Shown here: positions 1 to 64,000 of the stretch, in pieces
Position numbering within the stretch: the stretch's first letter is position 1
Layout of the letters: each line of letters opens with the position of its first letter
Assembly (NCBI GenBank): GCA_018971835.1
Contig: JAGWZW010000003.1
Span: 19,123 to 83,122 of the forward strand
From: Alphaproteobacteria bacterium
GTDB taxonomy: Bacteria; Pseudomonadota; Alphaproteobacteria; Micropepsales; Micropepsaceae
Direction: 5' to 3'
Length of the DNA stretch: 64,000 bases
The notes under the pieces: generated by a model
The model's database searches: none
Seen by the model: only the letters and a program-made list of their open reading frames with translations
What the model was told of the DNA's origin: nothing
Made by a program: the position numbers and the translations under genes

Positions 1-236
1 AATTCGGCCCGCACCCTGGCCAGCACCGCGCGCGTGGGCCAGGGCCACCATTTGCCGAACGGCGCGGTGGCGTAGGGCAGGCCCAATCCTCTGAGCCGTT
101 CGAGCTGGTGGGGCACGTTGGGCCGGCAGACCACGAACTGCGCAAGCCCCGCTTGCGCCAGCGCCGCCACGCCGTCGAAGAAGAACGTCTCGATCCCGCC
201 CACTGCCGCGCCGGCCATGACCTGGAGCACGCGCAT
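1..236 (-). CDS. Glycosyltransferase family 4-like protein, N-terminal part (truncated by window edge)
   Basis: Reverse-strand translation from ATG at 236: MRVLQVMAGAAVGGIETFFFDGVAALAQAGLAQFVVCRPNVPHQLERLRGLGLPYATAPFGKWWPW..., open to the window edge; the MRVLQVM..GGIE start is typical of GT4 glycosyltransferases. Absent from the supplied ORF track. Confidence 0.75.
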   Translation of the reverse strand, partial: MRVLQVMAGAAVGGIETFFFDGVAALAQAGLAQFVVCRPNVPHQLERLRGLGLPYATAPFGKWWPWPTRAVLARVRAE

Positions 237-325
237 GTCCTTGACCTGTGGCAGATTTACGGGAAATTCCGGCAAACTCGGGCTCCGAAGCGAGGCCGCA
301 CCTCTAGCACAGGAGATATGCCTGG

Positions 326-354
326 TTGACAGGATAAATTCACCGTAATCTAAT
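326..354 (+). promoter_or_regulatory. Candidate sigma70-type promoter upstream of the sulfotransferase
   Basis: TTGACA (326-331), 17-nt spacer, TCTAAT (349-354), in a locally AT-rich gap before the CDS at 441. Confidence 0.45.
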
Positions 355-440
355 TTCATTGCGTGGGAGCGCAAAACAATCGGCTGGTCCGAATGGGGAT
401 TCGTGATCTGGCCGGCGCGAAGGGATGAATTTCCAGTCCC

Positions 441-1250
441 GTGTCCTATTTGAGCCGATCCTTGGGGTTGCCGAGCAAGCAGCTCGTGCGTGAGCGTTTG
501 CGCTCACTGCGCGCCAGGCCGCACCCCGCGCCCCTGTTCGTGTTCGGAAACCAGAAATCCGGCACCAGCGCCATCACCGGGCTGCTCGCCGCCGCCACCG
601 GCCGCGCCGCAACCATCGACCTGTCGGGCGCCACCGAGCCCCATCTCGGCCGCCTGCTGCATGGCGAGACAACGCTGGATGATTTCATCCGGCGCAATGC
701 GTTCTCGTTCTCGCGGCCCATCGTGAAGGAAGGCAACCTTACCTTCATGGCCAAGCCGCTGATGGACCATTTCGGCGTGTCGCGCGCGATCTTCATCCTG
801 CGCAATCCGTACGACAACATCCGCTCCATCCTGAACCGGCTCAGGCTGCCCGGCGATCTGGCGGAGCTGGATGCACGACGCCTGTGTCTCAACAGGACGT
901 GGCGTGCGATCCTCTCCGGCACAGATCTCGGCTTCGAACCGGACCACTACGTGGCGACGCTGGCGCGGCGCTGGCAAAGAGCTGCAGAGATTTACGAGCA
1001 AATGGAGACGCGCTTCGTACCCGTGCGCTATCACGATTTCATGGCCGACAAGACCGGAACCATCCGGAGACTGGCGCAGGAATGCGCGCTGCCGGTGCGC
1101 CACGACATCACGCCGCTGCTCGGCCACCGCTTCCAGCGCCGCGGCGATGCCGGTACCGACCTGCGCAGATTCTTCGGCAGCGACAATCTCGCCCGCATTG
1201 CCGGCACCTGCGGCGATACCGCCGAGAGACTGGGCTTTCCTGCGCCGTGA
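441..1250 (+). CDS. Sulfotransferase family protein
   Basis: 269 aa, GTG start; P-loop-like 5'-PSB motif FGNQKSGTSAITGLL and later FILRNPYDNIRSIL resembling the 3'-PB motif. Confidence 0.8.
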   Translation: MSYLSRSLGLPSKQLVRERLRSLRARPHPAPLFVFGNQKSGTSAITGLLAAATGRAATIDLSGATEPHLGRLLHGETTLDDFIRRNAFSFSRPIVKEGNLTFMAKPLMDHFGVSRAIFILRNPYDNIRSILNRLRLPGDLAELDARRLCLNRTWRAILSGTDLGFEPDHYVATLARRWQRAAEIYEQMETRFVPVRYHDFMADKTGTIRRLAQECALPVRHDITPLLGHRFQRRGDAGTDLRRFFGSDNLARIAGTCGDTAERLGFPAP

Positions 1251-1401
1251 AATCCGCCAACGGCTGTCGCGGCTGGCAGCAACCGCGACGGCTTGCGACA
1301 AAGATCGCGCAAACATGGACGCTTTGTGAAGCGCGCGGCCTTGCGCGCGGCGGGCGGCGTTCCGATCTCCAAGACGTAGGGGCACACAGGAGACGACAAC
1401 G

Positions 1402-1695
1402 ATGTTCACCACACGGACCAGGAAATTCGCTACCGCCATTGCCGCAATCCTGACACTTTCGGCGCCGCTCACCGTCCTGTCGACGGCCAGCTTCGCCGAA
1501 CCCTCGGCCCATATGCAGATGCTGCGTGACGGCGCACGCCACGATACCAAGGCGCCAGAAGCCAGGATGCGCGTTGCCGAGCGTGGCGATCACGCCAGGG
1601 AGGCGCGCTTCCACAAGGGTGATCGCGAGCATTGCAATCATCACGCCCGGCGCGATCATCGCGACGGACGCGGCGAGAACCACGAAAGAGGCTGA
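1402..1695 (+). CDS. Small secreted charged protein (His/Arg/Asp/Glu-rich)
   Basis: 97 aa; N-terminal signal peptide (MFTTRTRKFATAIAAILTLSAPLTVLSTASFAEP) then HCNHHARRDHRDGRGENHERG-type tail. Confidence 0.6.
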   Translation: MFTTRTRKFATAIAAILTLSAPLTVLSTASFAEPSAHMQMLRDGARHDTKAPEARMRVAERGDHAREARFHKGDREHCNHHARRDHRDGRGENHERG

Positions 1696-1740
1696 CGCGC
1701 GCCAGGTGCAGGGTTCACGCGGAGTTCGCTCCGCGTGAAT

Positions 1741-2226
1741 CTATTTCACCGGTTCCTTGCGCTTGGGAACCGAAATCCCGTCGGTGCCGGACAGGCGGAT
1801 GGTGATGGTGTTGTCGCCGGGCGCCACCGTGAATTTGGTGCTGTCGAACGACGGCGCGGAGAGGAACGGCTTGGCGTTGTTGGAGAAGCCGTAGGGCTCC
1901 AGCGGCAGACCCAGCCAGCTGGTATCGAACTTCCCGTTCTCGTTGATGTCCTGCATCATCTTGACGGCATAGACACCGGGCTTGAGGCCGGAAATGACGA
2001 TGGTGGTGCCGGCCGGATCGGCCGGCACGTCGCGGCTGAGGGTGGGATGATCGTCATCCTCGTAATTCGCCGCGGTATAGAGCGCGAGCGAAATCTTCCC
2101 GCCCTTGGGCGAGACATGCGCAACCTTGACGGTGAGTGTAGCCGTGTCGACGGCAGGCGTTTCGGCGGCAGGCCCAGAGGGTGCCGCCGCCGATAGCGCA
2201 GATGCCAGGACCAGAGCCGCCAGCAA
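1741..2226 (-). CDS. DUF2141 domain-containing protein
   Basis: 161 aa; GGKISLALYTAANYED...ISGLKPGVYAVKMMQDINENGKFDTSWLGLPLEPYGFSNNAKPFL is typical of DUF2141. TTG start immediately after the mdh TGA. Confidence 0.8.
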   Translation of the reverse strand: MLAALVLASALSAAAPSGPAAETPAVDTATLTVKVAHVSPKGGKISLALYTAANYEDDDHPTLSRDVPADPAGTTIVISGLKPGVYAVKMMQDINENGKFDTSWLGLPLEPYGFSNNAKPFLSAPSFDSTKFTVAPGDNTITIRLSGTDGISVPKRKEPVK

Positions 2227-3201
<975 letters not shown>

Positions 3202-3382
3202 TCATCGAGAGCCGGCCGGTTCGTAGCGCGGGCACGCGCGCGGGGCAAGCGGCGCACCGCCGCGGACCGGCTTCCGCAATGCGGACGCAGTTGCGGGCGC
3301 ATGAACGCAAAGGGCCGGGCACCGCACGACACCCGTACGGACCCGGCCCATTACGCAATCGGAACAGAAGATGAAGGAACGG

Positions 3383-3709
3383 TCAGACCGCTTCCTTCAG
3401 CTCCTTGGCGGCGCGGAAGGCAACCTTCTTGCTGGCCTTGATCTTGATGGCCTCGCCCGTGGCCGGGTTGCGGCCCATGCGGGCGGCGCGCTTGCGCACC
3501 TGCAGGATGCCGAGCCCGTTCAGACGGACGCGAACGCCCTTCTTGAGCTGCTTGGTGATGACGCCGGCCATGTCGTCCAGGATGGCGACGGCCATCTTGT
3601 TGGAGAGTTCATGCTTCTCCGCCAGCTGGGCGGCGAGCTGACGGGTGGTCATGGTTTCCGTCTTCGTCTTTGCGGCGGCCTTGGATGCAGTCTTGGCGGC
3701 TTTTGCCAT
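3383..3709 (-). CDS. HU family DNA-binding protein with Lys/Ala-rich N-terminal extension
   Basis: 108 aa; MTTRQLAAQLAEKHELSNKMAVAILDDMAGVITKQLKKGVRVRLNGLGILQVRKRAARMGRNPATGEAIKIKASKKVAFRAAKELKEAV. Confidence 0.92.
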   Translation of the reverse strand: MAKAAKTASKAAAKTKTETMTTRQLAAQLAEKHELSNKMAVAILDDMAGVITKQLKKGVRVRLNGLGILQVRKRAARMGRNPATGEAIKIKASKKVAFRAAKELKEAV

Positions 3710-3879
3710 TGTTGTGTCCTCTGCGAATCAAAGATGAGGCCGATTTTACTGGTTTTTGCGCGGCCGTGAATCCTGCCAAGTGCCAAAAGCGCCCATTTTT
3801 GGGGATTATTCGAGCGCAGAAGCACATTTCCGGCCGAAAATTCGGCCTTGGGAGCACCTGCCTGCTGTTTGCCCAAACA

Positions 3880-3911
3880 AAATCCCCGCCGGAGCAGCCC
3901 GGCGGGGATTT
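3880..3911 (-). terminator. Intrinsic terminator downstream of rplS
   Basis: AAATCCCCGCCGG-AGCAGC-CCGGCGGGGATTT, 13-bp perfect stem, 6-nt loop; minus-strand transcript continues into TTTTGTTTGGG. Confidence 0.85.
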
Positions 3912-3936
3912 CGAAAACACAGCCTGTACGAAGAAA

Positions 3937-4353
3937 TCAGGCCTTGGCGGCGGCTTCGCTGGCGCGATCCTGGCGCTCGGCGATGCGGGCGGCCTTGCCG
4001 CGGCGGCCGCGCAGGTAATAGAGCTTGGCCCGGCGCACGCGGCCCTTGCGCACCACTTCCACTGAATCCACCAGCGGCGAGAAGATCGGGAACACGCGCT
4101 CCACGCCCTCGCCATAGGAAATCTTGCGTACGGTAAAGGCCTCGTTGAGGCCCTGGCCCTGGCGGGCGATGCACACGCCCTCGAAGGCCTGGATGCGCTC
4201 GCGCGTCTTCATCTGCTTGGTCTTCTCGTCATAGGTGGCATCGACCACCTTGACGTTGACCTTCAGCGTATCGCCGGGGCGGAAATCGGGGCGGGGCTTG
4301 CCGCCGGCAAGGGCGGCCATCTGCTCGGCTTCGAGCGTCTGCAACAGGTTCAT
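3937..4353 (-). CDS. rplS: 50S ribosomal protein L19
   Basis: 138 aa; [13 protein letters not shown]...[72 protein letters not shown]. Confidence 0.97.
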
Positions 4354-4476
4354 CGTTCATCTCCGTCGGCCCGAGAACCTCTCAGCGAGAAAGTTCCGGC
4401 CGAATTCTTTTTGATTGGCGGCGCATTCGCACCTTTTCTCTCCGCACGCCGAGGCGCGAGGAGGGCGCCCTATAGC

Positions 4477-5190
4477 CTAGTGCTTCTGTTTTTCATAGAG
4501 GGCGAAGAGGTCCGGGCGCCGTTCTTTGGTCAGCTTTTCGGCCTCGGCCCGCCGCCAGCGGGCGATTTCCTTGTGATTCCCGCCGCTTAACACTGCCGGA
4601 ATGTCCCATCCCTCGAAGCTCTGCGGCCGCGTGTATTGCGGATATTCGAGCAGGTTTTCGGAGAAGCTCTCCTCTGCCGGACTTTCGGCCGCGCCCAGCA
4701 CCCCCGGGATCAGCCGCACGGCCGCCTCGATCAGGGCCATCGCCGCGATCTCGCCGCCGGCCAGCACGAAGTCCCCGATGGAGATTTCCTCCAGGCCGCG
4801 CGCTTCGATGGCGCGCGCGTCCAACCCCTCGAACCGCCCGCACAGCAGCAGCACGCCCGGCCCTTCGGCCAGCGCGCGCACGCGGGCCTGGGTCAGCGGC
4901 TTGCCGCGCGGAGACAGATAGATCGAAGGCCGTTCGGGACCGGCGGCCCCACAAACCGATCTGGCCGCGTCGATGGCGGCCGAGGCCACGTCGGCGCGCA
5001 TCACCATGCCCGGCCCGCCGCCCGCCGGGGTATCGTCCACGGTGCGATGCTTGCCGAGCCCGTGCTCGCGGATATCGCGCACCTGTAGCGACCAGAGATT
5101 TTTCTGCAGCGCCTTGCCCAGCAGCGAGAGCCCCAGCGGTCCCGGGAACATCTCCGGGAACAGCGTCAGCACGGTCGCGGACCAGCTCAT
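4477..5190 (-). CDS. trmD: tRNA (guanine-N1)-methyltransferase
   Basis: 237 aa; [72 protein letters not shown]. Confidence 0.97.
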
Positions 5191-5717
5191 TCGACGGCGC
5201 CGGGATTGTCGTCCCGCGCCTCGACCTCTTCGGGCACGGCCACGACAATGCGCCCGCCCTTTACGTCCACCACCGGCACGAAATCGCGCGTGAAGGGCAA
5301 CAGCGCCTCGCTGCCGTCGGGCTTTTCGACGTCGAGCACATCGCCCGCGCCGAAATTGTGGATGCCGCGGACATGGCCGATCAGCCGGCCCTCGCCGTCC
5401 TCGGCCCGAAGGCCGACGAGATCGGCGTGGTAGAACTCCTCTGCCTCGGTTTCCGGCAGTGCCGCGCGCGCCACGAAGAGCTGTAGGCCCTTCAGCGCTT
5501 CGGCGGCATCGCGGTCGAAGATGCCATCGAACCGCACCACCGCACCGTCCGGCGCGGTGACGCGCGCCGCGGTCACCGTGAAGACGCGGCCATCCTTGGC
5601 ATGCAGCGGACCATAGGCGCCCAGCCGGTCGGGCGTTTCGGTGAAGGTTTTCACCTTCACCTCGCCCTTCAGGCCATGCGCGCCGATCACGACGCCGAGC
5701 AGGATGTCAGCAGGCAT
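5187..5717 (-). CDS. rimM: 16S rRNA processing protein RimM
   Basis: 176 aa; [28 protein letters not shown]...[36 protein letters not shown]; 4-bp overlap with trmD. Confidence 0.95.
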
Positions 5718-5735
5718 GATTCATGCCTCGCAAGA

Positions 5736-6101
5736 TCAGGCGGAGGCTTCGCCTTCGGCAGCCTTGGCGGCGGCAGCGGCCGCAGCGGCAGCGCGTTCCT
5801 GCGCCTTCTTCTTCGGCTGCGACTTCTGCGGATTGCTCTTGGTGAGCGGCTTCGCCAGACCGGCATCGGCCAGGAAGCGGTGCACGCGGTCCGTCGCCGT
5901 GGCGCCCTTGGCGAGCCAGGCCTTGGCCTTGTCGAGATCGAGGCGCAAGCGGTCGGCATGATCCTTCGGCAGCAGCGGATTGTAGAAGCCCAGCTTCTCG
6001 ATGAAGCGGCCGTCGCGCGGAGAATGCGAATCCGCCACGACGATGGCGTAGTGCGGGCGCTTCTTGGTGCCGCCGCGCGAAAGCCTGATCTTGAGAGACA
6101 T
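5736..6101 (-). CDS. rpsP: 30S ribosomal protein S16
   Basis: 121 aa; [45 protein letters not shown]; Ala-rich C-terminal tail. Confidence 0.97.
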
Positions 6102-6141
6102 GCGTTGTTCCTTCTTCGTCTGAACTGAAAACCTGTTGAGC

Positions 6142-7521
6142 CTATCGCTTGGGCATCATGCCGGGCGGAAGTTGCGGCATGCCGCCGCCGATGAGCGAGG
6201 ACAGCCCGGCCATACCGCGCGGGCCCATGCGCCCCATCTTCTTCATCATGTCCGACATCTGCCGGTGCATTTTGAGCAGCTTGTTGACATCCTGCACTTC
6301 CACGCCCGCACCCGCGGCGATGCGCTTGCGGCGCGAGCCGTTGATCAGGTCGGGCTTGGCGCGCTCCTGTTTCGTCATCGAGGAGATGATCGCTTCCTGA
6401 CGTGTGAGGATCTTGTCATCGAGGCCGGCGGCGGAGATCTGTTCCTTCACTTTGCCGACACCCGGCAGCATGCCCAGCACGCCCTGCATGCCGCCCAGCT
6501 TCTTCATCTGCTGCAATTGCTGGGCGAGATCGTTCATGTCGAACTCGCCCTTCTTCATCTTGCGGGCGAGCTTTTCCGACTCTTCCTTGTCGAAGGTCTC
6601 GGCGGCCTTTTCGACCAGCGACACGACATCGCCCATGTCGAGGATGCGCCCGGCCACGCGCGCCGGATGGAAGGCTTCGAGCGCATCGAGCTTTTCGCCC
6701 ACGCCCAGGAACTTGATCGGCGCGCCGGTGACCGCACGCATCGAGAGCGCCGCGCCGCCGCGCGCATCGCCATCGGCGCGCGTCAGGATGATACCGGAAA
6801 GCCTGACGCGCTCGTTGAACGACTTGGCGATGTTGACCGCGTCCTGGCCGGTGAGGCTGTCCGCCACCAGGATGGTTTCGTGCGGCTTGACCTGCTCGCG
6901 CACGGCGGCGACTTCGCTCATCAGCTGTTCGTCGATGTGCTGGCGGCCGGCGGTATCGAGGATCAGCACGTCATAGCCGCCGACCTTGGCCGCGGCCATC
7001 GCGCGCTTGGCGATGTCGAGCGGGCCCTGCCCGGCCACCACCGGCAGCGTGGGCACACCCGCCTGCTCGCCCAGAATCTTGAGCTGCTCCATCGCGGCCG
7101 GGCGATGCACGTCGAGCGAGGCCATCAGCACCCGCTTCTTCTCTTTGTTCTGCAGCAGCAGGCCGAGCTTGGCGGAGCTGGTGGTCTTGCCCGAGCCCTG
7201 CAAGCCGACCATCAGGATCGGCGCCGGCGGGCTGCCCAGGTCAAGCGCGGCGTTCTCGGCGCCCAGCATCTCCACCAGCGCGTCGTGGACGATCTTGACC
7301 ACCTGCTGGCCGGGCGTGACGGAGCGGATGACCGCCTCGCCCACCGCACGCGGGCGCACCTTCTCGATGAAGTCCTTGACGACCGGAAGCGCCACGTCGG
7401 CTTCGAGCAGGGCCACGCGCACCTCGCGCAGGGCCTCGTCCACGTCGGCCTCGGTGAGGGCGCCGCGGCCGCGCAACCTGTCGAATGTGGCGCCGAGGCG
7501 CTTCTGCAAAGAGTCGAACAT
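6142..7521 (-). CDS. ffh: Signal recognition particle protein Ffh
   Basis: 459 aa from ATG at 7521 ([31 protein letters not shown]...); [26 protein letters not shown], Met-rich M domain. The longer ORF to 7665 is an upstream extension. Confidence 0.97.
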
Positions 7522-7695
7522 ACCGTTCCCAAGTCCAAAGCGATAACGCCCCAGGGGGCGCACCTGCGCTGCCTGGGGGCGATCCCGGGCCGGGCCCGGG
7601 ACCGGAAGTCTCAAGAGGCTTCCGGAAGTGGCCGCGGTTTTAGGCCAGCGGGACAGGGGAGTCAAACCATCCTGCCCGCCACGATGGTAAGCAGG

Positions 7696-9873
7696 CTACT
7701 TCAACCCCAGCTTCCGCTTGAAGAAGGTGTAGCTGAGCGCCCAGTAGTTCGCTTCCTCGGCATGGGTGGAGCCGGGGCCGTGGCCGCCTTCGCTGGCCTC
7801 GTTGAACAGCACGTCGTGGCCCTGCGCTTCCATCTTCGCCGCCATCATGCGCGCCCAGATCGGCGTGACGCGATCATCGCTCGTCTCGGTAATGAAGAGG
7901 ATGGGCGGATACTTCACATCCGCCTTCACGTTCTCGTAAGGCGAGTAGGTGCGGATATAGGCGGCCATCTTGGGATCGGCGGGATCACCATATTCGCCCA
8001 CCCACGAAGCGCCGGCGCCGTAGCGCGTGTAGCGCAGCATGTCGATCAGCGGACGCTGGCAAACGACGGCGGCCAGCAGGTCCGGCCGCTCGACCATCAC
8101 GGTGGAGACAAGGAGCCCACCATTGGAGGCGCCGACGATGCCGAGCATCTTGGGCGTCGAGAGCCCGTCCTTTTCGATATCCGCGGCTACGGCCTCGAAA
8201 TCGTCATAGGCGCGCTGGCGGTGATACTTGAGCGCAGCCTGATGCCATTTGGGACCGAACTCGCCACCGCCGCGGATATTCGCCACCGCGATGGCGCCGC
8301 CCTTTTCCAGCCACACCGGCCCGGCATCGAGCGGGCGATGGCCGTCGTTCCAGTACCAGGGCGTCAGCGACAGCTCGAAGCCACCATAGCCGTAGAGGAT
8401 GGTGGGGATGGCGCCCTTGGCGGCCTTCGGGCGGATCAGGAAATAGGGGATCCTGGTGCCGTCCTTCGAGGTGGCCCAGCGCTGCGCCACGCTGATCTTC
8501 GAAGCATCGAAGGTGGCGGCCTGCGCCTTGATCGCCTTGGGCTCGTTCTTGCCGTCATAGGCATAGAGCGTGGGCGGGGTGAGGAAGCTCTGATAGGTGA
8601 AATAGGCCTCCGGCCCGAAGTCGTTGGTCGAGACGAGGTCGGTCGAGCCTCCCGCCGGCAGCGCCAGCTTCGTGTCGTGCCAGGCGCCGTCCGAGAATCG
8701 GAAGGCGTGGATAGCGCCGGTTACATCCTCGTAGATCGAGGCGTAGACCGCATCACGCCCGGCGGAGACGCTGCCGATCATGGCCCGCGGCCCCGGCGTG
8801 TAGAGCGTCGCGACTTTCGGCATCTTTCCGGTGCGGGCATAATCCAGAACCGGAAACGAGATCAGCGAACCTTGCGGAATCGTCTTCTGCCCGTCCGGCG
8901 TCCAGGCGTTGCGCAGCGTAGCGATGAGCTGGCCGCCGGTGACGCCCTGCAACTGCGCCCCCAGCGGCAGGGGCAGCTTCAGCGTGCTGCCATCGTCGCG
9001 CACCAGATAATATTCGGCGGTGAAGAAGCTGGGGCTGCGCACGATAAGCGCGATATGGCCGTAGGGGTCGTGCGTCACCACCGGATCGGCCACCATGTCG
9101 TCCGGCTGGCCTTCGAACACAGTTTTGGCGTCGGCCAGCTTTTCGCCGCGATGCCACAGCTTGACGATGCGCGGATAAGATGACGGCGTCATCGAGCCGG
9201 GGCCGAAATCGGTGGCGAAGAGGACAGTGTCGTCGTTCAGATAGACCGCATTGGACTTGGCCAGCGGCAGGTCGAAGCCGTCCTTCAGAAATTCGCCGGT
9301 TTTGGGATCGAATTCGCGGATGACGTGCGCATCGCCGCCGCCGGGCGACAGCCGCACCAGGCAGCGGTCGAAGGCCTTCGTGCAGTCCGCACCCTTCCAC
9401 ACCCAGTTCTGGCCGCTGTCCTTGTCCAGCTTGTCGAGATCGAGCAACACTTGCCAGTGTGGGGCCTTGGTCGCGTAATCGGCGATGGTGGTGCGCCGCC
9501 ACAGCCCGCGCACGTGATCCTTGTCCTGCCAGAAATTGAGCACGTATTCGCCGTGCAGACTGCCTTCGGGAATGCGGTCGCTGGCGTTCAACACCTTGAG
9601 GATGGCGTCGCGGTCGGCGGCGTATTCGGGGTCGGTCTTGAGCACCGCGTCGCTCTTGGCGGTCTGGGCCTTGGCCCAGCCGAGCGCCTTCTGCCCGTGG
9701 ATGTCGGCGAGCCAGAGATAGGGATCGTGGTCGGCGGGCGCGGCGGTTTTGACCTGCATCGGCTTGTCTGCTCCCGTATTGTCCGCACCCTGGGCCTGCC
9801 AGGCACCGGCGACGGCCCCCAGGATCACAACAGCCGCGGCCAGCTTCCCCACGCGCACGGTTCCTTGGTGCAA
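7696..9873 (-). CDS. Prolyl oligopeptidase family serine peptidase (S9), secreted
   Basis: 725 aa; signal-like N-terminus, ILYGYGGFELSLTPWYW, IVGASNGGLLVSTVMVERPDLLAAVV (GxSxGG), EGGHGPG. TTG start at 9873 or a downstream GTG. Confidence 0.9.
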   Translation of the reverse strand: MHQGTVRVGKLAAAVVILGAVAGAWQAQGADNTGADKPMQVKTAAPADHDPYLWLADIHGQKALGWAKAQTAKSDAVLKTDPEYAADRDAILKVLNASDRIPEGSLHGEYVLNFWQDKDHVRGLWRRTTIADYATKAPHWQVLLDLDKLDKDSGQNWVWKGADCTKAFDRCLVRLSPGGGDAHVIREFDPKTGEFLKDGFDLPLAKSNAVYLNDDTVLFATDFGPGSMTPSSYPRIVKLWHRGEKLADAKTVFEGQPDDMVADPVVTHDPYGHIALIVRSPSFFTAEYYLVRDDGSTLKLPLPLGAQLQGVTGGQLIATLRNAWTPDGQKTIPQGSLISFPVLDYARTGKMPKVATLYTPGPRAMIGSVSAGRDAVYASIYEDVTGAIHAFRFSDGAWHDTKLALPAGGSTDLVSTNDFGPEAYFTYQSFLTPPTLYAYDGKNEPKAIKAQAATFDASKISVAQRWATSKDGTRIPYFLIRPKAAKGAIPTILYGYGGFELSLTPWYWNDGHRPLDAGPVWLEKGGAIAVANIRGGGEFGPKWHQAALKYHRQRAYDDFEAVAADIEKDGLSTPKMLGIVGASNGGLLVSTVMVERPDLLAAVVCQRPLIDMLRYTRYGAGASWVGEYGDPADPKMAAYIRTYSPYENVKADVKYPPILFITETSDDRVTPIWARMMAAKMEAQGHDVLFNEASEGGHGPGSTHAEEANYWALSYTFFKRKLGLK

Positions 9874-9956
9874 GAACGCCTCCCATTTTCGTGGCGGGCA
9901 TCTTTTGGGCGAAGCCCGGCTGCGGGGTCAAGGCAGGCCGGTTGGAACCGTGGCCA

Positions 9957-9980
9957 CAGGGTACTGGGCAGGGTACTGGC
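9957..9980. repeat. Short 12-bp tandem duplication (2 copies) upstream of dapF
   Basis: CAGGGTACTGGG CAGGGTACTGGC, one mismatch. Confidence 0.5.
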
Positions 9981-10012
9981 CCTTGGGCCCCTGCCAGCCT
10001 ATAAGGCGCCTC

Positions 10013-10861
10013 ATGACGGCGTTCCTGAAAATGCACGGATTGGGCAATGATTTCGCGGTGTTCGACGCGCGGGCGAGCGGTCTTGCGCTCGATCCGGCCG
10101 TCGCACGCGCCATCGCCGACCGGCGCACCGGTGTCGGTTGCGATCAGGTGATTGTGATCGGCCGGCCCCAGAAAAGCGACCACGGCGCCGATGCCCGGAT
10201 GCGCATCTTCAACGCCGACGGCGGCGAGGTGGAAAGCTGCGGCAATGCCGCGCGCTGCGTCGCCCGCCTGCTGATGGAAGAGGCGGACCGCGACACGGTC
10301 TCCATTGCCACGCTGGGCGGGCCGCTGCTGTGCTTCGATGCCGGCGGCGGGCTCGTCACCGTGGACATGGGCGCGCCGGAATTCACGTGGCAGAAGATTC
10401 CGCTGGCCGAGGCCGCCGACACCAACGGCTTTGCCCTCGACGTGGACGGCACGGAATATTTCGTTTCTGCCCTCTCGGTCGGCAATCCGCATGCCGTCGT
10501 CTTCGTCGAGGATGCCGAGATGATCCCGCTGGCCGATATCGGCCCGCGCATCGAGCATCACGCGATGTTTCCCAGGCGCGTGAATGTGGAGTTCGTCAGC
10601 GTGCGATCGCCAGCGCGCCTCAGGATGCGGGTATGGGAGCGCGGCGCGGGCATCACGCGGGCTTGCGGCACCGGGGCCTGCGCCAGCGCGGTGGCGGCGG
10701 CGCGCCGGGGCTTGGCCGGGCGCCAGGTGGAGGTGACGCTGGACGGCGGCACGCTGCATGTCGAATGGCGCGAGAGTGACGGCCACATCCTGATGACCGG
10801 GCCGGCCACGCTTTCCTATCGCGGCGAGGTCGAGCTGCTGGCGCTGGAGGGTGCGCGATGA
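10013..10861 (+). CDS. dapF: Diaminopimelate epimerase
   Basis: 282 aa from ATG 10013; MTAFLKMHGLGNDFAVFDAR, RIFNADGGEVESCGNAARCVA, WERGAGITRACGTGACASAVAA. Confidence 0.96.
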   Translation: MTAFLKMHGLGNDFAVFDARASGLALDPAVARAIADRRTGVGCDQVIVIGRPQKSDHGADARMRIFNADGGEVESCGNAARCVARLLMEEADRDTVSIATLGGPLLCFDAGGGLVTVDMGAPEFTWQKIPLAEAADTNGFALDVDGTEYFVSALSVGNPHAVVFVEDAEMIPLADIGPRIEHHAMFPRRVNVEFVSVRSPARLRMRVWERGAGITRACGTGACASAVAAARRGLAGRQVEVTLDGGTLHVEWRESDGHILMTGPATLSYRGEVELLALEGAR

Positions 10862-12108
10862 GCGCCGAAATCGTGACCTTCGGCTGCCGCCTCAACGCCT
10901 ATGAATCCGAGGCGATGCGCGCCCGCGCCGCTGAGGCGGGCCTCGAAGGCGCGATCATCTTCAATACCTGCGCGGTGACGGGCGAGGCGGTGCGCCAGTC
11001 GCGCCAGGCCATCCGCAAGGCGCGGCGGGCCAATCCGGGCGCGAAGATCATCGTCACCGGCTGCGCGGCGCAGACCGATCCCGCCGCCTATGCCCAGATG
11101 CCGGAAGTGGACCTGGTGCTCGGCAATATCGAGAAACTAGAAACCGGGAGTTATGCCTTCGGCCTCGACGGCGCCGAGCGGGTGCGGGTCAACGACATCA
11201 TGAGCGTGAAGGAAACCGCGGCCCAATTCGTCGATTCCTTCGAGGGCCGCACGCGCGCCTTCCTGCAGGTGCAGAACGGCTGCGACCATCGCTGCACCTT
11301 CTGTATAATCCCTTATGGCCGCGGCAATTCGCGCAGCGTGCCGGTGGGCGCGGTGATCAGCGAGGCGCGGCGGCTGGCGGCGGCGGGCTTTGCCGAACTG
11401 GTGCTGACCGGCGTGGACCTCACGGCCTATGGCGCCGACCTGCCCGGCGCGCCGACCCTGGGGCAGCTGGTGCAAAAAATCCTGAAGCTGGTGCCCGAGC
11501 TGAAGCGCCTGCGTCTTTCTTCCATCGATTCCATTGAGGCGGACGACACATTGATGCGCGCCATTGCGGAGGAGGAACGGCTGATGCCGCATTTTCATCT
11601 CTCCGTGCAGGCCGGCGACGACCTGATCCTCAAGCGCATGAAGCGCCGCCATAGCCGCCGCGACACCATTGAATTTTGTGAAACTGTGCGCGGCCTCAGG
11701 CCCGAGGCCGCCTTCGGTGCCGACCTGATCGCCGCCTTCCCGACCGAAACCGAGGACATGCACCAGAACAGCCTGGCCCTTGTGGACGAAGCCGGGCTCA
11801 CCTATCTCCATGTCTTCCCGTTCAGTCCGCGCCAAGGAACGCCTGCCGCCCGCATGCCGCAATTGTCCCGCCAGACCGTGAAATCCCGCGCTGCCGCGCT
11901 GCGCGCCAAGGGCGACAGCGCACGCGCAACATTCTTCGCCGCGCTCGCCGGCAGCGAGCAGACTTTGCTGGTCGAGGACAACGGGCTCGGTCGCACGCCA
12001 TGTTTTGCGCCGGTCCGGTTCGCGGGCGCGGCGGAAGCGGGCAGCTTCGTCCGCGTACGCATCACCGGCGTGGCGGGCGACCATCTCAGCGGCGAAATCC
12101 TGTCATGA
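10858..12108 (+). CDS. mtaB: tRNA t6A37 methylthiotransferase MtaB-like radical SAM protein
   Basis: 416 aa; VTFGCRLNAYESEAMR, FNTCAVTGEAVRQSRQAIRK, QNGCDHRCTFCIIPYGRGNSRS radical SAM motif; 4-bp overlap with dapF. Confidence 0.93.
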   Translation: MSAEIVTFGCRLNAYESEAMRARAAEAGLEGAIIFNTCAVTGEAVRQSRQAIRKARRANPGAKIIVTGCAAQTDPAAYAQMPEVDLVLGNIEKLETGSYAFGLDGAERVRVNDIMSVKETAAQFVDSFEGRTRAFLQVQNGCDHRCTFCIIPYGRGNSRSVPVGAVISEARRLAAAGFAELVLTGVDLTAYGADLPGAPTLGQLVQKILKLVPELKRLRLSSIDSIEADDTLMRAIAEEERLMPHFHLSVQAGDDLILKRMKRRHSRRDTIEFCETVRGLRPEAAFGADLIAAFPTETEDMHQNSLALVDEAGLTYLHVFPFSPRQGTPAARMPQLSRQTVKSRAAALRAKGDSARATFFAALAGSEQTLLVEDNGLGRTPCFAPVRFAGAAEAGSFVRVRITGVAGDHLSGEILS

Positions 12109-13049
12109 GAACCTTCGGAGAAGCCCCGCCGCCGCCCACCCTGTTCGAGCGGCTCAAATCGGGCCTGGCCCGCAGCAGCGGCGCCTTCGGCCAGAACCTC
12201 ACCGCCGTCTTCACCCATAAGAAGCTCGATGCCGAAACCGTGGCCGAACTGGAAGAGGCCCTCATCAAGGGCGATCTGGGCGCCGGGCTGGCGGTGAAAC
12301 TCGCCGCCGCCGTCGCCAAGGGCCGCTACAACAAGGAAATTTCCGAAAGCGAGTTGCGCGCGGTGCTGGCGGCGGAAATCGGCAAGGTTCTGGCCCCGGT
12401 CGAAAAGCCCTTCGCCGTCGATCAGACAAAGAGGCCCTATATCGTGCTGGTGGCCGGCGTAAACGGCACCGGCAAGACCACGACCATCGGCAAGATCGCC
12501 AAGCGCCTTGCCGATGAAGGCCACAAGGTCGTGCTGGCCGCGGGCGACACCTTCCGCGCTGCCGCCATCGAACAGCTTCAGATCTGGGGCCAGCGCACCG
12601 GCGCGGACGTGGTGGCGCGCGCGGCCGGCGCCGATGCGGCAGGCCTTGCCTACGATGCCATCGAGCGCGCACGACAGGTGAACGCCGACGTCGTGCTGAT
12701 CGACACCGCCGGCCGCCTGCAGAACAAGGCCGGGCTGATGGCCGAACTGGAAAAGATGGTGCGTGTCATAAAGAAACTCGATGCGTTTGCGCCGCATTCG
12801 GTGCTGCTGGTGCTTGACGCCACGACCGGGCAGAACGCGATCTCGCAAGTGGAGGCGTTCAGGGCCGCCGTACCGCTCAGCGGCCTGGTCATGACCAAAC
12901 TGGACGGCACGGCCAAGGGCGGCATCCTGGTGGCGTTGGCGGACAAATTCGGCTTGCCCGTGCATTTCATCGGCGTGGGCGAAACCGCTGAAGACCTGCA
13001 GGTCTTTTCCGCCGATGCCTTCGCCCGGGCACTGACGGGGGCAGCATGA
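12105..13049 (+). CDS. ftsY: Signal recognition particle receptor FtsY
   Basis: 314 aa from ATG 12105; VLVAGVNGTGKTTTIGKIAKRL, AAGDTFRAAAIEQLQIW, DTAGRLQNKAGLMAEL, TKLDGTAKGG. Confidence 0.96.
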   Translation: MRTFGEAPPPPTLFERLKSGLARSSGAFGQNLTAVFTHKKLDAETVAELEEALIKGDLGAGLAVKLAAAVAKGRYNKEISESELRAVLAAEIGKVLAPVEKPFAVDQTKRPYIVLVAGVNGTGKTTTIGKIAKRLADEGHKVVLAAGDTFRAAAIEQLQIWGQRTGADVVARAAGADAAGLAYDAIERARQVNADVVLIDTAGRLQNKAGLMAELEKMVRVIKKLDAFAPHSVLLVLDATTGQNAISQVEAFRAAVPLSGLVMTKLDGTAKGGILVALADKFGLPVHFIGVGETAEDLQVFSADAFARALTGAA

Positions 13050-13645
13050 CCCAGAGCGTCAAAAGCCAGAACGCCAAGCCCGCCCCGGCCATCCCGCTGA
13101 TGCGCCTGCTGACCGACCTGGGGCCGCTGATCCTGTTCTTCGCCAGCTTCGAGGTCTATGGGATTTTCGTCGCCACCGCGGCGTTCATGGCGGCCGTGCT
13201 GGTGGCGCTCGGCTTCGGCTACTGGCGGGAACGCAAAGTTCTGCCGATGCCGCTGTTCACCGCCGTTCTGGTGCTGATTTTCGGCGGCCTGACGCTCTAT
13301 CTGAAGAACGACATGTTCATCAAGATGAAGCCCACGGTGCTTTATGCGTTTTTCGGCGTGCTGCTGATCGGCGGATTGTCCTTCAATCGCCTTTTCATCA
13401 AATATGTCTTTGCCCAGGCGTTCGAACTGAGCGAAACGGGCTGGCGCAAACTGACCTGGCGCTGGGGCCTTTTCTTCGTGACGCTGGCAGGCGTCAACGA
13501 AGCGGTGTGGCGCAATTTCTCGACCTCGACCTGGGTGGACTTCAAGGTCTGGGGCATCATGCCTCTGATTTTCCTTTTCGCACTTGCGCAGACGCCGCTG
13601 GTGCTTGCGCATCAGATCGAAGAACGAAGCGACGACGAAAGCTGA
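13046..13645 (+). CDS. yciB: Inner membrane-spanning protein YciB / septation protein A (IspZ)
   Basis: 199 aa; LLTDLGPLILFFASFEVYGIFVATAAFMAAVLVALGFGYW and NEAVWRNFSTSTWVDFKVWGI are typical of the family. Confidence 0.93.
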   Translation: MTQSVKSQNAKPAPAIPLMRLLTDLGPLILFFASFEVYGIFVATAAFMAAVLVALGFGYWRERKVLPMPLFTAVLVLIFGGLTLYLKNDMFIKMKPTVLYAFFGVLLIGGLSFNRLFIKYVFAQAFELSETGWRKLTWRWGLFFVTLAGVNEAVWRNFSTSTWVDFKVWGIMPLIFLFALAQTPLVLAHQIEERSDDES

Positions 13646-13653
13646 AGCCGCTG

Positions 13654-14193
13654 TCAGACCGGATTCGTGAACGGTTGGAAGACGGTTTGGTCTTTTGTTT
13701 CGCGGTAATGGCGCAGCGCCCAATGCACGCTGGGAAACGCCAGCGTATCCCACGGAATATCGTCCCACGCAAAGAGACGGACCTCCAGGCTTTCCGGCCC
13801 CGGCGCAATCCGGGGCGCGGCCAGCCGCGCGCGATACATCAAATGGACCTGGCTGATGTGCGGCACCGCGTAGACCGCCAGCAATGCGTCCAGGGCGATC
13901 TCGCAACAGGCTTCTTCGCGGGCTTCGCGGCGCGCGCCATCCTCGGGCGCTTCATGTTCCTCGAGAAATCCGGCAGGGAGGGTCCAGTAGTTTTTTCGCG
14001 GTTCGATAGCGCGGCGGCACAACAGGATGTGGCGTTCATGCGTCACGACTGCGCCGACGATGATCTTGGGATTGGTGTAATGGATATGGCCGCATGCGCC
14101 GCAGACGTAACGCTGGACATTGTCCCCGTCTGGAACGCGCAGGGAAAAATGCGGCCCCGGCGGCGGCGGTACGGGATGTTTGCGTTCGCTCAT
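13654..14193 (-). CDS. NUDIX hydrolase
   Basis: 179 aa; Zn-ribbon-like CGACGHIHYTNPK then Nudix-box-like GFLEEHEAPEDGARREAREEACCEI. Confidence 0.9.
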   Translation of the reverse strand: MSERKHPVPPPPGPHFSLRVPDGDNVQRYVCGACGHIHYTNPKIIVGAVVTHERHILLCRRAIEPRKNYWTLPAGFLEEHEAPEDGARREAREEACCEIALDALLAVYAVPHISQVHLMYRARLAAPRIAPGPESLEVRLFAWDDIPWDTLAFPSVHWALRHYRETKDQTVFQPFTNPV

Positions 14194-14495
14194 TGCGGCG
14201 CCTCTACCCTGCTCTGCACGCACTGCGATAGTTCAAAACCGGTGCAATGTCCAAAATACAGACGAAGGTGGAACGATTTTCGATTCGAACCTGTTGTCGA
14301 AACCCTCATCTCTCGTCTAATCTGCTCCCTGCCGCGGGCAACTCGTGCGTGTGGCAGGGTAAGCCCGGCATTGCATCGGAAGTTTGGAGCGTGTTGCGGC
14401 GGGTGCGGTGCGGGGAATGTTGGCGATCCCGGTCCGGCGTATACGGACGATCGTAAAATCAATTCAGCAAAATTCGATGTGGCAGGGGTTGCTCC

Positions 14496-15011
14496 ATGAC
14501 GTTGAAGGGACAGCGCAAGGCGAACGGGGCGCTTGAGTTCGCGACGGCGCCTTCGCATCTCATACGCCGTTGCCAGCAATTTTACGGCGATCTTTATTCG
14601 CGGGAAACCGGCGCACGCGATCTCACCAAGCAGCAATTCACCGTGCTCTGCGCGCTGGAAAACCACGAAGGCACCAGCCAGACTGCGCTTGTGGAGATGA
14701 CGGGTATCGACCGTTCGACGCTGGCGGAAATGGTCCGCCGCATGCTCGAAAAAGGGCTGATCTCGCGCGAGCGCACCGAGGCGGACCAGCGCGCCAATGC
14801 GGTCGCCATCACGCTGGCCGGACGCAAGGCGCTGCGCGCAGCGCGCGCCGCCGCCGACCGCGCGGAGAAAGCCCTGCTCGACGTGCTGCCCGCCACCGAA
14901 CGCACACGCTTCCTCAAATCGCTGGCGGCCATCGCCTCGGCGGCCGACGCCCTGGCCGAGGACGGGCCGCTGCGCCCGCGGCGCAAACCGCTCATCCGGC
15001 GGCGCAGCTAA
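14496..15011 (+). CDS. MarR family transcriptional regulator
   Basis: 171 aa; QQFTVLCALENHEGTSQTALVEMTGIDRSTLAEMVRRMLEKGLISRERTEADQRANAVAITLAGRKAL. Confidence 0.9.
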   Translation: MTLKGQRKANGALEFATAPSHLIRRCQQFYGDLYSRETGARDLTKQQFTVLCALENHEGTSQTALVEMTGIDRSTLAEMVRRMLEKGLISRERTEADQRANAVAITLAGRKALRAARAAADRAEKALLDVLPATERTRFLKSLAAIASAADALAEDGPLRPRRKPLIRRRS

Positions 15012-15021
15012 GTCTCAGCGA

Positions 15022-15228
15022 TCATACACGAATATCAAGCTGCGAACCGGGCCGCGCGGCAGGCGCATAACCGGCGGCCGGCGCGCTTGACGCCGGCGGA
15101 CTGGCGGCCGGCGGGGACGGCTTGGCGTCCGTTTCAAAGCTGGCCGGTGTGAACGCCGTCGGCTTGGCAGCGGCAGCCGCGCGTGGCGGCTGGCTGGCGA
15201 CAAGAAGGTTGGCGGCGCTGATCTGCAT
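15022..15228 (-). CDS. Small hypothetical protein with MQISAANLL start
   Basis: 68 aa; MQISAANLLVASQPPRAAAAAKPTAFTPASFETDAKPSPPAASPPASSAPAAGYAPAARPGSQLDIRV; 41 bp downstream of ccmG on the same strand. Confidence 0.5.
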   Translation of the reverse strand: MQISAANLLVASQPPRAAAAAKPTAFTPASFETDAKPSPPAASPPASSAPAAGYAPAARPGSQLDIRV

Positions 15229-15269
15229 GCCGCCGAGGATTTCAGATCATGGTTGCCAAAAACTGAAGA

Positions 15270-15812
15270 TCAGCCGTCGGCCTTGGCCTTGGCAATCGCG
15301 GGCAGGATTTCGTTCCGGAGGATTTCCGGCGTCAGCGGGCCGGCATGGCGCAGGCGGATGACACCCTTGCCGTCGATCACGAAAGTTTCGGGCACGCCAT
15401 AGAGGCCGAACTGGATGCCGACGCTGCCGCTTTCATCCAGCCCCACGCGCATGAACGGATTGCCGACATCGGCCAGGAAGGCACGCGCATTCTCGGGCGT
15501 GTCCTTGTAGACCATGCCGTAGAAGTCCACGCCCGGGATATGGGCAAGATCGGGCAGTACCGGCGCCTCGTCGCGACAGGGAATGCACCAGGAGGCGAAA
15601 GCGTTCAGCACCGTGACATGGCCGCCCGCCAGATCGGCCGGCCCGAAGCCCTTGTCGCCCGGATTGAGCGGCGGAACGGTGACGGCCGGCGCCGGCTTAT
15701 TGATGAGCACCGACGGCAGTTCCCCCGGTGGCGGCGCCAGCAAACCGCGATAGAGCATGACGGCGAGCGCCCCGAAGAGCAGGACCGGAATGATGAAAAT
15801 AAGCCGTTTCAC
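15270..15812 (-). CDS. ccmG: DsbE/CcmG family thiol:disulfide interchange protein
   Basis: 180 aa from GTG 15812; single TM, NAFASWCIPCRDEAPVLPDLA, YKDTPENARAFLADVGNPF, VYGVPETFVIDGKG-type ending. Confidence 0.93.
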   Translation of the reverse strand: MKRLIFIIPVLLFGALAVMLYRGLLAPPPGELPSVLINKPAPAVTVPPLNPGDKGFGPADLAGGHVTVLNAFASWCIPCRDEAPVLPDLAHIPGVDFYGMVYKDTPENARAFLADVGNPFMRVGLDESGSVGIQFGLYGVPETFVIDGKGVIRLRHAGPLTPEILRNEILPAIAKAKADG

Positions 15813-15982
15813 TTTTTCGCGTCCTTCAGGCCTTCGAGCAGCGTGAGGGCCGCGCGCGTGCGGCGGTAGGAATTGAGCGTCACGAATGTGGCCGCCCCGA
15901 TGCCCAGCGCCGAAAGGCCATAGGAAGGCCAGACGAAGGCCGCATAGCCGCCCATCGCAAAAAACGCCGCCACACCGCTCAT
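15809..15982 (-). CDS. ccmD: Heme exporter protein CcmD
   Basis: 57 aa; MSGVAAFFAMGGYAAFVWPSYGLSALGIGAATFVTLNSYRRTRAALTLLEGLKDAKK; 4-bp overlaps with ccmC and ccmG. Confidence 0.85.
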   Translation of the reverse strand: MSGVAAFFAMGGYAAFVWPSYGLSALGIGAATFVTLNSYRRTRAALTLLEGLKDAKK

Positions 15983-16695
15983 AACCCGCCCCCCTGCAAT
16001 TGCAGCGCGCGGGCCCGCCGCGCCAGGATCTCGGTACGGATGCGTACCATCCACAGCGCCCCGAACAGGAACACATAACCCGCCATCATCAGCATCAGCG
16101 GCCACAGGAACACCGGCGCGATCTTGCCGGTGAAGATGCTCTCGCCCTGATGCAGGGTGTTCCACCACTGCACCGAGAAATAGATGATCGGCAGATCGAC
16201 CACGCCCACCAGCGCCAGGATGGCGGCGGCGCGGGCGGCCCGCGTCTCGTCCTCGATGGCGTTCCACAGCGCCATGTAGCCGAGATAGAGGAAGAACAGG
16301 ATGAGGAACGAGGTCAGCCGCGCGTCCCAGACCCAGTAAGTGCCCCACATCGGCTTGCCCCATAGCGAGCCGGTAATCAGCGCCAGCGCCGTGAACAGCG
16401 CGCCCAGCGGCGCCGCCGACTTGGCCGCCACGTCGGCCAGCGGATGGCGGTTGACCAGGCCCAGCAGCGAGGCCACGCCCATCACGCCATAGGCCATCTC
16501 CCCCACCAGCGCCGCCGGCACATGGATGAACATGATCTTGACGGTGGTGCCCTGCTGGTAGTCCGGCGGCACGCCGAAGAAGGTCAGATAGAGGCCCGAT
16601 GCCAGCGTGAGGACGGCCGCGGCCCAGAACCAGGGCAGGAGTTTCTCGCTGAGGGCGAGGAACCGCTTCGGATTGGCGAGCTCGAAGATGTTCAT
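15979..16695 (-). CDS. ccmC: Heme ABC transporter permease CcmC
   Basis: 238 aa from ATG 16695; MFIHVPAALVGEMAYGVMGVASLLGL, GKPMWGTYWVWDARLTSFLILFFLYLGYMAL (WWD-like). Confidence 0.96.
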   Translation of the reverse strand: MNIFELANPKRFLALSEKLLPWFWAAAVLTLASGLYLTFFGVPPDYQQGTTVKIMFIHVPAALVGEMAYGVMGVASLLGLVNRHPLADVAAKSAAPLGALFTALALITGSLWGKPMWGTYWVWDARLTSFLILFFLYLGYMALWNAIEDETRAARAAAILALVGVVDLPIIYFSVQWWNTLHQGESIFTGKIAPVFLWPLMLMMAGYVFLFGALWMVRIRTEILARRARALQLQGGGL

Positions 16696-16755
16696 GGCGC
16701 CTCTGATGCCCTGTCCGCTGCGCAGTCGCAAGCGGCACGATGTCCGTATTTTTCC

Positions 16756-17421
16756 CTATCCCGCGAGGTTGAGACGCACGGACGCGGCCGCAGCAAAGGG
16801 CGACAGCACCACCGCTGCAAGTGAAAAGGCCGACAGCAACCACATCGCGCCGTTGGCAAGCCCGTCCAGCGCCGCCGACACCGCCCCCGCCCCGAAGATC
16901 ACGGCTGGTGCCAGGAGCGGCAGGATCAGCAGCGGCAGGATCAGCCCCCCGCGCCGCACAGACATGGTCAGCCCCGCCCCCACCGCGCCGATGGCGCTGG
17001 CGGCCGGCGTGCCGATGGCCAGCGACAGGATCAGCGGCACATAGCCGGGTTGGGGAATGTTGAAGAGAAGTGCCAAGAGCGGCGAGAGCAGCGTCAAGGG
17101 CAGGCCCGTGGTCAGCCAGTGGGCCACGATCTTGGCAAAGGCCGAGGTTTCCAGGCCGATGGGCGAAATCGCCATCAGGTCCAGGCTGCCGTCCTCGAAA
17201 TCGGCCTGGAACAGCCGGTCGAGCGAGAGCAGCGCCGCCAGGATGGCCGACACCCAGAGCACGCCGCCGGCAATGCGGCCCAGGAGCTTGAGATCGGCGC
17301 CGACACCCAGCGGCACCAGCGCCGCCACCGCGGCGAAGAAGGCCAGCGCCAGCATCGCCCCGCCGCCCGCGCGCGTGGCGAGGCGGACGTCACGGGCCAG
17401 CAGGGCATAGAAGGAACTCAT
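16756..17421 (-). CDS. ccmB: Heme exporter protein CcmB
   Basis: 221 aa polytopic; WVSAILAALLSLDRLFQADFEDGSLDLMAISPIGLETSAFAKIVAHWLTTGLPLTLLSPLLALLFNIP. Confidence 0.95.
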   Translation of the reverse strand: MSSFYALLARDVRLATRAGGGAMLALAFFAAVAALVPLGVGADLKLLGRIAGGVLWVSAILAALLSLDRLFQADFEDGSLDLMAISPIGLETSAFAKIVAHWLTTGLPLTLLSPLLALLFNIPQPGYVPLILSLAIGTPAASAIGAVGAGLTMSVRRGGLILPLLILPLLAPAVIFGAGAVSAALDGLANGAMWLLSAFSLAAVVLSPFAAAASVRLNLAG

Positions 17422-18041
17422 AGCGCCCCCAGCATCAGCTTGCGGCAGTCGAGGCCGAGCGACTCATGCGTGGCCGCGATCACCATGCCGCCTTCGGCGC
17501 AATGGGCGGTAATCATGTCGGCCACCAGCTTCTTGGCGTTCACGTCCAGCGCGGCCAGCGGCTCGTCGAGCAGCCAGAGCGGCCGGCCGGAGAGCTTGAG
17601 CCGCGCCAGCGCCAGCCGCTTCTTCATGCCGGCGGAGAGATATTGCCCCGGCAGGTCGCGCGCCCGCAGCAGCCCCACGCCCTCCAGCGCCTTGGGGATG
17701 TCGCAGGGCTTGCCGTAATAGCCGGCGTAGAAGGCCAGCGTCTCGGAGGTGGTGAGCTGGGGCTTGACGCCGTCCTGATGGCCGAGCCAGCCGATCTGGC
17801 GGCCGCGCTCCTCGGCATCGGTGATCTGTTCACCCGCTTTGGTGGTGAGCGTGATGGTGCCCGTCAGCGGCGTGAGGTAGCTGCCCAGCATCCGCAGCAG
17901 CGAGGTCTTGCCAGCGCCATTGGGGCCCTCGAGCGACAGCGCCTCGCCCGCCTCGAGACGGAAATCGAGGTCGCGGAAGACCGGGCGGCCGCCGCGCGCG
18001 CAGGCGAGCCCCGCCGCTTCAAGGGAAGTAATATCGGTCAC
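17418..18041 (-). CDS. ccmA: Heme ABC exporter ATP-binding protein CcmA
   Basis: 207 aa; EGPNGAGKTSLLRMLGSYLTPLTG, LSAGMKKRLALARLKLSGRPLWLLDEPLAALD. Confidence 0.96.
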   Translation of the reverse strand: MTDITSLEAAGLACARGGRPVFRDLDFRLEAGEALSLEGPNGAGKTSLLRMLGSYLTPLTGTITLTTKAGEQITDAEERGRQIGWLGHQDGVKPQLTTSETLAFYAGYYGKPCDIPKALEGVGLLRARDLPGQYLSAGMKKRLALARLKLSGRPLWLLDEPLAALDVNAKKLVADMITAHCAEGGMVIAATHESLGLDCRKLMLGAL

Positions 18042-18044
18042 GTC

Positions 18045-18767
18045 TCAATACATATGCTGGCCGCCGTTGATCGACATCGTCGATCCGGTGACGAAACCGG
18101 CCTCGTCGGCAGAGAGGAAAAGAACGCCGCGGGCGATTTCCGCGGCCTTGCCCAGCCGGCCCACGGGAATCTTGGCCACGATCTTCTCCAGCACCTGCGG
18201 GGGGACGGCTGCCACCATGTCGGTATCGATATAGCCCGGCGCGATGGCGTTGACCGTGATGCCCTTCGACGCACCCTCCTGCGCCAGGGCCTTGGTGAAG
18301 CCGTGGATGCCCGATTTGGCTGCGGCATAGTTGACCTGGCCGTACTGGCCGGCCTGGCCGTTGATCGAGCCGATATTGACGATGCGGCCGAAGCCGCGCT
18401 CAAGCATGCTGTCCCACACCGCCTTGCACATGTTGAAGCAGCCGCCGAGATTGACGTCTACCACCTCATCCCAACCGGCGCGGGTCATGCGCTTCATGGT
18501 GGCGTCGCGGGTGATGCCGGCATTGTTGACGACAATGTCCACCGGCCCGAGTTCGGCCACCACCTGGGCGACACCCTTCAGGCAACTCTCGTAATTGGCC
18601 ACATCCCACTTGTAGGAGGCGATGCCGGTGCGCTGGCTGAATTCCCGGGCGCGCTCCTCATTGCCCGCATAATTGGCGGCCACCTTGTATCCGGCATCGC
18701 GCAGGGCCACCGAAACGGCCTCGCCAATCCCCCGTGTTCCGCCCGTGACAATTGCAACCCGTGCCAT
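18045..18767 (-). CDS. phbB: Acetoacetyl-CoA reductase
   Basis: 240 aa; [78 protein letters not shown]. Confidence 0.94.
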
Positions 18768-18899
18768 TTCCAATCCCTCTCTCGATTCTCTTGAACGATA
18801 CGATCAAAATGCGGCTGGCCGGCCGCATTTCCTTGCGCGACCAGTCCAGCCTATCTTTCTTCCGCCCGTCAATACGACTTGGGGACTATCGGCGTGGAA

Positions 18900-20072
18900 T
18901 CAGCGCTCGACACAAAGAGCGATGCCCATGCCGCCACCGATGCACAGTGTGGCCAAACCTTTCCTGGCGTCACGTTTGCCCATCTCGAACAGCAGGGTGG
19001 TGAGCACGCGCGCGCCCGAAGCGCCGATGGGATGGCCGATGGCGATGGCGCCGCCATTGACGTTGACCTTCTCGGTATCCCAACCCAGATCCTTGTTGAC
19101 GGCGCAGGCCTGGGCAGCAAAGGCCTCGTTGGCCTCGACCAGATCGAGATCGGCGGTGCTCCAGCCCGCCTTCTTGAGCGCGGCGCGGCTGGCCGGGATC
19201 GGGCCGGAGCCCATCAGCGCCGGATCGACGCCGGCATGGGCCCAGGAGGCGATGCGGGCGAGCGGAGTGAGGCCGCGGGCCTTGGCCGTTTCGGCGCTCA
19301 TCAGCACCACGGCAGCGGCGCCGTCATTGATGCCGGAGGCGTTGGCGGCCGTCACCGTGCCGTCCTTCTGGAAGGCCGGCTTGAGGCCGGAAACAGACTC
19401 ATAAGTCACGCCGTCGCGGATATATTCGTCAGTATCGACGACGGTTTCGCCCTTGCGCGTCTTGATGGTGACCGGGACGATCTCGTCCTTGAAGCGGCCG
19501 GACTTGCGCGCCGCTTCGGCCTTGTTCTGCGAGGCGACGGCGAAGCGATCCTGCTCCTCGCGCGTGATCTGCCACTGGCGGGCGACGTTCTCGGCGGTGA
19601 CTCCCATGTGGTAGCCGTTGAAGGCATCCCACAGCCCGTCCTTGATCATGGTATCGGTGAATTCGAGCCCGCCCATCTTCACGCCGTTCCTGAGGTGGGC
19701 GGCGTGCTGGGCCTGGCTCATCGATTCCTGGCCGCCGGCCACCACGATGCCGGCATCGCCGTTCCTGATCTGCTGGAAGCCCAGCGCCACGGCGCGCAGG
19801 CCCGAGCCGCAGAGCTGGTTGACCAGCCAGGCCGGGCTTTCCACCGGCACGCCGGCGGCGATGGCAGCCTGGCGGCCCGGATTCTGGCCATGTCCGGCGG
19901 TGAGGATCTGGCCCATGATGACCTCGTCCACTTCCTTGCCTGCGACCCCGGCCCGCCTCATGGCGCCCGCGATGGCCACGCGGCCAAGCTCATGGGCCGG
20001 AAGCGCGGCCAGCGAGCCGTTGAACGAGCCCACGGGGGTGCGGGCGGCGGAAACGATGACGACATCAGTCAT
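18900..20072 (-). CDS. phaA: Acetyl-CoA acetyltransferase (beta-ketothiolase)
   Basis: 390 aa; [73 protein letters not shown]. Confidence 0.96.
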
Positions 20073-20303
20073 GGAAAAATCTCCGGGGGCGACAGGATTG
20101 CGCGCGGCCGGGAAAATGACGCGATTGCGAGCGGCGGTAAACTAGGATTTTTCCTGCAACAGAAACAAAAGGTTAGATTGATGTTGCCGTGGTGCAGTGC
20201 AAAGGCGGTGGCAACAAGACACTGGACAGGGGCGAGGCGGTAATGCTGTTGTAAGTAGGGATAAACGCCCTTCGGACGGCGTGGAACACAACAACGGTGA
20301 CGC

Positions 20304-20915
20304 GTGACAGAAGATCAGGGCAAGACGGGCGCTCCCGTCATCATCAAGAAATACGCCAACCGGCGGCTCTACAACACGCAGACCTCCAGCTACGTCACGC
20401 TCGATCATCTCTGCGAGATGGTGAAAGAGGGCGTGGACTTTGAAGTGCGCGATGCGCGCTCCGGCGAGGACATCACCCGCTCGGTGCTGACGCAGATCAT
20501 CTTCGAGGAGGAAGGCAAGGGCCAAAATCTCCTGCCCATCCGCTTCCTGCGCCAGCTCATCCGCATGTATGGCGATTCGTTGCAGGCCTTCGTGCCGGGC
20601 TATCTCGACCTGTCGATGGAGAGCTTCGCCAAGAATCAGGAGGCCATGCGCCACCGCCTGGCCGAGGCCTTCGGCGGCGGCTCATCCGCGCTCGAAAACC
20701 TGACGCGGCAGAACCTCGCCATCTTCGACCGCGCGATGAAGATGTTTTCTCCCTTCGGCCTGGCCGCCGCACAGCATGGCGAGGAGGCCGCAGCCGCCAA
20801 ACCGGCCGCCGGTGCGCCGGCGCCCAAGGCGCCGCCTTCGGAGGACATCAGCGAGCTTAAGAGCGAGATCGAGGCGATGCGCAAGCAACTCTCCGAACTC
20901 GCCCAGCGGAAGTGA
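20304..20915 (+). CDS. phaR: Polyhydroxyalkanoate synthesis repressor PhaR
   Basis: 203 aa; VIIKKYANRRLYNTQTSSYVTLDHLCEMVKEGVDFEVRDARSGEDITRSVLTQIIFEEE. Confidence 0.95.
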   Translation: MTEDQGKTGAPVIIKKYANRRLYNTQTSSYVTLDHLCEMVKEGVDFEVRDARSGEDITRSVLTQIIFEEEGKGQNLLPIRFLRQLIRMYGDSLQAFVPGYLDLSMESFAKNQEAMRHRLAEAFGGGSSALENLTRQNLAIFDRAMKMFSPFGLAAAQHGEEAAAAKPAAGAPAPKAPPSEDISELKSEIEAMRKQLSELAQRK

Positions 20916-21048
20916 CAGCCGCTCCGCCTGCGGCAGAACTGTCGCATAGGATGGATCCAACGCTTTCCTCTTTCCCACACGGGACGGCGCAGGCGCGGTG
21001 AAGGAGCATTGTCGCAGGCGCCTGGCTTCCTGAAAGCGCGATAACGCC

Positions 21049-21459
21049 ATGATCAGTCAACCGGACATGGGTCGCCTGACCTGCTTCATCTCGGAAGTAC
21101 CGGAAACGAACAGCCGATTGCCGGACGACGAACATGCGTTCTGGCGTGCGCTCGACAGCCTTGCCGATGCGCTGATTGCCGTCGCCTCGCGATACTGCGG
21201 AACCGTGGAAGATCCGGCATGCGATGAATTCAGGCGCAGCAGTTCGTTGCTCTGGTTTTCCAGCGATACCCCGGAAGGGGCACTCTACTTCTGGATTCCG
21301 CTTCCCCTTGATGCGCGGTTCCAGCGTGCCGTCATCGAAGCGGCCCTTTCCCATCTGACCGAAGCGCGCCGCGCGCTGCCCGGTGTCTATTGGGACGTCT
21401 GTCTTGCCGACCGGCCCCTCGCATGGGATGCAGGCGCGGCGAGCTATATGAGCCCGTGA
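21049..21459 (+). CDS. Hypothetical protein
   Basis: 136 aa; acidic, non-repetitive ORF (MISQPDMGRLTCFISEVPETNSRLPDDEHAFWRALDSLADALIAVASRYCGTVE...) with no recognised family. Confidence 0.6.
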   Translation: MISQPDMGRLTCFISEVPETNSRLPDDEHAFWRALDSLADALIAVASRYCGTVEDPACDEFRRSSSLLWFSSDTPEGALYFWIPLPLDARFQRAVIEAALSHLTEARRALPGVYWDVCLADRPLAWDAGAASYMSP

Positions 21460-21544
21460 GCTTCGCCGGTCTTGGGCCCGCGCCAAGACACCGGGTCCGC
21501 AACGCCCTCGTGCCGCGCCTGCCCTGTTAAAGGCTACGGAAAAC

Positions 21545-23254
21545 TCACGCCCCCAGCCATTCCGGTTGAAGGTCGGGCTCGCCGAAATGGAAGCCCTGGA
21601 AGTAATCGACGCCGAAACTTTCCAGCAGCGCCGCTTCCTCGTCGGAGCCGACCCATTCGGCCACGGTCTTCAGGTTGAAGTTGCGCGCCAGGTCCACCAG
21701 CGTGCGCACGAACACCTGATTGTCCGGCGATTCGCACATGCCGCGCACGAAAGTGCCGTCGATCTTGACGGTATCGACCTTCAGCATCTGCAGATTGCGG
21801 AACGAAGTGTAGCCGGCGCCGAAATCGTCGATGGCGACGCGGCAGCCCGTCTCGCGCAGATTGGTGACGAAGCGCGCGCACTCCTCGAAATCGTTGAGGG
21901 CGGCGGTTTCGGTCAGCTCCACGATCATGCGCTTGGCGACGTCGTCGTTGCGCCGCACGTAGTTGACGAAGCTCTGCAGCCACGACGGATCGCGCGCCGT
22001 GGTGCCCGAGACGTTGACCGCCAGCGTCACGTCGGGATGGGCCCTGAGCTGCGCCACGGTCATCTCCAGCGCCCGGCGGTCGACCAGCCGCACCAGCCCG
22101 AGCTGCTCCGCCGCAGGGATGAAGACCCCGGCACCGGCCACGCTGCCGTCGGGCCGGACCATGCGCAGCAGGCATTCGTAATGCACCGGCTGCTTCGTTT
22201 TGGCGGAGACGATGGGCTGATAGGCGAAGACCAGGCGGTGAGCATTGAGCGCGACCAGCACCTCGTCGGCGACGGTCATCAGGCGCAGCCGCGCGCTCTC
22301 GCGCTGGGGCGAGTTGGCATAGGTGGCGAAGCCGTCGCGGCCGGCGGCGCGGGCGCGGTCGAGCGCTTCTTCGGCGCGCAGCATGGCTTCCTGGCTGGAG
22401 CTGGCGGCCGACGGCAGAAACACCGCGCCGACGCTGATGGTGGCCGAGACGGCGCCTGCGCGGGTAGTGACGACTTCGCTGCGCACGGCGGCGCGGATGC
22501 GTTCGGCCACCACGGCGATCTCGCGCTCGGCGCATTTGGCCAGCACCACGCCCAGCTTGTTGCCGGCGATGCGGCCGATGATGTCGCTGTTGCGCAAGGT
22601 GCCGGAGATGCGCTCGCTCACCGCCACGATCACCTCGTCGGCGGCGCCGAAGCCATAAGCCTCGTTGATCATGGCCAGCCGGTCGATGGAGGCCACCAGA
22701 TAGGCGCAGGTACCATCCTCCGCCTTGGTCTTCTCGATCACCTGCGCCAGCTCCGCGCGCAGGGAGGTGCGGTTGAGATGGCCCGTTAGTTCGTCGCGCG
22801 TGGCCAGATAGGTGAGGCGCTGGGCCTCACGCTTCAGCTCGGTGACGATGCGCAGCACGCCGGTCAGCCGCTCGGTGGAACCGTCCGCGCCGGCGATGCG
22901 CACGCCGCGCATCTCCAGCGCCACCGGCCCCATCGCCGAGGTGGCCTCGAATTCGATCTCGAAGCTGGAATCGCGCGGCGACAGATCATCGAGCACGGCC
23001 ATCAGCCGGGCGCGGCCCGCCGGGCTCATCCAGTGCCGGAAGCCCTCGCCGCGATAGAGCCGGTTCGGCCTGGCATGAAGCGAAAGAATATCCTGATCGC
23101 CGTCCCACACGATGCGGTCGTCTTCGATTGTCCAGTCGAAGGCGATCTCGCGCGCCGCGGTGATCGCCAGGCGCAGCCGGTCCACGTCCTGCGCGGCCGC
23201 CAAGGCCCGCATCCCGTCGACTGGCTTCTTCGGAAGCGTCGTCTGACTCAGCAC
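21545..23254 (-). CDS. PAS-GGDEF-EAL domain protein (GGDEF motif degenerate)
   Basis: 569 aa; TRDELTGHLNRTSL (GGDEF domain), GRIAGNKLGVVL in place of GGDEF, VHYECLLRM (EAL), ELTET, AIDDFGAGYTSFRNL, VKIDGTFV. Confidence 0.92.
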   Translation of the reverse strand: MLSQTTLPKKPVDGMRALAAAQDVDRLRLAITAAREIAFDWTIEDDRIVWDGDQDILSLHARPNRLYRGEGFRHWMSPAGRARLMAVLDDLSPRDSSFEIEFEATSAMGPVALEMRGVRIAGADGSTERLTGVLRIVTELKREAQRLTYLATRDELTGHLNRTSLRAELAQVIEKTKAEDGTCAYLVASIDRLAMINEAYGFGAADEVIVAVSERISGTLRNSDIIGRIAGNKLGVVLAKCAEREIAVVAERIRAAVRSEVVTTRAGAVSATISVGAVFLPSAASSSQEAMLRAEEALDRARAAGRDGFATYANSPQRESARLRLMTVADEVLVALNAHRLVFAYQPIVSAKTKQPVHYECLLRMVRPDGSVAGAGVFIPAAEQLGLVRLVDRRALEMTVAQLRAHPDVTLAVNVSGTTARDPSWLQSFVNYVRRNDDVAKRMIVELTETAALNDFEECARFVTNLRETGCRVAIDDFGAGYTSFRNLQMLKVDTVKIDGTFVRGMCESPDNQVFVRTLVDLARNFNLKTVAEWVGSDEEAALLESFGVDYFQGFHFGEPDLQPEWLGA

Positions 23255-23383
23255 TACCCACCACCCTTGGCCGTTTTTCTAATGGCCGTTGCTGCGGATC
23301 ATGTGCGGCAGGGCCTTAAAAAATCCGAAACTTTTGAAATAAGCCGACCCCAAATGGCCGTGGCCCGCAGATTGCGTTAATAT

Positions 23384-23746
23384 ATGGTTATGGCGGCGAA
23401 CGGCAGCTTTGCGATCGTGAACAGGACGGGGGCGACCCTTCCCCGCAGCCTCGCCGCGCGTGTCGCAAGCCCCTGTGCTACCAGCGATTTTCGTGACGAC
23501 GGCGAAGCGGAAGAAGGAGCCGCGAACCGTTTTGGCGGCCGGCCGCAGGGCCAGAACCTGTCCCGTTTCGAGACAAGCGAATATGCGCCGCTCTGGTACG
23601 GGCCGCGCCTGCGTCCCGCTTTCGTCGCGCAGCTTCTGGGGCAGGTGCTGTATCCCGCCCCGCCGGATGCGGCGTCAGCGGCGGCCGCGTATGAAGAAGG
23701 GCTGGCGCGTGAATTTCACCGCGCGGGCTTCGAGCGGCACATCTGA
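23384..23746 (+). CDS. Hypothetical protein
   Basis: 120 aa; FETSEYAPLWYGPRLRPAFVAQLLGQVLYP...AAYEEGLAREFHRAGFERHI; plausible protein-like composition. Confidence 0.5.
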   Translation: MVMAANGSFAIVNRTGATLPRSLAARVASPCATSDFRDDGEAEEGAANRFGGRPQGQNLSRFETSEYAPLWYGPRLRPAFVAQLLGQVLYPAPPDAASAAAAYEEGLAREFHRAGFERHI

Positions 23747-24319
23747 CCTCCGCGTCACCGCCAGCGTGATGCCGAGCAGGGCCGCGGCGAAATAGATTCC
23801 GAAGAACTGGGTACCGTCGGTGCCGCCGGCCATGTCGGCAGAGGCCGCCGCCAGCAGTGCCAGCGCGCCCAGCGCGAGGTACAGCGCCGGTGCGCCGCCA
23901 CGCCGCCGGAGTTTGAGCGCCAGCACCATGAGAACCAGCGCCGCCAGCGCCAGCGGCGCGAAAGCAAAGAAGGGGCTGCCCGTTGCCGTGGCCTCCAGCC
24001 CGCAGAGGCAAGCTGCCACCAACGCCGCCGCGGCGGGAAAGGCGCCTGGCGGGCCGGAAACGCGCACCGTCGCGGCCAGGGCCAGCACGGCCGGCGCCAG
24101 CGCCGCTACCAGCGCCATCACGGCGCTGGCGAACACCGCCGTCGTCCCACCGCCAGCGAGGCTCGCCGTCAGTTCGGCCAGCGCCAGCGCCAACGCCAGC
24201 GCCGCCGCAAAGCGCACATAGGCTCGCGCCGGGGCGCGGGCGCGCGCGGCCATCAGGCCAACCAGCAACGCGGCAAACCCCAGCATGGCGGCCAGCGGCG
24301 CGGCGGGCAGCGTCACCAT
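23675..24319 (-). CDS. Hypothetical polytopic membrane protein
   Basis: 214 aa; several hydrophobic Ala/Leu-rich segments; stop-start junction with the DUF1223 gene upstream. Confidence 0.6.
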   Translation of the reverse strand: MVTLPAAPLAAMLGFAALLVGLMAARARAPARAYVRFAAALALALALAELTASLAGGGTTAVFASAVMALVAALAPAVLALAATVRVSGPPGAFPAAAALVAACLCGLEATATGSPFFAFAPLALAALVLMVLALKLRRRGGAPALYLALGALALLAAASADMAGGTDGTQFFGIYFAAALLGITLAVTRRSDVPLEARAVKFTRQPFFIRGRR

Positions 24320-25092
24320 CAGTGAACGATCCAGCTGGCGCCGATGACGCGGCCATAGCCCTTGTCCTGCACCAGCGCGGCGAAGCTGTCACCGGGGCCG
24401 CCGCCCAACGCCGAGCGCGGCAGGTCGAGCGTCACCGGCCGGCCCTTCCACAGGCCCACCGCCGTCACCTCGCGCACGACATTGTGATAGGTGACGACCC
24501 GTCCGCTGTTCTCGCCGCCGCCGATCTTCACCGTCGTCTGGGGTCGGACCCGGAAGAGCCAGATGGTGGCCCAGCCGGAGGGATCGTCGCGGCCCGCCAA
24601 GCCAGTGCCCACGGTCAGGCGGAGTTCGGCCGGCTCCACTTTCAGCGTTACCGGAACGTCCGGCTCACCGGCCTCATGCGCCTGGATCGCGGCATCGACC
24701 GCCTGCTCCCGGCTGCCGACGACGTCGCTGGTGCCGTTCACGATCATCTGGGGCGTATAGACGCCGCCGCGGCCCATCGCGGCCGCATAGGCCTTCTGCC
24801 GCGCAGTGTTGCCCCCCGTGGCCAGCGTGTCCTTCCAGCCCAGCATGTCCCAATAGGTGATCGGCAGAGTGAGCGCCAACACGTCCTGACGTTCGGCCAG
24901 CCGGGCGAGAAAGGCATCGGCCGGCGGACAGGAACTGCAGCCCTGGCTGGTGTAAAGCTCGACCACAACCGGCCTTGCCGGCGGGCTTGCCGCCTCGCCC
25001 GCGCGCGCGGCAACCGGCCCGGCACCAAGCGCGACAACCAGCCCCGCCAGCGCAAGCCACGCCCGCATCAGGAAAAATATTCGCAAGGACAT
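24319..25092 (-). CDS. DUF1223 domain-containing secreted protein (thioredoxin-like fold)
   Basis: 257 aa; VVELYTSQGCSSCPPADAFLARLAERQDVLALTLPITYWDMLGWKDTLA...VYTPQMIVNGTSDVVGSR. Confidence 0.92.
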   Translation of the reverse strand: MSLRIFFLMRAWLALAGLVVALGAGPVAARAGEAASPPARPVVVELYTSQGCSSCPPADAFLARLAERQDVLALTLPITYWDMLGWKDTLATGGNTARQKAYAAAMGRGGVYTPQMIVNGTSDVVGSREQAVDAAIQAHEAGEPDVPVTLKVEPAELRLTVGTGLAGRDDPSGWATIWLFRVRPQTTVKIGGGENSGRVVTYHNVVREVTAVGLWKGRPVTLDLPRSALGGGPGDSFAALVQDKGYGRVIGASWIVH

Positions 25093-25258
25093 GAGACGAT
25101 AATAGATTCCGCGCCGGAGCCCCTCCAGTCACTTCGGCTTGAGGGGCATTGTTACACGCCCGCCATGCGACAAACAGCAATTCTTGCACGCGATGGCTGG
25201 GTTTCCGCCATTCAGACCCTATATAGGCTCTGAATCCTCTGTGCCGGAGCACAAAACA

Positions 25259-25510
25259 ATGTGGCTGAACGGTCATTGGTTGGGCTGGCATGGCATGGGC
25301 TGGTGGTGGATGCTGCCCTTCGGCCATTTCTGGTTGCTGGTATTGCTGGTGGTACTGGTGGCGGTGCTGTTCTCGCGCTCGACGCGGCATTACCCGCCTC
25401 CGCCGCGCCGCTCGGCCGCGCTCGATCTGCTCGAGCAGCGTTACGCCAAAGGCGAGATCGGGCGCGACGAATATCTGGAAAAGAAGCGCGACCTCGAAGG
25501 CCACGCGTAA
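25259..25510 (+). CDS. SHOCT domain-containing small membrane protein, Trp/His-rich N-terminus
   Basis: 83 aa from ATG 25259; MWLNGHWLGWHGMGWWWMLPFGHFWLLVLLVVLVAVLF, then SAALDLLEQRYAKGEIGRDEYLEKKRDL (SHOCT). Confidence 0.85.
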   Translation: MWLNGHWLGWHGMGWWWMLPFGHFWLLVLLVVLVAVLFSRSTRHYPPPPRRSAALDLLEQRYAKGEIGRDEYLEKKRDLEGHA

Positions 25511-25529
25511 CGACGAAAGGACGCCGTCC

Positions 25530-25916
25530 ATGAGCTATTATTTCAGCAAGACCCTCGACTGTGGCTTCGACGAGGCCGTCTCCCGCGCCACTGCCGCGCT
25601 CAAGGACGAAGGCTTCGGCGTGCTGACCGAGATCGACGTTTCCGCCACGCTCAAGGCCAAGATCGGCGTGGATTTCAAGCCTTACAAGATTCTCGGCGCC
25701 TGCAATCCCAAGCTCGCCTTCGAGGCGCTCAGCCTGGAAAACAAGATCGGCACCATGCTGCCCTGCAACGTGGTGGTGCAGGATGCCGGCGGCGGCAAAT
25801 CCGAAGTCGCCGCCATCGATCCGGTGGCCTCGATGCAGGCGGTGAACAATCCCGAATTGCACAAGGCCGCAGAAATCGTGCAGGCCAAGCTCAAGGCGGT
25901 GATCGCGCGGTTGTAA
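25530..25916 (+). CDS. DUF302 domain-containing protein
   Basis: 128 aa; GFDEAVSRATAALKDEGFGVLTEIDVSATLKAKIGVDFKPYKILGACNPKLAFEALSLENKIGTMLPCNVVVQD. Confidence 0.93.
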   Translation: MSYYFSKTLDCGFDEAVSRATAALKDEGFGVLTEIDVSATLKAKIGVDFKPYKILGACNPKLAFEALSLENKIGTMLPCNVVVQDAGGGKSEVAAIDPVASMQAVNNPELHKAAEIVQAKLKAVIARL

Positions 25917-25920
25917 CGAA

Positions 25921-25947
25921 AAAGGCGGGAGCAGCGCTCCCGCCTTT
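25921..25947. terminator. Bidirectional intrinsic terminator between DUF302 gene and acnA
   Basis: AAAGGCGGGAGC-AGC-GCTCCCGCCTTT, perfect 12-bp stem between two convergent genes. Confidence 0.85.
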
Positions 25948-25969
25948 CCGCGTTTCCGATGCGAGGCGC

Positions 25970-28669
<2,700 letters not shown>

Positions 28670-28807
28670 GGAGAGATTCCTGCGCGAGAGGTGGCGGCGC
28701 GTTGTGCGGGCGTGGTTTAGTCAGATTCCGGCGCCATCTCAAGGTGCCTTGTTGCCGGCAAACCGAGTTTTGCCGCAATAATGCTGCGACATTCGCGGAG
28801 CCAGACC

Positions 28808-29617
28808 ATGAGCAATCCCGCCGTGCGCACCGAACACAAGGATGCTGTGACCACTGTCATCCTGGCCCGGCCCGAAGTGCGAAACGCCGTGGACCGGCCT
28901 ACGGCCGAAGCATTGGCAGAGGCCTTCCTCGCCTTCGAACGCGATGACAGCCGATCCGTCGCCGTGCTGTGGGGCGCGGGCGGCACCTTCTGCGCCGGCG
29001 CGGACCTCAAGGCCGTGGCGGAAGGCCGCGGCAACCGCACCCGCCCGCCCGGAACCGGCGCCGGGTACGATCCGCTGGCCGGCGACGCGCCGATGGGGCC
29101 GACGCGGCTGCTGCTCTCCAAGCCCGTGATCGCGGCCGTGGCCGGCCATGCGGTGGCGGGCGGGCTGGAACTGGCCTGCTGGTGCGATCTGCGCGTGGTG
29201 GAGGAAAGCGCCGTCTTCGGCGTCTTCTGCCGGCGCTGGGGCGTACCCTTGATCGACGGCGGCACCGTGCGCCTGCCGCGCCTGATCGGCCAGTCCCGCG
29301 CGCTCGACATGATCCTGACCGGCCGGCCGGTGGGCGCGATGGAAGCCTTCGCCTGGGGCCTTGCCAACCGCGTGGTGAAGACGGGCGAGGCCCGCGCCGA
29401 GGCGGAGAAACTCGCCCATGAACTCGCGCGCCTGCCGCAAACCTGCCTCAGGAGCGACAGACTATCCGTATACGAACAATTCGGCCAAGTTCAGGCCGAG
29501 GCAATGGCGGGCGAATTCGCGCACGGGATGAAGACGCTCCAAAGCGCGGAGGCGCTCGAGGGGGCGGCGCGTTTCGCCGAAGGTAGGGGCCGCGGCGGGC
29601 GCTTCGACGATCTGTAG
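28808..29617 (+). CDS. Enoyl-CoA hydratase/isomerase family (crotonase)
   Basis: 269 aa from ATG 28808; GAGGTFCAGADLKAVAEG, KPVIAAVAGHAVAGGLELACWCDLRVV. Confidence 0.93.
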   Translation: MSNPAVRTEHKDAVTTVILARPEVRNAVDRPTAEALAEAFLAFERDDSRSVAVLWGAGGTFCAGADLKAVAEGRGNRTRPPGTGAGYDPLAGDAPMGPTRLLLSKPVIAAVAGHAVAGGLELACWCDLRVVEESAVFGVFCRRWGVPLIDGGTVRLPRLIGQSRALDMILTGRPVGAMEAFAWGLANRVVKTGEARAEAEKLAHELARLPQTCLRSDRLSVYEQFGQVQAEAMAGEFAHGMKTLQSAEALEGAARFAEGRGRGGRFDDL

Positions 29618-29758
29618 GAGCCGGGCTCTAACCCAATCTAAACCATCGCGATGGTTCCTTAAATTTGCCCGATTCCCCGTCGATAAGGAATCGGGCTCCA
29701 GGGGCATGCGGCCGCAAAAGGCGGATCCGCCGATATTTGCGAGACACGAACGGACGAG

Positions 29759-30529
29759 ATGGCCAGGCCATTTCTTGCAATCGCTGTGCTGCTGGCGCTG
29801 GCACCTGCCGTCGCATCGCCGGCCTTTGCACAATCCTCGCTGGCCGAGCGGCTTCAGAGCGAGCGGCTGGGCGCGGCCCGCACCGGCACCTATCAGGCCG
29901 GCGATCACATAACCTTCATGCTCGACCGTGACGGCGCGCATTATCTGCTGCGCTTTGCCGGCGATCCCGAGATATTCGTGCTTTATGCCGACCATACCGC
30001 GCTGGGCGGACGGGTGCTGAAATATGACACCAACCAATCGGTCCTCGGCGTTGCGGGCTGGGGCGCCATTACGCTTTACACCGCGAACAATCCGAACGGC
30101 CTGCCCGCCACGCGCATCGGCGATTCGACGCCGCCGGCCGCGCCCGACGTCTCGCTGGACGCGCTGATGCAGGCGGCTTCGGACGAAGCCGAGCACCTGG
30201 CCTACACCGATCACCTGGCCATCAGCTTCAGCACCGACTGGAACGGGTTGGCCGCCGATCCCGGCCTGCGTGCGCTCTGCTTCGATACTATCGAGAACAC
30301 CGGGCGCGGGCTCGAACGTTTCGCCGCCTCGCCGGCCGGGGCGCACGTGCTCAAGGGCCGCGTCAACGCCGTGCTGGTTCAGACCAGCGGCCGGCCGACG
30401 CTGCAACTCAGAAACGGGCAGCTGATCGTCACCTACGATCCGAGCCAGGGCTATGCGGGCCGCGCCTCCTCGCGGGCCATTGCCCACGCGCTGGGCACCA
30501 TCTTCGGCCTCAAGGCAGCGCAGAATTAA
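29759..30529 (+). CDS. Secreted DUF4908-like protein
   Basis: 256 aa; signal peptide MARPFLAIAVLLALAPAVASPAFA; ITFMLDRDGAHYLLRFAGDPEIFVLYADHTALGGRVLKYD pattern resembles DUF4908; family name from recall. Confidence 0.65.
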   Translation: MARPFLAIAVLLALAPAVASPAFAQSSLAERLQSERLGAARTGTYQAGDHITFMLDRDGAHYLLRFAGDPEIFVLYADHTALGGRVLKYDTNQSVLGVAGWGAITLYTANNPNGLPATRIGDSTPPAAPDVSLDALMQAASDEAEHLAYTDHLAISFSTDWNGLAADPGLRALCFDTIENTGRGLERFAASPAGAHVLKGRVNAVLVQTSGRPTLQLRNGQLIVTYDPSQGYAGRASSRAIAHALGTIFGLKAAQN

Positions 30530-30960
30530 CCGCCAACTGGCGCCCAACCCGGCGGCGCCAGCTCGAAGCCCGCAAACTCGAAGCCCGGCGCCACCGTGCA
30601 GCCCACCAGCGTATAGGCGCCGAGGCTGCGCGCGGCCTGCCACACGCCCTTGGGCACTACCAATTGCGGCTGCTGATCCTCCTCCACCGCGTGGCCCAGC
30701 ACATGATGCACCGGCGCCCCTTCGCCCCCGGCCAGCGACAGGCGAAGCGGTGCGCCACGGTAGAAATGCCAGGTCTCCACCGCATCTACACGATGCCAGT
30801 GCGACGCCTCGCCTTCCCGCAGCAGGAAATAGATGGCGGTGGAGTGGGCGCGGGCCCCCTCGCTGCCGGAATCGCGAAACGTCTCGCGGAACCAGCCGCC
30901 CTCGGGATGGGGGCGGAGCACCAGATGGCGGATGATGCGGTCAGCTTCGCTCTCGGTCAT
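30526..30960 (-). CDS. Cupin domain-containing protein (DUF985)
   Basis: 144 aa from ATG 30960; HPEGGWFRETFRDSG...STAIYFLLREGEASHWHRVDAVETWHFYRGAPL. Confidence 0.93.
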   Translation of the reverse strand: MTESEADRIIRHLVLRPHPEGGWFRETFRDSGSEGARAHSTAIYFLLREGEASHWHRVDAVETWHFYRGAPLRLSLAGGEGAPVHHVLGHAVEEDQQPQLVVPKGVWQAARSLGAYTLVGCTVAPGFEFAGFELAPPGWAPVGG

Positions 30961-31088
30961 GTCTTGCTCTCGAAACCTGTGGAAAACAGCCCGCAGCAAC
31001 CGCGAATCCGGTCTGCCGGCCTTAATGAAATCTTAATATGCCGGCGTGCAGCGTAACCTTGCAATTCCAGCGACTCGGCGGGTGCGCC

Positions 31089-31802
31089 ATGTCCGGCAAG
31101 AAAGCAAAGCTTTACGACGCCACGGTCCCCGGGGTTCAGCGGCCGGTTCCGGCCCCCGCGAGCGAGGCCCTACACCCCGACATGATGCGGCTGGCGGCGC
31201 TGCACCGCGAAGCCGAGGAGACCGCCCTGCTGGCCAACCTGCTGGGCCGGGCGCCCTATGCCGCGGCCTTCCTGGCGCTGGCCGCCGTGCTGCTGGCTGG
31301 CCCGGCCGCCGCCACGGAATCGCTTGCCCCACTCGTCGTCTGGCTGGGGCTGGTGGCGCTGGGGCTGGGTGCCGCGGTGCGGGCCTATGCCCGGACCATC
31401 GGTGCGCCGTTCGAACGGGCCTCGCTGCATCGCTTCGCGCAGGATCTGGGCGCGGTGCTGACCTATATGGGCTTTGCCTGGGGCGCGGGCGCCTTTCTCG
31501 CCCTGCCGGTGACGGCTGGCCCACTGGCAGCGGCCTCGTTTGCCGTTCTGCCTCCGGTTGCGGTCGCCGCATCGCTGCGCAACCGGATGGCGGCGTTGCA
31601 GTTCCTGGCTCCGGCCACCTTGCTCTCGGCGTTTGCGGCGGTGCTGCGCCCCCTGCCCGACGGCGCGCTGGCATCGGCGCTGATCCTGCTGGCCGCCGCC
31701 GCGGTCGCCGGCATCGCCACCTGGCTCGGCCACCGGCCGGGCCGCGGACACAGCCTTCTCAGGCTTGCAGAGCTGCCTTTCGGCAAACACAGAGCTTTGT
31801 AA
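31089..31802 (+). CDS. Hypothetical polytopic membrane protein
   Basis: 237 aa; hydrophilic N-terminus then repeated hydrophobic segments. Confidence 0.65.
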   Translation: MSGKKAKLYDATVPGVQRPVPAPASEALHPDMMRLAALHREAEETALLANLLGRAPYAAAFLALAAVLLAGPAAATESLAPLVVWLGLVALGLGAAVRAYARTIGAPFERASLHRFAQDLGAVLTYMGFAWGAGAFLALPVTAGPLAAASFAVLPPVAVAASLRNRMAALQFLAPATLLSAFAAVLRPLPDGALASALILLAAAAVAGIATWLGHRPGRGHSLLRLAELPFGKHRAL

Positions 31803-31940
31803 CTTTATTATCCTATGCGGCAGAGGTAGTTTCCGCGCCGTTGGCGTTAACGCTATCCTTGCGTCCTGCTTCTAGGCTGGCCCGGTCGAAACCGTCTTCA
31901 AGCGGGCCTGCGAGGCGATTCGGACGCGACCTGCGATTGG

Positions 31941-34900
31941 ATGATCATGACTGCTGAAGCCGCCAAAGCCGCCGCGGACTGCGCTGGCGCATTTTCCACC
32001 CATTCCGACGACCCCGAAGCCGCCCGGCGCATGGCCGAAGGCGCTGCCCTGCTGCGCGCCTCATCGCCGGCTGTCGGCGAGTTCTACCGCGCGCTCTACC
32101 GGGACGCGACCGCGGAAGACCTGTCCCGCTACGACGCCGCCTCGCTGGCGGAACTGGCCAGCGAGGTGTTCGCCCGCTCCGCCGCCCGCAAACCGGGCGA
32201 GCCGCTGGTCGAACACTTCGCCTTCAAGGCTTCAAGCCACGATCTTACGCGCAACGAATCGGTGCTGCTCGCCGTTAACGACGACATGCCGTTCCTCTTC
32301 GATTCGCTGATCGGCGAGATGAGCGCGCAGGGCGCACGCGTGCGTGCCCTGTTTCACCCCATCGTGGCGGTGAGCCGCGATGCGGAGGGCCAACGCGGCC
32401 ACGGCACCGCCATCCGCGAGAGCGTGATCGTGCTGGTGCTGGCGCCGGTGGTCGGCCGCGAACGGCAGCAGGCCCTCGTCAAGGGCGCCGAAAACGTCTT
32501 CCGCCAGGTGCGATTGGCGGTGCGCGACTGGCGCAAGATGCAGACCCACCTGGCCGAAACCATCGACCGGCTCAAGCAGTTTCCCCCGCCCGTGTCGCCG
32601 GAGGAACTGAATGAAAGCCTCGCCTTCCTCACCTGGGCCGGCGACAACCATTTCACCTTCCTGGGCTGCCGCGACTATGCCTATTCCGAGGAGAACGGCG
32701 GGCGCCTGGATCCGGTCAACGATTCGGGCCTCGGCGTGCTCGCCGATGCCGACGTGCGCATCCTGCGCCGCGACCGCGGCCCCGGCACGCTGAGCGAGGA
32801 AGCGCACGAATTCCTCACCCAGCCTTCGCCGCTCATCATCACCAAGTCCAACGAACGCTCGGTGGTGCACCGGCGCGTCCATATGGATTATGTCGGCGTG
32901 AAGACCTTTGACGCGCTGGGCAAGCTGACGGGCGAGCGTCGCTTCGTGGGCCTGTTCACCTCCGGCGCCTACAGCCGGCGGCCGGGCGAGATTCCGCTGC
33001 TGCGCCGCAAGGTAAATCGCGTGCGCGAGCGCGCGGGCCTGCCGGCCGACAGCCACGACGGCAAGGCGCTGGCCCATATTCTCGACGCCTATCCGCGCGA
33101 CGAACTGTTCCAGGTGAGCGAGGACGAACTCTTCACCATCGCGATGGGCATCCTGCGCCTGGGCGAGCGGCCGAAAGTGCGCGTGTTCCTGCGCTTCGAC
33201 CGCTTCGACCGTTTCGTCTCCGCCCTCGTCTACGTGCCGCGCGACCGCTACGACACCGAAGCACGCGAAACCATCCACGCCATCCTGGCCAAGGCCTTCG
33301 ACGGGTATATGTCCGCGGCCACACCGACCATCGACGAATCCGTCCTGGCCCGCGTGCATTACATCATCGGCCGCAGCGAAGGCCCACGGCCCGAGGTCGA
33401 TATCCACGCGCTGGAGGCCGAAATCCGCGCCGCCATCCGCACCTGGGCAGATGGCTTCGCCGACGCGCTTGCCATCACCCACGGCGAGAGCGAAGGCGCG
33501 CGCCTGTTCGCCGAACATCACAATGCCTTTCCCGCTCGCTATCGCGACGCCTTCACGCCCGAGGAAGCGGTGCGCGACCTCGATGAACTCTCCGCCCTGG
33601 CCGCCTCCGGCAACGGCACCGCCATCCACGCCCGCGCCTATCGCCTGTCCGACGACGCGCACGATGCGCTGCGCCTCAAGCTCTATGTGCTGAGCGACAT
33701 GCTGCCGCTGTCCGCCAGCCTGCCGGTGTTCGAGAACCTGGGTTTCAGGGTGATCGCCGAGGACAGCTATCCCGTCACGCTGAGCGCCGGCCACGGCTGG
33801 AACGGCACTGCCGCGGTGCTCGATTTCCTGATGGAGCGCGCCGACGACGGCGTCGTCCATCTCCCCGACATCAAGGACCGGCTCGAAGAGGCCTTTCACG
33901 CCATCGTGGCGGGCGAAGCGGAATCGGATGGCTTCAACCGTCTCGTCATCGGCGCGGAACTCGCATGGCGCGACGTCACCATCTTGCGCACCGTGGCGAA
34001 ATATCTGCGCCAGGCCGGCATCGCCTTCAGCCAGGACTATATGGAACAGACGCTCGCCCGTAACCCGGATATCGCCGGGCTGGTCGTCGAACTGTTCCAC
34101 GCTCTCCACGATCCGGCGCAGGACGACAAGGCCCGCGAACGTGCCGCCTCCGCCATCCGCGCGCGCATTGATGCGGCGCTCGCCGATGTGCCGAGCCTTG
34201 ATGACGACCGCATCATCCGCCGCATCCGCAATGTGGTGGACTGCACGCTGCGCACCAGTTTCTACCAGCGCGACGCCGCCGGAAAACCCAAGCCCTATCT
34301 CGCCATCAAGCTTGATTCCCGCAAGCTGGACGAACTGCCGGCGCCGCGGCCGTTGGTCGAGATATTCGTCTATTGCCCGGAAGTCGAAGCCGTGCACCTG
34401 CGCTTCGGCAAGGTGGCGCGCGGCGGCATCCGCTGGTCCGACCGGCGCGAGGATTTCCGCACCGAGATTCTGGGCCTGGTGAAGGCGCAGCAGGTGAAGA
34501 ATGCGGTGATCGTGCCGGTCGGCGCCAAGGGCGGCTTCTTCCCCAAGCGGTTGCCGGTCAACGCGCCGCGCGAAGAGGTGCAGGCCGTCGCGATCGAAGC
34601 CTACAAGACCTTCATCAACGCGCTACTCGACCTCACCGACAATATCGACCATGCCGGCGCCGTGGTGCCGCCTGACAACGTGGTGCGCAACGACGCCGAC
34701 GATCCCTATCTCGTCGTCGCCGCCGACAAGGGCACCGCCACCTTCTCCGATATTGCCAACGGAATCGCGGAAGGCCGCGGCTTCTGGCTGGGCGATGCCT
34801 TCGCCTCCGGCGGCAGCCACGGCTACGACCACAAGAAGATGGGCATTACCGCCAAAGGCGCCTGGGAAGCGGTGAAGCGGCATTTCCGCGAACTGGGCCG

Positions 34901-36830
34901 CGACATCCAATGCGAGCCCTTCACCGTCATCGGCGTGGGCGACATGTCGGGCGACGTCTTCGGCAACGGCATGCTGCTGTCGAAGCAGACGCGGCTGCTG
35001 GCCGCCTTCGACCACCGCCACATCTTCATCGATCCCGATCCCGATGCGGAAAAGAGCTGGAACGAACGTGCGCGCATGTTCGCGCTGCCCCGTTCGAGCT
35101 GGGCGGATTACGACAAGGCGCTGATCTCCAAGGGCGGCGGCATCTTCCCGCGCACCGCCAAGGAAATCGCGCTCACGCCCGAAATGAAGGCGCTGACCGG
35201 CGTTTCCGCCGACAAGCTGGCGCCGGCCGATCTCATCAAGGCGTTGCTGAAAGCCGAAGTCGATCTGCTCTGGTTCGGCGGCATCGGCACCTATGTGAAA
35301 GCCTCGACGCAGAACAATCTCGATGTCGGCGATCGCGCCAACGACGCGCTGCGCGTCGACGGCCGCGACATCCGCGCCAAGGTGGTGGGCGAAGGCGCCA
35401 ACCTTGGGGCGACCCAGCTCGGCCGCGTCGAATATGCCCTCAAGGGCGGGCGTATCAACACCGACGCCATCGACAATTCGGCCGGCGTGGACACCTCGGA
35501 CCACGAGGTCAACCTGAAGATTCTCTTCAGCGGTCCCTTGCGCCGCGGCGAACTGAGCGGCGAGGCGCGCGACACGCTGCTCGAAGCCATGACCGAGGAT
35601 GTCGCCCATCATGTGCTGGCGGACAATTACAACCAGACGCTGGCGCTTTCGATTGCGCAGGCGCGCGGGGCCCTCGACCTGGATTCGCATGGCCGCTACA
35701 TCCGCGACCTGGAGCGGCGCGGCAAGCTCGACCGCGCCGTGGAATTCCTGCCCGACGACGAAAGCTTGCGCAAACGCGCGCAGGAAGGCCGCAGCCTGAC
35801 GCGGCCGGAGCTGGCGGTGCTGCTGGCCTATTCCAAGCTCGACCTCGCCGCCGAGATCGTGAAGAGCACACTGCCGGACGATCCCCATTTCGCCGCCGAA
35901 CTGGAAAGCTATTTCCCGCCTGCGGCCGTGCAGAAATTCCGCGGCGAGATGGAAGGCCATCGCCTGCGCCGTGAAATCATCACCACGGTGCTGACCAACC
36001 AGATCGTCAATCTCGCGGGGCCGGTGTTCGTGCACCGCATGAAGGAAACCTCCAGCGCCCCAGCCGCGCGCGTGGCCCGCGCCTATATCGTGACCGACGG
36101 CGCCTTCGGCCTTTCCGCGCTCAAGACGCGCATCGACGCGCTCGACGGCAAGGTGCCTGCGCGCGTCCAGATCGGCATATATGCCGAGGCGACCGAACTG
36201 TTGCGCCGTCTTGGCCTCTGGTTCCTGGTCAATGTGCCGGCAGATGAAGAGCTTACGGATGTGGTGACGCGCTATCGCGCCGGCGTGGACGCGCTGCGCG
36301 GCACGTTTTCCACGCTGGTGTCCGACTACGAAATGGATGCCACGCTCGCCCGCATCAAAGAACTGGAAGAAGCCGGCGTGCCGCACGACCTGGCCGACGA
36401 TGTGGGCGCGCTGCCGCTGTGGAGCACGGCGCCGGAGATCGTTCATCTTGCCCATGCGCGCGGACTGGGGCTCGACCTCGTGGCGGGGGCCTATTTTGCG
36501 GTGGGCGAGACGGTGGGCCTGGACCGCCTGCGCGGGCTGGCTTCGCGCATCGCCGCCGCCGAACACTGGGACCGCCTCGCCATCCGCCGCATCGTCGACG
36601 ATCTGTTCGCCGGCCAGCGCGCGCTTGCCGGGCAGGTGCTGGCCGGAATCGAGGCGAAAGAGGGCAGCCGCGAGGATGGCGCCAAGGCCGTCGAAGCCTG
36701 GGCAGGCAAGCATGCCGATGCGCTGGCCCGCACCAAGAGCTTCCTGGCCGAGTTGGAACGCACGGGCGACCTGTCCATCGCCAAGCTGACGCTGGCCAAC
36801 AGCCAGGTGCATGCGCTGGCCGGACACTGA
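31941..36830 (+). CDS. Large NAD-glutamate dehydrogenase
   Basis: 1629 aa; RFGKVARGGIRWSDRREDFRTEILGLVKAQQVKNAVIVPVGAKGGF, TVIGVGDMSGDVFGNGMLLS, GEGANLGATQLGRVEYALKGGRINTDAIDNSAGVDTSDHEVNLKIL. Confidence 0.97.
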   Translation: MIMTAEAAKAAADCAGAFSTHSDDPEAARRMAEGAALLRASSPAVGEFYRALYRDATAEDLSRYDAASLAELASEVFARSAARKPGEPLVEHFAFKASSHDLTRNESVLLAVNDDMPFLFDSLIGEMSAQGARVRALFHPIVAVSRDAEGQRGHGTAIRESVIVLVLAPVVGRERQQALVKGAENVFRQVRLAVRDWRKMQTHLAETIDRLKQFPPPVSPEELNESLAFLTWAGDNHFTFLGCRDYAYSEENGGRLDPVNDSGLGVLADADVRILRRDRGPGTLSEEAHEFLTQPSPLIITKSNERSVVHRRVHMDYVGVKTFDALGKLTGERRFVGLFTSGAYSRRPGEIPLLRRKVNRVRERAGLPADSHDGKALAHILDAYPRDELFQVSEDELFTIAMGILRLGERPKVRVFLRFDRFDRFVSALVYVPRDRYDTEARETIHAILAKAFDGYMSAATPTIDESVLARVHYIIGRSEGPRPEVDIHALEAEIRAAIRTWADGFADALAITHGESEGARLFAEHHNAFPARYRDAFTPEEAVRDLDELSALAASGNGTAIHARAYRLSDDAHDALRLKLYVLSDMLPLSASLPVFENLGFRVIAEDSYPVTLSAGHGWNGTAAVLDFLMERADDGVVHLPDIKDRLEEAFHAIVAGEAESDGFNRLVIGAELAWRDVTILRTVAKYLRQAGIAFSQDYMEQTLARNPDIAGLVVELFHALHDPAQDDKARERAASAIRARIDAALADVPSLDDDRIIRRIRNVVDCTLRTSFYQRDAAGKPKPYLAIKLDSRKLDELPAPRPLVEIFVYCPEVEAVHLRFGKVARGGIRWSDRREDFRTEILGLVKAQQVKNAVIVPVGAKGGFFPKRLPVNAPREEVQAVAIEAYKTFINALLDLTDNIDHAGAVVPPDNVVRNDADDPYLVVAADKGTATFSDIANGIAEGRGFWLGDAFASGGSHGYDHKKMGITAKGAWEAVKRHFRELGRDIQCEPFTVIGVGDMSGDVFGNGMLLSKQTRLLAAFDHRHIFIDPDPDAEKSWNERARMFALPRSSWADYDKALISKGGGIFPRTAKEIALTPEMKALTGVSADKLAPADLIKALLKAEVDLLWFGGIGTYVKASTQNNLDVGDRANDALRVDGRDIRAKVVGEGANLGATQLGRVEYALKGGRINTDAIDNSAGVDTSDHEVNLKILFSGPLRRGELSGEARDTLLEAMTEDVAHHVLADNYNQTLALSIAQARGALDLDSHGRYIRDLERRGKLDRAVEFLPDDESLRKRAQEGRSLTRPELAVLLAYSKLDLAAEIVKSTLPDDPHFAAELESYFPPAAVQKFRGEMEGHRLRREIITTVLTNQIVNLAGPVFVHRMKETSSAPAARVARAYIVTDGAFGLSALKTRIDALDGKVPARVQIGIYAEATELLRRLGLWFLVNVPADEELTDVVTRYRAGVDALRGTFSTLVSDYEMDATLARIKELEEAGVPHDLADDVGALPLWSTAPEIVHLAHARGLGLDLVAGAYFAVGETVGLDRLRGLASRIAAAEHWDRLAIRRIVDDLFAGQRALAGQVLAGIEAKEGSREDGAKAVEAWAGKHADALARTKSFLAELERTGDLSIAKLTLANSQVHALAGH

Positions 36831-36838
36831 GCAAGGCA

Positions 36839-36864
36839 AAAGGGGCGGATCACTCCGCCCCTTT
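36839..36864. terminator. Bidirectional intrinsic terminator between NAD-GDH and SDR genes
   Basis: AAAGGGGCGGA-TCAC-TCCGCCCCTTT, 11-bp perfect stem between convergent genes. Confidence 0.8.
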
Positions 36865-36884
36865 GTCGCGCCAACGAGATGTAC

Positions 36885-37667
<783 letters not shown>

Positions 37668-37795
37668 GCCGTGTCCCTTCCTTGGCCGAATATCGCGGCA
37701 GGAGTCTTAGACCGTCCGCCGGGCCCAGGAAAAGATTGACGCTGCGTCAGCTTCGAGGGCTTTCATCGCCCGGCCCGGCACCCGATATTGGAGGG

Positions 37796-38179
37796 ATGCG
37801 GAACGAGCTTCCCGATCTCGCCAAGGCCCAGCTTCCCGCCGTGCTGGCCCGCAACACGCGCAAGGTAGAGCAGAGCTTCTGGCGGAAGCTGCTGAAGGTG
37901 GCCGGGCGCATTCCCTTCGCGGAGGATGCGGCGGCGGCCTATTTCTGCGCCGCCGATCCGGTGACGCCCAGTTCGGTGAAGGGCGTGTTGATCGCAGCCC
38001 TGGCCTATTTCGTGACGCCGGTGGACCTGATCCCCGATTTCATCGCCGGCATCGGCTTCACCGACGATGCGGCGGTGCTGGCGATGGCGCTCAGCCTGGT
38101 GGCCGGCCACATCAAGCCGCGCCATCGTGAGCGGGCGCGCGCGGCGCTCGGCCTGCCGCCGCTGCCGGACCAGGACTGA
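37796..38179 (+). CDS. YkvA family protein (DUF1232)
   Basis: 127 aa from ATG 37796; GVLIAALAYFVTPVDLIPDFIAGIGFTDDAAVLAMAL. Confidence 0.93.
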   Translation: MRNELPDLAKAQLPAVLARNTRKVEQSFWRKLLKVAGRIPFAEDAAAAYFCAADPVTPSSVKGVLIAALAYFVTPVDLIPDFIAGIGFTDDAAVLAMALSLVAGHIKPRHRERARAALGLPPLPDQD

Positions 38180-38818
38180 TCAGCGCGCGGCTGCGACGTT
38201 GGGCAGAGCCTGGCGCTCGGCGGGCACCGCCGCCGGCACGGGCGTGACGAATTCGATGGCGATGCCGTCTTCGTGATGGCGTGCGATGCGGCCGGCCATC
38301 TGGCCGATCAACACGATCTCGCCGACCGGCGGACGCCGTTCGGTCTTCAGCGACACCCCGCCCAGCGACAGGTCCAGCACCTCGCAGGAGACGATCTCGC
38401 CATTGGCACGGGTGAAGCGGGCCAGTCCCTTGGTGGGCGTACGGTCGTGGCGGCGGATCACCGTGTCGTCCACCATGCCGCGGTTGATGAAAACCGTGAG
38501 CTGCTCGACGATGCGCTCGCGCTTCAGGGCCGAGCAGTGGAACTGCACGCCGAAGGCCGCGCCTGTCAGCCGCACGACATCGCCCTCCAGGCGGCCGAAA
38601 CCGTCGACATAGAGAATGACAGTGGTGTCGGTCGGCAAATCGAATTCGCAGGTGATCCGGGCGCCGCCCGGTGACAGGTCCAGTACCTTGCAGGGCGCCT
38701 CGCGCTGGTCGCTCGGCAGGAAAATCTTTCCGTCGAGATCGACGTCGATACGCCGATAGCGGCGGCGATCCGCCTGCGCCCGCGCGAGTACCGCTTCCCG
38801 GTCAATTGCCATTATCAT
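38180..38818 (-). CDS. Tandem PilZ domain protein
   Basis: 212 aa; RRYRRIDVDLDGKIFLPS..KVLDLSPGGARITCEF and KGLARFTRANGEIVSCEVLDLSLGGVSLKTERRP: two PilZ-like units. Confidence 0.85.
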   Translation of the reverse strand: MIMAIDREAVLARAQADRRRYRRIDVDLDGKIFLPSDQREAPCKVLDLSPGGARITCEFDLPTDTTVILYVDGFGRLEGDVVRLTGAAFGVQFHCSALKRERIVEQLTVFINRGMVDDTVIRRHDRTPTKGLARFTRANGEIVSCEVLDLSLGGVSLKTERRPPVGEIVLIGQMAGRIARHHEDGIAIEFVTPVPAAVPAERQALPNVAAAR

Positions 38819-39013
38819 GCGCCGGGGCGAGACACCCCGGTCCTCGATGACTTGCCTGCCTCACCGAAGTTTAAGAAAAGAGGGTCAACACAGGGTTTAC
38901 GTTTGCCGGGTCCGGTCATTTTTCCGGCGATTTTTCCTTCCGGCCCACCCTTAACCTGCTGGCCGCCCCAAGCTATAGCAACGGCGCTGCTTTTTATCCC
39001 AGGAGTTTCAACG

Positions 39014-39559
39014 ATGGCGTCCCCCTCTCGACGGAACCGCGTGCTGCCCTGCCTTGTCCTGGCGGCAGCCTTTGCCCTCAGCGGCTGCGCGAGCGACACG
39101 CCCTTCGACAACCTGAAGGGGGCCCAGCCCAGCGGCTCGCCCTTCGCCAGGGCGCTGTTCACGGACTACGCCTATCTGGCCCGTTCCTTCGGCCTGCAGA
39201 ACGCCCCCTCCGGCACCGCCTTTGACGCCGCCGGCTCGCTCTCGCTGGCGGCAGTGGACAGCGAAACGGCCACCGTCGCCAATACCTATGCCAGCAAAGC
39301 CCTGACCGCCTCCAAGGGCGAGGAGCCTTTGCCCGAAGGCGCCCCGCCGGACGACCAGGTTGCCGAGAACCTCCGCCTGCGGCTGTTGCGTGCCCTCAAC
39401 CACGGCCGCGCCAAGGCCCCGGTCCTGGCAGCGCAAACCCAGGTCGAGTTCGACTGCTGGATCCTGAACGGCACGGTGGACGAGCTGGCCGCGGCCTCCG
39501 CCCAATGCCGGAGCGGCTTCATGGCCAGCCTGTCCCGGCTCGAAAGCGCCGCGCAATAG
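39014..39559 (+). CDS. Lipoprotein
   Basis: 181 aa from ATG 39014; lipobox-like LAAAFALSGCASDTPFDNL. Confidence 0.75.
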   Translation: MASPSRRNRVLPCLVLAAAFALSGCASDTPFDNLKGAQPSGSPFARALFTDYAYLARSFGLQNAPSGTAFDAAGSLSLAAVDSETATVANTYASKALTASKGEEPLPEGAPPDDQVAENLRLRLLRALNHGRAKAPVLAAQTQVEFDCWILNGTVDELAAASAQCRSGFMASLSRLESAAQ

Positions 39560-39648
39560 TCTTGCGGGCCGGCCCTGCAAATTCGCGACACCGGCGTCAG
39601 CTTTGGTCTAAGCTCGGGTCCGAGAGGAATTCGCAGCCGGACCCCATC

Positions 39649-41298
39649 ATGAAAGCTTACGACTACATCATCGTCGGCGCTGGCAGCGCCGGCTGTGTGC
39701 TGGCCAACCGCCTGTCGGCCGATCCGAGCATCCAGGTGCTGCTGATCGAGGCGGGCGGCCGCGACAAGTCGCTGATGATCCATATGCCCGCCGGCATTCC
39801 GGCGCTGCTCGGCAAGCCCAACCCGTACAATTGGTATTACGAGACAGAGGGCCAGCCGCATCTTGAGGGCCGCCGCCTCTACTGGCCGCGCGGCAAGGGC
39901 TGGGGCGGTTCCTCTTCCATAAACGGCATGATCTACATCCGCGGCCACGCGCGCGACTACGACCGCTGGCGGCAGATGGGCTGCGAGGGCTGGTCGTTCG
40001 CCGACGTGCTGCCCTATTTCAAGCGCGCCGAAACCAACCAGAACGGCCCCGACGCCTTCCACGGCAGCGACGGCCCGCTCTATGTCTCCAGCGGCCATTC
40101 GACCAACCCGCTGTTCCGCGCCTTCATCGAAGCGGGCGCCGAAGCGGGCCACAAGCGCACGCGCGACTTCAACGGCTACAGCCAGGAAGGCTTCGGGCCC
40201 TATCAGCTCACCATCAAGGACGGCAAGCGCTGGAGTGCAGCCAGCGCCTATATCCGGCCGGCGCTGTCGCGCCCGAACCTCACCATCGAATCGCACGCGC
40301 TGGTCAGCCGCGTGCTGTTCGAGGGCAAGCGCGCGGTCGGCGTGGAATACGTGCAGAAGAAGAATGTGGTGAAGGCGGGCGCTACGCGCGAGGTCATCCT
40401 CTCCGGCGGCGCGGTCAACACCCCGCAGGTGCTGATGCTATCGGGCATCGGCGACGGCGACATACTGAAGCGGTTCGGCATCGCGGTGGTGTCGGGCCTC
40501 AAGGGCGTGGGCCGGAACCTGCAGGACCATCTGGATTGTTCCATCCAGTACGAATGCACCCAACCCATCACGCTTTACAGCCAGTCCAACCCGCTCGCCG
40601 CGGCGAAGACCGGTTTGCAGTACCTGCTGTTCGGCAGCGGGCTTGCCACCAGCCAGGGCTTGGAGTCCGGCGCCTTCCTCAAGAGCCGGCCGGACCTCGA
40701 AACCCCGGACCTGCAGTTCCACTTCATCGCCGCGTTGATGTACGACCATACGCGCAAGAAAGCAGACCGCCACGGCTTCATGGCCCATGTCTGCCAGCTC
40801 CGCCCGGAGAGCCGGGGCTACATCTCGATCAAATCGGCCGACCCCGCTGCCGCCCCGCTGATCCAGCCGAACTATCTGGACACGGAAGAGGATCGCCGCG
40901 CCTTGCGCGAGGGCGTACGCCTGGCGCGCGCGGTGTTTGCGCAAGGCGCCTTCGATCCCTATCGCGGTCCCGAGCTGATGCCGGGCGCGCCGGTGCAGAA
41001 GGACGAACAGATCGACGCCTTCATCCGCAAGACTGCCGAGACCATCTATCATCCGGTAGGCACTGCCAAGATGGGCCGCGACGAGGCCTCGGTGGTCGAT
41101 CCCGCGCTCAAGGTGTATGGTGTGGACGGGTTGAGGGTGGTCGATGCCTCGGTCATGCCGTCGCTGGTGTCGGGCAACACCAACGCGCCCACCATCATGA
41201 TCGCGGAAAAAGCCGCTGACATGATCTTGGGGTATCCGGCGCCGAAGCCCGAGGCTGTGCCGGTGGCCGAGGACGGCGCCAAGCCCGCCGCGGCGTGA
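39649..41298 (+). CDS. GMC family oxidoreductase (choline/alcohol dehydrogenase-like)
   Basis: 549 aa from ATG 39649; DYIIVGAGSAGCVLANRLS, GKGWGGSSSINGMIYIRGHARDYDRW, ILSGGAVNTPQVLMLSGIGD, VVDASVMPSLVSGNTNAPTIMIAEKAADMI. Confidence 0.95.
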   Translation: MKAYDYIIVGAGSAGCVLANRLSADPSIQVLLIEAGGRDKSLMIHMPAGIPALLGKPNPYNWYYETEGQPHLEGRRLYWPRGKGWGGSSSINGMIYIRGHARDYDRWRQMGCEGWSFADVLPYFKRAETNQNGPDAFHGSDGPLYVSSGHSTNPLFRAFIEAGAEAGHKRTRDFNGYSQEGFGPYQLTIKDGKRWSAASAYIRPALSRPNLTIESHALVSRVLFEGKRAVGVEYVQKKNVVKAGATREVILSGGAVNTPQVLMLSGIGDGDILKRFGIAVVSGLKGVGRNLQDHLDCSIQYECTQPITLYSQSNPLAAAKTGLQYLLFGSGLATSQGLESGAFLKSRPDLETPDLQFHFIAALMYDHTRKKADRHGFMAHVCQLRPESRGYISIKSADPAAAPLIQPNYLDTEEDRRALREGVRLARAVFAQGAFDPYRGPELMPGAPVQKDEQIDAFIRKTAETIYHPVGTAKMGRDEASVVDPALKVYGVDGLRVVDASVMPSLVSGNTNAPTIMIAEKAADMILGYPAPKPEAVPVAEDGAKPAAA

Positions 41299-41393
41299 AT
41301 GCCGTTCTCATTCGAGACACACTGTTACAAGCTCGACGTTTTGTCATAGGCGGCCTGCTTTTCGCGGCCGCGATTGCGGTCTATGATTCGCAC

Positions 41394-41741
41394 ATGAAAA
41401 CGATGCACGTCATTCTCTGCCTGGGAGCCATGCTCGGAGCCGCGCTGCCGGTTTCCGTGTCAGCGGCACAGACGGTGCCGGCGACGCCGCCCACGCATTA
41501 CAAGCTGAACGAAATGAACTTCGACATGTGGTGCCAGGAGACGATGCACTATCCGGCGGACCGCTGCGACAAACGCCTGCCGGAGGACGACAAGGCGTTC
41601 CAGGCCTATGTCGGCACGGTCCAGAAATACGAAGTGCCTTACCAGCAGCAGCGGCGCCAGGAGCAGGAGCGCAACAAGGACATCCTGCACTACGATCCGG
41701 TCGACTCGCCGCAGCAACCCGACGCCAACGCGCCGCAGTAG
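41394..41741 (+). CDS. Small secreted hypothetical protein
   Basis: 115 aa from ATG 41394; signal peptide MKTMHVILCLGAMLGAALPVSVSAA; MWCQETMHYPADRCDKRLPEDD..., polar C-terminus. Confidence 0.7.
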   Translation: MKTMHVILCLGAMLGAALPVSVSAAQTVPATPPTHYKLNEMNFDMWCQETMHYPADRCDKRLPEDDKAFQAYVGTVQKYEVPYQQQRRQEQERNKDILHYDPVDSPQQPDANAPQ

Positions 41742-41751
41742 GGCCTTTCGT

Positions 41752-42477
41752 TCAACGGACCCGGATCAAAGCCGGCGGCGGTGCTGTCATGATGTCCAGC
41801 GCCTCGATCAGCCGCAGCATCGGTTCGTCCATTTCCGCGTGCAGCGTCACGCCCTTTTCGCGGCTGACGACGAGGCGCAGATGCGGCGCCTTGGGATGGC
41901 TGCGCAGCGTCGGGCGGATCGACGGCGGAGGAGGAGGCGGCGGCGGGGGATCGTAGGTCGAGAGCGGTTCATCCTCGCGCACGATCTTGGAACCGACCAG
42001 CCGCTCGAAGGCGATGGGCCGGCCGATGAGCTGGCTGGCATCGCTGGTGATCTGCATCAGGCCGATGAAGCGCGTGGGGGCGCCCTCGCCGAAGCCGCCA
42101 TCGCCAAATTTGATGGGGGCCAGCACGGTTTCAATCTCGACCATCGCGCAGTCGGCGGTGGCCGCCACCGAGGACAGGCACACCGGCTGGCGGGTATCCA
42201 GCGCCTGCTTCAGCAGCAGTGACAGCGCGCCGCGGCTTTGTGCTTCCCAGTGGGTGAAGAAATTGGTGCCGCGCAATTCAGAGCCGTAACGCTCGCACAC
42301 CGAAGTGCCGGCCAGGCGGTAAACCGGCCGCGCCGTATCGGCCGCATCCAGTATGAAGACGTAGGACAGCATCCGCTTGATGGCGCGCGGATCGATTTCG
42401 GTCTGGTCCGGTACCGCCCGGCCGCGGCGCAAGCGGCTCCAATACCCCACAAGCAAATGGCTGTTCCTATGTTTCAT
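41752..42477 (-). CDS. PAS domain-containing protein (PAS_5-like)
   Basis: 241 aa; GYWSRLRRGRAVPDQTEIDPRAIKRMLSYVFILDAADTARPVYRLAGTSVCERYGSELRGTNFFTHW. Confidence 0.85.
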   Translation of the reverse strand: MKHRNSHLLVGYWSRLRRGRAVPDQTEIDPRAIKRMLSYVFILDAADTARPVYRLAGTSVCERYGSELRGTNFFTHWEAQSRGALSLLLKQALDTRQPVCLSSVAATADCAMVEIETVLAPIKFGDGGFGEGAPTRFIGLMQITSDASQLIGRPIAFERLVGSKIVREDEPLSTYDPPPPPPPPPSIRPTLRSHPKAPHLRLVVSREKGVTLHAEMDEPMLRLIEALDIMTAPPPALIRVR

Positions 42478-42670
42478 CGGCCGTGTGCTCCGGTCTTCCC
42501 GTTATGGCCCGCCCTTGCATCAGATCGGGACGGACACTGTTTCTGGCGGAAAAGGGAGCAGAAGCCGTGCCAGCGCCGCGGCGGCGCAGGAGCCAGAAGA
42601 CGGCACTCGAAAATCGGAAGCCGGAACAGCACCTTGGCCGCTATTCTCGCGTTCGCGGTGCCGATCTCCG

Positions 42671-43375
42671 TCAGCCCCAGGGGCCGCGCCGGACCTCGCC
42701 GAACAGCGGAAACTGCGCCGATTTGAACATGGGTGTTAGAAGCCCTCCCGCCAGGAAGCCGCCGATATGGGCCCACCAGGCCACGCCACTGTCGGCCTGG
42801 CCGCCGAGCGCGGCGCTGAGCAGCTGGAGCACGAACCAGAAGCCCACTACCCAGATGGCGCTGATCTTCATCGGGTAAAGAATGATGCCGAGCGGCACGA
42901 TCACCGTCACCCGCGCCCGCGGATAGAGCAGCACATAGGCCGCCAGCACCCCCGAGATCGCACCCGAGGCGCCGATCATCGGCACCGGCGAAGCCGGATT
43001 GATGGCGGCCAGGGTCAGCGCCGCCGCCACCCCGCAGATCAGATAGAAGAGCAGATAGCGCAGGTGACCCATCGCGTCTTCGACGTTGTTCCCGAAAATC
43101 CAGAGGTAGAGCATGTTCCCGCCGATATGCAGGAAGCCCCCATGCAGGAACATGGAGGTGAAGATGGTGGCCCAGACCGGTACGGAGACATAGCCCGGCG
43201 GCGGCAGCAGCGCATGACCAAGCGCGGCCGGCGTGAAGCCGAGCAACGCCAGTGCCGGCGCCATGCCGCGGCCGAGCGACAGTTCCCAGGCGAACACGAT
43301 CGCGCAGGAAAGGATGATCGCCCAGGTGACGACGGGCACGAGCCGAGCCGGATTGTCGTCCGAGATTGGGATCAT
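42671..43375 (-). CDS. Rhomboid family intramembrane serine protease
   Basis: 234 aa from ATG 43375; FTSMFLHGGFLHIGGNMLYLWIFGNNVEDAMG, MIGASGAISGVLAAYVLLYPRARV, AWWAHIGGFLAGGLL: GASG serine and second catalytic His present. Confidence 0.95.
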   Translation of the reverse strand: MIPISDDNPARLVPVVTWAIILSCAIVFAWELSLGRGMAPALALLGFTPAALGHALLPPPGYVSVPVWATIFTSMFLHGGFLHIGGNMLYLWIFGNNVEDAMGHLRYLLFYLICGVAAALTLAAINPASPVPMIGASGAISGVLAAYVLLYPRARVTVIVPLGIILYPMKISAIWVVGFWFVLQLLSAALGGQADSGVAWWAHIGGFLAGGLLTPMFKSAQFPLFGEVRRGPWG

Positions 43376-43565
43376 CCGATCAGCATCCTTTCCAGACGGG
43401 AGCGGTGCGTCTGTCCCGTTTTGAACCATTTTGCGCGACACGGCCCCGCTTCGACATGGCACGGATCGTGAAGCGGAAGCGCAGCCTGACAAGGCATTGT
43501 GCATATTTTCGCTCGAAGGCGGAGGCCTCGCTTTTAACCTCGCCGTAGGAGCAGGGAGTTCGATC

Positions 43566-44642
43566 ATGCTGTTGAGGCCGGTGATCTATTATATGGGCGT
43601 GCTGGCGGCGCTGGCGGCGGTTATGCCGGCCGCGCCGGCGGCAGCGGGCGGCTTCGGCCCGGCCCCGGGCAGCTACGGCGCGGGCAGCGGCTGGTCGCAC
43701 GGCCCGGCCTGCAACACCGGCGGCAGCACGCTGAACATCTACAAACCCGTGACGATCAGCAACAACGTCAACATCTACAAGCCGGTGACGATCAACAAGA
43801 ACGTCAACATCTACAAGCCCGTCACGATCGACAAATCCATCAGCATCTACAAGCCGGTGACCATCACCAAGGACATCAGCATCACCAAGAACATTGATCT
43901 GTCGAAGAACATCAACATCAGCAAGAATATCAGCATCAACAAGAGCATCGTCATCAACAAGGGCGGCAGCAGCAGCGCGGAGGCTTCGGCCATCGCCTCG
44001 GCCTTCGCGCAGGCAATGGCCAGCGCCAGCGCCTCGGTGACGGTGAACAACAATATCAGTGCTGCGGCGGGGGCTGGCGCGAGCGCGGGTGCCGCCGTCT
44101 ATAACAGCAACAGCTATCAGGACGTGAAGATCGTCAACCGCGGCGGCGCGATCGGCGCGGTCCATGCCGAGCAGCACTGCACCATGCAGGAAGCCAGCGT
44201 GGTCAAGGCGATCCACGCGGTCTGCGTCGCGGCCAATGGCGAGGAGTTCCCCGCCTCGCACATGATCCCCGATACCTGGATCGACACCTCCTATGAAGGC
44301 GAAGTGGCGCGCTGCATCCCCGGCGCCCATCTCAAGGTCACCATCGGCGACGTGCTGCAGTCCGACCAGGGCATGGCCGGCACCTATGCGAACGGCACAG
44401 TGATCGCCTGCGGCATGCACGAGGCCCTGCGCCACTACAAGGACGGCATGCTCAAATGCGCCCCCGCAGTGCCGGTGCCGGACTGCACCGAGCGCACCAA
44501 TCTGCGCCGCTACGGCACGGGCGATTTGTTCTTCTCGTTCCGGGCCCAGGTCTGCGTCGAGTCTGCGGCCGCGGCCCAGTCGGATCTCGACGTCTCCGGC
44601 ATGACGCTGGACGGCGGCGTGGGCGAGGACAGCACCTACTGA
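43566..44642 (+). CDS. Secreted hexapeptide-repeat protein of unknown function
   Basis: 358 aa from ATG 43566; signal peptide-like N-terminus, 13 tandem hexapeptides (NIYKPV/TISNNV...), Ala/Ser-rich spacer, C-terminal domain with 7 Cys (8 with the one before the repeats). Confidence 0.85.
   Translation: MLLRPVIYYMGVLAALAAVMPAAPAAAGGFGPAPGSYGAGSGWSHGPACNTGGSTLNIYKPVTISNNVNIYKPVTINKNVNIYKPVTIDKSISIYKPVTITKDISITKNIDLSKNINISKNISINKSIVINKGGSSSAEASAIASAFAQAMASASASVTVNNNISAAAGAGASAGAAVYNSNSYQDVKIVNRGGAIGAVHAEQHCTMQEASVVKAIHAVCVAANGEEFPASHMIPDTWIDTSYEGEVARCIPGAHLKVTIGDVLQSDQGMAGTYANGTVIACGMHEALRHYKDGMLKCAPAVPVPDCTERTNLRRYGTGDLFFSFRAQVCVESAAAAQSDLDVSGMTLDGGVGEDSTY
43734..43967 (+). repeat. In-frame tandem repeat (four 36-nt units then five 18-nt units)
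   Basis: AACATCTACAARCCSGTSACSATC-type 36-nt units followed by AGCATCACCAAGAACATT-type 18-nt units, encoding 13 hexapeptides. Confidence 0.9.
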
Positions 44643-44971
44643 TCGCGCCAGTCGAACGTCAGCGGCGCTTCGCGAAAGGCGAAGCGGTCCAGGTGGCGTT
44701 CGACGGCAGCCTTGAGCGAGTCGCGCTGCGCGGCGACGGCCGCTTCGAGCGCGCATTCCAGATGCGCCGGCTCGGCTTTCAGGCACAGGCGCGCGTCGCC
44801 GGGCCAATCGGCACCGCGCGCATCCTTCGGAAAGATCACCGTGCCCGCTTCGGGCGTGAAGGCCACCTTCAGGCTGTGGCCCCAATGTTTGCAGAGTTGC
44901 TGCAGGTAGCGGCTGCCATGCGCCGTCGGCACATGGGCGATGCTGGTGGCGCCAGTCCGGCTCGCCGTCAT
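44636..44971 (-). CDS. DUF2218 domain-containing protein
   Basis: 111 aa; GSRYLQQLCKHWGHSLKVAFTPEAGTVIF...AHLECALEAAVAAQRDSLKAAVERHLDRFAF. Confidence 0.88.
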   Translation of the reverse strand: MTASRTGATSIAHVPTAHGSRYLQQLCKHWGHSLKVAFTPEAGTVIFPKDARGADWPGDARLCLKAEPAHLECALEAAVAAQRDSLKAAVERHLDRFAFREAPLTFDWRDQ

Positions 44972-45579
44972 GGCAGGCGCTCGATCTGCTGCGCCGCGCT
45001 GTCGAGCAGTGTTGCGATCTCGTGGAGCTTGTCCTTGCTCACGTTTTCGCGGTCGAGCGCCGCGCGCAGCACCGCGCGGAGATTTTCCATCGCGCGGCGG
45101 ACGGGCGCCGCCTCGAGCCGCTCGCTCTGTTCGGCCAGGGCGCCGAGCCGCGTGAACAAATGCTCGACCGCACCGGCCTGGGCGGCAAGCTCGGCTTGCC
45201 CCGCTGCGGTGATGGCGAAAGCCTTGCGCGGCCCCTCTGCCTGCGACGGTGCAATCAGGCCCTGGTCTTCCAGCAAGGACAGCGCCGGATAGACGACGCC
45301 GGGGCTGGGGCTGTAGACGCCGCCGGTCAGGTCCGCGACTGCCTGAATCAGGTCATAGCCGTGGCGCGGCTGGTCGGCGATGAGCTTGAGCAGAATCAGC
45401 CGCAGGTGGCCCGCGTCGAGCATCCGCCGGCGGCCATGCCGGTGCCCCCGGCCCATCGCCGGCCACTCATGCCCCGCCTCGCCAAAGAGGCCGCCGGAAG
45501 GACCGCGGCCGCGGTGAAACCGCTCCCCGCCCCGGAAGCAGCCCGCCGGGCCCGTTTCGCCTTGAAATCGTTGTCTCAT
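44968..45579 (-). CDS. PadR family transcriptional regulator with His/Gly-rich N-terminus (YqjI/NfeR-like)
   Basis: LDAGHLRLILLKLIADQPRHGYDLIQAVADLTGGVYSPSPGVVYPALSLLEDQGLI; N-terminus includes MGRGHRHGRRR. Start at 45579 or 45591. Confidence 0.88.
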   Translation of the reverse strand: MRQRFQGETGPAGCFRGGERFHRGRGPSGGLFGEAGHEWPAMGRGHRHGRRRMLDAGHLRLILLKLIADQPRHGYDLIQAVADLTGGVYSPSPGVVYPALSLLEDQGLIAPSQAEGPRKAFAITAAGQAELAAQAGAVEHLFTRLGALAEQSERLEAAPVRRAMENLRAVLRAALDRENVSKDKLHEIATLLDSAAQQIERLP

Positions 45580-45604
45580 GTTACACTCCATATCTAACGT
45601 GATA

Positions 45605-45634
45605 TGATAAGATATATCTTAAACTATCTTATTA
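45605..45634. promoter_or_regulatory. Palindromic candidate operator upstream of the PadR gene
   Basis: Perfect 14-bp palindrome TAAGATATATCTTA (45608-45621); overlapping inverted repeat TGATAAGATA / TATCTTATTA (45605-45614 / 45625-45634, one mismatch). Confidence 0.6.
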
Positions 45635-45716
45635 GCAAGAGGCCGGGTACGATTTTGTGGCCCCGCCCGCGTAAAGGCGCCGCGGCCCCAACTGCCTCCG
45701 AGGCACACCTGCAATC

Positions 45717-45744
45717 TTGCACAAGGGGGGCTCGCTGCTATTGT
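45717..45744 (+). promoter_or_regulatory. Candidate promoter upstream of sucC
   Basis: TTGCAC, 16-nt spacer, TATTGT. Confidence 0.35.
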
Positions 45745-45828
45745 GCGCCGCGCCAAAAAACTGAGGGGCTGGCCGCCGATCCGATCAAGGGCGCGCGACC
45801 GCGCCCCGCCCGCACCTAGAGGACGTCC

Positions 45829-46995
45829 ATGAACATTCACGAGTATCAGGCCAAGGCGGTTTTGCGCGGCTTTGGCGTTCCGGTGCCGAAGGGCAAGCCG
45901 GCTTTCACCGTCGAAGAAGCCGTTGCGGCTGCGAAGGAGCTTCCCGGCCCGGTCTGGGTGGTGAAGGCGCAGATCCATGCCGGCGGCCGCGGCAAGGGCG
46001 GCGGCGTCAAGGTGGTCAAGTCCATCGAAGACGTACGGAAAGAAGCCGAGCGCATGCTGGGCATGACGCTGGTGACCCACCAGACCGGCCCGGCCGGCAA
46101 GGAGGTCAAGCGTCTCTATATCGAGGACGGCTCGGCTATCGCGCGCGAACTCTACCTCTCCGCCCTGGTGGACCGCGAATCGAGCCGCATCTCCTTCATC
46201 GCCTCCACCGAAGGGGGCATGGACATCGAAGAAGTGGCGCACAAGACGCCCGAGAAGATCGAGACGTTCCAGATCGAGCCGGCCGTGGGTTACTCCGGCT
46301 ATATCGGGCGCAACATCGCCAACGCGCTGAAGCTGACGGGAGAAGCGGCCAAGCAGTGCGGCAAGCTGATCGAGAGCCTCTATGGCGCCTTCCAGGCCAA
46401 GGACATGAGCCTGCTCGAGATCAACCCGCTGGTGGTGACCAAGGACGGCAACCTCATCTGCCTCGACGCCAAGATGAACTTCGACGACAACGCGCTCTTC
46501 CGCCACAAAGACGTGGTCGAACTGCGCGATCTCGCCGAGGAAGACCCGATGGAGGTCGAGGCCTCCAAATATGATCTCTCCTATATCAAGCTCGACGGCG
46601 AGATCGGCTGCATGGTCAATGGCGCCGGCCTGGCCATGGCGACCATGGACATCATCAAGCTTTATGGCTCGGAGCCCGCGAACTTCCTCGATGTCGGCGG
46701 CGGCGCGTCCAAGGAAAAGGTGACCGCGGCCTTCAAGATCATCGTCTCCGATCCGAACGTGAAGGGCATCCTGGTCAACATCTTCGGCGGCATCATGAAA
46801 TGCGACATCATCGCCGACGGCATCGTCGCCGCCGCGAAAGAGATTTCGCTGTCGGTCCCGCTGGTGGTGCGGCTTGAAGGCACCAATGTCGAGAAGGGCA
46901 AGGAAATCCTGGCCAAGTCCGGCCTGCCCATCGTTTCGGCCGACGACCTCGCCGATGCTGCACAGAAGATCGTCAAGGAAGTGAAGGGCGCCTGA
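45829..46995 (+). CDS. sucC: Succinyl-CoA ligase (ADP-forming) subunit beta
   Basis: 388 aa; [83 protein letters not shown]. Confidence 0.98.
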
Positions 46996-46998
46996 GAC

Positions 46999-47877
46999 AT
47001 GTCCATTCTCGTCAACAAAGACACCAAAGTCATCTGTCAGGGTTTCACCGGCAACCAGGGCACCTTTCATTCCGAGCAGGCCATCGCCTACGGCACCAAG
47101 ATGGTGGGCGGCACCAGCCCCGGCAAAGGCGGCACCAAACATCTCGGCCTGCCCGTGTTCGACACGGTGCGGCAGGCGCGTGAAGCCACCGGCTGCGACG
47201 CCTCCGTGATCTATGTCCCGCCGCCCTTCGCGGCCGACGCCATCCTCGAAGCCATCGATGCGGAAATCCCGCTCATCGTCTGCATCACCGAGGGCATCCC
47301 GGTGCTCGACATGGTGAAGGTGAAGCGGGCGCTCGGCGGTTCCAGTTCGCGCCTCATCGGGCCGAACTGCCCGGGCGTCATCACGCCGGGCGAGTGCAAG
47401 ATCGGCATCATGCCCGGCCACATCCATCAGCGCGGCAAGGTCGGCATCGTCTCCCGCTCCGGCACGCTCACCTATGAAGCGGTGGCGCAGACCACGGCGG
47501 TCGGCCTCGGCCAGTCCTCCTGCGTGGGCATCGGCGGCGATCCGGTGAAGGGCACCGAGCACATCGACGTGCTGGAGATGTTCCTGGCCGATCCCGAGAC
47601 GGAAAGCATCATCATGATCGGCGAGATCGGCGGCAGCGCCGAGGAAGACGCCGCCGACTTCATCAAGCACAGCAAGATGAAGAAGCCGATGGTGGGCTTC
47701 ATCGCCGGCGTCACCGCCCCGCCGGGCCGGCGCATGGGCCATGCCGGCGCCATCATCTCCGGCGGCAAGGGCGGCGCCAATTCGAAGATCGAGGCCATGC
47801 GTTCGGCCGGCATCCGCGTCTCGCCCAATCCGGCGGCGCTCGGCACCACGCTGGTGGAGCTGCTGAGCGGAAAATAA
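46999..47877 (+). CDS. sucD: Succinyl-CoA ligase (ADP-forming) subunit alpha
   Basis: 292 aa; [78 protein letters not shown]. Confidence 0.98.
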
Positions 47878-47902
47878 CCGCCGCCAAAAACCCTACAAAG
47901 CC

Positions 47903-47934
47903 AACGGCCGCTCCTGACGGGGCGGCCGTTTTTT
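47903..47934 (+). terminator. Intrinsic terminator downstream of sucD
   Basis: AACGGCCGCTCC-TGAC-GGGGCGGCCGTT followed by TTTT; 12-bp stem with one G-U wobble. Confidence 0.88.
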
Positions 47935-48123
47935 GTGCAGGCCGCCTTTGCCGGCAGCAGCGCCGCGCCCTACGGCAAATTAACCGAAAGTCCAATGGAA
48001 TTGTCGTCGGAAACACGTGCAATCGCCAAAGAGATGCGCTAAACGCGGGCCCTCCTTCGGGGACGCTCGCGCCAAGCGCCTCCCACGACCGGACCGGGGT
48101 GACCCAAAAAGCCACCCCCACAG

Positions 48124-51066
48124 ATGGAAATGACGAGCGAACCCAACCTATCCCCCTTGAGCGGGACCGCCTCCAACGCGGTCCTGGACGCCACCTCGTT
48201 CCTGTTCGGCAGCAATGCCGCCTTCATCGAGGCCCTCTATCGCCAGTATCTGGAAAACCCGGATGCCGTGGAGCCGAGCTGGAAAAGCTTCTTCGCCAGC
48301 CTGGGCGAGCAGGAGCTGCAGGCCGCCCAGCTTGGCCGCGGGCCAGCCTGGCGGCGCGACGCCAAACTTGCCCTGGAGAACGGCGAGCTGGTGGGCGCGC
48401 TGACTGGCCAGGTGCCGCCGCGCGCCGGTGGCAAGGCCAGCGAGCAGGATTTGCGCGCCGCCGCGCAGGATTCGATCCGCGCCATCCAGCTGGTGCGCGC
48501 CTATCGCGTGATCGGGCACTTCAACGCCAATCTCGATCCGCTGGGCCTGGCGGAGAAGCATCCCCAGCCGCAGCTCGAAGCTGGGTTCTACGGCTTCCAC
48601 GACACCGATCTCGACAAGCCGATCTACATGGACGGCGTGCTGGGCCTGGCCGATGCCACGCCGCGCCAGATCGTGGACATCCTGAAGCGCACCTATTGCG
48701 GGCGCATCGGCTACGAGTTCATGCACATCAACGATCCGGAGCAGAAGGACTGGCTGCAGCGCCGCATCGAAGGCCCGGACAAGGAGATCCACTTCACCCC
48801 CGAGGGCAAGAAGGCGATCCTCAACAAGCTGATCGAGGCCGAAGGTTTCGAGAAGTTCAGCGGCCTGCGCTTCCTCGGCACCAAGCGCTTCGGCATCGAC
48901 GGCGGCGAAGCCATGATCCCGGCGCTGGAACAGATCATCAAGCGCGGCGGCCAGCTCGGCGTGCAGGAGATCGTTATCGGCATGCCGCATCGCGGCCGGC
49001 TCAACGTGCTCGGCAACGTGATGAGCAAGCCCTACCGGCAGATTTTCCACGAATTTCAGGGCGGCAGCTCCACGCCCAGCGACGTGGAAGGCTCGGGCGA
49101 TGTGAAGTACCACCTCGGCGCCTCGTCGGACCGCGAGTTCGACCAGAACAAGGTCCACCTGTCGCTGACCGCCAATCCTTCGCATCTCGAAGCTGTCGAT
49201 CCGGTGGTGCTGGGCAAGTCGCGCGCCAAACAGCAGCAGCTTGCCGACACCATCACCCGCGCCAGCGTGCTGCCGCTGCTCATGCACGGTGACGCGGCCT
49301 TTGCCGGCCAGGGCGTCGTCTCCGAATGCTTCGCCATGAGCGGCACCAAGGGCTTCCGCACCGGCGGCACCATCCACTTCATCGTCAACAACCAGATCGG
49401 CTTCACTACTGCGCCGATCTATTCGCGCTCATCGCCCTATCCCTCCGACGTGGCGCTGATGGTGCAGGCGCCGATCTTCCATGTGAACGGCGACGATCCC
49501 GAAGCGGTGGTGCATTGCGCGCGCATCGCCACCGAGTTCCGCCAGCTGTTCCACAAGGACGTCGTGATCGACATGTTCTGCTACCGCCGCTTCGGCCACA
49601 ACGAAGCGGACGAGCCGTCGTTCACGCAGCCTCTGATGTACCGCGCCATCAAGGACCATCCCACCACGCTCGAACTCTATGCCGCCAAGCTGGTGGCCGA
49701 AGGCACCATCACCGAAGACGACGTCAAGCAGATGGTCGCCGATTTCAACCGGCGGCTGGACGAGGAATACGAAGCCTCCAAATCCCACCGCCCCAACCGC
49801 GCCGACTGGCTGGACGGCCGCTGGAAGGATTTCTCCAAGGCGCCGGAAGGCGACCGCCGCGGCCAGACCGCCGCGCCCGACGATCTGCTGAAGAAGGTCG
49901 GCCGCGCGCTGTCGACGGTGCCCGCCAGCTTCCATGCGCACAAGACCATCACGCGCCAGCTCGAAGCCAAGGCGAAGATGCTCGAAACCGGCGAAGGGCT
50001 CGACTGGGCCACCGCCGAAGCCCTCGCCTTCGGCACGCTGCTGGAAGAGGGTTATCCGGTGCGCCTCTGCGGCCAGGATTCCGGCCGCGGCACCTTCAGC
50101 CAGCGCCACGCCATGCTCGTCGATCAGCAAAACGCCGAGCGCTATTTCCCGCTGCAGCATATCAGCGAGCGCCAGGCCGAGTTCGAGGTGGTGGACTCGC
50201 TGCTCTCCGAAGAGGCGGTGGTGGGCTTCGAATACGGCTACAGCCTGGCCGAACCCAAGGCGCTGGTGCTGTGGGAAGCACAGTTTGGCGATTTCGCCAA
50301 CGGCGCGCAGGTGATGATCGACCAGTTCATCACCTCCGGCGAGATGAAATGGCTGCGCATGTCCGGCCTCACGCTGCTGCTGCCGCATGGCTATGAAGGC
50401 CAGGGGCCGGAGCATTCCTCCGCCCGGCTGGAGCGCTATCTCCAGCTCTGCGCGCAGGACAACATCCAGGTCGCCGTGCCCACGACGCCGGCCAACTATT
50501 TCCACATCCTGCGCCGGCAGATGCACCGCCCCTTCCGCAAGCCGCTGGTGCTGATGACACCGAAGTCGCTCTTGCGCCACAAGCGCTGCGTCTCGTTCCT
50601 TTCGGACCTGGGACCCGGCTCGTCGTTCCACCGCGTGTTCCTGGATCAGGCCGAAGTGGTGCCCGGCGCCACGACCATCAAGCTGGTGCCGGACGAGGAC
50701 ATCCGCCGCGTCGTGCTCTGCACCGGCAAGGTCTATTTCGACCTGATGGAAGCGCGCGAGGAAAAGGGCGAGAACCGCGTGCAGATGCTGCGGCTGGAAC
50801 AGCTCTATCCCTACCCGGAAGCGGCGCTGGCGCGCGAGCTGGCGCGCTTCCCCAAGGCCGAGATCGTCTGGTGCCAGGAAGAGCCGAAGAACCAGGGCGC
50901 CTGGAGCTTCATCGCCCCCTATCTCGAAAAGACCATGACGGGCATCGGCCGGCCCATGCGCCCGCACTATGCCGGCCGCCCGGAATACGCTTCCACCGCC
51001 GCCGGCCTGATGAGCCAGCACAACGCCGAGCTGCATGCCTTCCTGAACGCCGCGCTCACCATCTGA
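48124..51066 (+). CDS. sucA: 2-oxoglutarate dehydrogenase E1 component
   Basis: 980 aa; [63 protein letters not shown]. Confidence 0.98.
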
Positions 51067-51073
51067 GGAATCC

Positions 51074-52324
51074 ATGAGCATCGAGATCAAAGTACCCGTG
51101 ATGGGCGAATCGGTGACCGAAGCCACAGTCGCGCGCTGGTTCAAGAAAGAAGGCGAGGCCGTCGCGCGCGACGAGCCCTTGTGTGAGCTGGAAACTGACA
51201 AGGTGACGGTGGAAGTGCCCGCACCCGCCGATGGCGCGCTCGAATCCATCGAGGTTCAGGAAGGCGCCACGGTTTCGGTCGGCGCGGTGCTCGGCGCCAT
51301 CGCCGAAGGCAAGGCCGGAACGGCAGCGGCGCCCAAGGCTGCAGCCGCGAAAGCCGAAGCGCCCAGACCTGCACCGGCACCGGCCGCGGCGGCACCTGCA
51401 CCGGCTGCAAAACCGGCAGCGCCAAGCTCCGCTGGCGAAGCGCAGATGCCATCGGTGCGCCGCATTGCCGAGGAAACCGGCCTCAATCCCGCTTCCGTTC
51501 CGGGCAGCGGCAAGGACGGCCGCGTGATGAAGGGCGACATGCTGGCCGCGCTCGAAGCGCGCATCGCTACGCGGCCGTCGCCCGCGCCGGTCGCCATTGC
51601 GCCGGCGGGCCCGCGCCCCAACGCGGACCGCGAAGAGCGCGTCACCATGAGCCGCCTGCGCCGCACCATCGCCGCGCGCCTCAAGGAATCGCAGAACACT
51701 GCCGCCCAGCTCACCACCTTCAACGAGGTGGACATGACGCACGTCATGCGCCTGCGCGGTGAATACAAGGACAGCTTCGAGAAGAAACATGGCGTGCGGC
51801 TCGGCTTCATGGGCTTCTTCGTCAAGGCCTGCATCGCGGCGCTGAAGGAACTGCCCAACGTCAACGCCGAGATCGAAGGCGACGCCATCATCTACAAGAA
51901 CTATTACGACATGGGCGTCGCCGTCTCGACCGAGAAGGGCCTGGTGGTGCCGGTGGTGCGCGATGCCGACAAGCTCAGCCTCGCCCGGATCGAGGCCGTC
52001 ATCTCCGATCTCGGTACCCGCGCGCGCGACGGCAAGCTGAAGCTGGAAGAGCTGCAGGGTGGCACCTTCTCCATCACCAATGGCGGGGTGTTCGGTTCGC
52101 TGATGTCGACGCCGATCCTCAATTCGCCGCAGTCCGGCATCCTGGGCATGCACAAGATCCAGCCGCGGCCCGTGGCGATCGAGGGCAAGGTCGAAATCCG
52201 CCCGATGATGTATCTGGCGCTCAGCTACGATCACCGCCTGGTGGATGGACGCGAAGCCGTCACCTTCCTGGTGCGCGTGAAGGAAAACCTCGAAGACCCG
52301 CAGCGCTTGCTTTTGGATATCTGA
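51074..52324 (+). CDS. sucB: 2-oxoglutarate dehydrogenase complex dihydrolipoyllysine-residue succinyltransferase (E2)
   Basis: 416 aa; lipoyl motif [17 protein letters not shown], Ala/Pro linker, E3-binding [29 protein letters not shown], catalytic [13 protein letters not shown]. Confidence 0.98.
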
Positions 52325-52326
52325 TC

Positions 52327-53730
52327 ATGACCGATACTTTCGACATCGTCGTCATCGGCGGCGGGCCCGGCGGTTACAACGCCGCGATCCGCGCCGGCCA
52401 GCTCGGCCTCAAGAGCGCCTGCATCGACAAGCGTGGGCTGTTCGGCGGCACCTGCCTGAACGTGGGCTGCATTCCCTCCAAGGCGCTGCTGCACACGTCT
52501 CACCTCTACGAAGAGGCGCTGACGCATCTGCCCAAGCTGGGCATCAAGACGCAGGTCGAACTCGATCTCGCCGCCATGATGGCGCACAAAACCAAGGTGG
52601 TGGGCGAGCTGACCAAGGGCGTCGAATTTCTGCTGAAGAAGAACAAGGCCGAAGCCATCGTCGGCGCTGGGCGCATTGCGGCGCCGGGCAAGGTGGTGGT
52701 GACGCGCGACGACGGCACCACCCGCACGCTTCAAACCAAACACATCGTCATCGCCACTGGCTCCGAGGTGGCACCGCTGCCGGGCGTGAGCATCGACGAG
52801 GAGCGCATCGTCTCCTCCACCGGCGCGCTCTCGCTCAAAACCGTCCCCAAGCGGCTGGTGGTGGTGGGCGGCGGCTATATCGGCCTGGAACTGGGCAGCG
52901 TGTGGCGCAGGCTCGGCGCCGACGTCACCGTGGTCGAGTTCCTCGACCGCATCACGCCGGGCCTCGACGGCGAAACCGGCAAGCAGTTTCAGCGCATCCT
53001 GTCGCGCCAGGGCATGAAGTTCCAGCTTTCCACCAAGGTGGTCGGCGTCGAGAAGACCGGCGAAGGCCTGCGCGCCACGCTGGAACCGGCGGCAGGCGGC
53101 ACGCAATCGACGCTCGACTGCGACGTGATGCTGGTTTCCATCGGGCGGCGGCCGTTCACCGCGGGCCTCGGCCTGGAAGACGCCGGCGTGAAGCTGGATG
53201 CGAAGGGCCGCATCGCCACCGATGCCCATTTCAAAACGAATGTCGAAGGCATCTGGGCCATCGGCGACGTGCGCGAGGGCGCCATGCTGGCGCACAAGGC
53301 CGAAGACGAAGCCGTCGCCTGCATCGAACTGATCGCCGGCAAGGCGGGCCATGTGAATTACGACGCCATTCCCGCCGTCGTTTACACCGCGCCGGAAGTG
53401 GCCGCCGTGGGCAAGACCGAGGAAGAGCTGAAGGCCGCCGGCGTGGCCTACAAGATCGGCAAGTTCCCCTTCACCGCCAATGCCCGCGCCAAGACCATCG
53501 CGGCCACCGACGGCTTCGCCAAGGTGATTGCGGATGCCAAGACCGACCGCGTGCTGGGCGTGCATATCCTGGGCGCCGAAGCGGGCAACCTGATTCAGGA
53601 AGCGGCGCTGGCCATCGAGTTCGGGGCCGCCTCCGAGGACATCGCGCGCACCAGCCATGCGCACCCGACGCTGACCGAGGCCGTGCGCCAGGCGGCGATG
53701 GGCGTCGAAGGCTGGACGATGCAGATGTGA
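52327..53730 (+). CDS. lpdA: Dihydrolipoyl dehydrogenase (E3)
   Basis: 467 aa; DIVVIGGGPGGYNAAIRAGQLGLK, GGTCLNVGCIPSKALLHTSH, VVGGGYIGLELGSVWRRLGADVTVVE, HAHPTLTEAV. Confidence 0.98.
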   Translation: MTDTFDIVVIGGGPGGYNAAIRAGQLGLKSACIDKRGLFGGTCLNVGCIPSKALLHTSHLYEEALTHLPKLGIKTQVELDLAAMMAHKTKVVGELTKGVEFLLKKNKAEAIVGAGRIAAPGKVVVTRDDGTTRTLQTKHIVIATGSEVAPLPGVSIDEERIVSSTGALSLKTVPKRLVVVGGGYIGLELGSVWRRLGADVTVVEFLDRITPGLDGETGKQFQRILSRQGMKFQLSTKVVGVEKTGEGLRATLEPAAGGTQSTLDCDVMLVSIGRRPFTAGLGLEDAGVKLDAKGRIATDAHFKTNVEGIWAIGDVREGAMLAHKAEDEAVACIELIAGKAGHVNYDAIPAVVYTAPEVAAVGKTEEELKAAGVAYKIGKFPFTANARAKTIAATDGFAKVIADAKTDRVLGVHILGAEAGNLIQEAALAIEFGAASEDIARTSHAHPTLTEAVRQAAMGVEGWTMQM

Positions 53731-53858
53731 CTTCGCGACAGCGACGTCATCACCGATGAGCGTTGCGCCAAAGCGCAATGCAAGGAAAGAGGATCGATCC
53801 CGCCATCGCCGCATAAAGGGGCTGGCGTTCGCCTTTGAGCACGCCCACACTACCGCGC

Positions 53859-55655
53859 ATGCAGGCGATAATTCCCGCGCGGCGGCCAATCGGCCTGGGG
53901 TTGCTGTCGTTGGTGGCGGTGGTGGTGGGCGCGGTCACGGGGCTGGGCGCGATCTTCTTCCGCGACTTGATCGGCCTGATCCATAACATCCTGTTTCTTG
54001 GCCACTTCTCGCTCGTCTACAACGCCAATCGCTACACGCCCGAAAGCCCCTGGGGCGCCGCAGTCATGCTGGTGCCGGTGATCGGCGGCCTCGGCGTGGT
54101 GTTCCTCGTGACCAAATTCGCGCCCGAAGCGCGCGGCCACGGCGTGCCCGAGGTGATGGACGCGATCTTCTATCAGGACGGCAAGATCCGCCCGGTGGTG
54201 GCCATCATCAAGTCGCTGGCCTCCGCGCTGGCCATCGGCAGCGGCGCCGCCATCGGCCGCGAGGGCCCCATCATCCAGATCGGCGCCTCGCTCGCCTCCA
54301 CCATCGGGCAACTGATCCGCATGGAGCCGTGGCAGCGCATCACGTTGGTGGCGGCAGGCGCCGGCGCCGGCATCGCGGCCACCTTCAACACGCCGCTCGG
54401 CGGGGTGATGTTCGCCATCGAGTTGATGATGCCGGAAGTCAGCGCGCGCACCTTCCTGCCGGTGGCGCTGGCCACGGGCACGGCCACCTTCATCGCCCGC
54501 ATCTTCTTGGGCCTCCGGCCCGCCTTTGAGGTGCCCGCGGTCTACTTCGTCGCTGGCGCGCCGCCGCTCTACGCCATTCTGCTCTATGTGCTGTTGGGCG
54601 GAATCATCGGGCTGGCCGCCACGGCGTTCGTGCGCGGGCTCTATTTCACCGAAAAGCTCTGCGAGCACATCGCCAATCCCTATCTGCGCCATGCCCTGGC
54701 GATGCTGGCGCTGGGCGCGGGCATGTATGGGTTTTTCCATTACACCGGCCATTACCATATCGAAGGCGTGGGTTATTCCACGGTGCAGGACGTCTTGATG
54801 GGCGGGCTCGCCTTTGCGCCGCTGCTCCTGCTGCTGGCCGCCAGCAAGCTCGCCGCCACCGTGCTGAGCCTCGGCTCCGGTTCCTCCGGCGGTATCTTCT
54901 CGCCGTCGCTGTTCATAGGCGCGACGCTGGGGGCGGGCTTCGGCGTACTCTGCCACCTCGTCATTCCCACGCCCGCGATCACCATCGGCGCCTTCGCGAT
55001 GATCGGCATGGCGGCGATGGTGGGCGGGGCCACCGGCGCGGCGATGACCGCCGTGACCATGATCTTCGAGATGACGCGCGATTACGACATCGTGATGCCG
55101 ATGATCGTGGCGGTGGCGGTCGCCGTCGGCGTGCGCCGCGTGCTCTGCAGCGAGAACATCTATACGCTCAAGCTGGTGGCGCGGCACCATTTCATTCCCA
55201 AGGCACTGCACGCCAACATGTTCCTGGTGCGCCCGGCCGGCGACGTGATGGACAAGGATTTCCTTGTTGTGGAAAGCGACATGGACTTCGACGCTTTCCT
55301 GCGCCAGCCGGAACATCACGGCCGGATGCGCCATGTCGTCATCGTCAGGCAAGACCGCATCGCCGGTGTGTTGCGGGTGAACACGTCGCTGCGCCGGGGC
55401 CTCGAAGGCGCTTATACGGGCGTGACGCTGGGCGATGTCGCCACCCACCGCTTCACGATCGCCCGGGAAGACGACATCATGTTCAGGGTCATTGGCCGCA
55501 TGTGGCGCAGGAACGCCTCGATGATCGTGGTCGTGCGCGGGAACGGCGTTCCGCACAAGGCCGACATCATCGGCGTCGTCACCAAGGAACATGTCGCCGA
55601 TTCGGTAGCGGACAGTGTGCGGCCCTATGCGGGCGCCGGCGCCGCGCCCTTCTGA
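53859..55655 (+). CDS. ClC family chloride channel/antiporter with C-terminal CBS region
   Basis: GSGAAIGREGPIIQIGAS, GSGSSGGIFSPSLFIGATLGAGFG; C-terminal CBS-like region. ATG at 53859; alternative TTG at 53835. Confidence 0.94.
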   Translation: MQAIIPARRPIGLGLLSLVAVVVGAVTGLGAIFFRDLIGLIHNILFLGHFSLVYNANRYTPESPWGAAVMLVPVIGGLGVVFLVTKFAPEARGHGVPEVMDAIFYQDGKIRPVVAIIKSLASALAIGSGAAIGREGPIIQIGASLASTIGQLIRMEPWQRITLVAAGAGAGIAATFNTPLGGVMFAIELMMPEVSARTFLPVALATGTATFIARIFLGLRPAFEVPAVYFVAGAPPLYAILLYVLLGGIIGLAATAFVRGLYFTEKLCEHIANPYLRHALAMLALGAGMYGFFHYTGHYHIEGVGYSTVQDVLMGGLAFAPLLLLLAASKLAATVLSLGSGSSGGIFSPSLFIGATLGAGFGVLCHLVIPTPAITIGAFAMIGMAAMVGGATGAAMTAVTMIFEMTRDYDIVMPMIVAVAVAVGVRRVLCSENIYTLKLVARHHFIPKALHANMFLVRPAGDVMDKDFLVVESDMDFDAFLRQPEHHGRMRHVVIVRQDRIAGVLRVNTSLRRGLEGAYTGVTLGDVATHRFTIAREDDIMFRVIGRMWRRNASMIVVVRGNGVPHKADIIGVVTKEHVADSVADSVRPYAGAGAAPF

Positions 55656-55711
55656 GACGAAGGACCGCGCGCCCGGAAAGGCACGCGGTCCGAACGGCAA
55701 CCGGCGCGGCG

Positions 55712-56824
55712 TTATTCCGCGGCGATCTGCACCTGCGGCGCGCCGCCCTCCAGCGCGTGCAGCACGCGCTGGTCGTCGAAGATCGGGATGCCCGCTTCCT
55801 CGTATTTCTTGCGCACGCGCGGCGTAATCAGGCCGACGCGGGCGATGGCCGGCAGCATCAGATCCTTGAGCGAATGGATCTGGCCCGGCGGCAGCTCCGA
55901 CATGATGCCCTGCTCGGCGGCTTCATCAAGGCCGGCGAAGAAGAAATCCGGGTCGATGTTGGAATTGGCCAGCACTTCCATGAAGCCCGGATCGGCGCGA
56001 TTGGCCAGCCCCTGCGCTTCGCCCATCGTGGTGGCGGCGATGATGATGCTGACGGCATTGAAGGCGAAATCGGCCAGGTCTTCGCGGCTGGCCTCGTCCA
56101 GCTTCTTGATGACCGGGCCGAGGTAGACATGGCCGAAGGAGACATGCCGCGACTCGTCGCGCATCACGTTGAAGGTGATCTGCTTCAGCAGCGGGCAGAC
56201 GGTCGAATGATACATGTTGTTGAAAGCGCCGAGCGCCAGGCCCTCGACGATCATGTTCATGCCGATCATGACCTTCTCGTAGCGGTCCGATTTCAGCGTG
56301 GCGTCGATCAGAGATTTGAGCCAGGGCGACATCGGATAGACCATCGCGATCTTGTCGCAATATTTGGCGTAGACCTCGACATGGCGGGCCTCGTCCATCG
56401 TCTGCGTCGCGGCATAGAGCTTGGCCGAAGCGTCCGGCACCGAATGGGTGACGCAGGCCGCCGTCATCAGCGCGCCCTGTTCGCCGTGCAGGAATTGCGA
56501 CAGCAGTTGCGCCGTCGAATGGGCGATGAACGTCTCCTGCTGCGATTTCGACAGCTTCTTGAAGAACGGCATCTGCGGAAACAGCGAGGCGCGGTCCGCG
56601 ATCAGCGGATTGGAGGGATCGACCTGGGTATCCCAGGGCAGGATCTCATCCGAATCCCACTGGTTCTTCTTGGCGCGCTTGTAGAGGTCTTCGACCTTGC
56701 CCGCGCCCAGTTCGTAATCAAAGGTCCAGGCGATCTCCATCGGATTGCGGTAGAGGTCGTCGGGCGTCATGGTGACCGTCCAGTCACCCTTTTGAACAAT
56801 ACGTCCCTGCGTTTCCTGAGCCAT
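55712..56824 (-). CDS. Ferritin-like diiron protein (putative oxygenase)
   Basis: 370 aa; HGEQGAL..., TMDEARHVEVYAKY, VEGLALGAFNNMYH, VMRDESRHVSFGHVYLG: E/ExxH/E/ExxH diiron carboxylate pattern. Confidence 0.82.
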   Translation of the reverse strand: MAQETQGRIVQKGDWTVTMTPDDLYRNPMEIAWTFDYELGAGKVEDLYKRAKKNQWDSDEILPWDTQVDPSNPLIADRASLFPQMPFFKKLSKSQQETFIAHSTAQLLSQFLHGEQGALMTAACVTHSVPDASAKLYAATQTMDEARHVEVYAKYCDKIAMVYPMSPWLKSLIDATLKSDRYEKVMIGMNMIVEGLALGAFNNMYHSTVCPLLKQITFNVMRDESRHVSFGHVYLGPVIKKLDEASREDLADFAFNAVSIIIAATTMGEAQGLANRADPGFMEVLANSNIDPDFFFAGLDEAAEQGIMSELPPGQIHSLKDLMLPAIARVGLITPRVRKKYEEAGIPIFDDQRVLHALEGGAPQVQIAAE

Positions 56825-56944
56825 GTTTCCTCCGGCTTGTTATGGGGTTTGCCAGCCGAGGAAAGATGACGCATGCGTCACGATTGATGCCTTGATTTTT
56901 GTCAAGCCCAAGAAGCGTTCGCAGAAACTGATGGAACCGGCGGA

Positions 56945-57265
56945 TCAATACTGCTGTTCGGGCGTATGGACCACCAGGCCGTCCAGTTCCGGCGCCAACT
57001 TGATCTGGCAGGCGAGGCGGCTCAGCTCGTCCACGCCGAAGGCGAAGTCGAGCATGCCGCGCTCCAGCTCGCTCATCGGCGGCAGCTTGGCCAGCCACGC
57101 CTTGTCGACATGCACATGGCAGGTCGCGCAGGCGCAGGCCCCGCCGCAATCGCCATCGATGCCCGGAATATTGTGGTCGATGGCGGCCTCCATCACGGAA
57201 TAACCTACCGGCGCGTCCACCGGCCGCCGCGCGCCGTCCTGCGCCACGAAAATCACCTGAACCAT
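56945..57265 (-). CDS. [2Fe-2S] ferredoxin (adrenodoxin-like)
   Basis: CGGACACATC (C-x5-C-x2-C) and downstream SRLACQIKL cysteine. ATG at 57265 or 57277. Confidence 0.93.
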   Translation of the reverse strand: MVQVIFVAQDGARRPVDAPVGYSVMEAAIDHNIPGIDGDCGGACACATCHVHVDKAWLAKLPPMSELERGMLDFAFGVDELSRLACQIKLAPELDGLVVHTPEQQY

Positions 57266-57469
57266 GTGCCCGGTCACCTGACAGTTTCTCAGTTTTTCTC
57301 TAGTGCCAGGCCCGGCCGGCCGCTTTGATTTCGCTCAAGCCTGCGGGCAGCGGCCATGAATGACGATCCGGTGCAGCGCCGGCGCCGCCACCTGCCGAGG
57401 GACGATGAAGAAGAAGGCCGCCGCCCCGCGACGGCCCGAACGAAACAGCGCGATCTCAGCCTGTACGCC

Positions 57470-58738
57470 TTACAGATGCAAATTCAGCCCCAGCGTAATC
57501 AGGTTGTCGCTGAAGCCTTGGCCCGCCAGTGACGAGCTGCGGGTCTGATAGGCATAGCCGAGCTGCGCGCTGACACTGCGGGTCAGGTAGTAATTCAGGT
57601 TGACGCCGGCAGAGGTGTACTTGTCGTGGCGGGGCGAGCCGTTGAAGTTTGAATCGGTATAGCCGCCGAAGGCCTGGATCGTAACGTCCCGCCGGAATTT
57701 GTAATCGGCCGCCAGCCGCACGCTCTGATCGTCCTCGGCCGAGGCGTTGTCGATCGTGGTGCCGTTCAGGAGGCGCGAAGCCGTGAGGTGGAAAGTCCAC
57801 AACGGCGTGGGCGTCCAGTCCACATCAGCGCCGAAATTGAAACCGGAGACGGTCTTCAGTGGGGCGGTGTAATGTTCGTTCAGATAGCCGCCATAAATCT
57901 GGCCCGTGATCAGGTCGGTCAAGGCCATTTCCAGGCCGCCGTTGACGCTGTAGCCGTGATTGTCGCGGTGCAGGCCGTTGCGGTCGAGCGCGGCCGCGTA
58001 TTGGACGTCGCGTTCGTTGGCTTGAACGAACATGGCATAGCCCGGTGAGAACTCGTAGGAGGCCTTGACGTAGCCGGTATATTCGTCGCGGTTGCGGTCG
58101 GTGTTATCGACCGGCGGCAGGCCGATCAGGGAGGTGGCGCTGTAGTCGTAATGCATGTAGGTGCCGCCGACCGTGAAGCCGAAATGATAGGGGTGGTACT
58201 CGAACGCGGCATTGGCCTTGGAAAGACGGTACTGCGTAGGCGTGCTGGCGGCGAAGGGCTGGTCCGGCGAGGTGCGTGCCTCATGCAGCGTGGCATAGGA
58301 GCCGCCGCCGGTCAGGTCGATGCCGCGCAGGATGTCGAGCCGGCCATCGCCGCCCGCGCTCCAGTCCGTATGGTTTTCGTGGGAGTAGGAGGCATACTGA
58401 TAGCTGCCCAGCGACCCGAACAAATCCAGCTTATGCAGGCCCCATTGCGACTGCAGGATGAACGCGGGCTGCTCAAGAAAGTAGAAACTATCCTTGGCGT
58501 TGGTGTCGGTGCGATAGATGTTGTCGTCGTAGTTCGCGCCGAGTTGCAGCGACGGAAACAGGCGGAAACCTCCCAGCGGCAAGCCCTTGGGCGCATAATC
58601 GCCCTCCGCCGCCGGGGCGGTCGGGGCGGCCGCGGCACCAACACCGGCAGCGGCGTATTGAGCGGCTGCTGGCGTTACCAAACTCGTCGAGGCGAGGCAT
58701 AGCGCCCCCAGAACAGCAAATCGCATGTAACGGCACAT
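57470..58738 (-). CDS. Outer membrane beta-barrel protein (BBP2-like)
   Basis: 422 aa; signal peptide, LFPSLQLGANYDDNIYRTDTNAKDSFYFLEQP, alternating amphipathic strands, C-terminal GLNLHL. Confidence 0.85.
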   Translation of the reverse strand: MCRYMRFAVLGALCLASTSLVTPAAAQYAAAGVGAAAAPTAPAAEGDYAPKGLPLGGFRLFPSLQLGANYDDNIYRTDTNAKDSFYFLEQPAFILQSQWGLHKLDLFGSLGSYQYASYSHENHTDWSAGGDGRLDILRGIDLTGGGSYATLHEARTSPDQPFAASTPTQYRLSKANAAFEYHPYHFGFTVGGTYMHYDYSATSLIGLPPVDNTDRNRDEYTGYVKASYEFSPGYAMFVQANERDVQYAAALDRNGLHRDNHGYSVNGGLEMALTDLITGQIYGGYLNEHYTAPLKTVSGFNFGADVDWTPTPLWTFHLTASRLLNGTTIDNASAEDDQSVRLAADYKFRRDVTIQAFGGYTDSNFNGSPRHDKYTSAGVNLNYYLTRSVSAQLGYAYQTRSSSLAGQGFSDNLITLGLNLHL

Positions 58739-59141
58739 GACGCCCCCTTCCGGTTTGTCCTTCAGCTATTGCTACGATTTTCAGTCACACCCTCGTGGTC
58801 AGCGGCTCCCGCTCGTCTGCATCAATTCGCGACTCAGTCGCACTCTGACGTCATAGCATGTCTTCGGCAATTAAGTGAGCGGTCGATTCAAGAAAACTAT
58901 CCTGATACAAAAACTGAAACGGGAATTTGGCGAATATTGGGCATCGCGTTTGACCGTCTTCGCCATGCCCCCGCGGGCGTCATTTCCACAAATTTTAGAT
59001 AGTCTTTTATTCTATTATGAAACTGACTTTCCAGGTCTTTGACCAAGCAAATCTTATCGAGAAACCGGCCGCCACCAGCTTTCGGGACAGCAGCCTTTCG
59101 CAGCCCCCGAAGTCCTTGCCCGCGCCAACAGCGTAATGGCC

Positions 59142-62100
59142 TCACTCGGCAGGCGCGGGTGACCAGCGCAGCCAGCGCCGCCGCACCCGGAGGCGGAAGC
59201 GATCGAGATAGAGATAGATGATGGGCGTAGTGTAAAGTGTCAAAAGTTGGCTGACCATCAGCCCGCCGACGATCGAAACGCCGAGCGGCTGGCGCATCTC
59301 CGAGCCGGTGCCCAGCCCGATGGCCAGCGGCAGGGCGCCCAGGATGGCGGCGAAGGTTGTCATCATGATGGGGCGGAAGCGCATCATGCAGGCCTTGTGG
59401 ATGGCCTCGCGCGGGGAGAGGCCCTCTGTCCGCTCAGCCTCCAGCGCGAAATCGATCATCATGATGGCGTTCTTCTTGACGATGCCGATCAGAAGCAGCA
59501 CGCCGATCATGGCGATGAGCGAGAACTCCATCCCCGTGATCATCAGCGCCAGCAGCGCCCCCACCCCCGCCGACGGCAGGGTGGAGAGAATCGTCAGCGG
59601 GTGGATGTAGCTCTCGTAGAGAATGCCCAGCACCAGATAGACGGTCAGCAGCGCGGCGAGAATGAGCAGCGGCTCGTCGCCCATCGACTGGCGGAAGATG
59701 CGGGCCGTGCCCGCGAATTCGCCGTGAATCGAAACGGGCACGTGCAGCGCCGCCATCGTGCGCTGGATCGCATTGGTAGCCTGGCCCAGCGCATAGCCGG
59801 GCGAGAGATTGAACGAAAAGGTGGTGGCCACGAACGGCCCTTGATGGTTCACGCTGAGCGGCGTGGTCGCAGTCGAGAAGCGGGCGAAGGCGGCGAGCGG
59901 CAGCATCTTCTCCTGGCTGACGCTGACAGCCGCGCCGGTGGACGCGCTGCCGGCCGAACTGGCGATGGCGTTGAGCCGGGCGTTGCGCAGCGCGTCGCCG
60001 GCGATGGCGGCAGCGCTCGGCGCGGCGGCGCCCGGCAGCGCGGTGGTTCCCGCCACGGCGCCGGTTGCCTGCGTGCCCGAGAGCGCGCCGCCCGCCGTGC
60101 TGACATAGATATCGCGTAGCGTCTCGGGCGACTGCCAGAACTGCGGCGCCACGCTCATCACCACATGATACTGGTTTTCGTCCTTGTAGATGGTGGAAAC
60201 CTGACGCTGGCCGAAGGCGTCATAAAGCGTGTTGTCGATCTGCGAGGTTGAAACGCCCAGCCGCGCGGCGGTATCGCGGTCGATCACGAGCCGGCTTTCG
60301 AGCCCACCCTGCTCGCGATCGGAATTCACGTCCTCCAGCTCCGGCGCGTTCTGCAGCGCGGCGGTGATCTTCGGCATCCAGGTGTTGAGTTCCGCCAGCG
60401 AATCGGCTTCCAGCGTGTACTGGTAGGCGCCATTGCCCTCGCGCCCGCCCGCGCGCACATCCGAGGCACCGTGCAGAAAGATGCGCGCGCCGGCCACGTC
60501 CATGAGCTTGCCGCGCAACCGCTCGATCACCTGATCGGTGCTGAGGCCGCGGCGCTCGGCCAGCGGCCTCAGTTGAACGAAGACATGGCCGGAATTGACG
60601 GCACCGCCGCGCGGCCCTCCCCCGCCCCCGCCGGTGAAGCCGGTCACGTTCTTGACCGCCGGATCGGCACCGATGATGCGGATGAACTGCTTGAACTTCT
60701 GCGCCATCAACTGGAAGGAGATGTCCTGGTCGGCATGGATGCCGCCCTCGATCACGCCGGTATCCTCGCTGGGGAAGAAGCCCTTGGGCACCACCGCAAA
60801 GAGATAGAAATTGAGCCCCACCGTGATCGCCAGGATCAGCATGATGGTGCCAGGAACCTGCAGCGCCCAGGTCAGCGAGCGGTCATAGGCCCGAAGCGCG
60901 GTATCGAAGATCCATTCGGCCGCCCGCGCCAGCCGCCCCGCTTCGCGCGCGGCGCGATGCTTGAGATCGAGATGGCCGCACATCATCGCCGTGGTGGAAA
61001 GCGAGACGGCCAGCGAGATGACGATGGCGGTGGAGAGCACCACCGCGAATTCGTGGAAGAAACGGCCCACCATTCCGCCCATCAACAGGATCGGCAGGAA
61101 CACGGCGATCAGCGACAGGCTCATGGCCAGCACGGTGAAGCCGACCTCGCGCGCGCCCCGCATCGCCGCTTCGAGCCGCGGCACCCCCGCCTCGATATGG
61201 CGGGTGACGTTCTCCAGCACCACGATGGCGTCGTCCACCACGAAGCCGGTGGCGACCGTCAGCGCCATCAGCGAGAGATTGTCTAGCGTGTAGCCGAACA
61301 GGTACATCACCCCGAAGGTACCGATCAGCGACAGCGGCACCGCCACGGACGGCACCAGCGCCGCCCGCGCATTGCGCAGGAAGAACAGCACCACCAGGAT
61401 GACGAGGACGATGGCGGCCAGCATCGCCAGCTCCACGTCATGCAGCGAGGCGCGGATGGTGCCGGTGCGGTCGTTGACCACGCTGAGCCTGACCGATGCG
61501 GGCAGCGCCTTGCGAAGCTGCGGCAGCGCGGCCTTCACGCCGTCCACCGTCTTGATGATGTTGGCACCGGGCTGGCGGAACAGCAGCACCAGCACCGCGG
61601 GCTTGCCCTCGCTCATGCCGATATTGCGGATGTCCTCCACGCCGTTGCTGACGCTGGCGACATCGCGGAGCCGGACCGCCGCGCCATTGCGATAGGCCAC
61701 GATCAGGTTACTGAACTGCGCCGCGTTCTGTGCCTGATCGTTGGTATAGACCTGCATGCTCTTCGGGCCGACGGTGATGGCACCCTTGGGCGCATTGGCG
61801 TTGGCGGCAGAAAGCGCGGCGCGCACGTCCTCAAGGCCGATGCCGTATTTGAACAGCGCGCGCGGATTGAGATCGACGCGCACCGCCGGCAGCGAACTGC
61901 CGCCGAGCTGCACCTGGCCGATGCCTTCCACCTGGCTCAGCTTCTGCTGCACGATGTTGGAGGCCGAATCGTAGATCTGCCCGGGGGTCAGCTTGTCCGA
62001 CGTCATGGCCAGGATGAGGATGGGCATCGAGGCCGGGTTGAGCTTGCGATAGGTCGGGCTGCGTTTGAGCGCCGCGGGCAGGTCGGCGCGCGCGGCATTG

Positions 62101-62435
62101 ATGGCGGCCTGCACGTCGCGCGCCGCGCCGTCGATATCGCGGTCGAGCGCGAATTGCAGGATGATCCGCGTGCTGCCGTTCGAGCTGCTCGAGGTCATCT
62201 CGTCCACGTCGGCGATGGTGCCAAGATGCCGTTCGAGCGGCGTGGCGACGCTGGAGGCCATGACCTCCGGGCTGGCTCCCGGCATCGAGGCCATCACGAA
62301 GATGGTCGGCAGATCGACATCCGGCAGCGGCGATACCGCCAGCAGCGGAAAGGCGGCGAGGCCCGAAATCGCCAGCCCCAGCGTGAGCAGAATGGTGGCC
62401 ACCGGCCGCCGGATGAAGAGGCCGGGGAGGTTCAT
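59142..62435 (-). CDS. RND efflux transporter permease, MdtC-like
   Basis: 1097 aa; GFVVDDAIVVLENVTRHIEAG, LGILYESYIHPLTILSTLPSAGVGALLALMI, LLLIGIVKKNAIMMIDFALEAER. Confidence 0.96.
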   Translation of the reverse strand: MNLPGLFIRRPVATILLTLGLAISGLAAFPLLAVSPLPDVDLPTIFVMASMPGASPEVMASSVATPLERHLGTIADVDEMTSSSSNGSTRIILQFALDRDIDGAARDVQAAINAARADLPAALKRSPTYRKLNPASMPILILAMTSDKLTPGQIYDSASNIVQQKLSQVEGIGQVQLGGSSLPAVRVDLNPRALFKYGIGLEDVRAALSAANANAPKGAITVGPKSMQVYTNDQAQNAAQFSNLIVAYRNGAAVRLRDVASVSNGVEDIRNIGMSEGKPAVLVLLFRQPGANIIKTVDGVKAALPQLRKALPASVRLSVVNDRTGTIRASLHDVELAMLAAIVLVILVVLFFLRNARAALVPSVAVPLSLIGTFGVMYLFGYTLDNLSLMALTVATGFVVDDAIVVLENVTRHIEAGVPRLEAAMRGAREVGFTVLAMSLSLIAVFLPILLMGGMVGRFFHEFAVVLSTAIVISLAVSLSTTAMMCGHLDLKHRAAREAGRLARAAEWIFDTALRAYDRSLTWALQVPGTIMLILAITVGLNFYLFAVVPKGFFPSEDTGVIEGGIHADQDISFQLMAQKFKQFIRIIGADPAVKNVTGFTGGGGGGPRGGAVNSGHVFVQLRPLAERRGLSTDQVIERLRGKLMDVAGARIFLHGASDVRAGGREGNGAYQYTLEADSLAELNTWMPKITAALQNAPELEDVNSDREQGGLESRLVIDRDTAARLGVSTSQIDNTLYDAFGQRQVSTIYKDENQYHVVMSVAPQFWQSPETLRDIYVSTAGGALSGTQATGAVAGTTALPGAAAPSAAAIAGDALRNARLNAIASSAGSASTGAAVSVSQEKMLPLAAFARFSTATTPLSVNHQGPFVATTFSFNLSPGYALGQATNAIQRTMAALHVPVSIHGEFAGTARIFRQSMGDEPLLILAALLTVYLVLGILYESYIHPLTILSTLPSAGVGALLALMITGMEFSLIAMIGVLLLIGIVKKNAIMMIDFALEAERTEGLSPREAIHKACMMRFRPIMMTTFAAILGALPLAIGLGTGSEMRQPLGVSIVGGLMVSQLLTLYTTPIIYLYLDRFRLRVRRRWLRWSPAPAE

Positions 62436-64000
62436 TCCGCCGGTGCCTCCACCGCCTCCGGCGCACGCCAGCGCTGCAGCGCCTCTGCCCAGCGGCCGAA
62501 ATAGAGATAGATCACCGGCGTGGTGAACAGCGTCATGAGCTGGCTGAGGATCAGCCCGCCGACGATGGCGATGCCCAGCGGATGGCGCAGCTCCGAGCCG
62601 GTGCCGCTGCCCAGCATCAGCGGCAGCGCACCGAACAGAGCCGCCACCGTCGTCATCAGGATCGGACGGAAGCGCAGCAGCGCGGCCTGGTAGATCGCTT
62701 CGCGGGAGGACAGGCCCTCGCGCCGCTCCGCCTCCAGCGCGAAATCGATCAGCATGATGGCGTTCTTCTTGACGATACCGATCAAGAGGATGATGCCGAT
62801 GATGGAGACGATATCGAGTTCGTGCCCGCTGATGATGAGTGCGATCAGCGCGCCCACACCGGCGGAAGGCAGCGTGGAGAGGATCGTCACCGGGTGGATG
62901 AAGCTCTCATAGAGCACGCCCAGCACAATATAGACCACAACGATCGCCGCCAGGATCAGCAGGATTTCGTTGGTGGCGGAATTCTGGAAGGCCAGCGCGG
63001 CGCCCTGGAACGCCGTGGAGATGCCGGCGGGCAGGCCGATCTCGCCTTCCGCGGCTTGCACGGCCTTCACCGCGGCGCCCAGCGAATAGCCGCTGGCCGT
63101 ATCGAAGGACACCATCGCCGCCGGAAACTGGCCGAGGCGGGTATTGGCCAGCGCCACGCGCTCTGTGCCGACATGGGCAATGGTCGAAAGCGGCACCTGC
63201 CCGCCGCCCGCCGAAGGCAGGTAGATGCGCGACAAAAGCACGGACGGATCGGCGAAGCTCGCCCCGGCATCGAGAATGACGCGGTACTGGCTCGATTGCG
63301 TGAAGATGGTGGAGACGATGCGCTGGCCGAAGGCGTCGTAAAGCGCGTTGTCGATGGTGGCGGCGGTGATGCCGAAGCGCGCCGCGGTATCGCGGTCCAC
63401 GGTGACGTTCACCGCTTCGCCCTGGTCGAGCGCGGCGGTGGAGACGTGGGCAAGCGCCGGCTCCTGTTTCAGCCGCGCGATCAGTTTGGGCAGCCAGGCC
63501 TGCAGTTCGGCCGCGCTCGCGCTTTGCAGCACGAACTGGTAGGCCGCGCTGCTCACCGTGGCATCGACGGTGAGATCCTGCACCGGCTGCAGCGCCAGCG
63601 TGATGCCCGCCACCTTGGCCGCGCGTTCAGCCAGGCGCTGCTGAACGGCGCTGATGGTATCGCTGCGTTCGTCCTTGGGCTTCAAATTGACCAGCAGCCG
63701 CCCTTCGTTGAGCGTGGTGTTGGTGCCGTCCACGCCAATGAAGGAGGACAGGCTTTCCACGTCCGGATCGGCGAGCAGGGCGCGCGCCAGCGCCTCCTGA
63801 TGCGCGGCCATGTCGGCAAAGGAGACGCTGGGCGAGGCCCGCGTGATGCCTTGCAGCAGGCTGGTATCCTGCAGCGGGAAGAAGCCCTTGGGGATGAGGA
63901 TGTAGAGCAGCACCGTCACTGCCAGCGTGCCCGCCGCCACCGCCATCGTCAGCTTCTGGCGCTCCAGCACCCAGTCGAGCCCGCGGCGGTAAGTGGCCAC
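62432..64000 (-). CDS. RND efflux transporter permease, MdtB-like (truncated by window edge)
   Basis: C-terminal 522 aa in window; LGVLYESFIHPVTILSTLPSAGVGALIAL, GIVKKNAIMLIDFALEAERREGLSSREAIYQAALLRFRPILMTT; 4-bp overlap with the MdtC-like gene. Confidence 0.95.
   Translation of the reverse strand: MATYRRGLDWVLERQKLTMAVAAGTLAVTVLLYILIPKGFFPLQDTSLLQGITRASPSVSFADMAAHQEALARALLADPDVESLSSFIGVDGTNTTLNEGRLLVNLKPKDERSDTISAVQQRLAERAAKVAGITLALQPVQDLTVDATVSSAAYQFVLQSASAAELQAWLPKLIARLKQEPALAHVSTAALDQGEAVNVTVDRDTAARFGITAATIDNALYDAFGQRIVSTIFTQSSQYRVILDAGASFADPSVLLSRIYLPSAGGGQVPLSTIAHVGTERVALANTRLGQFPAAMVSFDTASGYSLGAAVKAVQAAEGEIGLPAGISTAFQGAALAFQNSATNEILLILAAIVVVYIVLGVLYESFIHPVTILSTLPSAGVGALIALIISGHELDIVSIIGIILLIGIVKKNAIMLIDFALEAERREGLSSREAIYQAALLRFRPILMTTVAALFGALPLMLGSGTGSELRHPLGIAIVGGLILSQLMTLFTTPVIYLYFGRWAEALQRWRAPEAVEAPAE

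Follow-up and report, generated by a model that had tools for sequence, protein, structure and literature searches.

Comparative genomics defines an undescribed alphaproteobacterial protein family by a Cys-rich C-terminal domain and a GGVG tail

Gene locus and protein architecture

The window, a 64,000-nucleotide stretch of a Micropepsaceae contig, carries at positions 43566..44642 of the plus strand (ATG at 43566, stop at 44642, from the ORF call) a gene for a protein of 358 aa. The gene is present in one copy, being the sole match found in its own genome. The gene order at this locus is GMC oxidoreductase, a small hypothetical gene, PAS_5, rhomboid, the gene under study, and then sucC-sucD-sucA, with PadR and DUF2218 genes situated between our gene and the suc genes. 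The adjacent divergent gene (42671..43459, minus strand, start approximate) encodes a rhomboid-family intramembrane protease (Pfam PF01694, 3e-34). It is followed by a gene for a MopJ-like PAS_5 protein (41752..42477, minus strand; PF07310, 1e-29), which contains a run of nine prolines.

The protein starts with a probable Sec signal peptide (aa 1–27, 43566..43646, plus strand), read by eye from the sequence as LLRPVIYYMGVLAALAAVMPAAPAAA followed by GG, with the boundary at AAA/GG. Homologues likewise start with a hydrophobic segment and A-x-A, and the N-terminus is signal-like in members with an intact start. A lone cysteine, C49 (43710..43712, plus strand), lies ahead of an array of 13 hexapeptides with a 12-residue superperiod (aa 57–134, 43734..43967, plus strand). 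Downstream follow an Ala/Ser/Gly-rich linker, predicted to be disordered (aa 135–204, 43968..44177, plus strand; pLDDT about 32–45), a conserved Cys-rich C-terminal domain of roughly 125 residues with seven Cys (aa 205–331, 44178..44558, plus strand; delimited by AF2 and alignment), and a C-terminal tail, LDVSGMTLDGGVGEDSTY (44586..44639, plus strand), with GGVG at aa 350–353. A preliminary description of this DNA had pointed to the secreted-looking N-terminus, to 13 tandem NIYKPV-type hexapeptides, and to seven cysteines in the C-terminal domain with an eighth before the repeats; our reading, for the N-terminus again made by eye, agrees on each.

Repeat array

The hexads of aa 57–134 read NIYKPV-TISNNV-NIYKPV-TINKNV-NIYKPV-TIDKSI-SIYKPV-TITKDI-SITKNI-DLSKNI-NISKNI-SINKSI-VINKGG. 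All 13 have I or L at position 2, 12 have K at position 4, and 12 have V or I at position 6, as had been noticed earlier for the hydrophobic positions and the usual lysine. The combined rule [ILV]2-K4-[ILV]6 is followed by 11/13 hexads, while shuffling those residues 100,000 times gave at most 4. At the DNA level, Tandem Repeats Finder reports periods of 18, 36, and 72 nt (score 202 for 43734-43883). Since synonymous changes outnumber non-synonymous ones in pairwise comparisons of the four xIYKPV copies (10 vs. 3), these small numbers suggest that selection keeps the protein repeat, as opposed to fresh DNA duplication.

The identity at variable array positions is 0.41, 0.64, 0.42, and 0.53 at lags of 6, 12, 18, and 24 residues, respectively. 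Judging by these values, the 12-residue superperiod is better matched by a unit of two hexads than by a coil of 18 residues, and it could also reflect the duplication unit. Lysine is favored in the array region (K+R 14, D+E 5). However, the lysine face is not universal, as the pre-domain net charge goes down to about neutral in several relatives.

Structure prediction and fold searches

AF2 was applied to the whole protein with 46 sequences and to the array alone with 12 sequences. The C-terminal domain, whose modeling had been proposed in the preliminary description, is predicted to be beta-rich with one helix (strands 206–221, 245–249, 255–266, 269–284, 286–290, 296–300, and 321–331; helix 307–316), with pLDDT of about 91–97 over most of residues 211–300. 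In the same model, the array reaches pLDDT of about 75–80 over residues 61–100 and contains no strands; alone, it yields a mean pLDDT of 58.8 and no secondary structure, and Foldseek found no fold match for it at E<=10. Outside the domain and the array, pLDDT is mostly below 50. The segments below 50 do not include residues 349–353 with the GGVG motif, a weak hint in the model that the tail may dock. For the full model, there is no significant PDB fold match by Foldseek (best E 0.22), and PDB sequence-profile searches yielded no significant match either (best 0.11, N-acetyltransferases, covering only the array).

A small beta-solenoid had been proposed for the array, along with the remark that the repeat does not match the left-handed parallel beta-helix (LbH) hexapeptide. 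Left-handed beta-helices have hydrophobic residues spaced i, i+4, i+6. The array follows this spacing: as in LpxD, LpxA, and Hexapep (PF00132) proteins, aliphatic residues occupy i and i+4, and the spacing persists through consecutive hexads (positions 2 and 6 in 13 and 12 of 13). There are also weak LpxD, LpxA, and Hexapep profile matches over aa 58–145, at 25.4 bits (6e-6) for LpxD against a cut-off of 242.5 and 13.8 bits for Hexapep against 27. Hence, the remark on LbH proteins stands mainly for the Gly position, whereas the aliphatic spacing and the weak LpxD match do fit them. An LpxD-type acyltransferase was rejected, the likeness being confined to the repeats and far below the cut-off.

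It nevertheless seems doubtful that the array forms an LbH-like solenoid, lysine-faced and serving as a ligand-binding surface or a rigid rod. Unlike LbH proteins, the array lacks the Gly/Asp/Glu preference at i+1, has Lys fixed at i+2, and has its highest identity at lag 12 and not at the 18-residue LbH coil; the protein has no acyltransferase domain. In relatives, units two residues longer (IDASKNI) break the hexads. Neither the strands nor the helix expected of a solenoid were built by AF2, its confidence for the isolated array is low, and no fold match was obtained. Given the tendency of AF2 to over-predict beta-solenoids when repeats are perfect (PMC11795689), its failure here speaks against a solenoid in the monomer, though it is no proof.

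The same failure to fold as a monomer is favorable to a functional amyloid, or to a flat two-sided beta-roll of 12-residue turns stacked between molecules, where order would arise only in the fibre. The 12-residue superperiod with its alternating polar and aliphatic residues agrees with this, as do the Asn-rich arrays and Asn runs of relatives and the occurrence of two CsgG-family genes in the same genome. Indeed, the protein resembles the curli system in being probably secreted and having Asn-rich tandem repeats. Unlike curli, it matches neither the curlin repeat nor any other amyloid family in Pfam, has no csg linkage, carries Lys in almost every unit, and contains a large folded Cys-rich domain; the CsgG-family genes lie on other contigs, and CsgG is not amyloid-specific. 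We consider fibre formation of this type unlikely.

The two CsgG-family genes, both above the cut-off and unlinked to the locus (G000:C53:8638-9270 and G000:C86:15742-16254), are candidates for an outer-membrane exporter.

Distribution of the family

No Pfam or NCBIfam family was found at the cut-off for the window protein or its distant orthologues, and literature searches on the genus and on repeats of this type yielded nothing about the protein among the papers listed. The earlier impression that no characterized family is recognizable holds, with no strong whole-protein match to such a family in the Pfam, NCBIfam, and PDB profile searches. The family was matched in 49/100 relatives. In contigs of named genomes, 29 loci were found, several of them in the same genomes under a second handle (e.g., L042 = L024, L058 = L006). 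Among them is the Rhizomicrobium electricum locus L058, whose family ORF agrees in length and score with that of G038 (L006), a genome of the same genus as the window; Rhizomicrobium (Micropepsaceae) is thus the most likely genus of the window. A profile of the C-terminal domain matched 58 of the 96 genomes of the order, with one match per genome. In an even draw of the class, matches came from 17/385 genomes and 8/276 genera, and all 12 matches in a draw of the phylum belonged to Alphaproteobacteria. As far as these draws go, the family looks confined to Alphaproteobacteria. No plasmid homologues were found.

The Cys-rich domain, the GGVG tail, and the signal-like N-terminus occur together in the own genome, throughout the genus, and in several other alphaproteobacterial families. 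By this comparison of sequences, the gene belongs to an undescribed family defined by the Cys-rich C-terminal domain with the GGVG tail and not by the repeats. Domain identity to that of the window is ~47–72% within its own group. Very strongly conserved motifs are PASHM..DTW, EGEV.RC, EALRHYKDGMLKC, and CTERTNLR..G, and when distant members are included in the alignment, 10 columns are invariant, four of them Cys (C220, C250, C282, C298). The GGVG tail is kept in most homologues, other families included, with 0–6 residues after GGVG in tail-bearing members. Of 24 pattern matches in the own genome, only this gene has such a tail beside the stop codon. GGVG was also dismissed as a general sorting tag, because with this pattern no second gene of the genome has the tail.

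Two departures from this architecture were observed. In L106:5427-6677 (plus strand), the domain looks circularly permuted: two profile matches occur in reversed order, the LSCRPQEV..RTCFERSLLRKYGPGD part preceding the RAVCVDD..YRC..LSC part, and the GGVG tail is still last. In L059:4041-5570 (plus strand) and L068, a full hexad array is present without the Cys-rich domain and the C-terminus is still GGVGDRY; this looks like a deletion of the domain between glycine-rich regions.

Variation of the middle region

Everything between the signal-like N-terminus and the Cys-rich domain varies. Short forms have from a few to about 16 hexads and an Ala/Ser-rich stretch. In one clade, hexads and longer IDASKNI-type units are joined by as many as ~3,000 residues rich in G, N, T, and S, the position of these giant N/T/G/S-rich stretches corresponding to the linker of the window protein (aa 135–204). 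In other families, the middle region is made of Asn runs, alternating V/D/E, KNYNYN, Pro/Cys, Pro, or NPSPVVPG-type repeats. From this comparison, the segment evolves fast, and the NIYKPV-type hexads are the form it has taken in one group.

At one locus in one genus, recognized by the PAS_5 gene upstream and/or sucC downstream, protein length ranges from 287 aa (L078) to 3,832 aa (L060). Giants at the suc locus, mostly G/N/T/S, include L060:2975-14470, L061:3076-13221, and L062:3-7370 (all plus strand), with 2,456–3,832 aa, the shortest of these being cut by the contig end. Giants in open frames without stops occur in several independent assemblies (e.g., L060, L061, L062, L052, L054). In the domain tree, the giants form one clade (support 100/97) nested in a larger rhomboid-less group of 16 rows (support 88/81). 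The L061 giant has three C-x5-C pairs (CQNMAGC, CENMAGC, CQNAYGC). Taken at the level of sequence comparison, this length series points to a surface or matrix protein that is free to change its length in evolution.

Cysteine counts

The cysteines of the window protein are at positions 49, 205, 220, 250, 282, 298, 307, and 330. Exactly seven domain cysteines are present in 41/41 intact members, with none after the domain. Before the domain, there is one Cys in 35 of the 41, three in two, seven in one, and two in three members; in one of the latter, L078, one of the two is inside the signal peptide. An even N-terminal number thus occurs in 2/41 (L008, L014). An odd pre-domain count together with seven in the domain makes all cysteines pairable in about 39 of the 41 members, and this parity predicts, by Cys counting, a disulfide between the N-terminal region and the C-terminal domain, either inside one molecule or from one molecule to another. 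L008 and L014 argue against it.

Seven cysteines and very strongly conserved motifs would also suit a periplasmic redox, metal-binding, or enzymatic domain, to which the repeats were only a tether. We consider this improbable: the domain has no family in Pfam, NCBIfam, or PDB, successive cysteines in its sequence are separated by 9 to 32 residues and form no CxxC, and soluble enzymes do not usually carry giant low-complexity expansions. Matches to the ferredoxin-like domain NF007422 (E 0.029), zf-RAG1, and TSP1 were dismissed as chance-level.

Genomic context

PAS_5 is the most widely kept neighbor, being divergent and upstream in families f1, f4, f9, f63, and f137 (9/12 distant orthologous loci); in f1, f4, and f9, the GMC gene lies beyond it. 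PAS_5 includes MopJ, a Caulobacter regulator of cell cycle and motility (PMC4432633). With 46 bits against the MopJ model (cut-off 200), the PAS_5 protein of the window is a relative of MopJ and not MopJ itself. A regulatory link between the PAS_5 gene and the divergent family gene is possible in several alphaproteobacterial families. In the distant orthologous locus L097, a pentapeptide-repeat protein (1989-3395, plus strand) is encoded between the GMC and PAS_5 genes.

The rhomboid gene adjoins nearly all syntenic short forms. It lies between PAS_5 and the family gene only in family f1 and is absent beside the giants, whose genomes contain only distant rhomboids elsewhere. Because the position is f1-only and row L055, basal in the midpoint-rooted tree, has the rhomboid, the gene was probably inserted early in f1 and then lost in the group with the giants.

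This adjacency, together with a C-terminal motif containing GG, recalls GlyGly-CTERM/rhombosortase systems, and the neighboring rhomboid, the only one scored, has a weak match to the rhombosortase profile (TIGR03902, 29 bits, cut-off 84). It is very unlikely, however, that this rhomboid processes or sorts the protein via the GGVG tail. In GlyGly-CTERM proteins, by definition, a transmembrane helix and basic residues come after the C-terminal motif, and up to thirteen proteins per genome belong to this type (PMC3237569). The window protein, in contrast, has neither a C-terminal transmembrane helix nor a basic cluster, the 0–6 residues after GGVG being too few, and its tail is not common to many substrates but occurs in one protein per genome. 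The giants keep GGVG with no adjacent rhomboid, and other families lack a rhomboid between PAS_5 and the family gene. Rhombosortase sorting was rejected as the main explanation on the profile score, on the distant rhomboids of the giant genomes, and on the short and unique tail.

In most genomes, the neighbors are PAS_5, rhomboid, and sucCD. Adjacency to exopolysaccharide (EPS) genes is confined to one sub-clade (L024, L040, L041, L044), where the gene is beside Poly_export/SLBB, Wzz-type, kinase-like, and OMP-like genes (the latter two named from sequence, without Pfam matches) and GGVG is lost. In L040, L041, L044, and L108, all without GGVG, polysaccharide-export genes and an alpha/beta hydrolase replace the suc locus. 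The own genome has three Poly_export genes.

Possible function

We favor a secreted, disulfide-braced structural protein of the surface or matrix with a length-variable spacer, and give this reading a probability of roughly 0.45. It draws on the signal-like N-terminus, Cys counts, length series, conserved domain, Lys bias, and EPS adjacency; against it are the lack of a known adhesive domain and the restriction of EPS adjacency to one sub-clade. The preliminary description had speculated on a surface or polymer-binding role, and that sub-clade lends the idea indirect support.

Under this model, the protein would be exported by Sec, and the C-terminal domain would fold in the oxidizing periplasm around two class-wide disulfides (C220, C250, C282, C298), C205, C307, and C330 being putative additions in this group. 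The leftover odd domain Cys would pair with the lone N-terminal one, either closing the array into a loop or joining molecules head to tail. The array of Lys-rich hexads, together with the Ala/Ser/Gly linker, would form an extended length-variable spacer touching an acidic polymer or its own copies, and the conserved domain and GGVG tail would do the specific work of anchoring or assembly. An extracellular fibre held by head-to-tail disulfides from the N-terminal Cys to the spare domain Cys, with spacing set by the array and Gly/Asn-rich filler, is a more speculative version of this model, and we regard it as improbable.

In keeping its ends while the repeat stalk expands freely, and in having orthologues that differ more than tenfold in length, the family is reminiscent of low-complexity, length-variable surface adhesins of the serine-rich and SD-repeat types. 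Unlike those, it has no cell-wall anchor or known ligand domain, occurs in Gram-negative bacteria, and ends in a Cys-rich domain without a matching fold. It is best seen as an undescribed, unusual protein family of the secreted repeat-rich surface or matrix kind.

The family is absent from the libraries searched, yet occupies a conserved locus across several families of Alphaproteobacteria, and its confidently predicted domain matches no solved fold. The range of 287–3,832 residues at the same locus in one genus constitutes a natural series on repeat length in a putative surface protein, and the constant cysteine rule opens a direct biochemical question of polymerization. If the fibre reading were true, one gene would have evolved from roughly 300 to roughly 3,800 residues with its ends unchanged.
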